A stretch of DNA of 64,000 bases, taken from positions 248,001 through 312,000 of the forward strand of contig CANMPP010000001.1 of the NCBI GenBank assembly GCA_947499735.1, written 5' to 3'. Below are positions 1-64,000 of the stretch, one piece after another. Under the pieces are notes generated by a model. The model was given only the letters and a program-made list of their open reading frames with translations, was not told the origin of the DNA and made no database searches. A program made the translations under genes and the position numbers. Position 1 is the first letter of the stretch. Each line of letters opens with the position of its first letter. Source of the DNA: an uncultured Pelagimonas sp. (GTDB taxonomy: Bacteria; Pseudomonadota; Alphaproteobacteria; Rhodobacterales; Rhodobacteraceae).

Positions 1-2
1 CA

Positions 3-200
3 GAGGCGGGCCAGGTTTTGGCCGCTTGGGGTGTTCATGGGGCATTGATGGGGCGTGGTCCTGCGTTGGCGCAGCACCTGCATGGCGATATTTGCCATTT
101 GGGTTTGACAAAAGACGGCCATCCGCGCCATCCGCTTTATGTATCCTATAAAGTTCAGCCGACACCGTGGAGATTAAATGAGCGATATGCCTCAGGATGA
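3..200 (+). CDS. DUF1643 family protein, C-terminal fragment (start lies before the window)
   Basis: Only the last 65 codons are in the window; the reading frame is open from the first bases and stops at 198-200. The sequence AAWGVHGALMGRG followed by HLGLTKDGHPRHPLYV matches the conserved end of DUF1643 proteins, where an AAWG..G segment is followed by LGLTK.G.PRHPLY. The family has no established function. The stop overlaps the start of the next gene by 23 bp, so the two are probably co-transcribed. The family call rests on recalled motifs and on a fragment. Confidence 0.7.
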   Translation, partial: EAGQVLAAWGVHGALMGRGPALAQHLHGDICHLGLTKDGHPRHPLYVSYKVQPTPWRLNERYASG

Positions 201-480
201 TGCGCGCGCCGCACAGATAGATAGCGAATTGGCCCGTCTTGCTGACGCGGTCGAAGAACTAAACGCGCAAGGTGTCATGCGCCTTTACGGATCGGGCTGG
301 CGCGTTCTGGGCCTGCAATTCGCACGTGGTCTTGTTTTTGGTCTGGGCACGGCGCTGGGGGCAGGGGTTTTGGTATCTGTTCTGGTCTATTCCCTATCGA
401 AAATTCAATTCGTGCCGGTCATTGGGGATTTCGCGCGGGATGTGATCGTTGAAATCGAGGCCGCGCGCGGATCTGAATAG
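178..480 (+). CDS. DUF5665 family small membrane protein
   Basis: A 100-residue protein with an acidic N-terminus (about residues 1-35) and one clear hydrophobic segment at about residues 52-77, rich in Gly and Val (RGLVFGLGTALGAGVLVSV), followed by a short segment ending in PVIGDFARDVI. This layout is typical of the DUF5665 family found widely in Rhodobacteraceae. The function is unknown; it is likely an inner-membrane protein. The start codon lies inside the end of the DUF1643 frame, which suggests translational coupling. rpsO follows after 157 bp. Confidence 0.75.
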   Translation: MSDMPQDDARAAQIDSELARLADAVEELNAQGVMRLYGSGWRVLGLQFARGLVFGLGTALGAGVLVSVLVYSLSKIQFVPVIGDFARDVIVEIEAARGSE

Positions 481-637
481 TGTGGGTTGACCAAAACCTC
501 TTTACAAGAATCGCTTTTACGCCTAATGCGGCGCATCCGATGCGTCTACCTTTTGGGGAACGCGACGGATACTCCATGGGCCCTGCTGGACGACATCCCG
601 GCTTGTGCCATAACCCTTAATCCGAAAGGAGACCCCG

Positions 638-907
638 ATGTCGATCACTGTTGAAGAAAAGAACCGTCTGATCAAAGAATTCGCCACCAAAGAAGGCGAT
701 ACAGGTTCCCCAGAAGTTCAAGTTGCGATTTTGACAAGCCGCATCTCAACTCTGACAGAGCACTTCAAAACACATAAGAAGGACAACCACTCTCGTCGTG
801 GCCTTCTGAAATTGGTTGCTCAGCGTCGTAAGCTGCTGGACTACACCAAAGGCAAAGATGAAGCGCGTTACCAAGACCTGATCAAGCGTCTGGGCATCCG
901 CCGCTAA
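638..907 (+). CDS. rpsO: 30S ribosomal protein S15
   Basis: An 89-residue protein, the normal length for bacterial S15. It has the family hallmarks [11 protein letters not shown] near residue 22, [11 protein letters not shown] near residue 46 and an RRKLLDY segment. S15 binds 16S rRNA in the platform of the 30S subunit. A strong Shine-Dalgarno (aaaggag, 625-631) precedes the ATG. In many proteobacteria rpsO is directly followed by pnp; here two unrelated genes lie between, and a terminator follows rpsO at 945-974. Confidence 0.98.
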
Positions 908-944
908 GAATTGCACACATATCGGGTTCGCCCCGAATGTGAAT

Positions 945-974
945 ACGCCCGTTCCGATTGGAGCGGGCGTTTTG
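945..974 (+). terminator. Rho-independent terminator after rpsO
   Basis: An 11-bp stem (945-955 pairs with 960-970, one G-T pair) with a four-base loop, followed by a T-rich run (ttttgcgtctt). It lies 37 bp after the rpsO stop and separates rpsO from the methyltransferase gene. A weaker hairpin (tcgggttcgccccga) precedes it at about 922-936. Confidence 0.85.
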
Positions 975-1062
975 CGTCTTAATGTCATAAAACCGTAACT
1001 TGCAAAAATGCCCAGAATTCAATCTGCCCCATTAGAAAGCAATTCTAGGGGTAAGACATATT

Positions 1063-1842
1063 ATGACTGATCTAAGTGGAACTTCTTTTCAGGCCAAAGA
1101 TGTCGCGCAGCTCTACATCCATAGACCGCCCTATGCCACGCAGCTCTATACGTGTTTGGCGGAGAATGCTCCAAAGACGGGACGCTTGCTGGATTTAGGA
1201 TGTGGCGAAGGCAAAATTGCCCGTCCGATGTCGCAGGTCTTTGATCAAGTTGTGGCGGTGGATCCATCTGACAATATGATCGCGCTTGGCAGGTCTTTGG
1301 ATCACGGTAGGGCCACAAATCTGGACTGGCTCACCGCGACGGCCGAAGATGTCGATTTGGACCGGACATTCGATTTGGTGACATTCGCCTCCAGTATCCA
1401 CTGGATGGATCCAGTCCGTTTGTTTCCTAAGCTGCAAAAGCATCTTAGCGCAGACTACCTGCTTGCCATTGTAGATGGCGACGCGGCGTATCAACCGGCT
1501 TGGCAATCGGAATATCAGACCTTTCTGGAAAAATGGGTTCTCCTTGCCTCAGGGCGCGAATTTGGATCGCAAGAATGGCAGGACACGCGCGATAGGCATA
1601 TTCCTCACGTGGATGTGTTGGAAACCTTCGAATTCATATCCGAGCCATTTCGCCAGAGCGTTGACGCCTATGTGATGTGCCACCATTCTCGCGACACGTT
1701 TACACGTGAAAACCTTGGTGAACATATTGTGGCGTTCAGAAATGAATTGAGAGAGCTATTGGAACCACATGCAGATTCGCAAGGTCATCTGGCCTTTCAC
1801 GTAAAAACGAATGTCACATTAGCAAAGCTGACAGCTTATTGA
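1063..1842 (+). CDS. class I SAM-dependent methyltransferase
   Basis: A 259-residue protein. Motif I of class I methyltransferases is clear near residues 42-52 (LLDLGCGEGKIA), followed by the acidic end of beta-2 (VAVDPSDNM) and a later SSIHWMD segment typical of UbiE/TAM-like small-molecule or trans-aconitate-type methyltransferases. The substrate cannot be told from sequence. No signal peptide; cytoplasmic. The ATG at 1063 has only a weak upstream purine run (ggggtaag, 1048-1055). It stands alone between the rpsO terminator and a deacetylase gene. Confidence 0.8.
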   Translation: MTDLSGTSFQAKDVAQLYIHRPPYATQLYTCLAENAPKTGRLLDLGCGEGKIARPMSQVFDQVVAVDPSDNMIALGRSLDHGRATNLDWLTATAEDVDLDRTFDLVTFASSIHWMDPVRLFPKLQKHLSADYLLAIVDGDAAYQPAWQSEYQTFLEKWVLLASGREFGSQEWQDTRDRHIPHVDVLETFEFISEPFRQSVDAYVMCHHSRDTFTRENLGEHIVAFRNELRELLEPHADSQGHLAFHVKTNVTLAKLTAY

Positions 1843-1914
1843 TTGACGGGAATGTGAAAGTCAGCCAGATGCGGCCTGCGATACATCGTTCTGGCAGGTG
1901 AAAAGGATGATCTC

Positions 1915-2625
1915 ATGCGGCTTTGGAAATGGGTTGTTGCTGTTTGTTTGCTACTTGTTTTGGGCGCGACAGGGCTGTTTCATCTATCCCGTTCGGTGGG
2001 ATTTCAGCTGTTTGGGGATCTGATCGCGCATGGAGCCAGAAACGCGCCCCATATTGCATTGACTTTAGATGACGGCCCGACGCCCGCATTTACACAAGAC
2101 GTGCTTGATATTCTGGCGGACAGAGGCGTGACTGCGACGTTTTTCCTGACAGGTGAGGCGTCCGAGAGGCGTCCGGATCTGGTGCGTCTGATTGCAGAAG
2201 CTGGGCACGAGATTGGCAATCACAGCTATTCGCACAGCCGGATGGTTTTGAAATCGCCGCAATTTGTTCGGGATGAACTGGCCCGTACTGATCGGGTCCT
2301 CCGCTCGGCTGGTTATGATGGCGCGCTGCACTTTCGCCCGCCTTATGGGAAAAAGCTGTTTGTTTTGCCTTGGGTTCTTTCCCGTCAGGATCGGTTGTCT
2401 ATTACATGGGATGTGGACGGAGATGGCGACCCCGCCCTTCAGAATGATCCCCAGGCTATTGCGGATCACGTCATTGAAAACACGCAAAACGGATCCATTA
2501 TTCTGCTGCATGTCATGTTCAGATCACGGGGTGCATCGCGTGATGCTTTGCCCCTGATCATTGATGGTTTGCGCGCGAAAGGGGTGCAGTTCGTAACGAT
2601 TTCAGACCTGATCGAACCTGACTGA
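1915..2625 (+). CDS. polysaccharide deacetylase family protein (NodB domain)
   Basis: A 236-residue protein with an N-terminal hydrophobic segment (about residues 5-24), so a signal anchor or signal peptide. The NodB-domain metal site is complete: TLDDGPTP (Asp52, Asp53) and GNHSYSHSRM (His103, His107), followed by FRPPYG near residue 141 and a C-terminal LLH motif. Members remove acetyl groups from N-acetylated glycans such as peptidoglycan or chitin oligomers, outside the cytoplasm. The natural substrate is not evident. It lies between rpsO and pnp, a place where these two genes are often neighbours. Confidence 0.88.
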   Translation: MRLWKWVVAVCLLLVLGATGLFHLSRSVGFQLFGDLIAHGARNAPHIALTLDDGPTPAFTQDVLDILADRGVTATFFLTGEASERRPDLVRLIAEAGHEIGNHSYSHSRMVLKSPQFVRDELARTDRVLRSAGYDGALHFRPPYGKKLFVLPWVLSRQDRLSITWDVDGDGDPALQNDPQAIADHVIENTQNGSIILLHVMFRSRGASRDALPLIIDGLRAKGVQFVTISDLIEPD

Positions 2626-2780
2626 GGGCCCTAATGGCGGGGCAAAGGCAAAACCGGCATGTCGCATGACCGATCAGCAGCTTCATTCACAGGATAATGC
2701 TTTCCAATATCCAAAAAATCCGCTATGCCCGCCGCCATCTGAGACGTGACGCCTACAGCCCCAGGGCACATGCAACAGGA

Positions 2781-2850
2781 TGTGGGGCGGCGGCAATGGG
2801 GCCGCCTATTCAAACGGAGGACCGGGAGGGCCCGGCATGCCTCCAGCTAG
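2781..2850 (+). promoter_or_regulatory. pnp 5' leader with two GC-rich hairpins
   Basis: Within the 235-bp gap before pnp, two stems lie just ahead of the start: ggcggc at 2789-2794 with gccgcc at 2801-2806, and ccggg at 2822-2826 with cccgg at 2831-2835. In enterobacteria the pnp leader is cut by RNase III and the transcript is autoregulated by PNPase; a similar role here is an inference from position and structure only. Confidence 0.4.
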
Positions 2851-2860
2851 GATGCTTTTG

Positions 2861-4990
2861 ATGTTCAATGAAGTAAAGAAATCAATCCAGTGGGGTGAAG
2901 AGACCCTGACACTGGAAACAGGTAAGGTTGCCCGTCAGGCGGACGGCACTGTGATCGCCACTTTAGGCGAAACATCTGTCATGGCAAACGTGACATTCGC
3001 CAAATCTCAAAAAGAAGGTCAGGACTTTTTTCCGCTGACCGTTCATTACCAAGAAAAATACTACGCCGCCGGTAAAATCCCTGGCGGTTTTTTCAAGCGT
3101 GAAGCACGTCCTTCCGAAAAGGAAACACTGACAGCGCGTTTGATCGACCGTCCGATCCGTCCACTATTCGTACCTGGCTTCAAAAACGAAGTTCTGGTCA
3201 TGTGTACAGTTCTGAGCCACGATCTGGTCAATGACCCAGACATCGTTGCGATGATCGCGGCCTCTGCTGCGTTGACCATTTCTGGCGCGCCATTCCGTGG
3301 CCCAATCGGCGCTTGCCGTGTTGGCTTTGAAGATGGCGAATATGTGTTGAACCCAACCGTTGACGATATGGATCAGCTGCGTCTGAACCCAGAGCAGCGT
3401 TTGGATCTGGTTGTTGCGGGCACAAAAGACGCCGTGATGATGGTTGAATCCGAAGCTTACGAGCTGACAGAAGAAGAAATGTTGGGCGCGGTTACATTTG
3501 CGCATGAGCAACTTCAACCGGTTATCGATTGCATCATCGATCTGGCAGAAGACGCGGCAAACGAGCCATTTGAATTCGTCGCACCTGACTATTCCGAGCT
3601 GTTCGAAGCCGTCAAAGCGGCTGGCGAAGCGAAGATGGCAGAAGCCTACGCGATTGCTGACAAGCAAGAGCGCGTTGCGGCAGTAGGTGCCGTAAAAGAA
3701 GCGATCATCGTATCCCTGACGGATGAGCAGAAAGAAGATGCAAATCTTGGTTCCGCTCTGAAGAAACTGGAATCCGGTGTTCTGCGCGGCGATGTTGTCA
3801 AGAATTCTCGCCGTATCGACGGTCGTGCGCTGGACGAAATCCGCGACATCGATGTGCAAACTGGCCTTCTGCCACGGACACACGGTTCTGCTTTGTTCAC
3901 ACGCGGTGAAACACAAGGTTTGGTTGTGACCACGCTGGGTACAGGTGACGATGAGCAAATCATCGACGCGCTGCATGGCAATTCCCGTTCCAACTTCTTG
4001 CTGCACTATAACTTCCCTCCATACTCTGTGGGTGAAGTTGGCCGCGTTGGATCCCCTGGTCGCCGTGAAATTGGCCACGGTAAACTGGCATGGCGCGCGC
4101 TGCAGGCGGTTCTGCCAGCACCAACAGATTTCCCATACACCGTTCGCGTTGTGTCTGAGATCACTGAATCCAACGGTTCGTCTTCCATGGCGTCTGTCTG
4201 TGGTGGTTCCTTGTCCATGATGGATGCAGGCGTTCCATTGAAAGCACCTGTTGCAGGTGTTGCGATGGGTCTGGTTCTGGAAGAAGACGGTTCCTACGCG
4301 GTTCTGTCCGATATCTTGGGTGACGAAGATCACTTGGGTGATATGGACTTTAAAGTGGCCGGTACAGAAGCAGGTATCACATCGCTGCAAATGGACATCA
4401 AGGTTGCAGGCATCACGCCTGAAATCATGAGCAAAGCCTTGGCTCAGGCCAAAGCGGGTCGTTTGCACATCTTGGGCGAAATGGCCAAAGGCCTGTCCGA
4501 AGTGAACCAATTCTCCGCACATGCACCACGTATCGAAACGATGAACATTCCAACGGACAAAATCCGTGAAGTCATCGGTTCCGGTGGTAAAGTGATCCGT
4601 GAGATCGTTGAAACATCCGGTGCAAAAGTCGACATCAATGATGACGGCGTGATCAAAATCGCATCTTCCGATGGCGAAGCGATCAAGAAAGCCTATGACA
4701 TGATCTGGTCCATCGTGGCCGAGCCAGAAGAAGGCGAGATCTACAAAGGTAAAGTCGTCAAAATCGTCGATTTCGGTGCCTTCGTGAACTTCTTTGGCAA
4801 ACGCGACGGTCTGGTCCACGTATCCCAAATCGAAAACCGCCGCCTGAACCACCCATCTGACGTTCTGAAAGAAGGTCAGGAAGTGTTCGTGAAGCTTCTT
4901 GGCTTTGATGATCGCGGTAAGGTGCGTTTGGCCATGAAAATGGTTGATCAGGCGACAGGCACAGAAGCTACGGAAGCCGCAGAAGAGTAA
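2861..4990 (+). CDS. pnp: polyribonucleotide nucleotidyltransferase (PNPase)
   Basis: A 709-residue 3'-5' phosphorolytic exoribonuclease of RNA turnover. Two RNase PH-like domains are joined by a helical linker; a KH domain begins near residue 560 ([14 protein letters not shown]) and an S1 domain near residue 623 ([17 protein letters not shown]). The start at 2861 ([12 protein letters not shown]) is the family start and has a purine-rich stretch (tagga, 2848-2852) in front; an in-frame ATG 81 bp upstream is less likely. The gene is richer in preferred codons than its neighbours, as expected for a highly expressed gene. A terminator follows at 5014. Confidence 0.98.
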
Positions 4991-5013
4991 TCTTCTGGGT
5001 CTGCGAAATTAGG

Positions 5014-5041
5014 AAAGGCGCTCCAATAGGGGCGCCTTTTT
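5014..5041 (+). terminator. Rho-independent terminator after pnp
   Basis: Stem aggcgc (5016-5021) with gcgcct (5032-5037), extended by flanking A-T pairs, followed by a T run at 5037-5041. It lies 25 bp after the pnp stop. Confidence 0.85.
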
Positions 5042-5224
5042 ATTTGGGGGATGCGGATGGGGTTTAATGGCCGGTGTGGGGGAAGTGATTTTTCGCAGCA
5101 AGCGGACCAATGTTCGTTGCAGGGAGCCGTTCTCAAAAGGGTGAATTTTATGAGATTAGCATGCCAGAGAAATGGTCCGTATTGTTAAGATCACGTCACG
5201 TCATAATTTTAAGGCTACCAGCAC

Positions 5225-5752
5225 ATGACTACCATTGTCGACAGGTTGAAGATCTCAAGCATGATGTTTGCGGTCATAGGAGCTTTATCTGTTACCGCAG
5301 ATGACGCTTTAGCCGAATCCACATTGTTCGCTCTCTCCACTGACCGAGCTTATGCGTTTTCGGAGCAAGAGGTGTCAGTGGAAATTACACAGAATACACT
5401 GGCGCTAGGAATCGATTGGAAAAGAACCAGCCCGCTAGTCTTTGCTAAGGAGCAGATCGACCTCTACGCAGTTTTTTTTGAGAAGCTAGTTTTGGGCTGG
5501 GAAGCGAACCTTGAAAACTTGAGGATAACCGATAGAAATACAAAACTTTTGGCCTACCTGCCAACGAAGGACGGAGAGATTAGCGTTCACTTTTTTGCGA
5601 GGCTCGCCGATGGGAGTGAATTTACGGATGGAACTGCAAGAATTAGAATGATTTATTGCGGCGAGAAGGGCAGTAATTGCATCGCTGGTCAGGTTCTTTT
5701 TTTCACCCGAGGTCAGATCTCCCAACTGGAGGATATACTGTCCAATTTATAA
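5225..5752 (+). CDS. hypothetical secreted protein
   Basis: A 175-residue protein I do not recognise. A likely signal peptide spans about residues 1-30 (hydrophobic MMFAVIGALSV, then ADDALA before ES). The mature part is acidic, beta-rich in appearance and has two cysteines close together near the C-terminus (IYCGEKGSNC), which could form a disulfide in the periplasm. Codon use and base composition are more AT-rich than pnp and other neighbours, which fits acquired DNA. It has no operon partner: pnp ends with a terminator 180 bp upstream and decayed genes lie downstream. The ATG at 5225 has only a weak aagg upstream. Confidence 0.55.
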   Translation: MTTIVDRLKISSMMFAVIGALSVTADDALAESTLFALSTDRAYAFSEQEVSVEITQNTLALGIDWKRTSPLVFAKEQIDLYAVFFEKLVLGWEANLENLRITDRNTKLLAYLPTKDGEISVHFFARLADGSEFTDGTARIRMIYCGEKGSNCIAGQVLFFTRGQISQLEDILSNL

Positions 5753-5983
5753 AGTCAGATCGAACTTCTTGTCGCCTATCAGGGTGTTGGCATGGAAAAA
5801 GACAGTTATACAAAACTCTCGTTTTGGCACAGTAAGGAAAAGCTCTGTTTTTCGCTGCCATAAACCAGTTCAAAGCCTAAACGGTTGTAGGTTCCAGGCA
5901 GTCTCTCAATAACGAACATCAGTACATAGTCCGGCATCGGCCAATATGGGGGCTCGAACCTGCCATCCCGGCACACCAACAGC

Positions 5984-6271
5984 CTACCGATACTGCGCTT
6001 CGATCTCCAGCAACCGTTGTTTTCGCCACAAGCCGCCACCATAGCCCGTAAGTGATCCATCTGCGCCGATGACGCGGTGACAGGGAATTACGAGGGCAAT
6101 TTGATTGGCGCCATTGGCGCGGGCGACGGCGCGGCTGGCCTCGGGTCGGCCCATATTGGCGGCCAGACCTCCATAGCTGCGGGTTTCCCCAGCTGGAATA
6201 TCCATAAGGGCGCGCCACACCTGTTTGGTAAAGTCGCTGCCATGTAGCGCTAGTGGCATGGGGTTCTCCAT
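5984..6271 (-). CDS. isolated C-terminal alkyltransferase domain of Ada (duplicate fragment)
   Basis: A 95-residue frame carrying only the DNA-binding methyltransferase domain of Ada/Ogt, with the acceptor motif IPCHRV (Cys64). Residues 6-85 are identical to residues 260-339 of the intact Ada encoded at 16411-17466, although the two DNA copies (6017-6256 and 16450-16689) differ at about a dozen positions, all silent by my reading. The Ada zinc domain, AraC-type helix-turn-helix and N-terminal part of the alkyltransferase are missing. There is no visible ribosome-binding site before the ATG. It could be a dead fragment, or a minimal alkyltransferase-like protein; the silent-only differences mean recent decay cannot be assumed. 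Confidence 0.7.
   Translation of the reverse strand: MENPMPLALHGSDFTKQVWRALMDIPAGETRSYGGLAANMGRPEASRAVARANGANQIALVIPCHRVIGADGSLTGYGGGLWRKQRLLEIEAQYR
6017..6256. repeat. 240-bp direct repeat, copy 1 (ada 3' end)
   Basis: Direct-repeat partner of 16450-16689, same orientation, about 95 percent identical by manual comparison. The similarity fades within a few codons on both sides. The pair brackets about 10.2 kb that holds the LysR remnant, AraC and metallo-hydrolase genes, the dct/TRAP genes and the NIPSNAP gene. Confidence 0.85.
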
Positions 6272-6333
6272 AAATTAGATGTCGACGCCGCATATGCCAG
6301 TCGCTATTTTTTGCGAAAATAGATAAATTTGGA

Positions 6334-6909
6334 ATGGATCATTGCGAAACGTTGCAAGACATCGCGTCCAGCGGGCAAGCCCCATCTGGTCCATTGCGTG
6401 TAAACGAACACGTGCTCTATGTTTTACATGTTCTCGCCCCGCGCCTCGCCGAGTTTTACGCAAAATACCCCGACATCCAGTTGTTGATCGACATGACCGA
6501 TACGCTGGTGGATCTGATTGGAAGCCACGCTGATATTGCCATCCGGCTTGGGCAATTGCCCAATAGCGAAATGTTGCAGCGTTCGTTGTGGCGCTCAGTG
6601 TGGAAAATGGTGGCCAGTCCAAAATATCTGGATCGCAAGGGTTGGCCAAAAACACCAGCAGACCTTGCACAATTGGAACAAGTGCGGTTTGCTGTACCTG
6701 AGCGCATCAACATTCTACGCTTTTCTGGCCATACTGCCTCTGTGCGTGTGCCGCCTTCTATAACTGCAGACAACGGTGAAGCAGTGCGTCAAATGGTTTT
6801 GAACGGATTGCGGATTGCACGTTTCTCGAACTTCATGAACGATGAGGGTATTTGAGCTGGCCGCTTAGGCGTTTTCTTGGACAGGTTGGTTGCCATTGGT
6901 GAAGCATGA
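6334..6909 (+). pseudogene. LysR-family regulator remnant (substrate-binding domain only)
   Basis: The frame 6334-6855 encodes 173 residues of a LysR effector-binding domain: SGPLRVN near residue 19, then LAPRLAEFYAKYPDIQL, DLIGSHADIAIRLG and SPKYLDRKGWPKTPADL. The N-terminal winged helix-turn-helix (about 60-90 residues) is absent and nothing upstream in frame resembles it. At 6853 a TGA interrupts the frame, yet the same frame continues with AGRLGVFLDRLV (to 6909), which looks like the usual LysR C-terminal segment. Both lesions together indicate a pseudogene. It sits beside the ada fragment, so this stretch looks like a recombination scar. Confidence 0.8.
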
Positions 6910-6964
6910 GATAGTAGGGCGCTTTTCACTTTGGTCAACGCTGCAAAGCAAAAGGGTAGTCTGG

Positions 6965-7903
6965 CTAAGGTCGTTTTCCATCACTATTACTCGCTTTATT
7001 GTTGTTTTGGGTTCTTATTTTGCCAGGGTTCAGACCAATATGTTCACGAAACGCACGCGCAAATGCGCTGGAAGTGGAATACCCATATTGATATGCGATT
7101 TGTTCGATCGGTTTTTGCGTTGTCTGGAGTGTTTGTTTCGCCTTCAACAACTTCCAGCTGACCGCATAATCTCCGGGTGATTGCCCCATTAAGTTTTTGA
7201 ATGTTGCTGCGAATGAAGATCGCGACATGCCAGCCCTTTTTGCAAGATCAGCAAGGTTGTAAGACCATCCCTCTGGTTCATGGATAGCCGACAGTGCACT
7301 TAATATACGCGCATCCCGCAACCCGGCATAGGGCCCAATATCTGTCGCGTTCGTTTCAAAGTAAGCACGCAAGATAGACGTAAAAAGAGCTTCTGATAAA
7401 TGCTGTATGACAACGCGGCTTCCCTGCGCACTATTTTTTGTTTCACGCACGATCAATGGCAGTAACCCGAGTAGCAGGTTACCCATCGGAAGATCGTTTG
7501 TCCGCAAAATGATTTGGGACGGCAGATGCCTGATCATCGGATGCGGATGGGTTAGATCGTATTCAAAATGCCCACACACCATGGTTGTCGCGAGCGGTCC
7601 CTGCGTAAAAGGTTCCGTTCCGTTTTGTAGGGCATCGATCACATCGCCACCTGCTATGGCTCGACTTGATGGTTGATCTCCAATGGTGTGATTTGCACCT
7701 TTGGGAAAAAGAATAATATCGCCCGCAGACAAGAGTGATTGCCCCTCGTCACTTTGGACGACAGCACCACCACGGATCACAAAATGAAATTGTGCAAAAC
7801 CGGTATTTTCCACAGACATTTTCCAGGGACCACAAAAATCTTTCTGAAAATAGATGGAGCTACGAACACCTACCAATTCCAAAATGTCGCTAAGTGGGTC
7901 CAA
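6965..7903 (-). CDS. AraC family transcriptional regulator
   Basis: A 312-residue regulator. The N-terminal part (about residues 1-190) is the AraC-type cupin (Cupin_6) with FHFVIRGGAVV and ILFPKGANH; the C-terminal part (about 205-300) has the two helix-turn-helix motifs: LADLAKRAGMSRSSFAATF and IAYQYGYSTSSAFARAF followed by LNPGKIR. It is on the same strand as, and 65 bp downstream of, the metallo-hydrolase gene, so the two may be expressed together and the hydrolase may act on the regulator's ligand; that link is inference. Relatives with this cupin often respond to small organic molecules. Confidence 0.9.
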   Translation of the reverse strand: MDPLSDILELVGVRSSIYFQKDFCGPWKMSVENTGFAQFHFVIRGGAVVQSDEGQSLLSAGDIILFPKGANHTIGDQPSSRAIAGGDVIDALQNGTEPFTQGPLATTMVCGHFEYDLTHPHPMIRHLPSQIILRTNDLPMGNLLLGLLPLIVRETKNSAQGSRVVIQHLSEALFTSILRAYFETNATDIGPYAGLRDARILSALSAIHEPEGWSYNLADLAKRAGMSRSSFAATFKNLMGQSPGDYAVSWKLLKAKQTLQTTQKPIEQIAYQYGYSTSSAFARAFREHIGLNPGKIRTQNNNKASNSDGKRP

Positions 7904-7930
7904 TATATGTATCCTTTTAGGGTAGAATGC

Positions 7931-7960
7931 GGCCCCTTAGCGCGAATTTCAAAAGGGGCC
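7931..7960. terminator. inverted repeat between metallo-hydrolase and AraC genes
   Basis: Eight-bp perfect stem ggcccctt (7931-7938) and aaggggcc (7953-7960) in the 65-bp gap after the hydrolase stop. No T run follows on the minus strand, so it may only attenuate transcription or stabilise the upstream mRNA. Confidence 0.45.
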
Positions 7961-7968
7961 GTAGTGTT

Positions 7969-8943
7969 TTAAGCCACAGAGACAGGCGTATAGAGATAAC
8001 TGCCGTCATCTTTCAACGACATGCGCCCGATCCCGGGGAATGGAAAGTGATAGCCCGCCACCAACAAGTTCTCTTCTACGGCCATGCCAAACAGCTTACG
8101 ACGTGTTTCTACGGCGGCTGCAGGATCATGTTCAATGCCCAAGGCCCATGTCGGTTCGTTTGTCCCAACAATGTAATGCACAGCCGCATCAATTACGTGC
8201 AACAAGGACTCGCCCTGACTGGTCAGCATGACGGCCATATGGCCAAGTGTGTGGCCCGGTGCGGCGATTGCCTTGATGCCTGGAACAATCTCGTCACCGT
8301 CGTTGATCGTCTGAATAATATCTTTAACCGGAGCCAATTTGTCATTGGCATAACTGATCATCAGGTTTTCAAAGTTTGCATCGGCTCCTGGTGCTGCCGT
8401 CCAATATTCTAGTTCACTTTCGGGCATGAAATGCGCGGCATTCGGGAAACAAGGTTGCCCGTCCTTTGACACACCACCAAGATGGTCATAGTGGCCATGG
8501 GTCAAGAGCACATGCGTGATATCCTCAGGTGCAACCCCGACGGCGGCGAGGCCGGCAAAGAGGCGACCATTATCAGGCGTTGCATCAGGTAAGGTAATAT
8601 CGCCCATACCTGTATCAATCAGAACTTTGGCATCGCCTGTCTCAACCAGCAGAACTTGCGCCTGCATGTTCGCGAACTCCTGCGCCAAGCCGTATTTCGC
8701 AAAGAGAGCATCAACACTTCCTTCGGGCTGGTTTGCCCCGAATATTGCTGTTGGAACGGTAAACAGCAAATCGTCAATGACGGTCAGGCGCATATCACCC
8801 AAAGCAAAGCGTGCGATGGCGCGCATTGGAAGGTCCGTGCCAGCTGCATTTGCTGCCGTCGTGCTTGACAACAAAGCTGGAGCCGCGGTGAGAAGAGCGC
8901 CACCAAGCAGAGCTTTGCGGCGATTGACAGTGAGGTATGACAT
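7969..8943 (-). CDS. Tat-exported MBL-fold metallo-hydrolase
   Basis: A 324-residue protein. The N-terminus has a twin-arginine signal (NRRKALLGGALL, residues 7-18) followed by an Ala-rich cleavage region near residues 30-34. The metallo-beta-lactamase fold zinc site is present: LLTHGHYDH (His149, His151, Asp153, His154), with IDTGMG upstream and APGHTLGH downstream. The family includes lactonases and other hydrolases; the substrate is not evident. A folded, metal-loaded enzyme exported through Tat to the periplasm is consistent. An AraC-type regulator follows on the same strand. Confidence 0.88.
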   Translation of the reverse strand: MSYLTVNRRKALLGGALLTAAPALLSSTTAANAAGTDLPMRAIARFALGDMRLTVIDDLLFTVPTAIFGANQPEGSVDALFAKYGLAQEFANMQAQVLLVETGDAKVLIDTGMGDITLPDATPDNGRLFAGLAAVGVAPEDITHVLLTHGHYDHLGGVSKDGQPCFPNAAHFMPESELEYWTAAPGADANFENLMISYANDKLAPVKDIIQTINDGDEIVPGIKAIAAPGHTLGHMAVMLTSQGESLLHVIDAAVHYIVGTNEPTWALGIEHDPAAAVETRRKLFGMAVEENLLVAGYHFPFPGIGRMSLKDDGSYLYTPVSVA

Positions 8944-9527
8944 ATGGTGTTCCTTCTAGTGTGTGAAGAAACATATGTGTCAAATTATGTGAGCAAATAA
9001 GGGTATATAATCTCATTATATATACATATCATCCAAAAATTCCAATACTTGAAAGACGAGGTGCTTTTTTATATATGTTTGGGAACTGATTGGAGGGTAC
9101 GATATTTTTTCCACTGACCGGGAAACAAGAACTTCGCGCCACAGCTTTGTCCACGCTGCATGTGTGCGACTGCTCCCTAGCATTCACTGACATCCTTAAG
9201 GGCCAGTTTGGGGCGGCCTTGATGTGATATCGCGCCACGCAACTGCAGTTGCTGTGTAGCTCTTGAAGTCGGTTGTGAACCAACAAATTCGAAGATTGTT
9301 CTTGGCACAAATCTCTATACATCCGCAGAAAGCTGATTTTTTATATATTGGAGGTGCTAATACTGGGTATCCATCACCTTGCCTCTTTCAAGCGACACAC
9401 ATCTAAAACGTAAGCATTAGTTACATACTTAGGATCAATCATGCCTCGGCCTATCGATGATCTCCATGAAAGCCTTAACGCCATGCCGGTGGTTGATTTT
9501 TGCCGGTAGGCTGCTCACAATAGTGCA
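8944..9527. other. 584-bp AT-rich intergenic region without a recognisable gene
   Basis: It contains the upstream region of the minus-strand hydrolase (with an extreme AT stretch tatataat...atatatac at about 9003-9027) and of dctB-like gene on the plus strand. The open frames here are short, lack ribosome-binding sites and match nothing I know. The middle part (about 9100-9330) is less AT-rich and could be decayed coding sequence, but I cannot assign it. Confidence 0.6.
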
Positions 9528-11249
9528 ATGTCCGTTTCAAAAATCGTCTCAATTTTCGTATTCGTACTTTGTGCGGCAGGTGCCTTTTGGGGCTCCTACA
9601 TGTATTTTAAGGCGCAAGAACTTGAAACGGCAGCGGCGCGGCTGACGTTATATCGCAGTACAGTTGAAGCCGAACTCCGTAACTTTTCACACATGCCCTT
9701 TTTGCTGTCACAGGATCCTGTTGTGATGGAAACCTTGGAAGGTGGGGATCCTGCACGCCTTAGTCACCGCTTGGCGCGATTTGCGCAAAGTGCAGGTGTC
9801 GATGCTATTTATCTGATGAACCATGAAGGGCTGACAATCTCAGCATCGAACGCGCGTGCACAATCCAGCTTTGTCGGACAAAATTATGGATTTAGACCTT
9901 ATTTTCAGGCTGCGCTAAGGGGTGAATTGGGCGAATTTTACGGTGTGGGCGCGACGACAGGTATACCGGGATACTTTTTTGCAATGGCCGTTCGACCTGA
10001 AAATGGCCAAAATAAAGGCGTGGTTGCAATCAAGGTTGACCTGTCCGAGCTGCAAGACAGTTGGGAAGCTTCTGGAGAAAAGATCATTTTGTCAAATGCC
10101 GATGGCGTTGTGATACTCGCATCTGATCCGAAATGGCGCTACCGGACACTCGGGCCGCTGACGCAAAATCGGCGGGCAAAAATCTTGGAGGCGCAACAAT
10201 TCGGGCACGAACCGTTGGAACCTTTGGATTGGCTGCATGATTTGCGCAGTCAAACAGCGACGCTTGGTGGTCAAAGATATTTGTATCTTCATACAGCCAA
10301 TTTGCCGAATTCATGGTCCTTACATTTCTTTACACCAGACGATCAGGCTGCGGCACGCGCCTGGTTGACGACCGGTACACTTGTCATGCTTGGGGGGCTG
10401 ATCTTCATCTTCTATCAACTGCGCCATGTTCGGCAGATTGGCGCGGCATTGGCACAATCCGAACAGAAAGAATCCGAACTTCGCACTGCAAATGAACGCC
10501 TTGCCATTGAAATTGACGAACGTCGCGTGGCGGAGAAGAATTTGAAAAAAACCCAAGCTGATCTTGAACGGGCAGGCCGGTTGGCGGCGCTTGGACAATT
10601 GGCATCATCTGTAACCCATGAGCTAGGGCAGCCCATCGCTGCAATGCGCAATCAGTTGACGGCGGCTGAAATAGGAACGGGAACGACAGTGCTCACAACC
10701 AAAATGCAAGGGTTGGTTGCCCGGATGGAAGATATCACGCGCCAGCTTAAGTTTTTCTCACGCAAAGGCAGAGATCAGTTCGAGGTCGTCGATCTGTCAG
10801 ACGTCATTGATGCCGCACTGGATCTGGTTGAACCAAGCATTATAGCGATAGCGGCGGATCTTCACTTTGAACGTCCCTCTAAGAAGGTTTCGCTTTACGG
10901 CAATCGCTTGCGTTTGGAACAGGTGATAACCAACCTTGTTCGCAATGCACTTGATGCAGTCGAGGAAACGAATGAACGACGTATTGATATACGATTGGAT
11001 GACAATGCAGGCAAAACTTGGTTTGAGGTTGTCGACACCGGGCACGGACTAGGCGGTCGCACGATGAATGATCTTAGAGAACCCTTCGCAACGACACGAG
11101 AAAGCGGTAAAGGCATGGGGCTTGGCCTTACGATTTCAGCCGGTATTGTTGCCGATCATGGCGGAATTTTAACGGCGCAAGAGCGGACCGGCGGCGGCGC
11201 CGTATTCCGGGCCACGTTCCAAACGACAGATGAAAGCAATGAACTGTGA
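9528..11249 (+). CDS. sensor histidine kinase, DctB-like
   Basis: A 573-residue membrane kinase. Transmembrane segment 1 is at about residues 5-25; a periplasmic double-Cache sensor domain follows (DAIYLMNHEGLTISASN, FRPYFQAALRGELG); transmembrane segment 2 is at about 285-303; then a coiled coil, the H-box with phospho-acceptor His364 (SSVTHELGQP), and the ATPase core with the N-box NLVRNALDAVEE and DTGHGL. This is the layout of DctB, the C4-dicarboxylate sensor. The regulator gene overlaps its stop by 4 bp and a TRAP transporter follows, so it likely senses that transporter's substrate. The Shine-Dalgarno before ATG 9528 is weak. Confidence 0.9.
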   Translation: MSVSKIVSIFVFVLCAAGAFWGSYMYFKAQELETAAARLTLYRSTVEAELRNFSHMPFLLSQDPVVMETLEGGDPARLSHRLARFAQSAGVDAIYLMNHEGLTISASNARAQSSFVGQNYGFRPYFQAALRGELGEFYGVGATTGIPGYFFAMAVRPENGQNKGVVAIKVDLSELQDSWEASGEKIILSNADGVVILASDPKWRYRTLGPLTQNRRAKILEAQQFGHEPLEPLDWLHDLRSQTATLGGQRYLYLHTANLPNSWSLHFFTPDDQAAARAWLTTGTLVMLGGLIFIFYQLRHVRQIGAALAQSEQKESELRTANERLAIEIDERRVAEKNLKKTQADLERAGRLAALGQLASSVTHELGQPIAAMRNQLTAAEIGTGTTVLTTKMQGLVARMEDITRQLKFFSRKGRDQFEVVDLSDVIDAALDLVEPSIIAIAADLHFERPSKKVSLYGNRLRLEQVITNLVRNALDAVEETNERRIDIRLDDNAGKTWFEVVDTGHGLGGRTMNDLREPFATTRESGKGMGLGLTISAGIVADHGGILTAQERTGGGAVFRATFQTTDESNEL

Positions 11250-12538
11250 GCGGTTTTCGTATCCTCGTAATTGATGATGACCGTTTGTTTCGGAATTCTT
11301 TGGTTGATCTGATCGAAGCTGCGGGGTGGATTGCCAAACCATTGGCACGTGCAACCGAAGCAGAGCGATGGATCACACAATTTTCACCCGACGTGGTTTT
11401 GACGGATGTTCGCATGCCCGAGACAACTGGTCTGGAACTGTTGAAGCGTCTCGACAACGCGCCACCTGTTGTTTTGATTTCTGCACATGGCGATATTCCA
11501 ATGGCCGTGGAAGCGATGAATGAAGGCGCCTATAGTTTTGTTGAAAAGCCATATGAACCGAAACGGTTGCTGCTCATTCTGTCCCACGCGGCCGAACAAC
11601 ATAGAATGCGTGAAAGTAACCTACGCCTAAAAGAGCGGCTTCAAGAACTATCCGGCTTTAATCGCAGATTACTTGGTGAAACGCCCGAAATGGTGGGCCT
11701 TCGCCAAACGCTGACCATGATGGCGCAAGGTCTGTCTCCGGTTCTTATTCTAGGTGAAACGGGGACCGGCAAAGATCTTGTCGCACGTCTGCTTCACGAT
11801 GCTTCGGATCGGTGCGACGCGCCTTTCATCGCGGTAAACGCAGCGCAAATTACGGCGGCTCAATTACCTGTCGTGGCTCAGGCCGCGTCCGGTGGCACCC
11901 TTTTTCTGGACGAAATTTGCGCCTGTCCTATCGAGATACAACCGGCACTTTTGCGGCTATGCGAAAGTCAGGAAATTTTGCTGCCTGATGCAATCTTGCC
12001 GGAAAAGGTAAACTTGCGCATTCTCTCCGCCACGAACGAAGATGCCGCTCAAGCTGTGGCTGATGGCCGATTGAGGCAGGATTTACTGTATCGTTTGGAG
12101 GCGCTGAGCCTGAAACTACCCCCCCTTCGTGCGCGGCGAGATGATATTCTGTTGCTCGCTGACAGGTTCTTGACAGAAAGTGCTGCGGCCTACGGCACCT
12201 CTCTGCCTGAACTTTCACAAGAAGATGTCGCCGCTCTTATGGCACATGACTGGCCAGGAAATATACGCGAATTGCGCAACGTGACAAATCGGTTCGTGCT
12301 GTTTGCTCAGCAGGGATCGGCAAGGATCGCGGATGCAATGTCGGGTAGCAGTGATCATGGTGCAATCAAACCTGGCCTGCGCGAAGCTATTGCCGCCTTT
12401 GAACGCCAGATGATCGGCAGAGCCATACAGGATCACAAAGGCCGTATGGATGATGCTGCTGCCGAACTAGGGATCGGGCGCCGTACTTTGAACGAAAAGA
12501 TCGTGAAGCTGGGGCTAGACAAGGACGCACTTCTGTAG
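11246..12538 (+). CDS. DctD-like response regulator lacking the GAFTGA loop
   Basis: A 430-residue protein starting at GTG 11246, overlapping the kinase stop. The receiver domain carries phospho-Asp54 (VLTDVRMPE) and VEKPYEP. The AAA+ domain has Walker A GETGTGKD (about residues 170-177) and GGTLFLDEI (Walker B region), and the C-terminus has a Fis-type helix-turn-helix (AAAELGIGRRTLNEKI). Between FIAVNAAQ and GGTLFLDEI only about 15 residues are present where NtrC-type proteins have about 40: the ELFGHE..GAFTGA loop that contacts sigma-54 is gone. It therefore cannot be a normal sigma-54 activator. Rhodobacter capsulatus NtrC is a known precedent for an activator without this loop that works with sigma-70 RNA polymerase. 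Confidence 0.9.
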   Translation: MSGFRILVIDDDRLFRNSLVDLIEAAGWIAKPLARATEAERWITQFSPDVVLTDVRMPETTGLELLKRLDNAPPVVLISAHGDIPMAVEAMNEGAYSFVEKPYEPKRLLLILSHAAEQHRMRESNLRLKERLQELSGFNRRLLGETPEMVGLRQTLTMMAQGLSPVLILGETGTGKDLVARLLHDASDRCDAPFIAVNAAQITAAQLPVVAQAASGGTLFLDEICACPIEIQPALLRLCESQEILLPDAILPEKVNLRILSATNEDAAQAVADGRLRQDLLYRLEALSLKLPPLRARRDDILLLADRFLTESAAAYGTSLPELSQEDVAALMAHDWPGNIRELRNVTNRFVLFAQQGSARIADAMSGSSDHGAIKPGLREAIAAFERQMIGRAIQDHKGRMDDAAAELGIGRRTLNEKIVKLGLDKDALL

Positions 12539-12558
12539 CCCTGCGGAAATCCGCAGGG
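12539..12558. promoter_or_regulatory. 20-bp inverted repeat between dctD-like and TRAP genes
   Basis: Perfect 8-bp arms ccctgcgg and ccgcaggg around aaat, starting one base after the regulator's stop codon. There is no T run after it. It is either an operator for the adjacent regulator, 87 bp before the binding-protein start, or an mRNA hairpin. I see no -24/-12 type sigma-54 promoter (TGGC-N8-TGC) between it and 12645. Confidence 0.5.
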
Positions 12559-12644
12559 CGCGGTCATATCCGCCCGCAGTTTTCTTCATGTGTCTCCCTA
12601 AGGAGAATCTGTTTCAATCCCAAAACCTATTGGGAGGAAAAATA

Positions 12645-13655
12645 ATGAACAAATTTCTAAGCTGCGCGGCGGCAACCGCATTGCTTGTCTCTTTCGGCGG
12701 TCAAGTCGCTGCTGAGGAATGGAATGTATCGCTTTGGGGTGCCCCACGTGCATTTACAGCCCATGTTGAGAAACTAGCTGAACTCGTTTCTGAAAAGACA
12801 GGTGGCGAATTCACACTCAACATCAGCTATGGTGGCCTCTCTAACAACCGTGAAAACCTTGATGGGATCTCCATTGGCGCATTTGAAATGGCGCAGTTTT
12901 GTGCCGGTTATCACCGTGACAAAAACCCATCCATCACAGTTCTGGAACTGCCGTTCCTCGGCGTGACGTCTCTTGAACAAGAAGTCGAATTGTCCATGGC
13001 GGTATACAATCACCCCGCCACTGTGGCCGATCTGGAACGCTGGAATGCAAAGCTGCTGATGCCGTCTCCGTTGCCGCAATATAACATTGTGGGCGTTGGC
13101 GATGCGCCATCCACGCCAGCTGACTTCGAAGGCCTAAGCGTTCGTGCAACAGGTGGCATTGGCGCCGCGATGGAAGCTGTGGGTGCGGTTCCAACATCTA
13201 TGTCCGCAACAGAAGTCCGTCAGGCTATGGATAGTGGTGTTGTTAAAGCAGTGAGTTTTGCACCACATGCCCACATGTCCTTCGGCACGATTGAAAACGG
13301 CACATGGTGGACGACCAACCTAAATCCAGGCACGGTGAACTGCCCTGTTGTTGTAAACATAGACGCTTTTGAAGACCTGTCCGATGATCATCGCGCGGCT
13401 CTGATCGGGTCTGTCGATGAGGCGCTTGATTATTACATCGCGAACTACAACGGCGCGACGATGGATGCATGGGGCCCAGCATTGGCTGAGCGCGGCATCA
13501 CAGAAGTGACCTTTTCTGACGAAGAGCTGGACGCATTCAAAGCGGTCGCCGCGGCACCTGCCGCTGCTGCTTGGATCGAACAGAACACTGCTGCGGGTCT
13601 GCCCGCACAAGATCTGTATGATTTGGTCACCGGAATGATTGCCAACGGCAGCTAA
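12645..13655 (+). CDS. TRAP transporter substrate-binding protein (DctP family)
   Basis: A 336-residue periplasmic binding protein with a signal peptide at about residues 1-22 (ending GQVAAEE). The DctP fold signature is visible: FEGLSVRATGGIGAAMEAVGA, whose Arg usually binds a substrate carboxylate. The start at 12645 has a strong ggagg (12633-12637); an in-frame ATG 57 bp upstream is unlikely. The substrate is probably an organic acid, but its identity is not evident. It lies first in a P-Q-M transporter set behind a DctB/DctD-like system, and a hairpin follows its stop. Confidence 0.92.
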   Translation: MNKFLSCAAATALLVSFGGQVAAEEWNVSLWGAPRAFTAHVEKLAELVSEKTGGEFTLNISYGGLSNNRENLDGISIGAFEMAQFCAGYHRDKNPSITVLELPFLGVTSLEQEVELSMAVYNHPATVADLERWNAKLLMPSPLPQYNIVGVGDAPSTPADFEGLSVRATGGIGAAMEAVGAVPTSMSATEVRQAMDSGVVKAVSFAPHAHMSFGTIENGTWWTTNLNPGTVNCPVVVNIDAFEDLSDDHRAALIGSVDEALDYYIANYNGATMDAWGPALAERGITEVTFSDEELDAFKAVAAAPAAAAWIEQNTAAGLPAQDLYDLVTGMIANGS

Positions 13656-13668
13656 TTCCCAACAAAAA

Positions 13669-13692
13669 GCCCCGCACATCCTGTTGCGGGGC
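13669..13692 (+). terminator. intercistronic stem-loop after the TRAP binding-protein gene
   Basis: Perfect 8-bp stem gccccgca (13669-13676) and tgcggggc (13685-13692) followed by atttctt. It lies between the binding-protein and permease genes and probably gives partial termination or mRNA end protection so the binding protein is made in excess. Confidence 0.75.
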
Positions 13693-13712
13693 CATTTCTT
13701 ACCGAGGTAAAA

Positions 13713-14336
13713 ATGGCATCTGCATCTCTCGTGCTCGAAGACGACAGCACGCTCAGTAAACTTGACCTATTACTAATAAAACTTGAACAATTTATGGCTC
13801 TGTTAAGCGGTCTTGCTGTGTTCAGCCTGATGTTACTTGCGGTTTATTCTGTGTCTGGTCGAAACTTCGCCAATGCGCCCTTACCCGGTTATGTGGATTG
13901 GATTGAGCAGGCTATGCCGCTGATTTCCTTTATGGGTGTTTCTTACGTCATGCGTGAAGGTGCGCATATCCGCATGGACATTCTCGTCGGCCAACTCCGT
14001 GGTCGCGCACTATATTTGGCCGAGCTGATAACGACATGCGCTGTATTGATCCTGATGATCCTGCTGGTCTGGGGCACTTGGGCACATTTCCAACGCAGCT
14101 TTGACTTTGGCGCCCCGATGTGGAGTCGCGATAGCTCGATGGACATCGCGCTACCGCTTTGGCCTGCAAAACTGCTTGCCCCGGTTGCGTTCTTTGTTCT
14201 GTGCTTGCGGTTGTGCCTGCAGGTCTGGGCGTATGGACGTGGCGTGTTAACAGGGCAGACGGTTGCCGTTCCGCTGATCGCGGATGCAGCCAAACAGGCG
14301 CAAATGGAAGCCGATCAATTGAAGGAACAAAGCTAA
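13713..14336 (+). CDS. TRAP transporter small permease subunit (DctQ family)
   Basis: A 207-residue inner-membrane protein with four hydrophobic segments (about residues 33-55, 70-88, 104-126 and 147-167) and the family segment YVMREGAHIRMD near residue 80. It is the small membrane subunit of a sodium-coupled TRAP transporter and forms the complex with the large permease encoded next. Its stop codon shares a base with the following start (TAATG), so translation is coupled. Confidence 0.92.
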   Translation: MASASLVLEDDSTLSKLDLLLIKLEQFMALLSGLAVFSLMLLAVYSVSGRNFANAPLPGYVDWIEQAMPLISFMGVSYVMREGAHIRMDILVGQLRGRALYLAELITTCAVLILMILLVWGTWAHFQRSFDFGAPMWSRDSSMDIALPLWPAKLLAPVAFFVLCLRLCLQVWAYGRGVLTGQTVAVPLIADAAKQAQMEADQLKEQS

Positions 14337-15736
14337 TGGAATCTATTGAAATTGGGCTTTGGGTTACCGGCGGTCTGCTTGCTATGGTCATCTTGGGCAT
14401 GCGCGTCGCGTTTGCGGCAGGTCTTGCAGGTATGATCGGTTTGGTCTGGATTTTCTGGGCAAAGAAAGACTATGGCATTGACGATTTCGGCTGGGCGCTG
14501 GGTGTTGCCGTCAAAACGGCAGGGCAAGTCCCACATTCAAAAGTATCGAGCCAGGCCCTTTCTTTGATCCCGACATTCATTTTGATCGGCTACCTCGCCT
14601 ATCATGCAGGCCTGACCAAAGCTTTGTTCGAAGCGGCCAAAAAATGGATCGCCTGGTTGCCAGGTGGCTTGGCGGTTTCTACGGTTTTTGCGACCGCTGG
14701 ATTCGCAGCTGTGTCTGGTGCATCAGTCGCAACATCAGCGGTCTTCGCCCGTATTGCTATCCCTGAGATGCTCAAGATCGGGTACAATAAACAGTTCGCC
14801 GCTGGTGTGGTTGCCGCAGGCGGTACGCTTGCCTCGCTGATCCCGCCCTCTGCGATTTTGGTGATCTATGCGATCATTGTGGAACAAGACGTGGGCATGC
14901 TGTTGCTCGCAGGTTTCATCCCCGGCGCTTTCTCGGCCATCATCTATGCAGCTCTGATTATCGGCATGGCTCTCACAATCAAAAACTTCGGCCCGCCCGT
15001 GTCTGGCTTTACCTGGAAAGAACGTTTTGCATCTTTACCTCCAGCGCTGCCGATCATCTTTGTGGTCGTGACGATCATCTGTTTCGTCTACAACCCGTTC
15101 GGTGGCGATGCCTGGGGTACACCAACAGAAGGCGGCGCAATCGGTGCTTTCGTGGTGTTTTTGATGGCGCTTTTTCAGGGAATGCGTTGGCCGCAGCTAA
15201 AAGACGCGCTTCTAGAGACCGCAAAGCTCAGCGTGATGATTTTTACTATCATCTGGGGGGTCTTGATTTATGTACGCTTTCTTGGCTTTGCAGATCTGCC
15301 AGGTGCGTTTTCTGACTGGATCACATCACTGACCATGTCGCCGATGCTTATTTTGGTCTGTATCCTGCTGGCCTATGCGGTGCTGGGCATGTTTATGGAT
15401 GCAATCGGGATGCTCTTGCTAACGCTACCAGTTGTTTATCCAGCAGTTATGGCATTGAACGGCGGTGCTGATGTCGCGGCGGCCGACAGTACGTTTGGCA
15501 TGTCTGGTCCGATGTGTGCAGTTTGGTTTGGGATCTTAGTCGTGAAAATGGCAGAGTTCTGCCTGATCACCCCACCAATCGGTCTCAACTGTTTCGTGGT
15601 CGCAGGTGTGCGTGACGATCTGTCGGTGCAGGATGTGTTTAAAGGCGTGACACCCTTCTTTATCGCAGATGCAATCACCATTGCCCTCTTGGTCGCATTC
15701 CCAGGCATCGTCTTGTGGTTGCCAAGCTTGGCATGA
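14336..15736 (+). CDS. TRAP transporter large permease subunit (DctM family)
   Basis: A 466-residue polytopic membrane protein with about a dozen hydrophobic segments. The DctM hallmarks are present: FAAVSGASVATSAVFARIAIPEM (motif split here as FAAVSGASVA and ARIAIPEM) and GGTLASLIPPSAILVIYA near residues 160-180. It is the ion-coupled transport channel of the TRAP system. An upstream in-frame start at 14159 inside dctQ is rejected because the protein from 14336 aligns to the family start (MESIEIGLWVTGG). No terminator with a T run follows; a 77-bp inverted-repeat element lies 27 bp after the stop. Confidence 0.93.
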   Translation: MESIEIGLWVTGGLLAMVILGMRVAFAAGLAGMIGLVWIFWAKKDYGIDDFGWALGVAVKTAGQVPHSKVSSQALSLIPTFILIGYLAYHAGLTKALFEAAKKWIAWLPGGLAVSTVFATAGFAAVSGASVATSAVFARIAIPEMLKIGYNKQFAAGVVAAGGTLASLIPPSAILVIYAIIVEQDVGMLLLAGFIPGAFSAIIYAALIIGMALTIKNFGPPVSGFTWKERFASLPPALPIIFVVVTIICFVYNPFGGDAWGTPTEGGAIGAFVVFLMALFQGMRWPQLKDALLETAKLSVMIFTIIWGVLIYVRFLGFADLPGAFSDWITSLTMSPMLILVCILLAYAVLGMFMDAIGMLLLTLPVVYPAVMALNGGADVAAADSTFGMSGPMCAVWFGILVVKMAEFCLITPPIGLNCFVVAGVRDDLSVQDVFKGVTPFFIADAITIALLVAFPGIVLWLPSLA

Positions 15737-15762
15737 CACACCCTAGATAGGCCTTTGCACAT

Positions 15763-15839
15763 AGGATCAGCCATTGCGAAAATTGCATCGATCGAACGGC
15801 TGGCATGAGCTGAGTGCCGAGTTTAATTTGGCTGATCCT
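15763..15839. repeat. 77-bp element bounded by perfect 11-bp inverted repeats
   Basis: aggatcagcca (15763-15773) and tggctgatcct (15829-15839) are exact reverse complements, with a smaller internal hairpin (ggca...tgcc). It lies in a 273-bp gene-free gap between the TRAP large permease and the NIPSNAP gene. It could be a long-range terminator, a structured RNA or a MITE-like remnant; no clear target-site duplication is seen. Confidence 0.55.
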
Positions 15840-16009
15840 CTTTAATGCTGCAAAATGGAGAATGGCGAGAGTGAGTCCACTCGACACGTTTCAAATAAGC
15901 GAAACTGTTCAACAACACCTTGGATTTTGAACGCTGCAATCATCTGAGCCATGGTTCACTAGTCAAATCGCTGAGGTTGGGGGTGTCGCATTGGCCACAA
16001 CAGCAAGGT

Positions 16010-16342
16010 CTATAGTTCAGCTATGCCAGCGAAGTTTTCAAACCCCTGCGTTGTTTCAACCAAATCTGCCTTGTAATGGGCGATCATATCCATGGCGATT
16101 GGTTCGATTTTTTCGTGCCAAACGGGGCTAGTGTAAAATGTATCTTTCAGCGTCTCTCGTTCCTGTAGGGACGAAAACGCGCGCATCCAATGAACTTTAT
16201 CAGGGTTTTCCAGGTCTCGAAGGGGGCCAAAAACCAACATCCCCGCATCCCGCAAAGCAGTCCGGTTGTCACGTTCGAAGAAAGCAATGAACGCTTCGCG
16301 TTGACCCGGTTTCAGTGTGTAGTGGCGGATTTCAATGATCAT
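16010..16342 (-). CDS. NIPSNAP family protein
   Basis: A 110-residue protein with the dimeric alpha/beta-barrel NIPSNAP signature: MIIEIRHYTLKPGQ at the start and VHWMRAFSSLQERE in the middle. These proteins are small and cytoplasmic, and no reaction is established for the bacterial members. The ATG at 16342 has an aaggg nine bases ahead; a GTG at 16351 is an alternative. The ribosome-binding site lies inside a perfect 13-bp inverted repeat (16349-16381). It is downstream of ada on the same strand. Confidence 0.85.
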   Translation of the reverse strand: MIIEIRHYTLKPGQREAFIAFFERDNRTALRDAGMLVFGPLRDLENPDKVHWMRAFSSLQERETLKDTFYTSPVWHEKIEPIAMDMIAHYKADLVETTQGFENFAGIAEL

Positions 16343-16348
16343 TGTTTT

Positions 16349-16381
16349 CACCCTTTGCTATAAATTTCATAGCAAAGGGTG
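16349..16381 (-). promoter_or_regulatory. 13-bp perfect inverted repeat covering the NIPSNAP ribosome-binding site
   Basis: On the minus strand caccctttgctat and atagcaaagggtg flank a 7-base spacer. The second arm contains the aaaggg ribosome-binding site of the NIPSNAP gene. In a read-through ada transcript this stem would hide the site and could act as a terminator-like barrier; as DNA it could also be an operator. Confidence 0.65.
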
Positions 16382-16410
16382 ATGGATTGGATTGGAAAAG
16401 GCAATCGGGG

Positions 16411-17466
16411 TTAGGCCTGACGATATCCTGTTTCGATTTCCAACAGCTTTTGTTTGCGCCACAAACCCCCGCCATAGCCCGTAAGTGACCCATCTGCGCC
16501 GATGACGCGATGACAGGGGATTACGAGGGCAATTTGATTGGCGCCATTGGCGCGCGCGACGGCGCGGCTGGCCTCTGGTCGGCCCATATTTGCGGCCAGA
16601 CCTCCATAGCTGCGGGTTTCCCCGGCTGGAATATCCATAAGGGCGCGCCAAACCTGTTTGGTAAAGTCGCTGCCATGTAGCGCTAGTGGTGTTTGGAATG
16701 TTGCGGATCGCCCGTCAAAAAAGGCCGCCAGTTCCGCTTCGATTTGATCCGTTATGGCGGTGCGGCCAATGCCGATCCCACCAGAGACAGATTTTTGCAG
16801 TTTGGCCAGTTCGGTTGGCAATGCCTTGCGTTCGGTAAATTCCAACAGATGCAAATGGGTTTTGTCGGTGACTGCTATCATGTCGCCCAGTGGGGTGCGC
16901 AGCCAATCTGCCTTTAGCCAAGCATCTGCATTTAGGGCACCGGGTGTGACACCCATCAGTTTTGCAAACGCTTTGCGAAAGGCACTGGGGCTGTCAAAAC
17001 CAGCATCAATTTGTGCGTCAATCACCCGTTCCCCATTAGACAAGGTTTCAAATCCCATGCGCAAACGGGTCTGGCGCGCCATTTCAAGAAAAGTCATGCC
17101 GAAGTGACGTTTGAAACCGCGCCGCACCGTGGATGGGTCATATCCCATATGTTCAATATCACCTTGTCGCCAAACACGATCAGGTTGTGCGTTTAACGCA
17201 TCCAAGAGCGTTGCAATCATAGGGTCAGATTTGGCTGCAGGCCCCATTGGATGACACCGTTTGCAAGGGCGAAACCCGGCCTCTATGCAGTCACCAATAC
17301 TGGTTTGGAACGAACAGTTTTGTCGCAACGGTTTGCGTGCAGGACAGGTCAGGCGGCAAAAGATACCGGTCGAGGCCACACAGACCCAAACCCGGCCCTC
17401 ATAGCTGGCGTCACGTTCAAGCAGCGCTTGATAAAGCGCATCATCATTCGGAAGATCAAATAACAT
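16411..17466 (-). CDS. ada: bifunctional DNA repair regulator/methylated-DNA methyltransferase Ada
   Basis: A 351-residue protein, the normal length of Ada. The N-terminal zinc domain has Cys37, Cys41, Cys68 and Cys71 (CRLTC and CKRC), matching the phosphotriester-accepting site. A Gly-Phe-X-X-Pro AraC-type helix-turn-helix follows (DAGFDSPSAFRKAF), then the O6-alkylguanine transferase domain with IPCHRV (Cys318). Ada removes alkyl groups from DNA and, once methylated, activates its own gene. The last 80 or so residues are duplicated at 5984-6271. A NIPSNAP gene follows after a hairpin. Start ATG 17466. Confidence 0.95.
   Translation of the reverse strand: MLFDLPNDDALYQALLERDASYEGRVWVCVASTGIFCRLTCPARKPLRQNCSFQTSIGDCIEAGFRPCKRCHPMGPAAKSDPMIATLLDALNAQPDRVWRQGDIEHMGYDPSTVRRGFKRHFGMTFLEMARQTRLRMGFETLSNGERVIDAQIDAGFDSPSAFRKAFAKLMGVTPGALNADAWLKADWLRTPLGDMIAVTDKTHLHLLEFTERKALPTELAKLQKSVSGGIGIGRTAITDQIEAELAAFFDGRSATFQTPLALHGSDFTKQVWRALMDIPAGETRSYGGLAANMGRPEASRAVARANGANQIALVIPCHRVIGADGSLTGYGGGLWRKQKLLEIETGYRQA
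16450..16689. repeat. 240-bp direct repeat, copy 2 (inside ada)
   Basis: Partner of 6017-6256, same orientation. Manual alignment shows about 12 mismatches in 240 bp, none changing an amino acid. Confidence 0.85.
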
Positions 17467-17911
17467 AGGGGCTCTCTACCATAACGATACGCGACGTCGG
17501 TGCAAAAACGGGCATCTATTTCACAATCGGTCCAAATAGCGCATCCGCGATCGATAACGGCTGTTGGGTTAAGAGCGTGATTTTTGGTGGGGATATGGCG
17601 GTACGGGGAAATTGTTACAATTTGAACCGGTTTCGCGTGCAATTTTTTTCCCAGTTCTTTCGACAAAAAGATGAGGCATTCCCGTTTCACGGTGAATTCA
17701 AGCGCCACCTACTCACGGACTGCGCTGATGGACGGCCTTGGTTAGAGAGGGGTAACCAAGGCCTCTTTCATTTCTGGCATGTGTTTTACCAGTGATGATC
17801 GACCATTAGGGATATCTGCGAGGCGGCATTTGGATCTCATCCGTAAACTTTAAATATAGCGAGGAGGGATCTGCCCGTACCTCGCAAAAATAACCCTTAC
17901 GGAGGGGCGTT
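17467..17911. other. 445-bp intergenic region between divergent ada and aqpZ
   Basis: It must hold the ada and aqpZ promoters. The only strong structure is a terminator-like hairpin at 17734-17773. A frame at 17577-17795 runs through that hairpin and has no ribosome-binding site, so I do not call it a gene. Confidence 0.6.
17734..17773 (+). terminator. orphan terminator-like hairpin upstream of aqpZ
   Basis: Perfect 11-bp stem ggccttggtta (17734-17744) and taaccaaggcc (17753-17763) followed by tctttcattt. No plus-strand gene precedes it within the gap, so it may end a small RNA transcribed from about 17500-17730. Confidence 0.6.
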
Positions 17912-18586
17912 ATGATGAAAAAATCACTTGCAGAATTTATTGGGACTTTCACTTTGGTCCTATTTGGCTGTGGCGCGGCTGTGATTGCGGGCGAGCATAT
18001 CGGATATTTCGGCATTAGCTTTGCATTTGGTCTGGCATTGATCGGGATGGCCTACGGGATCGGTGCTGTGTCTGGATGTCATATCAACCCTGCGGTCAGC
18101 ATTGGCGCGGTCGTTGCGGGTCGTATGAAAGTCTCTGACGCGATCACATATATTATTGCTCAGCTGGCCGGTGCGGCTGCGGCGGCCCTGGTTTTGTTGA
18201 TCATTGCCAGTGGTAAGGCCGATTATGCCGGTGGTCTTGGCCAAAATGGCTATGGAGCGGAGTATCTGGGTGGCTACACAATGGCTGCGGCATTTGTGTT
18301 TGAGTTGGTTGCGACATTCCTGTTTGTCGTCGTGATTTTGGGATCCACAGGCAAAGGTGCACCTGCAGGGTTTGCGGGTCTGGCCATTGGTTTGACATTG
18401 GTTGTCATCCACTTGGTAGGCATCGATGTCACGGGTGTTTCTGTGAACCCAGCACGCAGCTTCGGCCCTGCGTTATTCGCAGGTGGTGCGGCTCTGTCTC
18501 AGCTATGGTTGTTCATTGTTGCGCCTATCATCGGCGGCGTTGCAGCGGGTGTTGTGTTCCGTACGGGTGCGTTGGACGCAGAATAA
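17912..18586 (+). CDS. aqpZ: aquaporin Z (MIP family water channel)
   Basis: A 224-residue membrane channel with six hydrophobic segments and two pore loops. The two NPA motifs are present: HINPAVS (Asn59) and VNPARS near residue 180. The residue context (C/H before the first NPA and SVNPARSFGPA after the second) resembles AqpZ rather than the glycerol facilitator GlpF. It mediates water flux across the inner membrane. Strong ribosome-binding site ggagggg at 17901-17907. A bidirectional terminator follows. Confidence 0.93.
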   Translation: MMKKSLAEFIGTFTLVLFGCGAAVIAGEHIGYFGISFAFGLALIGMAYGIGAVSGCHINPAVSIGAVVAGRMKVSDAITYIIAQLAGAAAAALVLLIIASGKADYAGGLGQNGYGAEYLGGYTMAAAFVFELVATFLFVVVILGSTGKGAPAGFAGLAIGLTLVVIHLVGIDVTGVSVNPARSFGPALFAGGAALSQLWLFIVAPIIGGVAAGVVFRTGALDAE

Positions 18587-18608
18587 GGCACGCAGGTCTT
18601 TACAAAAG

Positions 18609-18636
18609 AAAACCCCCGCAGGCGCGGGGGTTTTTT
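18609..18636. terminator. bidirectional terminator between aqpZ and the response regulator
   Basis: Stem aaaacccccgc with gcgggggtttt (18609-18619 and 18624-18634) followed by more T. It serves aqpZ from the left and the minus-strand regulator from the right. Confidence 0.9.
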
Positions 18637-18639
18637 GTT

Positions 18640-19326
18640 TTATGACATCAGGCGGTAGCCGCCGGATTCTGTCACCAACAACCTTGCGTTGGAGGGATCG
18701 GGTTCGATCTTTTGACGCAAGCGATAAATATGGGTTTCCAATGTGTGCGTTGTGACGCCCGCATTATATCCCCAGACCTCGTGCAGCAGCACGTCGCGGG
18801 GGACAATACCGTCCGTTGAACGATACAGGAATTTCAGAATGTTGGTTTCTTTTTCCGTCAGGCGGATTTTGCTGTCATCTTCTTTGATCAGCAATTTCAT
18901 TGACGGTTTGAAAGAGTAGGGACCAACGGTAAATATCGCATCTTCGGATTGTTCATGCTGACGCAGTTGCGCGCGAATGCGGGCCAGCAGGACCGGGAAT
19001 TTGAACGGTTTGGTCACGTAGTCATTTGCACCAGCATCCAAACCCAAAATCGTGTCTGCATCGCTATCATGACCTGTCAGCATCAAAATAGGGGATTTGA
19101 CGCCTTGTTTGCGCATCAGTCGGCATAATTCGCGACCGTCCGTGTCGGGTAGGCCGACATCAAGGATAATCAGATCATAAGATTGTTCTTTTGCTTTGAT
19201 CATGGCGTTTGCGCCATTATCGGCTTCGAATACTTCAAAGTCTTCAGTCATAACCAATTGTTCTGCAAGTGCATCACGCAGATCATCGTCGTCATCGACC
19301 AAGAGAATATTTTTCAATTGCGCCAT
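18640..19326 (-). CDS. OmpR/PhoB-family response regulator (orphan)
   Basis: A 228-residue regulator. The receiver domain has the acidic cluster LVDDDDD, phospho-Asp56 (LIILDVGLP) and the switch Lys (VTKPFKFP). The C-terminal winged helix has LTEKETNILKFLY and a recognition region near HTLETHIYRLRQKIE. No histidine kinase gene is adjacent. It is very similar to a regulator widely conserved in Rhodobacteraceae, but I cannot name its regulon. It reads toward the shared terminator with aqpZ. Confidence 0.93.
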   Translation of the reverse strand: MAQLKNILLVDDDDDLRDALAEQLVMTEDFEVFEADNGANAMIKAKEQSYDLIILDVGLPDTDGRELCRLMRKQGVKSPILMLTGHDSDADTILGLDAGANDYVTKPFKFPVLLARIRAQLRQHEQSEDAIFTVGPYSFKPSMKLLIKEDDSKIRLTEKETNILKFLYRSTDGIVPRDVLLHEVWGYNAGVTTHTLETHIYRLRQKIEPDPSNARLLVTESGGYRLMS

Positions 19327-19508
19327 TTCGATCTCCTTGAACCTTCCCCATAATTGTTCTTAACGCGGATAGAAAACAACCTGTGGCCGCTTGAGGTCAC
19401 AGGCTCGTGTTTCTAACGTGTGTTTCTTTCAGTTTTCGTGAGTTTCTGTAACATTGTCGGGCAAACCATGCATGGATTTACGCTGCGATGCAGGATTGAG
19501 GGGAAAGA

Positions 19509-20021
19509 ATGAAACAATTCGACTTGGTGCTGACACGTCGTGGTGTGCGATTTCAGGGGCGGTATTGGCCCTGTACGATAGGCCGTGGTGCTGTGAAACG
19601 CGATAAGAGAGAAGGGGATGGCGGCACCCCTGTTGGGTGTCACAAGATTGTTGGCATGTTGTATCGCCCTGATCGGCTGGCAGCGCCAGTTCCATGGGCT
19701 CGCCCCATTCGCCCCAGTGATCTGTGGAGCGATGCAAGCGGGCAAGAGGGCTACAATCAATTGGTGCGGCATCCCTATCCGCATAGTCACGAAACATTGC
19801 GACGGGCAGACCGCCTATATGATATTGTGCTGATCACGGATTGGAATTGGCCGCTTGCGCAAGAAGGGCGTGGATCGGCGATTTTTCTGCATCGCTGGCG
19901 GCGGCCTGGTTTTCCAACAGAAGGATGTGTTGCGTTTCGCCCTGATCACTTGATGAAAATCGCAGGCCGTTTGACACCGAAAAGCCGCCTGATTGTGCCT
20001 GATACGCTTGTGCACGAGTGA
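19509..20021 (+). CDS. L,D-transpeptidase (YkuD) family protein without a signal peptide
   Basis: A 170-residue protein with the YkuD catalytic motif: FLHRWRRPGFPTEGCVAF, giving His128 and Cys140. YkuD enzymes normally cross-link peptidoglycan or attach proteins to it in the periplasm. Here the N-terminus (MKQFDLVLTRRGVRFQG) is polar and already part of the domain, so no export signal is seen; no better upstream start exists. Members of this short subfamily have unknown roles. It diverges from the response regulator gene. Confidence 0.82.
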   Translation: MKQFDLVLTRRGVRFQGRYWPCTIGRGAVKRDKREGDGGTPVGCHKIVGMLYRPDRLAAPVPWARPIRPSDLWSDASGQEGYNQLVRHPYPHSHETLRRADRLYDIVLITDWNWPLAQEGRGSAIFLHRWRRPGFPTEGCVAFRPDHLMKIAGRLTPKSRLIVPDTLVHE

Positions 20022-20356
20022 TATCGACATTGGCGCTTAAATATTGGGCGGGGCTTTAGCTGCTGCTGTGAACGTAAGCATGTTTTTAAAGCTATGGGCG
20101 CTGGGCGCGGTTTTTGACCTCTAAATCGGCCATAAAATCGCCCGTGTCTGATTTTTTTTCGCGTTTTGGGTATTCTTTGATCACTGAAATAGTGTCGTTA
20201 ATGGATTTTATGGGTCGTAAATGGCACATTTTTTGAGCGATACACAGAGATCTACGTGGAAAGATGGCCCTAGGTTGCCAGAGAGCAATCCAAACGCTTT
20301 AGTAACCGCAGCGAATTGAAGGCCGTGCCATAGGCGGCCAAATATAAGGAGCTGCG
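20022..20356. other. 335-bp intergenic region before the polyamine ABC operon
   Basis: It should contain the operon promoter. I see an eight-T run near 20152-20159 without a proper stem, a short stem ggccg/cggcc at 20321-20339 ahead of the ATPase gene, and nothing resembling a known riboswitch or a gene. Confidence 0.5.
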
Positions 20357-21460
20357 ATGAGCCAAACCGGTCAGAATGATGCATTCGTGGAATTTGAACG
20401 CGTGCAAAAAAGCTATGACGGCGAAACGCTCGTCGTAAAAGATCTGAACCTGACTTTGCCCAAGGGCGAATTCCTGACGATGCTTGGCCCGTCCGGTTCT
20501 GGCAAAACGACATGCCTGATGATGTTGGCCGGATTTGAAACGGCGACATATGGTGACATCCGATTGGATGGCGTGTCGATCAATCACATTCCTCCACATA
20601 AGCGCGGCATTGGCATGGTGTTCCAGAACTATGCTTTGTTCCCGCATATGACGATTGCCGAAAACCTGAGCTTTCCTTTGGAAGTGCGCAAGATGGGCAA
20701 ATCTGAGCGCGAAGCGAAAGTGAAACGTGCCCTCGACATGGTCGAGATGGGCGCGTTTGGTGGACGCCGTCCGGCGCAATTGTCAGGTGGTCAGCAACAA
20801 CGTGTGGCATTGGCCCGCGCCCTAGTCTTTGAACCCGAACTTGTTTTGATGGACGAACCTTTGGGCGCGTTGGACAAACAGCTGCGTGAAAAGATGCAAT
20901 TTGAAATCACCCGTCTGGCACATGATCTGGGGATCACGACAGTCTATGTGACGCATGACCAGACAGAGGCGTTGACCATGTCTGATCGCGTTGCCGTCTT
21001 TAACGATGGGCGGATTCAGCAATTGGCCCCCCCTGACGAATTATACGAAACACCATCCAACAGTTTCGTGGCACAGTTCATTGGCGAAAATAATACGCTT
21101 GAGGGCACCGTCAAAGAGATGAGTGGCGAAACGTGTTTGGTTGAACTGGCCAATGGAGCGGTCATTGATGCCAAGCCAATCAATGTATCCGGCATCGGCG
21201 ACAAAACCCGTGTCTCGATCCGTCCTGAACGTGTGGAATTCAACAAAGACCGCCTGCAAGAAGGTGCGCATCTGTTGAAGGCCGAGGTCAAGGAATTCAT
21301 CTATATGGGTGACATGTTCCGCACGCGCCTTAGCGTGGCGGGCAATGATGATTTCATTATCAAAAGCCGCAATGCACCAGATCAAACGCGCCTGAAACCG
21401 GGCGAAATGATCGAAATTGGCTGGCTGCCGGATGATTGCCGCGCTTTGGACGCACATTAG
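20357..21460 (+). CDS. ABC transporter ATPase, polyamine/spermidine type (PotA-like)
   Basis: A 367-residue protein. Walker A is GPSGSGKTT, the signature LSGGQQQR, Walker B LVLMDEPLGALD, the H-loop VTHDQTEA. A TOBE regulatory domain follows from about residue 240 (TRVSIRPERVEF). It powers uptake by the permeases encoded downstream. Ribosome-binding site aagga precedes the ATG. The order ATPase, binding protein, two permeases is usual for this group in Rhodobacteraceae. The exact substrate (putrescine, spermidine or similar) is inferred from the family. Confidence 0.92.
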   Translation: MSQTGQNDAFVEFERVQKSYDGETLVVKDLNLTLPKGEFLTMLGPSGSGKTTCLMMLAGFETATYGDIRLDGVSINHIPPHKRGIGMVFQNYALFPHMTIAENLSFPLEVRKMGKSEREAKVKRALDMVEMGAFGGRRPAQLSGGQQQRVALARALVFEPELVLMDEPLGALDKQLREKMQFEITRLAHDLGITTVYVTHDQTEALTMSDRVAVFNDGRIQQLAPPDELYETPSNSFVAQFIGENNTLEGTVKEMSGETCLVELANGAVIDAKPINVSGIGDKTRVSIRPERVEFNKDRLQEGAHLLKAEVKEFIYMGDMFRTRLSVAGNDDFIIKSRNAPDQTRLKPGEMIEIGWLPDDCRALDAH

Positions 21461-21562
21461 TATTTTTTGCACGCCCCACGTCAAAGGGGGCGGACAAAGA
21501 GAGCCGGGCAAAGCCCGATACCCGGCATAAAACCTCTTCGGGCAAACAGGGAGCTTAAATAA

Positions 21563-22663
21563 ATGAAACTCACCAAACTTTTTCTTGCTAGCACCGCGCT
21601 GACAGCAATGACAGCTGTGTCAGTGGCCGCAGAAGTGGAAAACCTGACTCTTGTAAGCTGGGGTGGTGCATACCAAAAATCCCAAAGCCGCGCCTATTCT
21701 GAACCCTATGCAGAAATGACAGGCATGTCGTTTAACTGGGACGAAAGTTCTTCAGAGGCCGTGGCAAAGCTGCGTGCAATGTCCGAAGCTGGCAATGTTA
21801 CATGGGATCTGGTTGACGTCGAAGCCGCAGACGCGATGCGTTTGTGCGACGAAGGTCTGGCGGTTGAAATCGATCCTGATGAAGATCTGGCAGCAGCACC
21901 GGATGGCACGCCAGCCTCCGAAGATTTCGGCGATATGATCGTATCCGACTGCTTCATCCCACAGATCGTGTATTCCACAACCTTTGGCTACCGCACGGAT
22001 CTTGTCGGCGATACGGCACCTTCCAGCATCTGTGATGTCTTTGATCTAGAAGCTTATCCTGGCAAGCGTGCTTTGGCGAAAAAGCCAATCGGCAACATGG
22101 AATGGGCTTTGATGTGTGACGGTGTCGCAAAAGAAGATATCTATGATGTTCTCAGCACCGAAGAAGGCCAAGAGAAAGCCCTGGCTAAGCTAGACACAAT
22201 CAAGGCTGAAACCGTTTGGTGGTCCGCAGGTGCTGACACGCCTCAGCTTTTGGCGGATGGTGAAGTGGTTATGGGATCAACCTATAACGGTCGTCTGTTC
22301 TCTGTAATCGAAGAGCAAAAGCAACCAGTTGCTATGCTTTGGGACGCGCAATTGTTCGACATCGACGGTTGGATCATTCCTGAAGGTCTGTCCGAAGAAC
22401 GTTTGGCTGCCGTCAAAGAATTCTTGAAGTTCGCGACAGATACACAGCGTCTGGCGGATCAAGCGAAATACATCTCTTACGGCCCAGCACGTATGTCTTC
22501 GGCTCCATTGGTTGGCAAGCACGCTGATCTAGGCATCGATATGGCACCACATATGCCAACAGATCCTGCAAATGCGCAGAATACTTTGCTGAACAACTAT
22601 GAGTTCTGGGCAGATTATCGCGATGATATCGACGCGAAATTCCAAGCTTGGTTGGCGAAATAA
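21563..22663 (+). CDS. ABC transporter substrate-binding protein, polyamine type (PotD/PotF-like)
   Basis: A 366-residue periplasmic protein with a signal peptide (residues 1-23, ending VAAE). The mature start LTLVSWGGAYQKSQ is typical of the COG0687 spermidine/putrescine-binding group, and GSTYNGRL and DGWIIPEG are matching later motifs. It delivers the ligand to the two permeases. A strong stem-loop (22685-22709) follows, suggesting that its mRNA is more abundant than the permease part. Confidence 0.92.
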   Translation: MKLTKLFLASTALTAMTAVSVAAEVENLTLVSWGGAYQKSQSRAYSEPYAEMTGMSFNWDESSSEAVAKLRAMSEAGNVTWDLVDVEAADAMRLCDEGLAVEIDPDEDLAAAPDGTPASEDFGDMIVSDCFIPQIVYSTTFGYRTDLVGDTAPSSICDVFDLEAYPGKRALAKKPIGNMEWALMCDGVAKEDIYDVLSTEEGQEKALAKLDTIKAETVWWSAGADTPQLLADGEVVMGSTYNGRLFSVIEEQKQPVAMLWDAQLFDIDGWIIPEGLSEERLAAVKEFLKFATDTQRLADQAKYISYGPARMSSAPLVGKHADLGIDMAPHMPTDPANAQNTLLNNYEFWADYRDDIDAKFQAWLAK

Positions 22664-22684
22664 GTCTCGCTTGACCTGACAGTC

Positions 22685-22709
22685 TCCCGGCCGGTTCGAT
22701 CGGCCGGGA
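22685..22709 (+). terminator. intercistronic stem-loop after the polyamine binding-protein gene
   Basis: Perfect 9-bp stem tcccggccg (22685-22693) and cggccggga (22701-22709) with a 7-base loop, then tcttt. Likely an attenuator or 3'-end protector inside the operon. Confidence 0.75.
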
Positions 22710-22746
22710 TCTTTGAACGACATCAGCACTATTGGGATGGTTGGCG

Positions 22747-24405
22747 ATGACAGATGTGCAAATGCCTGCGGGCGATCAGGCGCAGCAAGATGGGCCAATG
22801 TTGGCGGCAGATGGCACGACATTAAAGCGTTCGCTGGCGCGCTCTTTGCGTCGCCGTAAAATTCAAGCTTTGATGCTGATTGCGCCCTTGCTGTTGTTTG
22901 TTCTTCTGACCTTTGTCGCACCAATTTTCGACATGCTGTATCGCTCTGTCGAGAACAGTATTGTCTCAAATACAATGCCACGCAGCACCACATTGCTCAA
23001 AGACTGGGATAGCGCCACTGGCGAACTGCCCGGTGAAGATGTGTACGAAGCTGCGTTTTACGACCTTTTTCTGGCGAAAGAGCGCAAAGATCACACGAAA
23101 TTGGGCACGCGCCTCAACTATGAGCGCACAGGTCTTTCGTCTATGTTCCGGCAATCCGGCCGCGGCATGGATAAGATCGCGGATGCTTATTTGGATCCAT
23201 TAAAAGATCTGGACAAGGATTGGGACGAGGCAGAGCCTTGGCTTGACCTGATGGGGGATGCCGATTGGGTTGCTATAGCCAAAGACGCGCGCGCAGAAGA
23301 GGCGCCCAACTTTGTGCCGAATGCCGAAATCGTCACGCTACTGCCCAACACAGTCGAAGCCTACGCCGAATTCCAGACATTCCTAAAAGAAGAAGATCCA
23401 CGCAAACGTTTGGGACGCGAAGAGCCTTGGGGCCTTGTACATATCGCGCTTTTTAACGATCTAGAGCAGACAGATGTGTCGGCCTATTCCGGACCGGGCG
23501 CAGACCGGTTGGCCGAAGCGTCGCAATTGGTTCAATCTGGAACAGTGGACATTCCGACCTTTGCGATGGGTTTCGCAGACGCGCATGATGGCTGGGTGAA
23601 TATCGAAATCTGGCGCACGATCCAAACCTATAGCCCAAAGGCGACGACCGGTTACTTTCTAAATGCTGTGGATATGAAGCTGACGCCGGATGGTGCTGAA
23701 TTCCGTCCGGAAAAAGAACGGGTCTATGGTCTGCTGTTTAGCCGTACGATCTATATGAGCTTGGTCATTACGTTCTCCTGCATTTTGCTGGCCTATCCTG
23801 TGGCATATCTTTTGAGCAATCTGCCTTTGCGTCAGGCCAACCTTTTGATGATCCTTGTTCTGTTGCCATTCTGGACATCGCTCTTGGTGCGAACATCCGC
23901 TTGGAAGGTGATGTTGCAACAACAAGGTGTCATCAATGAAGTCTTGGTTTGGATGGGGCTGATTGCCGATGACAATCGACTGGCTTTGATCAACAATCAG
24001 TTGGGTACAATCATCGCGATGACCCATATCCTGTTGCCCTTCATGATCTTGCCGATGTTTTCTGTGATGAGCACAATCCCACCCTCCTATGTCCGTGCGG
24101 CGAAAAGCCTTGGTGCAAACAACTGGACAGCTTTCTGGCGCGTCTATTTCCCACAAAGCGTACCGGGCATCGGGGCGGGGTCGATCCTCGTGTTCATTAT
24201 GGCGATTGGCTATTACATCACGCCGGCGATCGTGGGTGGTAACACAGGTACGTTCATTTCGAACCGCATCGCGTATCACATTTCATCTAGCCTGAACTGG
24301 GGTTTGGGCGCGGCACTGGGTGCCATCCTGCTGGCTGCGGTTCTACTCCTGTACTGGGCTTATGACCGTATCGTTGGCATCGACAATGTTAAGCTGGGGG
24401 GCTGA
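22747..24405 (+). CDS. ABC transporter permease, polyamine type (PotB-like), with a long insertion
   Basis: A 552-residue protein, far longer than a typical PotB (about 280-310). The first hydrophobic segment is at about residues 40-62. It is followed by a hydrophilic stretch of about 250 residues, rich in Asp, Glu and Lys, that would face the periplasm, and then the permease core with five hydrophobic segments and the EAA-type loop YVRAAKSLGANNWTAFWRVYFP. Longer relatives exist in Alphaproteobacteria. The ATG at 22747 (MTDVQMPAGD) is chosen over a TTG at 22732. The next permease starts 3 bp after the stop. Confidence 0.88.
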   Translation: MTDVQMPAGDQAQQDGPMLAADGTTLKRSLARSLRRRKIQALMLIAPLLLFVLLTFVAPIFDMLYRSVENSIVSNTMPRSTTLLKDWDSATGELPGEDVYEAAFYDLFLAKERKDHTKLGTRLNYERTGLSSMFRQSGRGMDKIADAYLDPLKDLDKDWDEAEPWLDLMGDADWVAIAKDARAEEAPNFVPNAEIVTLLPNTVEAYAEFQTFLKEEDPRKRLGREEPWGLVHIALFNDLEQTDVSAYSGPGADRLAEASQLVQSGTVDIPTFAMGFADAHDGWVNIEIWRTIQTYSPKATTGYFLNAVDMKLTPDGAEFRPEKERVYGLLFSRTIYMSLVITFSCILLAYPVAYLLSNLPLRQANLLMILVLLPFWTSLLVRTSAWKVMLQQQGVINEVLVWMGLIADDNRLALINNQLGTIIAMTHILLPFMILPMFSVMSTIPPSYVRAAKSLGANNWTAFWRVYFPQSVPGIGAGSILVFIMAIGYYITPAIVGGNTGTFISNRIAYHISSSLNWGLGAALGAILLAAVLLLYWAYDRIVGIDNVKLGG

Positions 24406-24408
24406 TCT

Positions 24409-25590
24409 ATGGCTGTTATGAGCGAAACTTTTAAGCCCGCCACACCGTTGAAAATCGGCGCGCCCGGGGCTTTGGGCGGTGTGATTGGTCTGTTTGTTGG
24501 TGTGGCGAACGGATCGGCTTTGTTGGGTATTTTAATCGGGGCCGGCCTGCTGGCGGTGTTGGCCTACGGGTCCATGTCGCTGGGCAACGGTCAGGAACGC
24601 GTGGTCCGTTGGGTGATTTTGGCCGCTATTTCCGCGTTGGGATTAATTCTAACAGGGACTATGGGGCTGGTGTTGGGGCTGATATTTGGCTGGCTGTTTG
24701 GATGGTTCATTTATTGGATCGGCGAAGGGCGCTACCGGGCCCATCTTGCGCCCTATTTAACATCCGGTCAGGTGCTTTGGCATTACGGCTTTCTTTTGAT
24801 TTGCGCTGCGATCTTTGCGTTTTTGATCACACCTATTCTGGTTGTCATGCCGCTGAGCTTTAACGCGCAGGATTTTTTCACCTTCACACCGGAAATGCTA
24901 CGCCTTGATCCTGCAGGCTATAGTCTGAAGCATTATCGCGATTTCTTCACCAACAGTGAGTGGACATCTGCCGTCGCCAATTCGGTTAAAATCGCTCCGG
25001 TTGCGACGCTGATTTCCGTATCCCTTGGTACCTTGGCCGCAATTGGCCTCAGTTCAGATCATGTGCCCTTTAAACGCGCGATCATGGCCATCCTGATTTC
25101 GCCGATGATCGTTCCATTGATTATCTCGGCGGCTGGTATGTATTTCTTCTATTCCAAAATCGGCATGCAGGGCACCTATTGGGGGGTCGTCTTGGCGCAT
25201 GCGGTTTTAGGTATTCCTTTTGTGATTATCACTGTGACGGCAACTTTGGTTGGTTTTGATCGCTCGCTGACACGCGCGGCTGCCAATATGGGGGCTGATC
25301 CTGTGACGACGTTCTTCCGCGTTCAGATGCCTTTGATCCTACCCGGTGTCATATCTGGCGGTTTGTTCGCATTTATCACCTCATTCGATGAAGTCGTTGT
25401 TGTCCTTTTCGTCGGGTCGGCCAAGCAACAAACGTTGCCCTGGCAAATGTTTGTGGGATTGCGTGAACAAATTTCGCCGACGATCTTGGCCTGTGCGACG
25501 ATCCTTGTGGTTATTTCGATTGCCCTTTTGACAACGGTCGAAGTTTTGCGCCGGAGATCCGAAAAAATGCGTGGGATGAGTCCGGGATAA
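24409..25590 (+). CDS. ABC transporter permease, polyamine type (PotC-like)
   Basis: A 393-residue protein, about 120 longer than usual because the N-terminus carries a separate hydrophobic region (about residues 15-110, Gly-rich segments) ahead of the standard six-segment permease core that begins near residue 125. The EAA loop reads LTRAAANMGADPVTTFFRVQMPLILPG (shown here in parts: LTRAAANMGADP and FFRVQMP). It pairs with the preceding permease. The start is an ATG at 24409; an ATG at residue 4 is possible. Confidence 0.9.
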   Translation: MAVMSETFKPATPLKIGAPGALGGVIGLFVGVANGSALLGILIGAGLLAVLAYGSMSLGNGQERVVRWVILAAISALGLILTGTMGLVLGLIFGWLFGWFIYWIGEGRYRAHLAPYLTSGQVLWHYGFLLICAAIFAFLITPILVVMPLSFNAQDFFTFTPEMLRLDPAGYSLKHYRDFFTNSEWTSAVANSVKIAPVATLISVSLGTLAAIGLSSDHVPFKRAIMAILISPMIVPLIISAAGMYFFYSKIGMQGTYWGVVLAHAVLGIPFVIITVTATLVGFDRSLTRAAANMGADPVTTFFRVQMPLILPGVISGGLFAFITSFDEVVVVLFVGSAKQQTLPWQMFVGLREQISPTILACATILVVISIALLTTVEVLRRRSEKMRGMSPG

Positions 25591-25674
25591 GCTTTTACGT
25601 GCAATTTTACAGGTAAACGCTTTCGAAATGGATTGCGGTCATGGTGGCGACAAGTCTTGTAATTAGGATTTGTT

Positions 25675-26928
25675 ATGACCCAGTTGGATCCCTCTCTTCA
25701 CACGCAGGTGCGCGCCACCGGCAGTTCCGGTTCGGAAGTTCCCTTTGATGATCGCGAGATTTTGTATTCTCGTACAGATAGCCGCGGGGTGATTGAGGAA
25801 GGGAATGGCGCGTTTGAACGCATTTCTGGATATGACTGGGGCGAGCTTAAGGGGGCACCACATAAGCTTATTCGCCATCCCGACATGCCCAAAGGGTTGT
25901 TCCAGCTTTATTGGGAATTCCTAAAAGATGGCAAGCGTATCGGCGCTTATGTCAAGAATAAAGCCAAAGATGGTCGTTATTACTGGGTCTATGCAGTGGT
26001 TTGGCCGGTTGAAACAGGGTTCATTTCCCTACGTATCAAGCCACATTCCGAGATGTTTACAAAGTCGAAAGAACTGTACGCTGAACTCTTAGAGGAAGAA
26101 GCAAACGGTATGACGCCAAAACGCAGTGCTGAACTGCTGCTAGAGCGTATTGGTGAACTTGGTTACAGCAAATACGAAAACTTCATGTCTGACGCGCTTA
26201 GCGCGGAAATCGTAGAGCGTGGGCGCCATGCTGAATTGCCGGAAGAACAATCCATCACGCGGTTCATAGCAATGTCCAAAACGCTGGCGGACATTCGTCA
26301 TGAAACCGCTGACCTTATGGAAAGTTTTAAGGCCATTCGCGCGGTTCCCATGAACATGCGAATCATCGCGTCGCGTCTGGAAAACTCTGGCGGACCTATC
26401 AGTGCGATTTCCGTCAATTATGGTTCGATGCTGGATGAAATGGCAACATGGGTAAAAGACTTTATCGATGGCGATAAAAGTACTTATGGGTTGATCAGCA
26501 AGGCCGTGATGGAGGGGCAGTTTCTGGCTGGCCTGCAATATCTGCAAAAGCAATTGGCATCCGATTTGATCAATAGCACAGCCAGCGCTGTGGAAAACAA
26601 TGGGTTGGATAAAGAGGGTCTTGAAAAAGACGCGAGACAGTTCCGTGAAGAAACCATGAATTCCTTGAAATCGGTTGAAATTGAGGCCGCACGCCTGTCG
26701 CGTTCGGTTCTGGATATGAAACGCTATGTGACTGGCCTAAGCTCAACACGTATGATGTGTAAGATTGAAAGTGCGACGTTGAATCAATCTGGCGATTCAC
26801 TGGTGGGCATCGTTGAACAGTTGGACACCTGTCAGGATGAGATCGAGGATCGTTTGGCCAAGATTGTTGAATTGAATATGGCTATTCAATCCAATACATC
26901 GATGTTGCGTGCGATTCAGGCTCAGTAA
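25675..26928 (+). CDS. PAS-domain protein with MCP-like helical C-terminus
   Basis: A 417-residue soluble protein. An Aer-type PAS domain covers about residues 25-130 (DSRGVIEEGNGAFERISGY and PHKLIRHPDMPKGLFQLYW). The rest is long helices; around residues 220-255 the segment VPMNMRIIASRLENSG resembles the hairpin tip of chemoreceptors (LALNAAIEAARAGE) but with changed residues. There is no transmembrane segment. It may be a soluble redox or energy taxis transducer, or a PAS sensor that uses a receptor-like scaffold. The che operon in this window lacks its own receptor gene. A palindromic terminator follows. Confidence 0.75.
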   Translation: MTQLDPSLHTQVRATGSSGSEVPFDDREILYSRTDSRGVIEEGNGAFERISGYDWGELKGAPHKLIRHPDMPKGLFQLYWEFLKDGKRIGAYVKNKAKDGRYYWVYAVVWPVETGFISLRIKPHSEMFTKSKELYAELLEEEANGMTPKRSAELLLERIGELGYSKYENFMSDALSAEIVERGRHAELPEEQSITRFIAMSKTLADIRHETADLMESFKAIRAVPMNMRIIASRLENSGGPISAISVNYGSMLDEMATWVKDFIDGDKSTYGLISKAVMEGQFLAGLQYLQKQLASDLINSTASAVENNGLDKEGLEKDARQFREETMNSLKSVEIEAARLSRSVLDMKRYVTGLSSTRMMCKIESATLNQSGDSLVGIVEQLDTCQDEIEDRLAKIVELNMAIQSNTSMLRAIQAQ

Positions 26929-26950
26929 CGTCTTATATCCACAATCAAGC

Positions 26951-26980
26951 AAAAAACGGCGCGATATCGCGCCGTTTTTT
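26951..26980. terminator. bidirectional terminator between the PAS gene and ilvE
   Basis: A perfect 30-bp palindrome: aaaaaacggcgcgat joined to its reverse complement, with A run on one side and T run on the other. It serves both convergent genes. Confidence 0.92.
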
Positions 26981-27051
26981 GATTCAGGAACTTTGGGATG
27001 AAGCAAGCAATCCTTTAGAAGGATACCTGCCCATGCAAAGCGGTGCACAAC

Positions 27052-27924
27052 TTAGCTGCGCACCAGCTTTTCATATCCTTCGGTCATGGCACGTGTCAGC
27101 GAGCCAACTTCAAAATTATAATCGCCGATTTGACCAACTGGTGTCACTTCCGCTGCTGAGCCTGTGAGCCAGCATTGTTGGAACGTTTCCAATTCGCCAG
27201 GTTCGATATGACGCTCATGCACTTTGACCTGACGGTCTTTCAACATGCCAATAACGGTCTGACGTGTAAGGCCGTTCAGGAACGCATCTGGTTTTGGCGT
27301 ATGTACTTCGCCGTCTTTGACGAAAAAGATATTCGCGCCTGTCGCTTCAGCCACGTAACCGCGATAGTCAAACATCATGGCATCGGAACAGCCTTTTGCC
27401 TCGGCGGCATGCTTGGACAAGGTGCAAATCATGTATAGGCCTGCGGCCTTGGCACGATGTGGGATCGTGGCGGGATCTGGGCGTTTCCATTTCGCAATAT
27501 CCAGCTTGGCGCCCTTAAATTTGGCGTCACCATAGTAATTGCCCCATTCCCATGCGGCAATAGCGACACGAACTGGATTGCGTGAGGATGCGACACCCAT
27601 ATCTTGGCCTGCGCCACGCCATGCAACCGCGCGCACATAGGCATCAGACAGACCATTTGCCTGCATGACTTCCATTTTTGCGGCTTCCAGTTCGTCCACA
27701 GTGTACGGAATCTGAAAATCTAGCTCGTTTGCGGAAAAATGCAGGCGCTCTGAGTGCTTGCGGGATAGGAAAATTTTCCCGCCATATGCGCGCTCGCCTT
27801 CAAAAACAGAAGACGCATAATGCAGGGCATGGCTGAGCAAGTGGACATTTGCATCGCGCCAGTCGACCAATTGGCCGTCCATCCAGATCTTACCGTCACG
27901 ATTGTCATAAGGCATCTCGGCCAT
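27052..27924 (-). CDS. ilvE: branched-chain amino acid aminotransferase
   Basis: A 290-residue PLP-dependent class IV aminotransferase that makes and degrades leucine, isoleucine and valine. Visible family features are VFEGERAY near residue 40, YVRAVAWRGAG, the region around SKHAAEAKG, and the class IV signature EATGANIFFVKDG near residues 185-200. The start at 27924 (MAEMPYDNRDG) has a good aaaggag eight bases ahead; the ATG 21 bp upstream is less likely. It is divergent from the petP-like gene. This neighbourhood is common in Rhodobacteraceae. Confidence 0.94.
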   Translation of the reverse strand: MAEMPYDNRDGKIWMDGQLVDWRDANVHLLSHALHYASSVFEGERAYGGKIFLSRKHSERLHFSANELDFQIPYTVDELEAAKMEVMQANGLSDAYVRAVAWRGAGQDMGVASSRNPVRVAIAAWEWGNYYGDAKFKGAKLDIAKWKRPDPATIPHRAKAAGLYMICTLSKHAAEAKGCSDAMMFDYRGYVAEATGANIFFVKDGEVHTPKPDAFLNGLTRQTVIGMLKDRQVKVHERHIEPGELETFQQCWLTGSAAEVTPVGQIGDYNFEVGSLTRAMTEGYEKLVRS

Positions 27925-28073
27925 TGGGGTCTCCTTTGCGCTCAATTGAGTTATTTAGTTGCGCAGATTGGTCCGGTTCGGACATAATAGTGCAAGAAAA
28001 GCCAAGGATAGCTAGCAGTTGGGGGTTGGAATGTCAACAAAGCTGACATAAAATAAATTTAGGAGGTCCTGCG

Positions 28074-28619
28074 ATGAATGCAACTAAAACACCTGACATA
28101 ATACACCATGGTCCAGATGGCCCGGGTCAGTCATCTAGTGGCGAATCTTTGCTGTTTTTGACCGATGATCAATTGCGTCAGGGTATCGAGGCCATGTTCT
28201 TTGCCTATCGCGGCTTTACGGCCGATCCCGATAAGATCTTAGAGACACGTGACTACGGGCGCGCGCATCATAGAGCGATACATTTTATCCACGCGATGCC
28301 GGGCACCACAGTGCGCAACCTCTTGCTTATTCTTGGGGTCACGAAGCAATCTTTAAACCGTGTTTTGCGAAAACTGGTTGAAGATGGCATTGTCGAAAGC
28401 CGCGTTGGTCGCGCTGATAAGCGTGAAAGACACTTGTTTTTAACTCAGGCAGGCCAAGTATTGGAACGTGAATTGTCAGATGCGCAAACGGCTCGTATGC
28501 GCAGCGCATTTCGTCATGCTGGACCTGAGGCCGTCAGTGGCTTTAGAAAGGTGTTAGAAGCGATGATGGATCAGGAAATGCGCAGCAAATATCGTGCGTT
28601 GCGCGAAGCGCGGTCGTGA
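28074..28619 (+). CDS. petP: MarR family transcriptional regulator, PetP-like
   Basis: A 181-residue regulator with a winged helix-turn-helix (VRNLLLILGVTKQSLNRVLRKL at about residues 82-103; wing VESRVGRADKRERHLFLT). In Rhodobacter capsulatus PetP is a MarR-type protein encoded directly before the response regulator PetR, upstream of petABC. The same pair order is seen here (next gene 35 bp downstream), but petABC is not in this window. Symbol assigned by pair context and size. Ribosome-binding site aggagg at 28061-28066. Confidence 0.82.
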   Translation: MNATKTPDIIHHGPDGPGQSSSGESLLFLTDDQLRQGIEAMFFAYRGFTADPDKILETRDYGRAHHRAIHFIHAMPGTTVRNLLLILGVTKQSLNRVLRKLVEDGIVESRVGRADKRERHLFLTQAGQVLERELSDAQTARMRSAFRHAGPEAVSGFRKVLEAMMDQEMRSKYRALREARS

Positions 28620-28654
28620 TCCGGATTTATGGGAGGAAATAAGGGCATTGTGTG

Positions 28655-29356
28655 ATGAGTGAATTGGATCCACATCTGTTGATCGTTGATGACGACGAGC
28701 GCATCCGCGTTCTTTTGCAGAAATTTTTGATCAAAAACGGTTTCTTGGTAAGTGCGGCACGTGATGCCGCGCATGCGCGGCGCATTTTGGCCGGGCTTGA
28801 TTTTGACCTCATTGTTTTGGATGTGATGATGCCTGGAGAAGACGGTGTCAGCCTGACGAAATGGGTTCGCGAGACAGGCGAAACCCCAGTTTTGTTGCTA
28901 ACTGCGCGTTCTGAAACAGATGATCGGATTGCTGGGCTTGAAGCTGGGGCAGATGACTATCTTGCCAAACCATTTGAGCCCAAGGAATTGCTGTTGCGTA
29001 TCAACGCAATTTTACGCCGGTTGCCAAAAACAGATGATGCGAATTCTGGTCCAAAGCTGATGCAATTGGGGCCCATACGGTATGATTTGGAACGTGGTGA
29101 GATGTGGCGCGGGGAAGATATTGTTCGACTTACGGCGACGGAAGTCCAGCTTATGCGCATCTTTTCGAACAAACCCGGAGAACCGATCAGCCGCACGAAA
29201 CTGGTAGAAGATTTGGGGCGTGACAAAGGTCAGGCGCAAGAGCGCGCTGTAGATGTTCAAATCACGCGGCTGCGTCGCAAAATTGAAGAGGATCCGAAAC
29301 AGCCTCGCTATTTGCAAACTGTGCGTGGCGCAGGATATATGTTGGCCCCTGATTAA
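28655..29356 (+). CDS. petR: OmpR-family response regulator, PetR-like
   Basis: A 233-residue regulator with receiver acidic pocket (IVDDDERIR), phospho-Asp56 (LIVLDVMMP), LAKPFEPKEL and a C-terminal winged helix ending in ERAVDVQITRLRRKIE. It follows the MarR-type gene as petR follows petP in Rhodobacter. No kinase gene is adjacent. Start chosen at ATG 28655, with aaggg (28641-28645) ahead; a GTG directly upstream at 28652 is possible. xseB follows after 104 bp. Confidence 0.86.
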   Translation: MSELDPHLLIVDDDERIRVLLQKFLIKNGFLVSAARDAAHARRILAGLDFDLIVLDVMMPGEDGVSLTKWVRETGETPVLLLTARSETDDRIAGLEAGADDYLAKPFEPKELLLRINAILRRLPKTDDANSGPKLMQLGPIRYDLERGEMWRGEDIVRLTATEVQLMRIFSNKPGEPISRTKLVEDLGRDKGQAQERAVDVQITRLRRKIEEDPKQPRYLQTVRGAGYMLAPD

Positions 29357-29460
29357 ACGCAGCGTGCGACTTGGCCTCGACTTTCCTATCGGGATGTGGT
29401 CTGGACCATGATCACAGGATTGCTGTGTCAGGATAGGCAAACGAACGACTGGGGGCGAAA

Positions 29461-29703
29461 ATGACCGAGACGCCGATTGAACAGATGAGCTTTGAAGAAG
29501 CAATGGCTGCACTGGAAAATGTCGTGGGTCAGTTAGAGCGTGGCGAGGTTCCGTTGGAACAATCGATTGCGTTGTATGAACGTGGCTCAAAATTGCGTGC
29601 CTATTGCGACACAAAGCTGAAAGAGGCCGAGGAAAAAGTGGCGGCGATCACTTTGGATGCTGAGGGGCAACCGACAGGGACAAAACCGGTCGAGGGCCTA
29701 TAA
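29461..29703 (+). CDS. xseB: exodeoxyribonuclease VII small subunit
   Basis: An 80-residue protein of normal family length with the signature MSFEEAMAALENVVGQLERGEVPLE (seen in parts: FEEAMAALE and LERGEVPLE) and LYERGSKLRAYCDTKL. It pairs with XseA, which is not in this window, to degrade single-stranded DNA. Its stop is directly followed by the ispA GTG start, the standard xseB-ispA-dxs order. Confidence 0.96.
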   Translation: MTETPIEQMSFEEAMAALENVVGQLERGEVPLEQSIALYERGSKLRAYCDTKLKEAEEKVAAITLDAEGQPTGTKPVEGL

Positions 29704-30612
29704 GTGACGCAGGCACAGATGTTTGATGGCCGTGCGGATGCGGGGCATGCGGGCTTTGCCGCTGCGTTGGCCGATGCGTCTGCACAGTGCCTTGGCTATT
29801 TACAAGATCAGATGCAACATCTCGAAGGTTCCGTGGCAGATGCCATGCGATATTCTGTTGTTGGTGGGAAATGCTTGCGTGGGTTCTTGGTTTTGGAAAG
29901 CGCACGTGTTTGCGGCGTTTCTCAGAACGACGCGCTTCCTGTTGCAGCTGCGATTGAAGCATTGCACAGCTATTCATTGATCCATGACGATCTGCCTGCA
30001 ATGGATGATGATGATTTGCGGCGTGGCCAACCGACGGTTCATCGCAAATGGGATGAAGCGACCGCAATTTTGGCTGGTGACGCGTTGCAATCTTTTGCCT
30101 TTGAACTGGTGTCGCGCGCAACATGTGATGATGGCAGCAAGCTGCGTCTGATCACCGATCTGGCGAAAGCAGCCGGTGTGCAGGGCATGGTCGGCGGGCA
30201 GGCGATGGATATTGCTGCTGAAACGGCGGACGAACCTCTCACGTTGGATCAGATCATCACGTTACAGGCGGGTAAAACTGGGGCGTTGATTATGTGGTCG
30301 GCACAGGCCGGTGCGATCATGGCAGGTCATGATCCGCAACCCTTTAGGGACTACGGCGATAAATTAGGGCTGGCCTTTCAAATTTGGGACGATGTCTTGG
30401 ATGTGGAAGGGGATGCGGATGTGACTGGCAAGGCCGTTGGCAAAGACGAGGCACGCGGCAAAGCGACCTTTGTCTCTTTGCTGGGTCTGGATGCGGCGAA
30501 AGCGCGCGCTGCACAGCTTGTGCACGACGCCTGCGAATGTCTGACTGTATACGGAGATGACGCTGAGGTCTTGCGCGAGACCGCGCATTTTGTCATCACA
30601 CGTCGCAACTAA
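29704..30612 (+). CDS. ispA: polyprenyl (farnesyl/geranylgeranyl) diphosphate synthase
   Basis: A 302-residue trans-prenyltransferase. The first Asp-rich motif is HDDLPAMDDDDLRRG (about residues 97-111) and the second is IWDDVLDVEGD (about 228-238). It condenses isopentenyl diphosphate units to farnesyl diphosphate for quinones, carotenoids and cell-wall lipid carrier. It starts with GTG 29704, directly on the xseB stop, so it is translationally coupled. dxs follows 17 bp downstream. Confidence 0.95.
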   Translation: MTQAQMFDGRADAGHAGFAAALADASAQCLGYLQDQMQHLEGSVADAMRYSVVGGKCLRGFLVLESARVCGVSQNDALPVAAAIEALHSYSLIHDDLPAMDDDDLRRGQPTVHRKWDEATAILAGDALQSFAFELVSRATCDDGSKLRLITDLAKAAGVQGMVGGQAMDIAAETADEPLTLDQIITLQAGKTGALIMWSAQAGAIMAGHDPQPFRDYGDKLGLAFQIWDDVLDVEGDADVTGKAVGKDEARGKATFVSLLGLDAAKARAAQLVHDACECLTVYGDDAEVLRETAHFVITRRN

Positions 30613-30629
30613 AGTTTGGGTGCTATTGA

Positions 30630-32531
30630 ATGAACCGTCCGGTCACGCCATTATTGGATCAGGTTGAATTTCCGCATGATCTGAAAACATTCAGCGATGC
30701 CGAGCTGTCGCAAGTCGCAGATGAACTGCGTCAAGAAGTTGTGTCAGTCGTCTCTGAAACGGGCGGGCATTTGGGTGCTGGGCTGGGTGTTGTCGAGCTG
30801 ACCGTGGCTTTGCATGCGGTGTTTGACACACCACGCGACAAATTGATCTGGGACGTGTCCCATCAATGTTATCCGCATAAAATTCTGACGGGTCGACGGG
30901 ATCGCATGCGCAGCCTGCGCCAAAAGGACGGTCTATCCGGTTTTACCAAACGCAGTGAAAGCCCATATGATCCGTTTGGTGCGGCGCATAGTTCTACGTC
31001 CATTTCCGCGGCACTAGGGTTTTCCGTGGCCCGGGATCTGGGCGGGTCCTGCGACGACACGGGCGCTGGTGATGCGATTGCCGTTATCGGGGATGGATCG
31101 ATCAGCGCAGGCATGGCTTTTGAGGCGCTGAACAATGCGGGCCATTTGGGCAAACGTTTGATCGTGATCCTGAATGACAACGATATGTCGATTGCGCCGC
31201 CAACTGGCGCAATGTCGTCTTATCTAACGCGGTTGTATTCTGAAGGTCCGTTTCAGGAATTAAAGGCCGCTGCTAAAGGTGCGGTTAGTTTCCTGCCCCC
31301 GCCCTTCCGGGAAGGTGCCAAACGCGCGAAAGAAGCGCTGAAAGGCATGGCCATGGGTGGCACGCTTTTCGAAGAGCTTGGGTTTTCCTATATCGGTCCT
31401 GTCGATGGGCATGACATGGATCAGCTGCTGCCACTGTTGCGCACGGTGCGTGAACGGGCAACGGGTCCTGTTTTGATCCATGCGATCACGAAAAAGGGCA
31501 AAGGCTATGCGCCTGCTGAACATGCTGCGGATCGCGGTCACGCGCGCGGTAAGTTCGACGTTTTGACCGGCAAACAGGCCAAGAAGCAATCCAATGCGCC
31601 AAGCTACACGCGTGTTTTTGCAGATGCTTTGTTACAGCATGCGGCCGAGGACAGTCGGGTCTGCGCCGTGACTGCGGCCATGCCGGATGGTACGGGCTTG
31701 GATCTGTTCGCTGAACGCTACCCGAGCCGCTGTTTTGATGTTGGCATTGCCGAACAGCACGGCGTGACCTTCTGTGCGGGTCTTGCTGCCGGTGGAATGA
31801 AGCCATTTTGCGCGATGTATTCGACATTCCTGCAGCGCGGGTATGATCAGGTGGTGCATGACGTCGCGATCCAGCGCCTGCCAGTGCGCTTTGCCATAGA
31901 CCGTGCGGGGCTGGTTGGCGCGGATGGGGCAACCCATGCTGGCAGTTTCGATGTGGCTTTCCTGGCCAACCTGCCGGGAATGGTCGTCATGGCGGCGGCT
32001 GATGAAGCTGAACTGAAACATATGGTGGCGACGGCGGTGGCCCATGACGAGGGCCCAATCGCATTCCGCTATCCCCGTGGTGAAGGCACTGGGGTGGACA
32101 TGCCTGATCGTGGCGAGGTGCTGACGATCGGCAAAGGACGGATGATCCGTGAAGGGCAGGGGGTTGCGATCCTTAGTTTCGGCACCCGTTTGTCTGAGGT
32201 CGAAAAAGCCTGCGAAATGCTCGTGGCCGAAGGGATTGCGCCAACCATTGCGGATGCGCGTTTTGCCAAACCTCTGGATCGCGATATGATCCTGAAACTT
32301 GCCGCAGACCATGATGCGCTGATCACCATCGAAGAAGGCGCCGTGGGCGGATTTGGATCCCATGTGGCACAGTTGTTGTCAGATGAAGGTGTGTTTGATT
32401 ACGGTCTTAAATTTCGCTCGATGGTGTTGCCGGACATTTTCATCGATCAGGCAAGCCCAGAGCATATGTATGAAGTCGCCGCGATGAATGCTGATCAGAT
32501 CGCCGATAAGGTGCGTGAGGTTGCGGGCTAG
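30630..32531 (+). CDS. dxs: 1-deoxy-D-xylulose-5-phosphate synthase
   Basis: A 633-residue thiamine-diphosphate enzyme, normal length for DXS, which makes the first intermediate of the MEP isoprenoid pathway from pyruvate and glyceraldehyde 3-phosphate. Visible: [14 protein letters not shown] near residue 75, the thiamine-binding [18 protein letters not shown] near residue 153 ending in NDND, the catalytic Glu in [14 protein letters not shown] near residue 373 and [18 protein letters not shown]. Grouped with xseB and ispA. Its last 4 bp overlap the end of the convergent SDR gene. Confidence 0.97.
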
Positions 32532-33388
32532 GCCTCTGCCTCATCCCGCAACACTTTGCGTAACCCTTCTTGATAGGTCGGATAGGTTAATTCCACACCC
32601 AGCTCGGTTAGGATGCGTTTGTTGCTGACGCTTTTGCTGTCGGAATAGAAACTGCGGGCCATGGGGCGCATTTCGGCTGTTTCAAAATCTACCTCGGGTG
32701 GGGCGGGCATCCCCAATAGTTTGGCTGCATAGGCCAACACATCTTGAGGCGGGGCAGGGTTGTTGTCGCAGACATTGTAAATGCGTCCCGGGTTTGGTTG
32801 CGCGATCGACGCGGCTAGGACCGTGGCGATATCTTCCACATGAATGCGGGAAAACACCTGATTTGGTTTGATAATGCGTTTGGCCGTTCCATTGCGTAAT
32901 TTGGCAAAGGGGCCTCGCCCGGGACCGTATATGCCTGCCAAGCGAAAGATATGTACGGGCAGATCAGGAATGGCCAGCCAATCAGCTTCGGCGCGCATAC
33001 GCGCTTGCCCGCGTTTCGTCGAAGGATCGATGGGGGTGTCTTCATCCACCCATCCCCCTTTGTGATCGCCGTAAACGCCGGTCGTAGACAGGTAGCCAAC
33101 CCATTCCAAATGCGACGCTCTTTCAGCGATGTCTGCTCCGATCAATTCCAAAGAGGGATCTGTTGCGTCTTTTGGCCCTGCCGAAATCAAAATATGATCT
33201 GCTTGTTGCACTGCATCGCGCAAAGCATCGCGACCCCATAACAGCGGCGTTACCCCGTTTGCAGCTAGGGCAGAAAATTTGTCCTCTGACCGTGTGGTTC
33301 CAAAAATCCGCCACCCCTGAGGTAGCAAACGACGCGCCAAGGCTTTGGCGCTGAACCCGTGACCAAGTGAAAGTAGCGTTTTTGTCAT
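32528..33388 (-). CDS. SDR-fold NAD(P)-dependent epimerase/reductase-like protein
   Basis: A 286-residue protein of the YeeZ-like atypical/extended SDR group. The N-terminal motif is [16 protein letters not shown], a modified GxGxxG, and the active-site region has [13 protein letters not shown] with later [11 protein letters not shown]. The substrate is unknown. Start chosen at MTKTLLSLG (33388); the ORF extends 15 bp further upstream. It is convergent with dxs, overlapping by 4 bp, and has no terminator between. Confidence 0.85.
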
Positions 33389-33541
33389 AAGACTGCATCG
33401 CATCTGTGTGACAATAGGGCAAGAGCAGCCCTACCATGTCGGTGGGATACTGGCATCAATACGCGAAATTGTGAATTCGGGGGTCGTGGCTTGCACCTTG
33501 TCCTGCGCTCTGTCAAACTTGGTAAAAAGAAGGAAAAAAAG

Positions 33542-35026
33542 ATGAATTTTCGTACAGAGACGCTGGAAATTGTAACCCCGGATACGCCGGACGCCGAGAT
33601 GTTCACAGACCCTGAAAAGGCGGTCGCCCGTTTATGTGAACTGTACGAAAGTGCGACGATCTTTTTGAAAGACCAATTTATGAATGCGATGGCGAATGGG
33701 CATCCGGGCAGCCGAATCCGTGCCTATTACCCAGAAATCCGCATTTCTGTGGCGACATATGCCAAAATGGACAGCCGTTTGAGCTTTGGCCATGTGTCCC
33801 ATCCGGGGGAATTTGCCACAACAATCACACGTCCGACGCTGTTTCGGTCCTATCTCAAGCAGCAAATCGGCTGGTTGTTTGCCAATCATGGTGTTTCGGT
33901 TAGCATTGGCACGTCTGACACGCCGATGCCGGTGCATTTTGCCGTCGCGAATTTTCCTGACATCACAGTGCCGCAGGACGGGGCGGCGGATTTTATTCTG
34001 CGTGATGTTTTTGATGTTCCTGATCTTGCCACGACAAACGATGATATCGTCAATGGTGTGTTCAAACCCGCAGCGGATGGAACAGAACCTTTGGCCATGT
34101 TCACCGCGCAAAGGGTGGACTATTCGCTAGCACGTTTGTCCCATTACACTGCGACCGATCCTGACCATTTCCAAAACCATGTTCTGTTCACGAACTACCA
34201 GTTCTATGTCAGCGAATTCGAAGCCTATGCGCGCAAAATGATAGGGGATCCAGATAGCGGTTATACAAGCTTTGTATCGACCGGGAATGTTGAGATCACC
34301 ACGCCGGATCAAGAGATCCCTGAAGTCAGCAAAATGCCGCAAATGCCGACCTACCACCTGAAACGCAAAGATGGTGGTGGCATCACGTTGGTGAATATTG
34401 GGGTTGGTCCATCCAATGCTAAGACGGCGACGGACCATATTGCAGTCTTGCGTCCGCATGCATGGCTGATGGTCGGACATTGTGCAGGTCTGCGCAATTC
34501 ACAAAGCTTGGGTGATTTTGTTCTCGCCCATGCCTATCTGCGTGAAGACAAAGTATTGGATGATGATTTGCCAGTTTGGGTGCCGATCCCTGCCTTGGCA
34601 GAAATCCAGATTGCGTTGGAAAATGCCGTTGCGGCAGAAACCCAATTGGAAGGCTATGATCTAAAGCGGATCATGCGCACGGGTACCGTGGCCAGCGTTG
34701 ATAACCGAAATTGGGAATTGCGCGACCAAGAAGGACCAGTGCAGCGTCTTAGCCAATCACGTGCAGTGGCTTTGGATATGGAATCAGCAACGATTGCGGC
34801 CAATGGTTTCCGATTCCGTGTACCCTACGGCACCTTGCTATGCGTTTCGGACAAGCCGCTTCATGGCGAATTAAAGCTGCCCGGCATGGCATCAGATTTC
34901 TATAAAACCCAAGTCTCACGCCATCTCATGATTGGAATCCGCGCGATGGAGGCGCTGCATAATATGCCGCTGGAACGCATCCATAGCCGCAAATTGCGCA
35001 GCTTTGAGGAAACCGCCTTTTTGTAA
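33542..35026 (+). CDS. amn: AMP nucleosidase
   Basis: A 494-residue protein of the size of Amn, which splits AMP into adenine and ribose 5-phosphate and so controls adenylate levels. The N-terminal regulatory domain has MANGHPGSRIRAYYPEI; the C-terminal phosphorylase-fold domain has NIGVGPSNAKTATDH, AWLMVGHCAGLRNSQ and ALDMESATIAANGFRF, the last typical for base-binding nucleosidases. Start at ATG 33542 (MNFRTETLEIV) with agaaggaaaa ahead. Followed by an HU gene on the same strand after 148 bp. Confidence 0.95.
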   Translation: MNFRTETLEIVTPDTPDAEMFTDPEKAVARLCELYESATIFLKDQFMNAMANGHPGSRIRAYYPEIRISVATYAKMDSRLSFGHVSHPGEFATTITRPTLFRSYLKQQIGWLFANHGVSVSIGTSDTPMPVHFAVANFPDITVPQDGAADFILRDVFDVPDLATTNDDIVNGVFKPAADGTEPLAMFTAQRVDYSLARLSHYTATDPDHFQNHVLFTNYQFYVSEFEAYARKMIGDPDSGYTSFVSTGNVEITTPDQEIPEVSKMPQMPTYHLKRKDGGGITLVNIGVGPSNAKTATDHIAVLRPHAWLMVGHCAGLRNSQSLGDFVLAHAYLREDKVLDDDLPVWVPIPALAEIQIALENAVAAETQLEGYDLKRIMRTGTVASVDNRNWELRDQEGPVQRLSQSRAVALDMESATIAANGFRFRVPYGTLLCVSDKPLHGELKLPGMASDFYKTQVSRHLMIGIRAMEALHNMPLERIHSRKLRSFEETAFL

Positions 35027-35174
35027 CGCTGCTTTTAGGGCGGCAAATGCGCAATACCCTTAGCAAAATAAGGCTTATCCGCAGGAAACATGTGCTCGCA
35101 ACCTTGTGTTGCGGGGAAAATTCCTGATAAGTCCGATTCATGCGGCCCGATGGGGCGGATAAGGAGACCAATAA

Positions 35175-35462
35175 ATGGCGAAGCCAATGACGAAAACTCA
35201 GCTTGTTGCAGCACTTGCTGAGAAAATGGACAGTGACAAAAAATCAGCAACAGTGGCTTTGGAAGCGCTGACTGATCTCATCACGTCTGAGGTAGCTGGC
35301 GGCGGTGCAGTGACATTGCCAGGTGTCGGCAAGTTCTATTGTAAAGAACGCCCAGAGCGCATGGTTCGTAACCCAGCGACAGGCGATCAGATCAAGAAAG
35401 AGGCTGATAAGCAGGTCAAAGTGACCATCGCGAAAGCTTTGAAAGACAGTGTAAACGTCTAA
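35175..35462 (+). CDS. HU family DNA-binding protein
   Basis: A 95-residue histone-like protein. It matches HU/IHF by MTKTQLVAALAEK at the start, the DNA-arm region LPGVGKFYCKERPERMVRNPATGDQIKK and VKVTIAKALKD at the end. The arm carries the conserved RNPATG with Pro at its tip. It binds and bends DNA without strong sequence preference. Ribosome-binding site aaggaga precedes the ATG; a strong terminator follows at 35498. Alphaproteobacterial members with this sequence are usually called HupB-like. Confidence 0.94.
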   Translation: MAKPMTKTQLVAALAEKMDSDKKSATVALEALTDLITSEVAGGGAVTLPGVGKFYCKERPERMVRNPATGDQIKKEADKQVKVTIAKALKDSVNV

Positions 35463-35497
35463 AGCGCTAGCCGATTTTGGTAACAGGTATTGTTTTT

Positions 35498-35528
35498 AGG
35501 CCGCCCATTTTGGGCGGCCTTTTCTTTT
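35498..35528 (+). terminator. Rho-independent terminator after the HU gene
   Basis: Perfect 10-bp stem aggccgccca (35498-35507) and tgggcggcct (35511-35520) followed by tttctttt. Confidence 0.92.
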
Positions 35529-35584
35529 GGGCTAAATAAAAAGCGACGAAAGAGACGCGGTTACAGATTGGTCTGTATTGCCGC

Positions 35585-36475
35585 TTATTCCCCTGAATCG
35601 GACTGTGTAGGAGACGATAGATTGTCTATCATGTTTTCGAATTGCAGCACGATCTTGGAGGCACCTTGCGTTAATTGGGCCCGTCTTTGATTGACCCAAT
35701 TCACATAGGTGGAAAGCGCGGGTGCAGCTTTTGGAAATTGCCCTGACATTTGCGGGGCGGCCATATAGACGCCCAAAGCCAAGGCCGCGATGATCAGCAT
35801 GGATGCAAAGCCGCGCTTAAATGCAGTATTACCTGCGCCTTTGGCTTGATCCACTGCGTGATCTGGATCATCGGTCAGATCTTTTTGCGGGCCATCATCA
35901 TTTGGGTTCAACGTGTCTTTTACTGTCTCTACATCGGGCAAAAGTGTGCGTCGTGGCGTGACGGATTCTGCGGTCGCCGTATCGCTGTTTTCGGTATCGA
36001 GGCTATCATCATCAAGTGGCTCACCTCGTACGACGCGACTGATCAGATCATGGTCAAATGGTGATGTCATGGCGTCGTTTACCGCCGTGGTCTCGGAAGC
36101 ATCCTTAAGGTCTGCCGTGGCGGGTGGTTCTGCACGCTCAGTGTTGCGTTTGCTGATTTCCAAAGCGGCTTCACCGCGCAAAATATCTGCTATCGCGGGG
36201 TCCAAACGGGGACGGGGCTGATCAAAATCCTTTTCGATCGCCTCAGCTTCTTCGTCATCGGCGGTGTCAAAGCCGGGTTCAGTTGGTTTCGATGTGTCAC
36301 TGTCTAGCCCAACTGGGGCGTCGTCTGGTTCGTCGCTGATGCTGTCAGGGTGAACTTGAAACCAAGTGAAGGAACAATTCGAACACTGGACGTCGCGCCC
36401 AGTGTCTGGAATAACATCCAGCGGCACTTCATATTGCGCTTTGCAATTTGGGCAAGTCAGCCGAACGGTGCTCAT
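35585..36475 (-). CDS. zinc-ribbon (MJ0042-type) single-pass membrane protein
   Basis: A 296-residue protein. The N-terminus has an MJ0042-type zinc ribbon with two CxxC pairs (CPNC and CSNC, about residues 9-35). The middle (about 40-220) is acidic, low in complexity and probably disordered. One transmembrane segment follows at about residues 225-243, and a C-terminal region lies outside the membrane. Proteins of this layout are common in Alphaproteobacteria, with no settled function. It is divergent from ftsE. Confidence 0.85.
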   Translation of the reverse strand: MSTVRLTCPNCKAQYEVPLDVIPDTGRDVQCSNCSFTWFQVHPDSISDEPDDAPVGLDSDTSKPTEPGFDTADDEEAEAIEKDFDQPRPRLDPAIADILRGEAALEISKRNTERAEPPATADLKDASETTAVNDAMTSPFDHDLISRVVRGEPLDDDSLDTENSDTATAESVTPRRTLLPDVETVKDTLNPNDDGPQKDLTDDPDHAVDQAKGAGNTAFKRGFASMLIIAALALGVYMAAPQMSGQFPKAAPALSTYVNWVNQRRAQLTQGASKIVLQFENMIDNLSSPTQSDSGE

Positions 36476-36621
36476 CGATCTCGGTCCATTATTAGTTTCC
36501 TCCCTTTTCCAAGATTAGGCATCTGGTTTAAAGGGAAAAGTTCAAAACAAAGGACACATCCATTGCAAGACACATGCAGCTGCGGCAGAAACAGCATAGG
36601 TCGGGGAAAGCGGGGCGCGCT

Positions 36622-37299
36622 GTGATCGAGTTTAACGATGTAGCTTATGGCTATAGTGGTGATGCGATATTGGAAAATATTTCGCTCGAAATCGCACCCG
36701 GATCGTTTCACTTTCTAACGGGTCCTAGTGGTGCGGGAAAAACAACATTTCTCAAACTCTGCTATGCCGCGTTGACGCCAACGCGCGGTGATCTACGGGT
36801 TTTTGGTGGTCACATTCATCCAAGCAATCGAACCGCCATCGCAATGATCCGTCGCCGGATTGGCGTGGTGCATCAGGATTGTCAGTTTTTGGACCACTTA
36901 CCTGTCGAGGATAATATCGCGCTGCCATTGTCTGTTTCTGGCCAGTCGGTCGCAGATCAAAGCGAGAATTTGTTTGAATTGATGAATTGGGTTGGCCTGT
37001 CGGGACGGATCGGCGCATTGCCGCCGGAATTGTCTGGTGGGGAACGCCAACGTGCGGCTTTGGCCCGCGCTGTCATTATGTCACCAGAGGTTATTTTGGC
37101 TGACGAACCAACGGGAAATGTGGATTGGGAGATGTCCCAACGTCTGCTGCGCCTGCTGATCGAGTTGAACAAAATGGGCAAAACGATTCTTATCGCCACG
37201 CATGATATGGCGCTGATCCGTGCGGCCAAAGCCGAGGTTCAGGCCCGTGTGTTGCGGATTTCAAATAGAACACTGCATGCTGCCGGAGCGGATTTGTGA
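36622..37299 (+). CDS. ftsE: cell division ATP-binding protein FtsE
   Basis: A 225-residue ABC ATPase. Walker A GPSGAGKTT, Q-loop VHQDCQFLDH, signature LSGGERQR, Walker B VILADEPTGNVD and H-loop ATHDMAL are all present. With FtsX it couples divisome assembly to activation of peptidoglycan hydrolases at the septum. Start taken as GTG 36622 (VIEFNDVAYGY); an ATG at 36574 would add 16 residues that do not fit the family. The ftsX GTG overlaps its stop by 4 bp. Confidence 0.93.
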   Translation: MIEFNDVAYGYSGDAILENISLEIAPGSFHFLTGPSGAGKTTFLKLCYAALTPTRGDLRVFGGHIHPSNRTAIAMIRRRIGVVHQDCQFLDHLPVEDNIALPLSVSGQSVADQSENLFELMNWVGLSGRIGALPPELSGGERQRAALARAVIMSPEVILADEPTGNVDWEMSQRLLRLLIELNKMGKTILIATHDMALIRAAKAEVQARVLRISNRTLHAAGADL

Positions 37300-38204
37300 G
37301 CATTTCTATCTTTGAAACTCTTAAATCCCTTTGGGTTGGCAACAAAGCTGCCGATCGAATTGTGCCACCTAGCGGCTTTACAGTGGGTCTGACCTTGTTT
37401 TCAGCGGCGGCCATGGCGTTTTTGGCGGTATTTGCGTTGGCGGTTGCCTTGGCATCTGGGCGGCTTGCGCAGAGTTGGGGGGATGATCTGGCCCGCGCAT
37501 CGACATTGCGTATTTCCGCACCTGATGGTCAGCAAGATGTTCAAACGGAAGCAGCTTTACGGATCTTGTCGCAGACCGAAGGCGTGTCATCTGCGCGTGC
37601 TTTGGATGATGACGAGGTGCAGGCGTTGTTAGAACCTTGGTTTGGGCCTGATTTGCCTGCGGATAAGCTAACGATCCCACGTCTGATTGAAATCACTCAA
37701 GATGGGCGTGGGTTTGACGCGCAAGGATTGCGGTTGCGTTTGCAAGCCGAAGTGCCCGGCGCTGTGTTAGATGACCATGCCAGTTGGCGCACACCCTTGG
37801 TAAAGGCGGCAACGCGACTGCGCGTATTTGGCTGGTTTTCGATTCTCCTGATTTCGCTGACGATCGCATCGATTGTGACATTGGCAGCAAATGCCGCGTT
37901 GGCGGCCAATGCCCAAATTATTGCTGTTTTGCGCCTTGTGGGGGCGACAGATAGCTATATCGCGACCGCCTTCATACGCCGTTTCACATTGCGTAGCCTT
38001 GTTGGCGCGTCTCTGGGAACGGCTGCTGGCTTTATCGCCGTAATGTTGATGCCGTCAAATGCGGAGGCCGGGGCGTTCTTAACAGGGTTGGGCTTTAAAG
38101 GCTGGCACTGGTTGGTGCCAATTCTGGTGCCTGTTTTGACGGCCTGTGTGGCGTTTATAGCGACCTATGTTGCATCGCGACGTGTTTTACGCCGCTTGGC
38201 TTAG
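37296..38204 (+). CDS. ftsX: cell division protein FtsX
   Basis: A 302-residue permease-like membrane protein starting with GTG at 37296. It has a first hydrophobic segment near residues 35-55, a periplasmic domain of about 120 residues, and three further hydrophobic segments (about 185-207, 230-250 and 270-290), the normal FtsX layout. The region AVLRLVGATDSYI is the FtsX-type cytoplasmic loop. FtsX has no transport role; it passes the FtsE signal to periplasmic hydrolase activators. plsC follows. Confidence 0.93.
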   Translation: MSISIFETLKSLWVGNKAADRIVPPSGFTVGLTLFSAAAMAFLAVFALAVALASGRLAQSWGDDLARASTLRISAPDGQQDVQTEAALRILSQTEGVSSARALDDDEVQALLEPWFGPDLPADKLTIPRLIEITQDGRGFDAQGLRLRLQAEVPGAVLDDHASWRTPLVKAATRLRVFGWFSILLISLTIASIVTLAANAALAANAQIIAVLRLVGATDSYIATAFIRRFTLRSLVGASLGTAAGFIAVMLMPSNAEAGAFLTGLGFKGWHWLVPILVPVLTACVAFIATYVASRRVLRRLA

Positions 38205-38232
38205 GACCACTATTCGAAGAGGAATTCGTATA

Positions 38233-38970
38233 ATGAGATGGTTTTTGTCACTGTTGTTTGTGGGGCAAATGTATCTGGCGATGCCTGTGATCGGTTTGCT
38301 CTACCTTCCATATGCGTTGGTGTCGCGCGACGGTGCGCGTGCGGCTTGTAAACTTTATTGCCGCTGGGTGTGTTGGACCGCGCGCATTATTGTCGGGCTT
38401 AAAACAGAAGTGCGTGGAACAGTTCCACAAGGCGAAGTCCTGGTCGCATCCAAGCATCAATCGTTTTTGGATATCATAATGATATTCAACGCTTTGCCGG
38501 CAGCAAAATTCATTATGAAACGTGAATTGCTCTGGATGCCAGTGATTGGGCAATATGCCGTTCGCTTGGGATGCATTCCGGTTCATCGTGGCAAAAAGGG
38601 TGCTGCGATCAAAAAGATGCTGAATGATGTGGAAATGGGTGCCAATGTGGCGGGCCAATTGATCATCTATCCCCAAGGCACCCGTGTCGCCCCCGGTGCG
38701 ATCTTGCCTTATAAAAAAGGGACTTCAGCGATTTACGAAGCCACAGGTGAACCTTGTGTGCCTGTTGCCTGCAATGTCGGGCTTTTTTGGCCCAGAACGG
38801 GCATTATGCGCAAACCGGGGTTGGCGGTGGTGGAATTTTTGCCTGTCATCGAACCGGGGCTGCCGGGTGATCAGATGTTGGAGCAATTGAAAAATATGAT
38901 TGAACCCGCATCAAATGCATTGATGAAGGAGGCGGGGTTTGATCCCGAAACCGACTATGAGCACGTCTGA
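38233..38970 (+). CDS. plsC: 1-acyl-sn-glycerol-3-phosphate acyltransferase
   Basis: A 245-residue membrane-bound acyltransferase that converts lysophosphatidic acid to phosphatidic acid. The HX4D motif is KHQSFLD (His at about residue 75), and the PQGTR motif (about residues 150-154) binds the phosphate of the acceptor. A hydrophobic N-terminus (about 1-28) anchors it to the inner membrane. Start at ATG 38233 rather than 66 bp upstream inside ftsX. The next gene starts within its last 14 bp. Confidence 0.93.
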   Translation: MRWFLSLLFVGQMYLAMPVIGLLYLPYALVSRDGARAACKLYCRWVCWTARIIVGLKTEVRGTVPQGEVLVASKHQSFLDIIMIFNALPAAKFIMKRELLWMPVIGQYAVRLGCIPVHRGKKGAAIKKMLNDVEMGANVAGQLIIYPQGTRVAPGAILPYKKGTSAIYEATGEPCVPVACNVGLFWPRTGIMRKPGLAVVEFLPVIEPGLPGDQMLEQLKNMIEPASNALMKEAGFDPETDYEHV

Positions 38971-39580
38971 TACGTTTTCAAAAATCGATAGCCTAGATGC
39001 GTTGCATGACCTTTACGGGGAACCACCTAAAGGGGCCTTGCTAAAAGTTTCGCCTCATCTAACCGCGACCTATCGCAAATGGATCGAAGGATCCCGGTTT
39101 TGTATCCTTTCGACGGTTGGAGACGAGGGTACAGATGGCAGTCCACGTGGGGATGATGGCCCGGTCGTAGATATTTATGATGACAAGACGCTTTTGATGC
39201 CGGATTGGCGGGGCAACAATCGTTTAGACAGCCTGCGCAACATCATTCGAGATCCACGCAGTTCGCTGATCTTTATGGTTCCTGGCTCTTGGACATTGCT
39301 GCGTGTCAATGCCAAAGCTTTTGTCAGCGATGATGCGAAGCTGCGTGCACGATTTGCCAAAGGTGACAAACAGCCAGCAACCGTCGTCGTTTTTGAGATC
39401 GACGAAGCCTATCCGCAATGCGCCAAAGCGGTTATGCGCGCGGATCTGTGGAACCGCAACGATACCGATCAAGTGCCTACAGTCGGCGAGATGATGGCCG
39501 AGATGAAAGCCATCGAAAAAAGCGCCGAAGACTATGACACAGGATATGCCGCATATGCCGAACCTAAGCTTTGGGGCTAG
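38957..39580 (+). CDS. pyridoxamine 5'-phosphate oxidase-like flavin-fold protein
   Basis: A 207-residue protein of the split-barrel PNPOx-like group. Typical segments are FCILSTVGDEGTDGSPRGD near residue 45, MPDWRGNNRLDSLRNI near residue 84 and LIFMVPGSWTLLRVNAKA. Such proteins bind FMN, haem or F420; the cofactor and reaction here are unknown. The ATG at 38957 lies inside plsC, so translation is coupled; a start 18 bp upstream is possible. Confidence 0.83.
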   Translation: MSTSDTFSKIDSLDALHDLYGEPPKGALLKVSPHLTATYRKWIEGSRFCILSTVGDEGTDGSPRGDDGPVVDIYDDKTLLMPDWRGNNRLDSLRNIIRDPRSSLIFMVPGSWTLLRVNAKAFVSDDAKLRARFAKGDKQPATVVVFEIDEAYPQCAKAVMRADLWNRNDTDQVPTVGEMMAEMKAIEKSAEDYDTGYAAYAEPKLWG

Positions 39581-39603
39581 GGGAGCGGCTGGGGCCTATA
39601 CTG

Positions 39604-40731
39604 CTACATGATGGCTGAATTGGCGAGGCCCATTTGATATTGGCTCATCAAAACCGAACTATATGCGAAGGGCACAATCGGGATCATGGACTGAATGATG
39701 TCAAAATGGTCTTCGAACAAGACGTCAGGCGTCAATTGATTGATCGGTAGCCATTTCGCGCTCTTCATTCCAACGCCCGCTGTTATTTTGGGTTGGTATT
39801 GGGTTTCTTCCAGCTCGAAATGGAACGCTTCCGTGCGCAACCAACCGCGATCAGAACGTTCTAGGTGATCAAACACCATCCGCCCGGTTGTGGCATTGGT
39901 TAGGATGTCTTGGGGAACTTGCAGCTGTGTTTGTTCCTCTAGCGCCCGCATGGCCGCATCCATTGCGGTTTCTCGGTCTAGCGGCAGGCCCGGTAGGGAC
40001 AGAATGCCATTCATATCATCGCGTTCAACCAGTAGGATATGCCCACTATGGGTGACGATTGCCTCAGCGCAGTTCATGGGAATCTCATGCCCATACCCTT
40101 TGCTGGAACGCAGCATTCTGACACGCTGGTTTTTGCAATACTCGGCGTCGTCTCGAATTTTTTGAACTGCGTCGGAATTGTTTTCCATCCACGCCATCAA
40201 CTGATAGATTTCAGCCGTGCCGTAGATTTGGCACAGTTCTTCGCGTTCGAATTTGTCCAAGAAAATCGAATCTCGAAGCTCTGCTGCGTTAAGTGTGACG
40301 CCTTTTGATGTGGCGGCCTCAACGATCAGGGTTTCATATTCCGGGAAGGCATTCAGATATTTACTGCCTTCGATTTCGTCATTGCCAACGAGTACGATTT
40401 TCGTTCGCTCAGGATCGATCACATGGTTGCGCAAATGTAGGTCAATTGCCGTGCGTACATTTCCTGCCCATGTTGAATCGTCATAAAGCGTATCGACCAA
40501 CGGTAGGCATGTGACATTCAGATCAATGCCGGCCGATTTCAATGCGGTTTGGATGAAATTGGCCCGTTCATTCCAAGTAAACGCATATCGTGATGTACGT
40601 GGGCGAAAGGCCGACCCGATGAGAACCAGAGCATCTTTGGAAATCGAGCTCGCATGTTCGAATAGTTTCCGATGCCCTCTATGAAAAGGTTGAAACCGTC
40701 CGATTATGACCGTTAAGGTGTTCTCTGGCAT
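39604..40731 (-). CDS. bifunctional nicotinamide-nucleotide adenylyltransferase/Nudix-domain protein
   Basis: A 375-residue fusion. Residues 1-170 form the nucleotidyltransferase domain with GRFQPFHRGH (11-20) and VGNDEIEGS, as in NadM-type NMN adenylyltransferase, which makes NAD. Residues 210-375 form a Nudix fold with MNGILSLPG. Its Nudix box (248-270) is degenerate: where the consensus has R-E-U-x-E-E-x-G-U it reads RALEEQTQL, so two acidic residues and the Gly are changed. Homologous fusions hydrolyse ADP-ribose; this one may not. It is a single gene, convergent with the flavin-fold gene upstream. Confidence 0.88.
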   Translation of the reverse strand: MPENTLTVIIGRFQPFHRGHRKLFEHASSISKDALVLIGSAFRPRTSRYAFTWNERANFIQTALKSAGIDLNVTCLPLVDTLYDDSTWAGNVRTAIDLHLRNHVIDPERTKIVLVGNDEIEGSKYLNAFPEYETLIVEAATSKGVTLNAAELRDSIFLDKFEREELCQIYGTAEIYQLMAWMENNSDAVQKIRDDAEYCKNQRVRMLRSSKGYGHEIPMNCAEAIVTHSGHILLVERDDMNGILSLPGLPLDRETAMDAAMRALEEQTQLQVPQDILTNATTGRMVFDHLERSDRGWLRTEAFHFELEETQYQPKITAGVGMKSAKWLPINQLTPDVLFEDHFDIIQSMIPIVPFAYSSVLMSQYQMGLANSAIM

Positions 40732-40924
40732 TGGATGACCCTTGCAACATTACTTGTATACTGTCTGATCCTTGCCTTTACGCGGGTTAAGAATTGCTTA
40801 CCGTGGGTCAATTGTAGATCTTGGAAATAATTCTAATTCGGATGAAAATGTAAAAGAATAAACACTTTGAGTTATTCCTCAAAATGCGAATAGCCAAAGA
40901 TAAATAAAACGGAGAGGCCAAAAA

Positions 40925-41725
40925 GTGCCAAAAGAGCTGATTGAAAAAATTAGAGAAAAGGCTGGGGATGCACCTGTTTCCATTGGCCTCATATTGGGCT
41001 CTGGATTGGGTCGGTTGGCCAATGATGTCGAAGGCGTGCGCATCCCTTATTCTGAATTGCCGGGGTTTCCGCATTCAGGTGTATCGGGGCATTCTGCCGA
41101 ATTGGTTATCGGTGATTTGCACGGGGTGCGCGTAGCGATTTTTTCTGGGCGTGAGCATTACTATGAAAATGGACGTGCAGATGCGATGCGGATTCCTTTG
41201 GAGGTGCTCGCGGGCCTCGGGGCCACCGCGCTTTTGGCAACGAATGCCAGCGGGTCGTTCCGATCTGACATTCCGCCGGGCGATTTGATGATCCTGTCTG
41301 ACCACATCAATTTCTCGGGACTGAACCCTTTAATTGGCGAAGCAAGCGATAGTCGTTTCGTCAATATGACCGAAGCGTATGATCCTGATATCCGGATGCA
41401 GATTGAAGCGGCGGCAAAAGAGACCGGTATTGACATCAAAAGCGGTGTTTACGCGTGGTATTCAGGACCCAGTTTTGAAACGCCAGCGGAAATTCGCATG
41501 TTAAAGATGTTGGGATCCGATGTTGTCGGCATGTCGACCGTGCCAGAGGTTATTCTGGGCCGTTTCTTTGGACTGCGCTGTGCTGCCGTGTCCGTTGTGA
41601 CGAATATGGCGGCTGGGCTGAGCGATGAAAACATCAGCCATGAACACACAAAAGAAAGCGCACCAATCGGGGCGGCGAAGCTGGCTAAGATCATTGAAGT
41701 TCTGTTGCCACAACTGAAACTGTAA
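40925..41725 (+). CDS. purine-nucleoside phosphorylase
   Basis: A 266-residue enzyme of the trimeric PNP family (PunA/XapA type) that cleaves inosine and guanosine with phosphate. Motifs: LILGSGLGRLAND, HSGVSGHSAEL, FSGREHYYENG, ATNASGSFR, and SGPSFETPAEIRML followed by VGMSTVPEVI. The start is GTG 40925 with ggagagg at 40911-40917. Downstream is a hairpin shared with convergent glk. The role is purine salvage. Confidence 0.93.
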   Translation: MPKELIEKIREKAGDAPVSIGLILGSGLGRLANDVEGVRIPYSELPGFPHSGVSGHSAELVIGDLHGVRVAIFSGREHYYENGRADAMRIPLEVLAGLGATALLATNASGSFRSDIPPGDLMILSDHINFSGLNPLIGEASDSRFVNMTEAYDPDIRMQIEAAAKETGIDIKSGVYAWYSGPSFETPAEIRMLKMLGSDVVGMSTVPEVILGRFFGLRCAAVSVVTNMAAGLSDENISHEHTKESAPIGAAKLAKIIEVLLPQLKL

Positions 41726-41733
41726 CATGAATT

Positions 41734-41757
41734 CAGGCGGGGTTCTTGCCCCGCCTG
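41734..41757. terminator. hairpin between purine-nucleoside phosphorylase and glk
   Basis: Perfect 9-bp stem caggcgggg (41734-41742) and ccccgcctg (41749-41757) in the 36-bp gap of two convergent genes. No T run, so termination may be weak or Rho-assisted. Confidence 0.7.
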
Positions 41758-41761
41758 CATC

Positions 41762-42721
41762 CTACCGATGTTGTAAAATCTCGCACAAATGTGCTGCACA
41801 ACCGGTCAGTGCGGCATAGTCGTCAATGATCAGTGAGACTGGGAACTGATCCATAAAATTGGAAAACCGTCCCTTGGCACGGAAGGCATCGATAAACCCG
41901 TGACTGGCTAAATACGGTTGGAAATGCCCAGCCACACCGCCACACAGGAAAACACCACCAGCCGGAACTGTGATCAAAGCCAGATCGCCAGCGTAGCGTC
42001 CCATAAAGGTACAGAACATGCGGATGGCATCATCAGCAATGGGATCAGATTTGGCGGATTGCATGATCTCTGACGCGGATTTCGCTGGGCAATTGCTTTG
42101 TTCTGCCAACCAGGCATAGATGCGTTCAAAGCCACGGCCTGATAGGGCGTCTTCCATACCGGGCTGTGGATGTGCGTTTTCCAGCCAATCCACAAAACGG
42201 CGTTCTCTATCAGTTATAGCCGTTAGAGAAATATGCCCGGCCTCGGCAGGTGGGACCAATGTGCGCCCGTCGAGATGAAAGACCTGTGCCGCGTTCAGAC
42301 CCGTTCCCACATTTACCACCAGACTGGCGGCTTGGGCGGGCAGGGTGCCAGAGGCCGGGATGATGTGTGACAGGCTGCTTTGTCCCAGATGGGGCACAGC
42401 ATAGCCCTGTGCCTGCAGATCATTCAAAACGCAAACATGCGAGGCCCCTGTAGCGGCTGTTACGTTTTCGCGACTGACCTCCCAATCAAGGTTGGTCAAT
42501 GTGCCGCGGTTGTTTTGCACAGGGCCCGCCATGTCCAAGCAAACCGCCCCATTGATCTTTTCGCCCTGTAGATAGCTTTCCAAAATGGGCGCAATGCCGG
42601 TATGGTCGGCGTTGCGAAACCGTTGGATCGTATCGCGCAGCACACTGGCCCCATCGGCCCAAGCCACTCGGGTGTTGGTGCCGCCGATATCTACGACAAG
42701 ATGATGGTCCCCATCACGCAT
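41762..42721 (-). CDS. glk: glucokinase
   Basis: A 319-residue ROK-unrelated bacterial glucokinase. The phosphate-binding motif is VVDIGGTNTRVA (about residues 9-20); LTNLDWEVS, VLNDLQAQGYA and VNVGTGLNAAQ follow as in Glk. It phosphorylates glucose set free by the alpha- and beta-glucosidases encoded nearby. Its start is 5 bp after the beta-glucosidase stop, making glk the last gene of an aglR-bgl-glk unit on the minus strand. Confidence 0.94.
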   Translation of the reverse strand: MRDGDHHLVVDIGGTNTRVAWADGASVLRDTIQRFRNADHTGIAPILESYLQGEKINGAVCLDMAGPVQNNRGTLTNLDWEVSRENVTAATGASHVCVLNDLQAQGYAVPHLGQSSLSHIIPASGTLPAQAASLVVNVGTGLNAAQVFHLDGRTLVPPAEAGHISLTAITDRERRFVDWLENAHPQPGMEDALSGRGFERIYAWLAEQSNCPAKSASEIMQSAKSDPIADDAIRMFCTFMGRYAGDLALITVPAGGVFLCGGVAGHFQPYLASHGFIDAFRAKGRFSNFMDQFPVSLIIDDYAALTGCAAHLCEILQHR

Positions 42722-42726
42722 AAGCT

Positions 42727-44055
42727 TTAGTCCTTTAGAGCGTCTTTGATACCATAATAGGATTCTTTGGGCGTACGTGCGAGGGTGTCAAAGTCCACAT
42801 GGACCAAGCCAAAGCGTTTTTCGTAGCCAAGGGCCCATTCATAATTGTCCAGCAAAGACCACATCATGTACCCTTTAACCGGGACGCCTTCGTCACATGC
42901 CTTTTTCACCTGTTCCAGATGCAGGTTTAGATAGTCGGTGCGATGTGGATCTTCGACCTTACCTTCAGGGGTGATGATATCTGGGGCAGCCATGCCATTT
43001 TCCGTAACATAAAGGGGCAAGTCGCCTGTGTACTCTGCTGCGGCGCGTTTGAGGAAATTATAGATCCCTTCGGGGAAAATTTCCCAATCCATAAATGTTT
43101 TCGGCAATGGGCCTTCGACGGCTTTTAGGCCGGGCCATGGGCTATCGGCATCGGGTGCAATCACGGCCCGGGTATAATAGTTGATCCCGGCCCAATCGAC
43201 CGGTTGGCCGATGATGTCCATGTCATCTTGCCAGCCTTTTGGCATATGGGGCTCTAACCCCTCTAGAACATTTGCCGGATATTCTTTCTTGAACACACCG
43301 CCCATGAACCAGCGGTTGTAAATGCCGTCGTAAAGCGCCGCTTTTTCCAATGTTTCTGGGCTGTCATCTGCGGGCGCAGACCATTCGTGATTGAACACAG
43401 CGCCAAGATTATCCATGCCCAAACCACGCATCGCGGAAATCGCTTCGCCATGGGCCAAAAGCACATGGTGCATGGCATGGGCGGTTGCCCGGATGTCGCG
43501 CAAACCCGGGGCATGATGGCCTAAGAAATGGCTGAGCCAGGCAACACACCAGGGTTCATTGATCGTTGCAACAGACGTCATGCGGTCGCCGATACGTTTC
43601 ATGACGATTTCGGCAAATTCGCCAAAATACTTGGTCGTATCCCGATTGCGCCAGCCACCTTTATCGGCCAAGGCCGAAGGCAATTCCCAATGGTAGAGCG
43701 TCGCCAATGGCTTGATCCCACGCTCTAGCATGGCATCGGTCAAACGGTCGTAAAAATCGAGACCTTCCTCGTTCACCGTGCCTTTGCCTTCAGGCAGAAC
43801 ACGCGCCCAAGACGTGGAAAAGCGATAGGCATCAAAACCTGCATCCTTCACCAGATCCAGATCGTCCTCGAAGCGGTGATAATGATCACAGGCACGATCG
43901 CCATTTTCGGCGCGCACAACATTTCCGGGTGTGTCAGCAAAGTCGTCCCAATGCGTACGTCCAGCACCACCAAAGCCATGGCCTTCGATTTGGTAAGAGG
44001 AGGTGGCCGCTCCAAAGAGGAATCCCTCTGGGAAATCCTTGCGTGTATATTTCAT
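42727..44055 (-). CDS. beta-glucosidase, glycoside hydrolase family 1
   Basis: A 442-residue enzyme of normal GH1 length. The acid/base Glu is in TINEPWC (about residue 163) and the nucleophile Glu in YVTENGM (about 355). PEGFLFGAATSSYQIEG at the start is the GH1 N-terminal signature. No signal peptide, so it acts in the cytoplasm on imported beta-glucosides. Start at ATG 44055; the longer frame would overlap aglR. Lies 22 bp after aglR and before glk. Confidence 0.95.
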   Translation of the reverse strand: MKYTRKDFPEGFLFGAATSSYQIEGHGFGGAGRTHWDDFADTPGNVVRAENGDRACDHYHRFEDDLDLVKDAGFDAYRFSTSWARVLPEGKGTVNEEGLDFYDRLTDAMLERGIKPLATLYHWELPSALADKGGWRNRDTTKYFGEFAEIVMKRIGDRMTSVATINEPWCVAWLSHFLGHHAPGLRDIRATAHAMHHVLLAHGEAISAMRGLGMDNLGAVFNHEWSAPADDSPETLEKAALYDGIYNRWFMGGVFKKEYPANVLEGLEPHMPKGWQDDMDIIGQPVDWAGINYYTRAVIAPDADSPWPGLKAVEGPLPKTFMDWEIFPEGIYNFLKRAAAEYTGDLPLYVTENGMAAPDIITPEGKVEDPHRTDYLNLHLEQVKKACDEGVPVKGYMMWSLLDNYEWALGYEKRFGLVHVDFDTLARTPKESYYGIKDALKD

Positions 44056-44077
44056 GGGGTCCTCACGGATTGGTATG

Positions 44078-45106
44078 TTATGGATCCTGACAAGGGCCAG
44101 TTGACCCGCCAATGATGAGATCAGTTTCCATAAGCTTTGTTAGCGGGGGCTGAGCCGGATCTTCGATCAGTTGCAGCAGCATTTTAGCCACGCGCCGCCC
44201 AGCTTCACGTACGGATGAACGGGTCGCCGTAAAGACAGGAGCGGTAGAGGTGTTTTTCAGATAGCTGAGGTCGTCATCATGGGTGATGACGGACACATCT
44301 CGCCCCATTGTCAGGCCTAGATTTTCAATAGCGCGCCGCACGCCCAGTGCAATGATTGCGGATGAAACCAAAAAGGCAGTTGGTGGCTTATGACCTGTTA
44401 GCAAGGCGGTCGCGGTTTCATAGCCATACCCTTCGGTCATTTCCGAAGCATACATATAGCTTGGATCGGGTGTGACATCGCGCGCAGCGAGGGCGTCGGT
44501 GTATCCTTTACGCCGCTGAAACGCGAAATCCATGCTTTCCAACCCGTTGATCAGGGCGATCTTTTTATGCCCCAAGTCTAAAAGGAAATCCGACGCACGG
44601 CGAAAGGCTGTATAATTGTCGATGTCCAACCAGGAATAATGCAGGTGAACATTTGACGCGCGCCCGTGGACAACAAAAGGTAAGTTCAGGCTGCGCAATA
44701 ACGCGATCCGAGAGTCGTCCGTTTTAGGGCCGTGCACGATCAACCCATCCAGATTGCCGCGTGCTTTGATCTTGCGATAGGTGTCACTTTCGTTCTGTTC
44801 AGGAACGAGGGACAGAACCATATCGTAACCGGCATCTGCATAGGTTTCGCCTGCACCCGCAATGAAGTCGCCGAAAACCGGGTTCACCATTTCATGTTCA
44901 TTGGCAACGGGGATGACATGGCCGATCGCCATCGAACGACCCGTTGCCAACCCTTTTGCACCAGCATTCGGGCTGTAATTTAGTCGCTTTGCCATTTGGA
45001 CAACACGTGTTCGCGTTGCTTCGCTGACTTCAGGGTATCCATTCAAAGCGCGACTGACCGTGGTTTGAGACAGGTTCAAATGATCTGCAAGTTCCTTAAG
45101 ATTCAT
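44078..45106 (-). CDS. aglR: LacI family repressor of the agl cluster (AglR-like)
   Basis: A 342-residue LacI-type regulator. The helix-turn-helix is LKELADHLNLSQTTVSRAL (residues 3-21) with hinge helix region around SPNAGAKGLATGRS; the rest is a sugar-binding periplasmic-binding-like domain. It diverges from aglE, and two near-identical palindromes tcaaagcgcttt(c/g)a occur in the gap, one 15 bp before its own start and one at the aglE promoter, so it likely represses both units until an alpha-glucoside appears. Confidence 0.9.
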   Translation of the reverse strand: MNLKELADHLNLSQTTVSRALNGYPEVSEATRTRVVQMAKRLNYSPNAGAKGLATGRSMAIGHVIPVANEHEMVNPVFGDFIAGAGETYADAGYDMVLSLVPEQNESDTYRKIKARGNLDGLIVHGPKTDDSRIALLRSLNLPFVVHGRASNVHLHYSWLDIDNYTAFRRASDFLLDLGHKKIALINGLESMDFAFQRRKGYTDALAARDVTPDPSYMYASEMTEGYGYETATALLTGHKPPTAFLVSSAIIALGVRRAIENLGLTMGRDVSVITHDDDLSYLKNTSTAPVFTATRSSVREAGRRVAKMLLQLIEDPAQPPLTKLMETDLIIGGSTGPCQDP

Positions 45107-45120
45107 TGGCCCTCCATCCC

Positions 45121-45137
45121 TTCAAAGCGCTTTCAAT
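45121..45137. promoter_or_regulatory. LacI-type operator near aglR
   Basis: The palindrome ttcaaagcgctttcaa, with the central GCGC typical of LacI-family sites, is 15 bp upstream of the aglR start. It matches the operator at 45278-45291 at 13 of 14 core positions. Confidence 0.8.
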
Positions 45138-45240
45138 TCATTTTGATATACAGCAAATCGGATTCGATGAAAGCGGAAATTGAAAATGGCGTAATCTTGA
45201 CAAAAAATCATACAGTTAAGCAATTTTGAAAATTGAATCG

Positions 45241-45270
45241 TTGACTTTGTTCTAAACTGAGCGTTTTATT
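45241..45270 (+). promoter_or_regulatory. candidate aglE promoter
   Basis: TTGACT (45241-45246) and TTTATT (45265-45270), 18 bases apart. A transcript start near 45277 would put the operator at 45278-45291 at +1 and beyond, a classic place for repression. Confidence 0.55.
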
Positions 45271-45277
45271 TGGGTTC

Positions 45278-45291
45278 TCAAAGCGCTTTGA
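45278..45291. promoter_or_regulatory. LacI-type operator at the aglE promoter
   Basis: Perfect palindrome tcaaagcgctttga. Its centre is about 156 bp from the centre of the aglR-proximal site, close to 15 helical turns, so looping between the two is possible. Confidence 0.85.
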
Positions 45292-45388
45292 ATGAGTTCT
45301 CGAAGATTCGAATTTTGAGGCGGTGTATGGCTTGGGGATTAAGATCTATGGACCCATGCGCTTTGGTGACAGATAGCGGGAGGACGTT

Positions 45389-46732
45389 ATGAAACAACAA
45401 TTTTTGGCCAGCGCAGCTGTGTTGGCGGCAACGACCGGTGCAGTGAGCGCGGACGATCATTTAAAGTTTGCACCGGGCGAAGGTGTATTTAACTGGTCCA
45501 GCTATGAAACATTCGCGGACACGTATGATTTCTCTGGTGAAGAGCTGGTGGTTTTTGGCCCTTGGACGGGACCGGATGGGGAATTGTTTTCCAGCATCTT
45601 ACATTACTTTGAAACCGCGACCGGTGCGACAATCAACTATTCCGGTTCTGACAGTTTCGAACAGGATATCGTGATTTCCGCCCGTGCGGGATCTGCACCC
45701 AATGTCGCGGTGTTCCCGCAACCGGGTTTGGCGGCAGACATGGCGTCGCAAGGGCTGTTGTCTCCACTACCGGAAGGCACAACTGAATGGTTGGTGGACA
45801 ATTACGGCGCGGGCGCATCCTGGGCCGCGCTGGGCACGTATGCGGGCGCTGACGGTTCCGACGCGCAATATGCTTTTCCTTACAAGGCCGATCTGAAGTC
45901 TTTGGTGTGGTATTCGGAAAGCGCCTTTGACGAGGCGGGTTACGACATTCCAGAAACCATGGAAGAGCTAAAAGAGCTGACACAGCAGATCGTAGATGAT
46001 GGCGGAACACCTTGGTGCATCGGTCTAGGGTCGGGTGCAGCAACCGGTTGGCCTGCGACGGACTGGGTTGAAGACATGATGCTGCGGACGCAATCTGCGG
46101 ATGTTTATGATGCTTGGGTATCAAATGAGCTAAAGTTCGATGATCCAAAAGTTGTTGAAGCGATTGAAGAATTCGGTTGGTTCGCAACCAATGATGATTT
46201 CGTGGATGGTGGGGCGCAAGCCGTTTCCACAACCGATTTCCGCGACAGCCCAACAGGCATTTTTGCGATCCCGCCAAAATGCTATATGCATCGCCAAGCG
46301 TCCTTTATTCCGTCGTTCTTCCCTGAAGACAACGATGGCGCGTTCTTCTATTTCCCGGCCTATGAAGGCAAGGATCTGGGCAAACCAGTTCTGGGCGGCG
46401 GCACGATGTTTGCGATCACCAAACCGTCTGATGTCGCCGATGCGTTCATAGCGTTTTTGGAAACTCCAATCGCGCATGAGGTTTGGATGGCCCAATCTGG
46501 ATTCCTGACACCGCATAAAGGTGCAAATCCTGAAACATACGCGTCTGATGCGTTGCGTGGCATGGGTGAAATTCTAACCGGCGCGGACACATTCCGGTTT
46601 GACGCCTCTGATCTGATGCCGGGTGAAATCGGTGCCGGTGCGTTCTGGACAGGCATGGTTGATTACACAACAGGAACTTCGGCTGCCGATGTCGGTGCTG
46701 CAATCCAGAAACGCTGGGATGGCTTGAACTAA
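45389..46732 (+). CDS. aglE: alpha-glucoside ABC transporter substrate-binding protein
   Basis: A 447-residue periplasmic protein with a signal peptide (residues 1-20, ending AVSADD). It belongs to the large sugar-binding family of AglE: VVFGPWTGPDGELFSSIL, INYSGSDSFEQDI and WCIGLGSGAATGWPATDWVEDM (seen in parts). It binds sucrose, maltose, trehalose or similar alpha-glucosides. First gene of aglEFGAK, 98 bp after the operator. A strong stem-loop follows before aglF. Confidence 0.94.
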   Translation: MKQQFLASAAVLAATTGAVSADDHLKFAPGEGVFNWSSYETFADTYDFSGEELVVFGPWTGPDGELFSSILHYFETATGATINYSGSDSFEQDIVISARAGSAPNVAVFPQPGLAADMASQGLLSPLPEGTTEWLVDNYGAGASWAALGTYAGADGSDAQYAFPYKADLKSLVWYSESAFDEAGYDIPETMEELKELTQQIVDDGGTPWCIGLGSGAATGWPATDWVEDMMLRTQSADVYDAWVSNELKFDDPKVVEAIEEFGWFATNDDFVDGGAQAVSTTDFRDSPTGIFAIPPKCYMHRQASFIPSFFPEDNDGAFFYFPAYEGKDLGKPVLGGGTMFAITKPSDVADAFIAFLETPIAHEVWMAQSGFLTPHKGANPETYASDALRGMGEILTGADTFRFDASDLMPGEIGAGAFWTGMVDYTTGTSAADVGAAIQKRWDGLN

Positions 46733-46755
46733 GGCCTTAGCCCATACTGACGATT

Positions 46756-46787
46756 GATCCCCGGCATCCTGACAGGTGCCGGGGATC
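46756..46787 (+). terminator. intercistronic stem-loop after aglE
   Basis: Perfect 11-bp stem gatccccggca (46756-46766) and tgccggggatc (46777-46787) with a 10-base loop and no T run. Probably protects the aglE mRNA end or attenuates transcription into aglF. Confidence 0.8.
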
Positions 46788-46848
46788 GCCATTCAACCAC
46801 CAAATTATGGTGTAAACGTTCCGAAATAGGGTAGGGAGGAACGCGGCG

Positions 46849-47826
46849 ATGTCTCCGCTGTTGCAAGGTGTGGTTATGATCCTGATTGGATTGTCGGGCT
46901 GCATTGGATATTTCTATGTGTCGAACTTTGTGCTCGACAAAATTATCTTCCCACCCAAGCTGGATGATCAGGGTAGAAACATCAACCGGGCCAATTTGGT
47001 GCGCCCATGGCTGTTCTTGTTGCCTGCATTGCTGCTTTTGTCCCTTTATCTGATCTATCCGGTGGTTGGTTCGTTCTATCGATCCTTGTTCAACCGCGCG
47101 AATACGGAATTCGTTGGCTTGGCCAATTACGGGGCGTTGTGGAACGATAGCGGCTTTCGTACGGCACTATATAACAATTTCCTTTGGGTGCTTGTTGTGC
47201 CGGCCGCGTCAACCTTTATGGGTCTATTGGTGGCGCAACTGACTGACAAGTTAAGTTGGGGCAATGTCGCAAAATCCCTGATCTTTATGCCGATGGCCAT
47301 TTCGTTTGTCGGCGCCTCTTTGATCTGGCGTTTTGTCTACGCGGTAGATCCAAATATTGGCATCATCAACGCGTTGCGCGACACGGTTGGTTTGTCGCCG
47401 ATGGATCCGCTGCAATTGCCGTTTTGGAACAATTTTTTCCTGATGGTCATTTTGGTTTGGATCCAGACGGGATTTGCCATGGTCATTTTATCAGCGGCTC
47501 TGCGCGGTATTCCTGAAGATACGATTGAAGCGGCTGTCATCGATGGTGCCAAGCCAAGACAGATCTTTTTCCGGATCAAAGTGCCCCAGATCAAAGGCAC
47601 CATTATGGTGGTCTGGACCACCATAACAATCACAGTTCTAAAGGTCTTTGATATTGTCTACGCCATGACCGGGGGCAATTTCAAAACAGAAATCCTACCC
47701 TCATATATGATGGATTACATGTTCCGCGACGATGGGCGGGCAACGGCAGTGGCCTTTGTTATCATGATCCTCGTTCTTCCAGTGATGATCTGGAACATCT
47801 CAAATGCCCGTAAGGAAATGCGCTGA
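46849..47826 (+). CDS. aglF: alpha-glucoside ABC transporter permease AglF
   Basis: A 325-residue inner-membrane protein with an extra N-terminal hydrophobic segment (residues 5-27) and then the six-segment sugar permease core starting near residue 52. The EAA loop is DTIEAAVIDGAKPRQIFFRIKVPQ (in parts: EAAVIDGAKP and FFRIKVP). It pairs with AglG. Ribosome-binding site gggagga at 46832-46838. The stop shares a base with the aglG start (TGATG). Confidence 0.94.
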   Translation: MSPLLQGVVMILIGLSGCIGYFYVSNFVLDKIIFPPKLDDQGRNINRANLVRPWLFLLPALLLLSLYLIYPVVGSFYRSLFNRANTEFVGLANYGALWNDSGFRTALYNNFLWVLVVPAASTFMGLLVAQLTDKLSWGNVAKSLIFMPMAISFVGASLIWRFVYAVDPNIGIINALRDTVGLSPMDPLQLPFWNNFFLMVILVWIQTGFAMVILSAALRGIPEDTIEAAVIDGAKPRQIFFRIKVPQIKGTIMVVWTTITITVLKVFDIVYAMTGGNFKTEILPSYMMDYMFRDDGRATAVAFVIMILVLPVMIWNISNARKEMR

Positions 47827-49073
47827 TGGACAATATTGCAGGTTCGAAATCGTCGCTGTCTCTGGTCACACATGTGACTGTCACGGCTTTGGTCATCTTG
47901 TGGCTGATCCCAACCGTTGGCTTGTTGGTGTCATCCTTTCGGGATCGTGAACAGATTGCGGTGTCTGGATGGTGGAACGCAGCCTTCTCAATTGAAGAGG
48001 CGACCCGTTATCAGCCAGCCGCAGAAGGCGTGACAGAGCGTGACGGGCTGTTTGTTCTGACAGGGTCTGTTTTTGAGGATGACCCAAGCACGGTCAGTGC
48101 TTTTGGCATTGCAGGGCGTGCGCCAGATGCGGCGCAACCGGGGCAAACCTATGGCCGTTTGAAACTGGATGTCGTTCAGGAAGACGGGTCGATCAAAACT
48201 AAGAATTTTGAAACCGCTTGGCCTGTGGATGCTACACCTGTTGCGCCTGAGACGTTCGAAGACCGTCCCGTGCAAGGGTTCACAATAGATCGCGCGCTAA
48301 GCATCACACGTGACGGCGATTTCACATGGATGTCGGCAAAAGACATCACGCGCGCGCCATCGATCTATTTTATCTCGCCCAAGCCACCAAGCTTTGGGTT
48401 GGACAATTACCAAACGATCCTGACGTCCGACAATATGGATCGCGCGTTTATCAACACGTTTACCGTGACCATTCCGGCCACCATCATTCCGATCTTGGTT
48501 GCGGCGTTTGCGGCTTATGCATTGGCATGGATGGAGTTTCCGGGACGCACATGGCTGGTGGCGTTGATCGTGGGGTTGTTGGTTGTGCCCTTGCAATTGG
48601 CCTTTGTGCCGTTGCTGAAGCTGCACAACCAAATTGGCATTGGTCAGAGCTTTGTTGGCATTTGGCTGGCGCATAGTGCCTTTGGCCTGCCCTTGGCGGT
48701 CTATCTGCTACGCAACTATATGACTGGCCTACCACGTGACATCATTGAAAGCGCAAAGGTCGATGGGGCTACTGATTTTCTGGTGTTCACCAAAATTGTC
48801 TTGCCGCTGTCCTTTCCTGCACTGGCTTCTTTCGCGATTTTCCAATTCCTGTGGACATGGAACGATCTATTGGTGGCCAAGGTGTTTTTGCCAAAAACCT
48901 CTGAGGCTTGGGTCATGACAGTGAAAATCGCCGACGACCTCTTGGGGTCACGCGGGGGCGATTGGGGCATTTTGGCCTCGGCCGCCTTTATCTCAATTGC
49001 GGTCCCTCTGATCGTATTTTTCTCACTCCAGCGCTTTTTGGTGCGCGGCCTGTTGGCCGGTTCTGTGAAATAA
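47826..49073 (+). CDS. aglG: alpha-glucoside ABC transporter permease AglG, with periplasmic insertion
   Basis: A 415-residue permease. Hydrophobic segment 1 is at about residues 14-36; then about 150 mostly hydrophilic residues (GWWNAAFSIEEATRYQP to FISPKPPSFGLDNY) face the periplasm before the remaining five segments. The EAA loop is IESAKVDGATDFLVFTKIVLP. Standard sugar permeases are about 280 residues; AglG homologues are also longer. aglA follows after 9 bp. Confidence 0.94.
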   Translation: MDNIAGSKSSLSLVTHVTVTALVILWLIPTVGLLVSSFRDREQIAVSGWWNAAFSIEEATRYQPAAEGVTERDGLFVLTGSVFEDDPSTVSAFGIAGRAPDAAQPGQTYGRLKLDVVQEDGSIKTKNFETAWPVDATPVAPETFEDRPVQGFTIDRALSITRDGDFTWMSAKDITRAPSIYFISPKPPSFGLDNYQTILTSDNMDRAFINTFTVTIPATIIPILVAAFAAYALAWMEFPGRTWLVALIVGLLVVPLQLAFVPLLKLHNQIGIGQSFVGIWLAHSAFGLPLAVYLLRNYMTGLPRDIIESAKVDGATDFLVFTKIVLPLSFPALASFAIFQFLWTWNDLLVAKVFLPKTSEAWVMTVKIADDLLGSRGGDWGILASAAFISIAVPLIVFFSLQRFLVRGLLAGSVK

Positions 49074-49082
49074 GGAACCCTC

Positions 49083-50693
49083 ATGGAACACATGAACGAT
49101 CAAGATTGGTGGCGCGGTGCCGTCATTTATCAAATCTATCCCAGATCTTATCAAGACAGTGATGGCGATGGCGTCGGCGATTTGCCGGGCATAGCGCGAC
49201 GCCTGCCTTATATTGCGTCGCTGGGTGTGGACGCGATTTGGATTTCGCCCTTCTTCAAATCCCCTATGAAGGATTTCGGTTACGACGTTAGTGATTATTG
49301 CGATGTCGATCCGATGTTCGGGACATTGGCAGATTTTGACAAATTGATTGAGACTGCGCATGGGCTGGGTCTGAAAGTCATGATCGATTTGGTCATGTCT
49401 CACAGCTCAGATGCGCATCCCTGGTATCAGGAAAGCCAATCGTCCAAGGATAACGACAAATCCAATTGGTATGTTTGGGCAGATGCCAAACCAGATGGCA
49501 CGCCACCGACAAATTGGCTGTCGATTTTCGGGGGATCTGCATGGGAATGGCATCCGGGACGCTGCCAGTATTTCTTGCACAACTTTTTAACAAGCCAACC
49601 GGATTTGAATTTCCACGAACCACAGGTGCAAGACGCTTTGTTGGACGTGGCCAAATTCTGGCTGGATCGCGGGGTGAATGGGTTTCGCTTGGATACGATC
49701 AATTTCTACGTCCATGATAAAGAACTGCGCGACAATCCCGCCTTGCCTGCGGAAAAGCGCAATCCCATCACAGCGCCAGCAGAAAACCCATATACGTGGC
49801 AAGAGCACCTCTATGACAAAAACCGCCCAGAGAACCTAGCATTCCTGCGCCGGTTGCGGGCCTTAATGGGTCGTTACAACGCAGCAGCCGTGGGTGAGGT
49901 TGGGGATGACCAATATGGTCTGAAAATCCTTGGCGAATACACATCTGGCGACGATCTGATGCAAATGTCTTATGCGTTTGAGCTACTGTCGCTGAACGTG
50001 CCGACTGCGCTTTATGTGAAATCCGTGATGGATCAGATGGATCGTGATGCACCGGATGGCTGGGCGTGCTGGGCCTATTCCAACCACGATGTGCCCCGTC
50101 ACATCAGCCGTTGGAACCTATCACAAGACGCGGTTCGTGCTTATCTGATGCTGATGATGTGCTTGCGTGGATCCGCCTGCATTTATCAGGGTGAAGAGCT
50201 AGGGCTGCCCGAAGCAGAGGTGGCGTTTGAAGATCTAAAAGATCCTTATGGTATTCGGTTTTGGCCGGCATTTAAGGGGCGCGACGGGTGTCGTACACCG
50301 ATGGTATGGGAAAAGTCGAACAATACCGGTGGGTTCAGTACAGGAAAGCCTTGGCTGCCCGTCAGCCCCGATCATTTAAACCTGGTACCTGAACTGCAAG
50401 AACAAGATCCGGCGGCCTTGCTACACACCTATCGTGAGGCGATTGGATTGCGACGCACATATCCGACCTTGGCAAAAGGCGAAATCGACCAAGTTGCGGT
50501 GCAGGGTGACGTCTTGCGTTTTGTGCGCCACCATGAGGACGAAGAGATGCTTTGTATCTTCAATCTGGGTGATCAAGCCACGACATTGCCCGATGAGGCG
50601 GTCCTTGGTTGGGATGCAATAACAGAAACATTCGATACTTTCGGACCTTGGCAGGTTGCGCTCTTTCGCCGGTCCTTAGAAGAGGAAGCATAG
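49083..50693 (+). CDS. aglA: alpha-glucosidase, glycoside hydrolase family 13
   Basis: A 536-residue enzyme of the AglA/oligo-1,6-glucosidase group. Catalytic motifs: nucleophile Asp in GFRLDTIN (about residue 203), acid/base Glu in AVGEVGDD (about 272), transition-state Asp in YSNHDVPR (about 335), plus the N-terminal IYQIYPRSYQDSDGDGVGDL. No signal peptide, so it hydrolyses alpha-glucosides after import. Start at ATG 49083 with aagga ahead (49072-49076). Part of aglEFGAK. Confidence 0.95.
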   Translation: MEHMNDQDWWRGAVIYQIYPRSYQDSDGDGVGDLPGIARRLPYIASLGVDAIWISPFFKSPMKDFGYDVSDYCDVDPMFGTLADFDKLIETAHGLGLKVMIDLVMSHSSDAHPWYQESQSSKDNDKSNWYVWADAKPDGTPPTNWLSIFGGSAWEWHPGRCQYFLHNFLTSQPDLNFHEPQVQDALLDVAKFWLDRGVNGFRLDTINFYVHDKELRDNPALPAEKRNPITAPAENPYTWQEHLYDKNRPENLAFLRRLRALMGRYNAAAVGEVGDDQYGLKILGEYTSGDDLMQMSYAFELLSLNVPTALYVKSVMDQMDRDAPDGWACWAYSNHDVPRHISRWNLSQDAVRAYLMLMMCLRGSACIYQGEELGLPEAEVAFEDLKDPYGIRFWPAFKGRDGCRTPMVWEKSNNTGGFSTGKPWLPVSPDHLNLVPELQEQDPAALLHTYREAIGLRRTYPTLAKGEIDQVAVQGDVLRFVRHHEDEEMLCIFNLGDQATTLPDEAVLGWDAITETFDTFGPWQVALFRRSLEEEA

Positions 50694-50696
50694 GCT

Positions 50697-51800
50697 ATGG
50701 CTGGGTTGAAACTAACAAATGTCGCAAAGACCTATGGCGGAAGCGTTGAGGTTCTCAAAGATATCAACTTGGATATCCAACAAGGAGAACTGATCGTTTT
50801 TGTCGGCCCTTCTGGCTGCGGTAAATCAACTTTGCTGCGTATGATTGCCGGGTTGGAAAAGATCTCTGATGGGGCGCTAGAAATTGATGGTCAGCTGGTC
50901 AATGATGTCCCGCCAGCTCAGCGCGGCATTGCGATGGTGTTTCAATCCTACGCGCTCTATCCGCATATGACGGTACGCGACAACATGGCCTTTGCCTTGA
51001 AAATTGCGAAGAAGCCGAAAGACGAAATCAATACGATCGTGGAAAAAACAGCTGAAATGTTGCAGCTGACCCCATATTTGGATCGCTTGCCAAAAGCGTT
51101 GTCGGGCGGTCAGCGGCAGCGTGTTGCGATTGGTCGATCCATTGTTCGAGATCCGAAAGTCTATTTGTTCGATGAACCGTTGTCCAATCTCGATGCGGCG
51201 TTGCGCGTCGCAACCCGAATTGAGATCGCGCGCCTAAAAGAACGTATGCCTGATCGCACGATGATTTATGTGACACATGATCAGGTCGAAGCGATGACAT
51301 TGGCCAGCCGCATTGTGGTTTTGGCGAATAAAGGCATTGCGCAAGTTGGCACACCATTGGAGCTATATGAAACGCCCCAAAATGAATTTGTAGCGCAATT
51401 CATCGGCTCACCATCCATGAATCTGTTGCGCGGTGAAATCATTGGAACGGGCGCGCAGACGCGCATTAAATTGCTTGATGGGCGGTATATTCTATCCGAT
51501 GTGCCCACAACAGAAGAGGATCTGGGGCTGACCGTGAATGTCGGAATTCGTCCTGAAGATTTTGTCTTATCGGACGAGAACGGTGCGTATTGCGGAACGG
51601 TTGATATCACCGAAGCATTGGGCGAGGTTACTTTGGTGTATTTCAAAGTGGACACATTGGCAGATGGCGCTGAACCAATTGTCGCAAAATTGCCAGGGGT
51701 GCAAAAAGATCTGCGAGGGACACGCGTGTGTCTGACGGCTGCACCTGAGAAAGTGCATGTTTTCCATGAAGGTCAATCTTTACTTTATCGCAACAGATAA
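50697..51800 (+). CDS. aglK: alpha-glucoside ABC transporter ATPase AglK
   Basis: A 367-residue ATPase of the MalK/UgpC type. Walker A GPSGCGKST, signature LSGGQRQRVA, Walker B VYLFDEPLSNLDA, H-loop THDQVEAMTLA; a C-terminal MalK-like TOBE region from about residue 235 (IRPEDFVL). Last gene of the agl operon, 3 bp after aglA. A weak terminator follows. Confidence 0.95.
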   Translation: MAGLKLTNVAKTYGGSVEVLKDINLDIQQGELIVFVGPSGCGKSTLLRMIAGLEKISDGALEIDGQLVNDVPPAQRGIAMVFQSYALYPHMTVRDNMAFALKIAKKPKDEINTIVEKTAEMLQLTPYLDRLPKALSGGQRQRVAIGRSIVRDPKVYLFDEPLSNLDAALRVATRIEIARLKERMPDRTMIYVTHDQVEAMTLASRIVVLANKGIAQVGTPLELYETPQNEFVAQFIGSPSMNLLRGEIIGTGAQTRIKLLDGRYILSDVPTTEEDLGLTVNVGIRPEDFVLSDENGAYCGTVDITEALGEVTLVYFKVDTLADGAEPIVAKLPGVQKDLRGTRVCLTAAPEKVHVFHEGQSLLYRNR

Positions 51801-51801
51801 A

Positions 51802-51830
51802 CCCAATCCTACAAAGGTTGGGCGAATTTT
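51802..51830 (+). terminator. probable terminator after aglK
   Basis: Stem cccaa-cc with gg-ttggg (51802-51809 and 51816-51822, one bulged base) followed by cgaatttt. It is in the gap of the convergent aglK and cheD genes. Confidence 0.6.
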
Positions 51831-51910
51831 CAAATTGTGTTGGTTCAATTGTTGGATTTCATACACCCATTGAACCAATTACAAGTGATGAAAATTTTGC
51901 GTTATCTCTT

Positions 51911-52432
51911 TTAGAACAGCATTATGTCGTTTGCAGGCTTTGGTGCTGGAACTGGAGATACTGGTGCGATTTTCTCAACGTCGCCTGGAACCAGGAATTG
52001 TTGCGCTTTGCCAGTTACGGGATAAAATCGAACTTTGCGCGCTTCAAATCCGCCGCAGCTTTCCGCGATGATTTTGATCCCTTCATCGGATAGAAAATCA
52101 TGCGCAAATTCAATATTCTTGCCACCAATATTCTGCTTGAACTTTGTCATCGAAGCACCACCAAAAATCTTGGCGACCATACGATCTTTGGACGCTCCAT
52201 CTTTCAAAAGAGCATTGATCAAGAGTTCCATTGAAAACGCGCCAAAACGTTCGTTGTTGCCCGCTTCGCCGTCCCGCTTTGGTAACAAAAAATGGTTCAT
52301 TCCGCCAATGCCTGTAACGGCATCATGTAGGCAAACTGAAATACACGATCCTAGAACAGTGGTCATGACACAAGCAGGGTCGCGAGAAATTGCGAATTCT
52401 CCTTGGATCACATTTACGATCGTTTCTTGCAT
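51911..52432 (-). CDS. cheD: chemoreceptor glutamine deamidase CheD
   Basis: A 173-residue protein. The catalytic Cys and His are in VLGSCISVCLHD and GGMNHFLLP (about residues 27-50), as in CheD, which deamidates receptor glutamines and can interact with CheC/CheY systems. A Pro-rich tail is unusual (PVSPVPAPKPA). Last gene of the che operon, 3 bp after cheB. Confidence 0.92.
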   Translation of the reverse strand: MQETIVNVIQGEFAISRDPACVMTTVLGSCISVCLHDAVTGIGGMNHFLLPKRDGEAGNNERFGAFSMELLINALLKDGASKDRMVAKIFGGASMTKFKQNIGGKNIEFAHDFLSDEGIKIIAESCGGFEARKVRFYPVTGKAQQFLVPGDVEKIAPVSPVPAPKPANDIMLF

Positions 52433-52435
52433 AAT

Positions 52436-53473
52436 TTAAGCTTGCCTTTTTGACGTTTGATTGAAGGGGATCTCGCTTGCTTCTAAGAGAGCAGGCCCTA
52501 TTTGAGGGAGTGGTAGAATGTGTTGCGCACCACCTGCTTCTGCAGCCGATCTTGGCATTCCAGCCACGACCGATGTTTCTTCATCCTGAACAAGTGTCAA
52601 AGCGCCTTGATCACGAAGCGCCTTCAACCCGTCGGCACCATCTCTCCCCATCCCTGTCAGAACTGCCGCTACGCATTTCTTTGCGTGTCGAGTTGCCGAC
52701 ATAAACAGCGCGTCAACAGATGGTTGGTGCCCACTGATGTCGTCGCCAGGCTCCAAACGAACTTTTCGTGGGTCCTTTTCACAGATCCTTAGATGTGCTC
52801 CGGTTCCAGCGCCAATGATAATCTTGCCGGGTTCAATATCCATGCCGTCTTCGGCCAACACGACTCTGGGCGTGCATTGTCGCTCCAAAAGCGTTGCTAA
52901 ACTATCTCCAAACCCATAGCCGGTGTGCTGCACAACAAGGGTTGGGGGGCAAGAGTTCGGAAAATGCCCCAATACTTCCAATAGTGCATCCACGCCGCCT
53001 GTCGAGGATCCGATTAGGACCATCCGCTGGCTGTTGTTTAAGGTGTTTCCTGCAGCTGTCGTTCCCAACGCGGCTGTTGCCCTTTGATGTCGCGGTGAAA
53101 GAGAAAGAGAGACTAAGCTTTGAGCTATTTGATCGACAGGTGTTGCTATACCTAATTCGAAAAGACCTGATTTCAATGCTGACCATTTCGCCGAATTCGA
53201 TGCTGTACCTGTCTGATCAAATCCTGAAACGACAAGCCACCGAACATCGAGTTGATTGAAAATGGCATACATAACCTCAAACTCGTCTAATTTTGCAAAT
53301 GTATCTGCAATCAGAACTGTTTTAGGCTCATGATCCTCAACGACATTATAGGTATTCATAAGGTCAGATGTTACCGCAATAATGCGAAAGCGCGGGTCCT
53401 TTTGCAGTCCTGCAAGAATTCTCGCGCGTTCAGGAGTGTTGGGCATTGCGATGACAAGTGACGTTGGGGACAT
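52436..53473 (-). CDS. cheB: protein-glutamate methylesterase CheB with degenerate receiver domain
   Basis: A 345-residue protein. The C-terminal methylesterase domain is intact: IGSSTGG (Ser157), VQHTGYG (His183) and LTGMGRDG (Asp278). The N-terminal receiver-like domain keeps an Asp at position 57 (LIADTF) but the acidic pair at the end of beta-1 is replaced (VIAMPNTPE, where CheB has VDDS), and the usual switch Lys is not evident. It is therefore unlikely to be phosphorylated by CheA in the normal way. It follows the 123-residue unknown gene after 46 bp. Confidence 0.92.
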   Translation of the reverse strand: MSPTSLVIAMPNTPERARILAGLQKDPRFRIIAVTSDLMNTYNVVEDHEPKTVLIADTFAKLDEFEVMYAIFNQLDVRWLVVSGFDQTGTASNSAKWSALKSGLFELGIATPVDQIAQSLVSLSLSPRHQRATAALGTTAAGNTLNNSQRMVLIGSSTGGVDALLEVLGHFPNSCPPTLVVQHTGYGFGDSLATLLERQCTPRVVLAEDGMDIEPGKIIIGAGTGAHLRICEKDPRKVRLEPGDDISGHQPSVDALFMSATRHAKKCVAAVLTGMGRDGADGLKALRDQGALTLVQDEETSVVAGMPRSAAEAGGAQHILPLPQIGPALLEASEIPFNQTSKRQA

Positions 53474-53519
53474 TGAATACTACCAGTTTTCCGAGAGGAT
53501 GTGAGAATTTGGAACGAAA

Positions 53520-53891
53520 CTAGAAAAGATCTGGCTCAGAAGAATGAATACCTGTTTCATCATCCAAAGGTTGCCCGGAAAGTTTCAATGCCAAATCTCT
53601 AAGAGGTATCTCGGAAATTGCGTTTCCAAGATCAATTTTAACTTCCTCGGACAGGCTCTGCGATAATGCCAACGTGTAAGTTGACAGTGCGTTTGCGTAT
53701 TGCAAAGCAAAGTCCAGTTCCTGCAACGATCGCGCAGCCTGATGGACGACGCTTTGCTCAGAAGTCTCACAAAGCTCGACGACACCCGTTTCTATTTTGG
53801 AGATCCGTTCAGATAAGCTGGATAGCTCGCGCCCTACCAAGTACACCGCATAAGGTGCTGGTAGAGCAACGGACTCTTTATTTGTTGTCAT
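53520..53891 (-). CDS. unknown helical chemotaxis-operon protein with DxxxQ motif
   Basis: A 123-residue protein, mostly helical in appearance, with no membrane segment or signal. I do not recognise a named family. Near the middle, ARSLQELDFALQYANAL holds Asp60 and Gln64 in the DxxxQ spacing that marks the catalytic pair of CheZ, the CheY-P phosphatase, and of the CheZ-like CheT described in Sinorhizobium. It starts by ATGA overlap with cheY and precedes cheB, in an operon that lacks cheZ, cheC and cheX. A phosphatase role is a hypothesis only. The longer frame start at 53918 is rejected because the overlap start fits better. Confidence 0.7.
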   Translation of the reverse strand: MTTNKESVALPAPYAVYLVGRELSSLSERISKIETGVVELCETSEQSVVHQAARSLQELDFALQYANALSTYTLALSQSLSEEVKIDLGNAISEIPLRDLALKLSGQPLDDETGIHSSEPDLF

Positions 53892-54274
53892 AATTTGCCC
53901 ACGACACTTTCGATGCACTGCTTCATAGATGCAGAAGTGAAGGGCTTTTTGATCATATTGTTGAGCCCTAATTGTTTTGCTTGCGCAACAATCTCTGGTG
54001 TGGGTTTGCCTGTGACGAGGATAAATCCGAGCTTCTGTGTTGCTGGAGTGGTTCGCACAGCCTTCAAAAGGCCCAGACCATCCATCCCGGGCATGTTGTA
54101 GTCAGATAAAATTAGGTGGACAGGTGTAGACGCAAGCCTAGCATTCGCCTTTACGCCGTCGCTCTCTGTCACATAATTCTTAATGCCTATTTCATCTAGT
54201 GCTTGGGTTATGAGACCTCGGCTTGTAGCCATATCGTCAACGACCATAACGCGTAATTGTTCTTTTAAGGACAT
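53888..54274 (-). CDS. cheY: chemotaxis response regulator CheY (second copy)
   Basis: A 128-residue single-domain receiver: acidic pair in VMVVDDMATSR, phospho-Asp58 (LILSDYNMPGMDG), Thr in LVTGKPTPE and switch Lys in IKKPFTSAS. The size and NMPGMDG pattern match motor-binding or phosphate-sink CheY proteins of Alphaproteobacteria. It is 27 bp after cheR and overlaps the next gene by 4 bp. Confidence 0.93.
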   Translation of the reverse strand: MSLKEQLRVMVVDDMATSRGLITQALDEIGIKNYVTESDGVKANARLASTPVHLILSDYNMPGMDGLGLLKAVRTTPATQKLGFILVTGKPTPEIVAQAKQLGLNNMIKKPFTSASMKQCIESVVGKL

Positions 54275-54301
54275 TTTGATCTCCTGCTGCGAATTCTAAT
54301 T

Positions 54302-55129
54302 TCAGATCTTCTGATATGATGTGACGCCAACATTCTTTAGTTGGCTTGTGGCTGGTCCAGATAGTCTTTCGGAGTGACCGATGCACAAGATGCCGCCTGG
54401 GCACAACATGTCAGCGAAACGTTGCCACAAGACCTTTTGAGTTTCTGTGTCAAAGTAAATTGTTACATTTCTGCAAAATATTGCATCGAAAGGTCCTTTG
54501 AACGGCCATTGTTCAATGAGATTTAGTTGCGCAAATGAAATCAGGCTTCTAACTGTTTCACACATAGCAAATGTCTCAGTTTGATCGGCTGTATCTTTGG
54601 TGTACTTCTTCTTATCAGCGGGAATGCTTTCTAAGACTTCTTTGGAATAAATCCCTCTTTGTGCTGTCTCGAGTATCTTCTGATCAATGTCTGTTGCCAA
54701 CAGCTTAACGTCTCTGTGGGAGCTGTTGCCCAGTGCATCCAAGGTGGTCATTGCCATTGAGTAGGGTTCTTGACCAGAAGAACAGCCAGCACTCCACAGT
54801 CGAATTCTGCTTTCGCCGGATTTTTTTTCGGAAAGATGATCCGTTAGATATTCGAAGTGATGCGGTTCTCTAAAAAAACTGGTGACATTAGTTGTAAGTG
54901 CAGTGATTAGGTGGTTTTTCTCTTCTAGATCACCTTTCTTGACGATGTTCTCCAGATAAACGGGAATTGAGTCGATGTTCTTCGCACTTAGTCTTTTCGA
55001 CAGCCTAGAGGCGATTAATGCTTTCTTGCCTTTAAGGAGGTTTAACCCAAACTCCTGTTTTGCAAGTTTTGCAATCATGTCGAAATCTCCATCACTCATG
55101 GAGAAGTTATGGTTGGCTCTTTCTGTCAC
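54302..55129 (-). CDS. cheR: chemotaxis protein methyltransferase CheR
   Basis: A 275-residue protein. The N-terminal helical domain has KGKKALIASRLSKRL; the catalytic domain has TTNVTSFFREPHHFEYL, the SAM-binding WSAGCSSGQEPYS and ATDIDQKILETA. It methylates receptor glutamates with S-adenosylmethionine. The GTG start at 55129 overlaps the cheW stop by 4 bp (GTGA). Confidence 0.94.
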   Translation of the reverse strand: MTERANHNFSMSDGDFDMIAKLAKQEFGLNLLKGKKALIASRLSKRLSAKNIDSIPVYLENIVKKGDLEEKNHLITALTTNVTSFFREPHHFEYLTDHLSEKKSGESRIRLWSAGCSSGQEPYSMAMTTLDALGNSSHRDVKLLATDIDQKILETAQRGIYSKEVLESIPADKKKYTKDTADQTETFAMCETVRSLISFAQLNLIEQWPFKGPFDAIFCRNVTIYFDTETQKVLWQRFADMLCPGGILCIGHSERLSGPATSQLKNVGVTSYQKI

Positions 55130-55593
55130 GCGGGAGTTCCTGGATCTTTTTCGAGAACCGCTTCAAGGTTTACGACACGCACCATGGCTTCCTCAACGGA
55201 TATAACACCAAGAATGCTTTGGCGTGTGGCTTCAGATTTGATATCTGGTGTCTCTTGTATTGCAGAAGTTTCCACAGAAAGAATTTCAGAAACAGATTCC
55301 ACCAATAGTCCGATGGTTGTGCCTGAGGCTGAGGCGACGATTACGACATTGCGCTCGCTGTCTTGTGTAGAGCCAAGATTGAACTTTGCGGCCAGATCGA
55401 AAATCGGAATAACCGCTCCGCGCAAATTCATTACGCCTAAGACGTCATTAGGTGTATGGGGCAAGGCCGTTACTGGTGTCCAGCGTCGGATCTCTCGGAT
55501 TTGCGTGATTTCCAAACAGAAATTCTGACCACCTGCCGAGAATGTTATAAACTCAAAAAGGGAGCTGGTTGTTTCTTCAACGGTATCAAGCAT
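55126..55593 (-). CDS. cheW: chemotaxis coupling protein CheW
   Basis: A 155-residue SH3-like adaptor that joins receptors to CheA. Matching segments are FITFSAGGQNFCLEITQIREIRRW, GVMNLRGAVIPIFDL and ASGTTIGLLVESVSEI (seen in parts: NLRGAVIPIFDL and VESVSEIL). Its start lies inside the end of cheA (8-bp overlap). Confidence 0.95.
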   Translation of the reverse strand: MLDTVEETTSSLFEFITFSAGGQNFCLEITQIREIRRWTPVTALPHTPNDVLGVMNLRGAVIPIFDLAAKFNLGSTQDSERNVVIVASASGTTIGLLVESVSEILSVETSAIQETPDIKSEATRQSILGVISVEEAMVRVVNLEAVLEKDPGTPA

Positions 55594-57793
55594 GTCGGTT
55601 ATCCATTTGTAGTTCTTTTAAAATTTCACTCTTGTTTTGAGACGGTGACAAATTGACAATTTCTTCTGGGTCCAAAATGAGGGCGATTTTGCCATCTCCC
55701 AGAATTGTGGCAGCTGATACACCTTTGATGGCGCCGTAGTTACTTTCCAAACTTTTAATTACCACTTGCCGTTGATCATGGATTGCATCTACGCGTAGCG
55801 CGGTAAGACCTTGTCTTTCTGTTGCTACGAGTAGCAATACTCCAATACCGTTGTCGCTTTCGCCCTGACTAAAGCCAAGGTTCTTGGAAACGTCTACGAT
55901 AGGTACATAGGAACCACGTACAGAAATGACCTTTCCATTTGTGCCGATAGCCTGAATGTCTTTGGGGTTTGGCCGAATTGTTTCCAATATTGTTGAGATA
56001 GGAATGACCATTGTTTGGTCTGCTGCGGAAATAACGAAACCGTCCATGACCGCCAGTGTCAAAGGCAATACAATTGCGAATGTCGTACCTTGTCCTGGCA
56101 CTGAGGTTATGGAAATTCTTCCGCCCAAAGCCACGACAGCATTTTTTACAACGTCCATCCCGACGCCGCGTCCTGACAAATTGGAGACCGTACTTGCTGT
56201 TGAGAAACCAGGGAGGAATAGAAGGTTGTCAATCTCTTGTTCCGAAAGGTCCGCCTCCTCTGGAACCAAGCCTTTTTCTTTGGCTTTTTCCAAAATTTTC
56301 TCGCGATTTAGACCTGCACCATCATCAGAAATTTCGATGAAAACACTGCCTGAGCGATGCGACGCGGATAGGCGAATGGTTCCTTGTGGTTCTTTGCCCA
56401 ACTCAGCACGTCGTTCCGGCGTTTCAATGCCGTGATCTACTGAGTTGCGAACCATGTGGGTTAGTGGGTCTGCTAGACGTTCAATAACTGTTTTATCGAC
56501 TTCGGTACTGTCACCAACAGTCACCATTTTGGCTTTTTTGTTGGTGGCATCTGAGGCTTCCCGAACAATTCGAGACATACGCTGGAAAAGCGGCTTCACA
56601 GGTTGTGCTCGGATCGCCATCACACCTTCCTGAATGTCGCGCGCAAGCAGCTTATAAGACTCAAGCTCATTCGTCAGATGTGCGACGGTTGGAAGGTCGA
56701 GTTCTTCAATCCGTTGGGAAATCATCGCTTGGTTGATGATCAGTTCGCCAACCGTATTGATGAGGCGATCCACGCGATCTAGGTCGACGCGCAAAGTCGC
56801 CTTTGGCCCTTTGGGCTCAGAAGAACCGCCACTTGCTTGTTTAGCGGCGGGTTTTGCGGCTGCGGCCTTTGCTGGAGCAGAGGATTTAGAGCTTTCTGAA
56901 GCAGCAGTAGGCGTTGCATCAGGGGAACCGGTAATAGGCGCTTGTGCTGGTTGCTCCGATGGTGTCTCAGCGGGAGCCGAAGCCGCTGGATTGTCCAAAG
57001 GAGCTTCAGCTAAAGGGGCCGTGGCTGCAACCTCTTCTACAGAGATTTCTAGCTCACATAGTCCTTCAACAAATTCGAAAACATCGTGCAGCGTTGTCTC
57101 ACTTTCACTCGTGATGAGTTCAAGCTTCCAAGACATAACGGCACTGTTTGGATCAAAACTATCAAATTCTGGTAGATTTCCGAGATCTGCTTCACAGGTC
57201 AGATCACCTAATTCATTGAGTGCATCAAACAGCAGAAGCGGTTCGTGCCCATTTGAGAATAGGGACGGTTTTGGAGCGAAGGAGATGCTGAACTTGTGCG
57301 CTTGTCCGTCTGACGGAGCAATATCGCCACCAAGATCCAACTCAATTGTTGGGCCGGCATTTGGATTATCGACATCGAACGAAAGAGCGTCAAAAGAAAA
57401 CTCTTCTTCCTCCTCGTCGCCGAGATAGGCTTCCAACTCTTTTAGAATTGCGGCCCCGCCGTCGCCTTCCAAGGGCGTGTCATCACGCGCGGATTCGACC
57501 AAATTTGCGAGTTGGTCACCAGCACGGTGGAAAATTTGGATAAGCGTATCGTCAACGGCCAGCTTTTGATCCCGAACCATGTCGAGAACGGTTTCGAACG
57601 TGTGTGCGAAGTGAACCAGTTCATCCAAGCCGAACGCACCGGCGCCGCCTTTGATAGAGTGAGCCGCGCGGAAAACCGCGTTGACCACGTCTGAGCTATG
57701 GTCATCGTCTTCCATTTGAGAAAGACCTTCGACGAGAGCTTCAAGAAGCTCTTCGCATTCTTCAAAAAATGTATCGCGAATAGAATTTGACAT
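55586..57793 (-). CDS. cheA: chemotaxis histidine kinase CheA
   Basis: A 735-residue kinase with the standard domains. P1: phospho-His45 in RAAHSIKGGAG. P2 region about residues 130-260, then an Ala/Pro-rich linker (about 262-330). P3 dimerisation helices about 335-400 (VDRLINTVGELIINQAMI in parts). P4 ATPase with HMVRNSVDHGIE, DDGAGL and GRGVGMDVV. P5 CheW-like domain from about residue 600. It passes receptor signals to CheY. One base separates it from the upstream cheY. Confidence 0.96.
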   Translation of the reverse strand: MSNSIRDTFFEECEELLEALVEGLSQMEDDDHSSDVVNAVFRAAHSIKGGAGAFGLDELVHFAHTFETVLDMVRDQKLAVDDTLIQIFHRAGDQLANLVESARDDTPLEGDGGAAILKELEAYLGDEEEEEFSFDALSFDVDNPNAGPTIELDLGGDIAPSDGQAHKFSISFAPKPSLFSNGHEPLLLFDALNELGDLTCEADLGNLPEFDSFDPNSAVMSWKLELITSESETTLHDVFEFVEGLCELEISVEEVAATAPLAEAPLDNPAASAPAETPSEQPAQAPITGSPDATPTAASESSKSSAPAKAAAAKPAAKQASGGSSEPKGPKATLRVDLDRVDRLINTVGELIINQAMISQRIEELDLPTVAHLTNELESYKLLARDIQEGVMAIRAQPVKPLFQRMSRIVREASDATNKKAKMVTVGDSTEVDKTVIERLADPLTHMVRNSVDHGIETPERRAELGKEPQGTIRLSASHRSGSVFIEISDDGAGLNREKILEKAKEKGLVPEEADLSEQEIDNLLFLPGFSTASTVSNLSGRGVGMDVVKNAVVALGGRISITSVPGQGTTFAIVLPLTLAVMDGFVISAADQTMVIPISTILETIRPNPKDIQAIGTNGKVISVRGSYVPIVDVSKNLGFSQGESDNGIGVLLLVATERQGLTALRVDAIHDQRQVVIKSLESNYGAIKGVSAATILGDGKIALILDPEEIVNLSPSQNKSEILKELQMDNRHA

Positions 57794-57794
57794 G

Positions 57795-58169
57795 TTAGGC
57801 CGCGTGCCCCGTCAGTCTTTGAAGAACCTTTACAAGAGATTCATCATCAAAAGGTTTTACAATCCAACCAGTTGCTCCGGAATCCCGAGCACGGGTTTTC
57901 AAGTTGTCGGAGCTTTCCGTTGTCAGAACGATAATCGGGACTGTTGTTTTAACGGTCTCGCCGCGCAACGTATCGATAACGCCAAAACCATCCATATTTG
58001 GCATGTTGATGTCGGTTATGACGACATCAGGCTCAACTTCAGGGAACATTTCTACGCCTTCGACACCATCACACGCACAGTGAAATTCAAAACCAGCGCC
58101 TTCCAAAGAAACCTTTAGGAGGTTTCGAATGGTTCGAGAGTCATCAATTGCCAAAACTTTGGTCGTCAT
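57795..58169 (-). CDS. cheY: chemotaxis response regulator CheY (first copy)
   Basis: A 124-residue receiver: LAIDDSRTIR, phospho-Asp53 (VVITDINMPNMDG), Thr in VLTTESS and Lys in VKPFDDESL. It sits directly before cheA, the usual place of cheY1 in alphaproteobacterial operons. Start at ATG 58169, 2 bp after the STAS gene stop; a longer frame would overlap that gene. Confidence 0.94.
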   Translation of the reverse strand: MTTKVLAIDDSRTIRNLLKVSLEGAGFEFHCACDGVEGVEMFPEVEPDVVITDINMPNMDGFGVIDTLRGETVKTTVPIIVLTTESSDNLKTRARDSGATGWIVKPFDDESLVKVLQRLTGHAA

Positions 58170-58171
58170 CG

Positions 58172-58450
58172 TTATACATCCTTGTCGAATTGGTGGGGTT
58201 CTACGCCTAATAGCTCCAGGCCTTCGCGGAATTGTTGCGAAACGCCCTTGATCGCAAACCCCTTCCCATCGGTTTCCCACTGCTTTTGGGCAACCAAAAG
58301 AATTTGCAGCCGGTGGGTATCAAGACGTTCTACCGCCTCAACGGAAATTTCTACTGGGCTCTGTCGCGCGCCTAGAAGAAATGGAACAATTGGATCTTCG
58401 CCATTTCGGGCACGGGACCGCTCCATGACATGTCGATGCATATCAGACAT
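58172..58450 (-). CDS. small STAS-domain protein, possibly CheS-like
   Basis: A 92-residue protein with an STAS-like fold: GARQSPVEISVEAVERLDTHRLQILLVAQKQWETDGKGF (seen in parts). The usual phospho-acceptor Ser/Thr at the DSS/DST site is replaced by LDTHR. It is first in the che operon before cheY-cheA, the place of the small gene called orf2/cheS in rhizobia, whose product binds CheA and speeds CheY dephosphorylation. Start at 58450 (MSDMHRHVMERS); 58441 is possible. Confidence 0.75.
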   Translation of the reverse strand: MSDMHRHVMERSRARNGEDPIVPFLLGARQSPVEISVEAVERLDTHRLQILLVAQKQWETDGKGFAIKGVSQQFREGLELLGVEPHQFDKDV

Positions 58451-58861
58451 TTTTGCTCTGTTCCCCTTGCTTTGGGTTGCCAATGGATAGGCAGTCACGA
58501 CTGACGCCTGGCAATAGGGATACGCACGCTCCCTTAACAAAGCGTTCCGAATAGCCAGTTGATGAAGACTTTAGCTATTTCACAATTTGAAAATTAAAAA
58601 TTGTTTTTAGACAAAAGGTTGCGTCTGATTTTAGCTTGGGTTTTTTTGTTTCCAACGGGATTCTATCCCGGTCTGCCACAAAATGAATGATAAAAAGAAA
58701 TTCCAAGACAGAAATCACTTCTTATGATTTCATGTAAACATAAAGGAATTAGGATTGCATTAAGCAAGAATTTTCTTATTGAAAAACTCTGAAATACATT
58801 TCCTAATACATTGATGAGTGCGGTTTCTTAAAATGCATTTCTCAAGTTGCAATAAGCAGCC
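58451..58861. other. AT-rich intergenic region between glpK and the che operon
   Basis: About 410 bp, very AT-rich from 58560 to 58800. It should hold the che promoter on the minus strand and the glpK 3' end. Weak structures only: acaattt/aaattgt at 58582-58604 and cgggat/atcccg near 58657. No gene or RNA recognised. Confidence 0.55.
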
Positions 58862-60355
58862 CTAGTAAGCACGCGCCGCAGAAACTGCACGTTTCCAATT
58901 TGAATAAAGTGTATTGCGGTCGTGTTCCGCAAATTTTGGTTGATACACTTTATGAGCCACCCAATTATCGGACAATGTTTTCTGGCTTGGATAAATTTTG
59001 GCAAAGCTACCGGCCAGCCAAGCAGCTCCTTTGACGGTGGTTTCCAAGTTCTCGGGACGTTGGACCGTTGCATTGGTTATATCCGCTAAAAACTGCATGG
59101 CCCAGTCGGATGCGCTAAGTCCACCATCGACGCGTAACGTCAGCGAAGTATTCTGACCAAGATGTTCCCAATCTTGCAACATGGCATCAAGCAAGTCGCG
59201 CGTTTGGTAGCCATTACATGCCAAAGCAGCCTTTGCAAATTCCCTGGGACTTGTATTGCGCGTCATTCCAAAAACCGCACCTCTACATTCTGCGTCCCAA
59301 TAAGGGGCACCTAGGCCGGTAAATGCCGGCACTAGAATGACGGATTGATGTGGATCTGCCTGTTCGGCCAGTTTTTGCGTCTCTGCTGAATCTGCAATGA
59401 TCCCCATTTCATCACGCAACCATTGGACCGCAGCACCAGCAATGAAAATCGATCCTTCCAGAGCGTAGGTTGGGATACCATTCAATTGATAAGCAACCGT
59501 AGTCAATAGTCTGTTTTGAGAGGTTACGGCGGTTTGGCCGGTATTCAACATGGCAAAACACCCTGTACCGTAGGTGGATTTGAGCATTCCGGGTGAAAAA
59601 CACGCTTGGCCAATCGTTGCGGCGTGCTGATCACCCGCGACACCTAGAATGGGTATGGGTGCGTCAAAGAATTCGGGAGCTGTTACGCCAAATTCCGCGG
59701 CGCAATCCAGAACTTTTGGCAAAATCTGTTCCGGGATCCGGAACAGGTCTAACATCTCTTTCGACCACTGTCCTTTGTGTATGTCATAAAGCATCGTCCG
59801 CGATGCGTTTGTTGCATCGGTTACGTGTGATGCCCCCGCGGTTAGATTCCAGATCAGCCAAGTGTCGACCGTTCCAAACGCCAGTTCACCTGCCTCTGCA
59901 CGGCTACGCGCACCATCAATTGTATCCAAAAGCCAGGCCAATTTGCTTGCCGAGAAATAAGGGTCTAACAGAAGACCGGTGATGTCGCTGACGTGGGGTT
60001 CGTACCCTTGTTCCCGTAAGTTATGGCACATTTTTGCCGTGCGACGATCCTGCCAGACGATCGCATTGTGCAGCGGTTCACCGGTTTCTCTATCCCAGAG
60101 CAGAACAGTTTCGCGCTGGTTTGTAATGCCGATACCCGTCAACGCGCTTGGGGTGTGGCCGGTTTTTTCTAAAGCATCCTTGCTGGTTTTAAGGACGGTT
60201 TGGATTAGGTCTTTTGGATCATGTTCAACCCAGCCTGAGGCGGGATAATATTGTGCGAATTCTTGTTGTGATGACGCGATGGGGTGCATGTTGCCGTCAA
60301 AGATAACGGCACGAGAGGACGTTGTCCCCTGATCAATTGCCAGAATAAAGCCCAT
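58862..60355 (-). CDS. glpK: glycerol kinase
   Basis: A 497-residue FGGY-family kinase of normal length. Motifs: [16 protein letters not shown] at the start, [16 protein letters not shown], and the second ATP-site segment [19 protein letters not shown]. It makes glycerol 3-phosphate from glycerol and ATP. Lies 96 bp after glpD on the same strand; together they feed glycerol into glycolysis as dihydroxyacetone phosphate. Start ATG 60355 after aggatc/ggagg (60359-60365 on the minus strand). Confidence 0.96.
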
Positions 60356-60451
60356 GTGATCCTCCCCGCTTTCCCCTCAGTATCAGAGAGGGAAGGCTGT
60401 TTGGGTGCTTAGGTCAAGATCAATTGTAACTTTTAGGGCAGCAATCCCGGT

Positions 60452-62023
60452 CTAGAAAAGCCGTGTTCCCGTCGTGTCCAACCAAGTTTGAACTTGGGAA
60501 ACTTCGTCTTGTGTCAAACGTAGGCCCAGCTTTGTACGCCGCCAAAGAACATCCTCTGCGGTTTTTGCATATTCTTTGCTGACCAACCAACGCAACTCAG
60601 CCTCATAAAGGCCTGCACCGAAATTGATGCCCAAATCTCCTTTGGATTCGGCCTGTTCCAAAATGTCGAAACATTCTGTGCCATAACACCGAAACAGGCG
60701 TGTAACGACTTTGGGGTCAAGGAAGGCATAGCGTTCGGTCAGATCTGCCAAGATTTTGGCGGTGTTTTCTACCGGAAAATCACCACCGGGCAGGGGGGCG
60801 CCAGCGGTCCAGGTGCCGCCAACATGCCCCAAAGCTTCGTCAACTTTTTCCAACGCACTTTCAGCCAGTTTTCGGTATGTTGTAATTTTTCCGCCGAAAA
60901 TATGCAGAACCGGCGCACCGTGTGTCTCTAGTTTCAAAACATAGTCCCGCGTTGCGGCAGAGGCGCTTTCGGCACCGTCATCATAAAGAGGACGCACGCC
61001 GGAATAGGTCCAAACGATGTCTTCTTTTTGGAGGTGTGTTTTGAAATAGGTGTTTGCGAAGTCCAGCAAATAGTTTTGCTCATCCTCGCTTGCCTTCGGT
61101 TTGATATCTGCCGCTTCATGGGCGGCATCTGTGGTGCCGATCAGAGTAAAATCCTGTTCATAGGGGATCGCAAAAATAATCCGCCCGTCGCTGCCCTGAA
61201 AGAAATAGCATTTGTCGTGATCAAAAAGCTTTCTCGTCACGATGTGGGAACCGCGGACCAAACGGACCGAGTCCTTCGCATTCAACGACATGACGCCTTG
61301 GATAATGTCGCCGGCCCATGGCCCGCCAGCATTGATCAACATACGCGCTTGGTGTTTCTGGGTCTTGCCGTCTTTTTCGGTCATGATGTGCCATAGATCA
61401 TGTTCACGCCGCGCCTCGATAACCTTGGTACGTGTGCAGATATCTGCGCCCTTGGCCTCGGCATCGCGGGCATTCAGCACGACCAGGCGCGAATCCTGGA
61501 CCCAGCAATCGGAATATTCGTAAGCGCGCTGATATTTGTCTTGAAGAACGGCACCTTCATCACGGCCCGATAACGGGTAGGATTGTGTTCCCGGCAGGAT
61601 CTGACGACCCCCAAGAGTGTCATATAGGAATAGACCCAACCGGATCAGCCAGTTTGGGCGACGGCCTTTCATCCAAGGCATGATTTTGGTCAACAGCCGG
61701 GATGTGGGGGTTGTATTGTCAAACCGCATGTCTTTGTGCAGCGGCAAAACGAACCGCATAGGCCAACTAATATGTGGCATCGCGCGCAAGAGCGTTTCGC
61801 GTTCGATGAGGGCTTCACGTACAAGACGGAATTCGAAATATTCCAAATAGCGCAAGCCACCATGAAACAGTTTGGTTGAAGCCGATGATGTCGCAGAGGC
61901 CAAATCGCCCATTTCGGCCAAGCGGACAGATAGTCCACGCCCGGCTGCGTCGCGGGCAATGCCACAGCCATTGATGCCACCGCCAATGATGAATAAGTCG
62001 AGCGGCGTTTCGTCATGAGGCAT
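60452..62023 (-). CDS. glpD: aerobic glycerol-3-phosphate dehydrogenase
   Basis: A 523-residue FAD enzyme of the inner membrane that oxidises glycerol 3-phosphate to dihydroxyacetone phosphate and passes electrons to quinone. The FAD site is FIIGGGINGCGIARDAAGRG (residues 10-29), followed by STKLFHGGLRYLE and YSGVRPL and FGGKITTYRKLAE near residue 380. Upstream of glpK. The divergent gap to the small gene on the right is 186 bp. Confidence 0.96.
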   Translation of the reverse strand: MPHDETPLDLFIIGGGINGCGIARDAAGRGLSVRLAEMGDLASATSSASTKLFHGGLRYLEYFEFRLVREALIERETLLRAMPHISWPMRFVLPLHKDMRFDNTTPTSRLLTKIMPWMKGRRPNWLIRLGLFLYDTLGGRQILPGTQSYPLSGRDEGAVLQDKYQRAYEYSDCWVQDSRLVVLNARDAEAKGADICTRTKVIEARREHDLWHIMTEKDGKTQKHQARMLINAGGPWAGDIIQGVMSLNAKDSVRLVRGSHIVTRKLFDHDKCYFFQGSDGRIIFAIPYEQDFTLIGTTDAAHEAADIKPKASEDEQNYLLDFANTYFKTHLQKEDIVWTYSGVRPLYDDGAESASAATRDYVLKLETHGAPVLHIFGGKITTYRKLAESALEKVDEALGHVGGTWTAGAPLPGGDFPVENTAKILADLTERYAFLDPKVVTRLFRCYGTECFDILEQAESKGDLGINFGAGLYEAELRWLVSKEYAKTAEDVLWRRTKLGLRLTQDEVSQVQTWLDTTGTRLF

Positions 62024-62209
62024 CTCTGCACTCCCTCAATTCCAGCTTTTCTGTACCTTATGTCGGCAAGGATGCTTTGAGAAAAGGCAAAAAGATCGAC
62101 TTTGTGTCAGTTTGACTAATTAGGATTGCTGCGATGCAGCATTTTCGTTAATCTTTGTGCTGAAATCGCGCAGGGGAGGGTGCAGCAAACTAGGCTGAAG
62201 GAGCCCCCT

Positions 62210-62422
62210 ATGTGTATCAGTGCCGAAGCGCTTGCCGTCTTTCTCAACCTGTTGTCCTTTGACATCATCAATATGGATCAGCCGGGCCGGATCGTCATCC
62301 AATCAGAGGCGAGACCAGCGCATTGGGTACAACAAAGTGGCGATGGTCGTGACGAATGGTGCACGATGGCCCCCCAAATTGATGCATTGGCGCGCCAAAC
62401 GGCTGCGCTGAAGTCAAACTAA
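62210..62422 (+). CDS. small hypothetical protein
   Basis: A 70-residue protein, unrecognised. It begins MCISAEALAVFLNLLSFDI, is slightly acidic and has two Cys and three Trp/His-rich positions (AHWVQQSGDGRDEWC). A good ribosome-binding site (aaggag, 62197-62202) lies 7 bp before the ATG, the main support that it is real; a longer frame from 62126 has none. A terminator follows 9 bp after the stop. Confidence 0.6.
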   Translation: MCISAEALAVFLNLLSFDIINMDQPGRIVIQSEARPAHWVQQSGDGRDEWCTMAPQIDALARQTAALKSN

Positions 62423-62426
62423 ACGA

Positions 62427-62457
62427 AAACGGCGGCCCACTGCGAGGCCGCCATTTT
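62427..62457. terminator. bidirectional terminator between the small gene and the fadB-like gene
   Basis: Stem ggcggcc (62431-62437) and ggccgcc (62446-62452), with aaaac on the left and atttt on the right, between two convergent genes. Confidence 0.8.
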
Positions 62458-62481
62458 ACAAAGGGTGTAGAGCGCTGGTTT

Positions 62482-64000
62482 TTAAGCTGCTGATTGCGCC
62501 GCAAAACGTTCGTAAAAGCTTTCTGCCTCTTCGGCCATGTCTCGTAGCAATGCAGGGGTTGTGAACCGCGGCCCGAATTTTTCGGTTAGCGCATCGCAGC
62601 GATCTGCAGCCCATGCTGCACCAACGATGTCCAGCCAGCTGAACGGACCACCGGACCATGGGGCAAAGCCCCAGCCCAGGATTGCGCCGACATCGCCTTC
62701 ACGGATATCTTCCAATACGCCTTCTTCCAATGCGCGTACGGCCTCCAGAACCTGTGCAAAGATCAGGCGTTGCTGAACCTCTGCCAATTCTGGTTGTTCC
62801 TCTGCAAGCGCATATTGGTCAGCCAATCCTTCCCAAAGCCCAGTGCGTTTGCCCTTTTCATTATAGGTGTAAAACCCGGCGCTCGCCTTACGGCCCAAAC
62901 GGCCCTTATCGGCCATCCAGAACAGGACATCATCGACTGCACCATCCGGATAGGCGTCGCCCATTGCTGCCTTTGTGGCCTTGGCGATTTTGACACCCAA
63001 ATCGATCGAGGTCTCATCCACCAACTGTAAGGGTCCAACCGGCATGCCCAGCATTTGTGCGGCATTTTCAACAAGGGCAGGCGAGACACCTTCGGCGACC
63101 ATACGAATGCCTTCGTTGATATAAGGAATGATGCAGCGGTTCGCGTAAAAGAAGCGAGCGTCATTGACGACAATCGGTGTTTTGCGGATTTGGCGCACGA
63201 AATCCAACGCTTTGGCGACAGCGACGGATCCTGTTTCCTTGCCTTTGATGATTTCCACCAACATCATTTTTTCAACCGGCGAGAAGAAATGGATGCCGAT
63301 ATATTGCTCGGGCCGTTCTGATGCTTTTGCCAATTGCGTGATCGGCAGGGTTGACGTGTTCGTGGCAAAGACACAGTCATTTGAAATCACTGCTTCGACG
63401 CGTTTTGTGATCTCGGCCTTGATGCTTGGATCTTCAAAAACCGCTTCCACGATCAGATCGCAGTCTTTTAACAACGCGACATCATCGGTTGCCGTGATGC
63501 GGCTAAGAAGGGCGTCTTTTTTCTCTTGCGTGGTTTTTCCACGTTTGATGCCTTTATCCGCATAGCTTGCGCTGTAGTCTTTGCCTTTGTCGGCCGCAGC
63601 CTGATCGCGATCTAAAAGAACGACGTCTATTCCGGCTTGCGCAGAAACCAGCGCAATGCCTGCGCCCATCATGCCTGCGCCAAGTACACCAACTTTCTTT
63701 ACGGTCTGATCCGGAATGTCTGGGCGGTTGGCGCCTTTTTCCAATGCTTCTTTATTGATGAACAAAGATCTGATCATCGACGATGATGATGGATCCATCA
63801 GGACATTGGTGAACCAACGTGCTTCGATCTTCAGCGCTGTGTCAAACGGGACCTGCGCACCTTCATAGACGGCTGACAACATCGCTTTGGCTGCCGGATA
63901 GACGCCCTTTGTCTTGCCATGCACCATGGCGGATGCGCCGACAAAAGTCATAAAGCCTGCTGGGTGATAGGGCGTCCCGCCGGGCATTTTATAGCCCTTT
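62482..64000 (-). CDS. fatty acid oxidation complex alpha subunit (FadB/FadJ-like), 3' part
   Basis: About 506 codons are present and the frame is open through the right edge, so the N-terminal enoyl-CoA hydratase part lies outside. Present are the end of the linker, the NAD site VGVLGAGMMGAGIALVSAQAG, the 3-hydroxyacyl-CoA dehydrogenase catalytic region GIHFFSPVEKMMLVEII, and the two C-terminal dehydrogenase domains (FYANRCIIPYINEG; WGFAPWSGGPFSWLD). It oxidises hydroxyacyl-CoA in beta-oxidation. The internal ATG near 63987 is in mid-protein and is not the start. Confidence 0.93.
   Translation of the reverse strand, partial: KGYKMPGGTPYHPAGFMTFVGASAMVHGKTKGVYPAAKAMLSAVYEGAQVPFDTALKIEARWFTNVLMDPSSSSMIRSLFINKEALEKGANRPDIPDQTVKKVGVLGAGMMGAGIALVSAQAGIDVVLLDRDQAAADKGKDYSASYADKGIKRGKTTQEKKDALLSRITATDDVALLKDCDLIVEAVFEDPSIKAEITKRVEAVISNDCVFATNTSTLPITQLAKASERPEQYIGIHFFSPVEKMMLVEIIKGKETGSVAVAKALDFVRQIRKTPIVVNDARFFYANRCIIPYINEGIRMVAEGVSPALVENAAQMLGMPVGPLQLVDETSIDLGVKIAKATKAAMGDAYPDGAVDDVLFWMADKGRLGRKASAGFYTYNEKGKRTGLWEGLADQYALAEEQPELAEVQQRLIFAQVLEAVRALEEGVLEDIREGDVGAILGWGFAPWSGGPFSWLDIVGAAWAADRCDALTEKFGPRFTTPALLRDMAEEAESFYERFAAQSAA

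Follow-up and report, generated by a model that had tools for sequence, protein, structure and literature searches.

CheC, CheX and FliY are CheY~P phosphatases of species without CheZ, and have an alpha/beta fold with an ExxN-type motif. In Rhodobacter sphaeroides, the CheA3 phosphatase is another Rhodobacterales route to dephosphorylate a CheY (PMC6829392). The closest described relative of the gene examined here is cheT of Sinorhizobium meliloti, for whose product PMC12654446 reports a DXXXQ motif, a predicted CheZ-like structure, enhanced dephosphorylation of one CheY but not of the other, and the formation of a complex with CheR. The idea of a CheT in Rhodobacterales is not wholly new, since the same paper lists Rhodobacter sphaeroides among the species with CheD, CheS and CheT. 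A literature search, with subscription papers mostly outside its scope, found no study devoted to CheT in Rhodobacterales. Agbekudzi et al. 2024 (doi 10.1111/mmi.15303) are reported to have identified the phosphate-sink CheY1 as the target of CheT, with a modest effect (decay about doubled), and to have placed CheT-CheR binding in the ten-micromolar range.

We describe a gene which is, with good confidence, a divergent Rhodobacterales cheT, coding for a predicted CheY~P phosphatase that would act through a triad of Gln, Asp and Gln and thereby end the motor signal. It is a candidate answer to a gap in annotation, namely how the CheY signal ends in alphaproteobacteria that carry this type of operon without CheZ, CheC or CheX.

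The che operon and its cheT-like gene

Pfam domains in the window, i.e. the whole stretch of 64,000 nucleotides that was analysed, revealed a che operon on the (-) strand with the gene order STAS(CheS-like)-CheY1-CheA-CheW-CheR-CheY2-T-CheB-CheD. The cheS-like STAS-domain gene (58172..58540, start uncertain) is followed by the receiver gene cheY1 (57795..58169, with the start placed at the Met of MTTKV within a longer ORF, 57795-58280), cheA (55586..57793), cheW (55126..55593), cheR (54302..55129) and a second receiver gene, cheY2 (53888..54274). Next come the cheT-like gene (53520..53891), cheB (52436..53473), for which alignment added to Pfam indicates an intact methylesterase and a degenerate receiver, and cheD (51911..52432), whose product ends in -IMLF. 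The ATG of the cheT-like gene overlaps the stop codon of cheY2 (ATGA), and this overlap is only suggestive as a hint to which CheY the protein acts on.

Over the whole genome, which spans 3.77 Mb and is 98% complete, the only CheA dimerisation domain detected is that of this operon, and CheZ, CheX and CheC gave no match at E<=0.1. The description of the operon in the first-pass annotation, with two CheYs and without CheZ, CheC or CheX, was thus confirmed by Pfam, and the absence holds genome-wide at this threshold. The locus differs in this respect from systems relying on CheC, CheX or FliY (PF04509, PF13690), for which the genome has no match, and from that of Rhodobacter sphaeroides, where the CheA3 phosphatase is a domain of a split kinase whereas the present genome has a single CheA.

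The cheT-like gene encodes a protein of 123 amino acids, followed by a stop codon, with a predicted helical hairpin (residues 12-43 and 48-79), short C-terminal helices and a flexible tail ending in -SEPDLF. AlphaFold2 run as a single chain on A2, the alignment of relatives described below, gave a mean pLDDT of 87.3 and a pTM of 0.75 with this hairpin, and low confidence for the tail (pLDDT 57 and 63 in the last two blocks). Such a hairpin could belong to a four-helix dimer of the CheZ kind. Foldseek returned no match for it at E<=0.001, and the fold-search matches listed (EsxB/EsxA, ESCRT hairpins and designed bundles) are generic hairpins; CheZ was not among the matches listed, which carries no weight either way. 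As hairpins are common, the fold comparisons with the PDB are uninformative.

The Q-D-Q triad and the relationship to CheT and CheZ

The codons of Q57-E-L-D60-F-A-L-Q64, which hold the triad Q57/D60/Q64, occupy positions 53700..53723 of the (-) strand, as calculated with the start codon placed at 53891. D60-x-x-x-Q64 had been noticed earlier within an apparent long helix; both residues are as described and fall in the second predicted helix (48-79). The accompanying caution that so short a motif can arise by chance was well founded: 25.7% of shuffled versions of the protein contain DxxxQ, so that its presence alone is weak evidence; QxxDxxxQ is present in 1% of shuffles. Conservation was assessed from a CheY2 similarity search of a collection with one genome per species (84,980 species), of which the best 80 loci were kept and named. 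In each of them the ORF directly behind cheY2 was chosen by synteny, without using the motif, and all 80 carry Q57-x-x-D60-x-x-x-Q64, which makes conservation strong evidence. A motif-masked profile picks the same 80 ORFs (76 at E<=0.001), and a pick of the longest ORF behind cheY2 has the motif in 77 of 80, the other three being taken as overlapping frames.

Keeping loci below 80% identity left 58 of the 80, or 59 sequences with the window protein, and Q57, D60 and Q64 are the only residues invariant in all 59 at a median pairwise identity of 25%. The same three residues alone are invariant in the 57 rows of a second alignment, A2, from which a short ORF (L036) and a 219-aa ORF (L101), both carrying the motif, were left out. 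Among 22 sequences aligned earlier, 20 of them from genomes of the family and two from named plasmids, E22 and the start Met were invariant as well as the triad. Plotted on a helical wheel, Q57, D60 and Q64 point away from the hydrophobic face, at angles of 129-177 degrees to it, and are thus exposed. Polar residues that are both exposed and unchanging, within a protein that otherwise changes fast, are, we infer, what would be expected of an active site. The first-pass annotation had made its proposal depend on the conservation of Asp60 and Gln64 in orthologues, and with both kept in 57 of 57 aligned rows and in 80 of 80 loci the proposal stands. The frequency of DxxxQ in shuffles (26%) would fit a chance motif of an unrelated small operon protein; this reading has a negligible probability and is already refuted by the conservation test, given that the motif never varies in the 80 neighbours chosen by synteny, at an identity of about 25%, and that S. 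meliloti CheT has DxxxQ at the aligned position.

The NCBIfam CheT model NF047973 matches the window protein with an E value of 7.1e-5 and 22.8 bits, far below its curated cut-off of 200 bits, while CheT of Sinorhizobium sp. C101 scores 228 bits. Two S. meliloti records encode a protein with 98.4% identity to the latter. The model matches 41 of the 57 members of A2 at E<=0.01 (best 1e-9), the other 16 having no match at 0.01. Across 240 Alphaproteobacteria genomes it gave two weak matches, one of which was the window protein; this draw evidently held no rhizobial CheT, and the rhizobial references were therefore taken from very large records filed as plasmids. When searched with the A2 profile, the 3.7-Mb record of S. 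meliloti and the record of Sinorhizobium C101 each yielded CheT as sole match at E<=10 (E 1.9e-15 and 6.6e-16, respectively), and a Shinella record yielded it as best match (E 2.7e-15, the second match having E 0.15). With residues 54-66 masked, CheT was still found in S. meliloti (E 1.4e-12), C101 (5e-13) and Shinella (1e-10), these values being on a nominal 4000-protein scale. Additionally, hhalign against S. meliloti CheT gave a probability of 97.5 over 94 columns and matched the two DxxxQ motifs to each other.

Searches with the single window protein found nothing by pairwise BLASTP against S. meliloti CheT, no match in Pfam (CheZ, CheC and CheX included), chance matches only by phmmer against the PDB and four chance matches (E 2-5) by tblastn on plasmids. 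In 248 genomes of the family, phmmer gave 22 matches; a chemoreceptor (L019) and an unrelated ORF (L021) were dropped from these before an alignment (A1) was built. Matches of the A2 profile to PDB sequences were coiled coils and designed helices and were taken as composition matches.

Gene order also links the two systems. In S. meliloti the order is STAS-CheY1-CheA-CheW-CheR-CheB-CheY2-CheD-CheT, with CheT annotated as hypothetical, and the rhizobial arrangement CheB-CheY2-CheD-T is found in one genome of the window's family (L010), and CheB-CheY2-CheD followed by a homologue in two genomes of other families (L116 and L122). The window protein resembles S. meliloti CheT in length (123 versus 124 aa), in carrying LQxxDxxxQ at the aligned place in helix 2, in belonging to the same operon class with CheS, two CheYs and CheD, and in a tail ending in Phe, in addition to the significant profile homology. 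It differs by an identity of about 20%, by a score under the equivalog cut-off of NF047973, and by the position of its gene, which directly follows and overlaps cheY2 while that of S. meliloti follows cheD, the last four genes being reordered. The earlier comparison with CheT is upheld by profile homology and gene order together, and the window protein belongs to a divergent Rhodobacterales branch of the CheT group with about as much certainty as sequence data can give. This branch appears to be new, and its members are probably CheY~P phosphatases.

The comparison with CheZ, made in the same first-pass annotation, fared less evenly: the shared motif and the helical hairpin stood, while no sequence relationship to CheZ was detected by Pfam or hhalign and the fold matches were generic. 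The window protein and E. coli CheZ both carry DxxxQ on a helix of a hairpin, are encoded next to cheY and have a Phe-terminated C-terminus (-DSLGF in CheZ), and such likeness might be expected if the window protein belonged, as a very divergent member, to the CheZ family itself and not to a separate CheT group. We consider this highly improbable, because neither the window protein nor any of the 57 members of A2 matches Pfam CheZ (PF04344), the hhalign probability against E. coli CheZ is 0.2%, and the protein is little over half as long (123 versus 214 aa). The motifs also differ, FQDLTGQ in CheZ against LQxxDxxxQ in CheT-like proteins, where a further invariant Gln stands three positions ahead of the Asp.

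Predicted mode of action and C-terminal tails

The roles proposed for D60 and Q64 are those of CheZ Asp143 and Gln147. The CheT-like protein would probably dimerise into a four-helix bundle, as CheZ does, and dock on phosphorylated CheY, where D60 would hold the receiver in place and Q64 would position the attacking water. Hydrolysis of the aspartyl-phosphate would thus be accelerated and the motor signal ended, in a cell that has a single CheA and two CheYs but lacks CheZ, CheC and CheX. If S. meliloti is a guide, the protein may act on just one CheY and may bind CheR as well. For the window protein, phosphatase activity is a prediction from homology; Q57, D60, Q64 and the tail are the residues that can be named as targets for mutation.

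The codons of the C-terminal -DLF of the cheT-like gene lie at 53523..53531 on the (-) strand and belong to a conserved -[DE]xF end. Among the 80 named loci, the last residue of the CheT-like protein is Phe in 60 and the end is [DE]xF in 50; the Leisingera/Phaeobacter branch has no such tail. This conserved -[DE]LF tail appears to be a new observation on CheT-like proteins. A Phe-ended C-terminus also occurs in 59 of 61 CheDs and in 12 of the 16 receptors of the same loci whose end could be read (for example -WQDF and -WEDF), and in only 0-2 of the 56-85 sequences each of CheS, CheY1, CheA, CheW, CheR, CheY2 and CheB. It is possible that the tails of CheT-like proteins, CheD and receptors share a docking site. 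Receptor pentapeptides bind CheR and CheB, according to PMC7390727 and PMC7698151, and the end of S. meliloti CheT, DFEAF, fits the xZxxZ rule given in PMC7698151. The window tail, -SEPDLF, is unlike that of S. meliloti in not being an xZxxZ pentapeptide, and this definition is met by only 3 of the 80 Rhodobacterales CheT-like tails, which counts against the pentapeptide reading for the window.

A second new observation is that CheB of these operons has a degenerate receiver. An alignment of 53 CheBs of the named loci with that of E. coli shows the catalytic Ser, His and Asp in all 53, and the acidic, metal-binding pair of the receiver is nearly gone, with its first Asp in 2 of 53. The column of E. 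coli Asp56 holds Asp in 13 of 53, and may be shifted, since the window CheB has an Asp one residue later; in the CheB of the window no receiver domain is recognised by Pfam. These CheBs are probably not regulated by phosphorylation, and with so degenerate a receiver the usual feedback of phosphorylation on adaptation is probably absent. If CheB is unphosphorylated, a route from CheY~P through CheT to CheR would be an attractive hypothetical substitute, and dephosphorylation might then be coupled to receptor methylation.

Such a loss of feedback would also suit a CheT homologue that is mainly a non-catalytic adaptor, with the triad binding CheY~P and the tail binding CheR, so that the state of CheY is relayed to the methyltransferase without removal of the phosphate. 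Conservation of -[DE]xF in 50 of 80 loci points the same way, as do the binding of CheR and the distinction between two CheYs reported for S. meliloti CheT in PMC12654446. The same paper reports enhanced dephosphorylation by S. meliloti CheT, however, and both D and Q are invariant at i,i+4, as catalysis would require, while binding surfaces usually tolerate some change; we regard a mainly adaptor role as unlikely. A tentative proposal, to which we give somewhat more room while still doubting it, is that the CheT group acts as a two-headed linker, in which the Q-D-Q triad of the hairpin would dephosphorylate CheY~P and the flexible -[DE]LF tail would dock on the receptor-pentapeptide site of CheR (or CheB), replacing the feedback of CheB~P on receptor methylation in roseobacters, in which most phosphorylation residues of the CheB receiver are gone. 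CheD, which also ends in -xLF, may use the same dock.

Distribution of cheT-like genes

In a profile search of 248 genomes of the family, the cheT-like protein was found in 91 of 112 genomes bearing CheA and in none of the 136 without it. Among the 91 genes, 88 share the strand of CheA and are no more than 8 kb away from it (median 3.0 kb). CheZ was found in 0 of the 248 genomes by a search that recovered the E. coli control. Of the 80 named loci, all 80 have CheR upstream, 79 have CheA, 79 have CheW and 57 have CheS; downstream, 51 have CheB and 55 have CheD. A class search matched 11 of 385 genomes; two of these matches, L121 and the sigma-factor-like ORF L123, lack che neighbours and were taken as false. 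The known range of CheT is thereby widened from the curated rhizobial core to most of the chemotactic genera sampled in Rhodobacteraceae and a few other alphaproteobacterial families.

The profile had no match in 21 of the 112 CheA-bearing genomes, of which 20 were examined at one region each (G027 was left out, and for G039 this was one of four CheA loci); several of the contigs end too early. Four of the 20 (L125, L136, L139 and L144) have a very diverged candidate ORF behind CheY with QxxDxxxQ and an -LF or -MF end. At least six (L128, L131, L132, L134, L137 and L138) have a second operon type, with the order A-W-R-D-B-Y or close to it, in which no cheT-like gene was found next to CheY or nearby; Pfam CheZ was not found in these genomes. 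In L139, a longer QxxDxxxQ protein (168 aa) ending in -IELF is encoded at 2914-3429, behind a different CheA-CheY pair whose CheA is 34% identical to that of the window; this protein is possibly a further relative of CheT.

Phaeobacter inhibens and Leisingera sp. S132 (L026 and L027) carry on a plasmid a che operon with a CheT-like gene annotated as hypothetical; cheB and cheD are on the opposite strand in these operons, and IS21 genes adjoin in Phaeobacter. Rhodobacterales-like che operons were also observed in records titled Enemella evansiae and Nocardioides marinus (L030 and L081). Finally, three 'plasmid' records of 3.5-4.6 Mb (L025, L109 and L110) carry che clusters, one of them also a flagellar cluster, and these five records are probably mislabelled or chromosomes.
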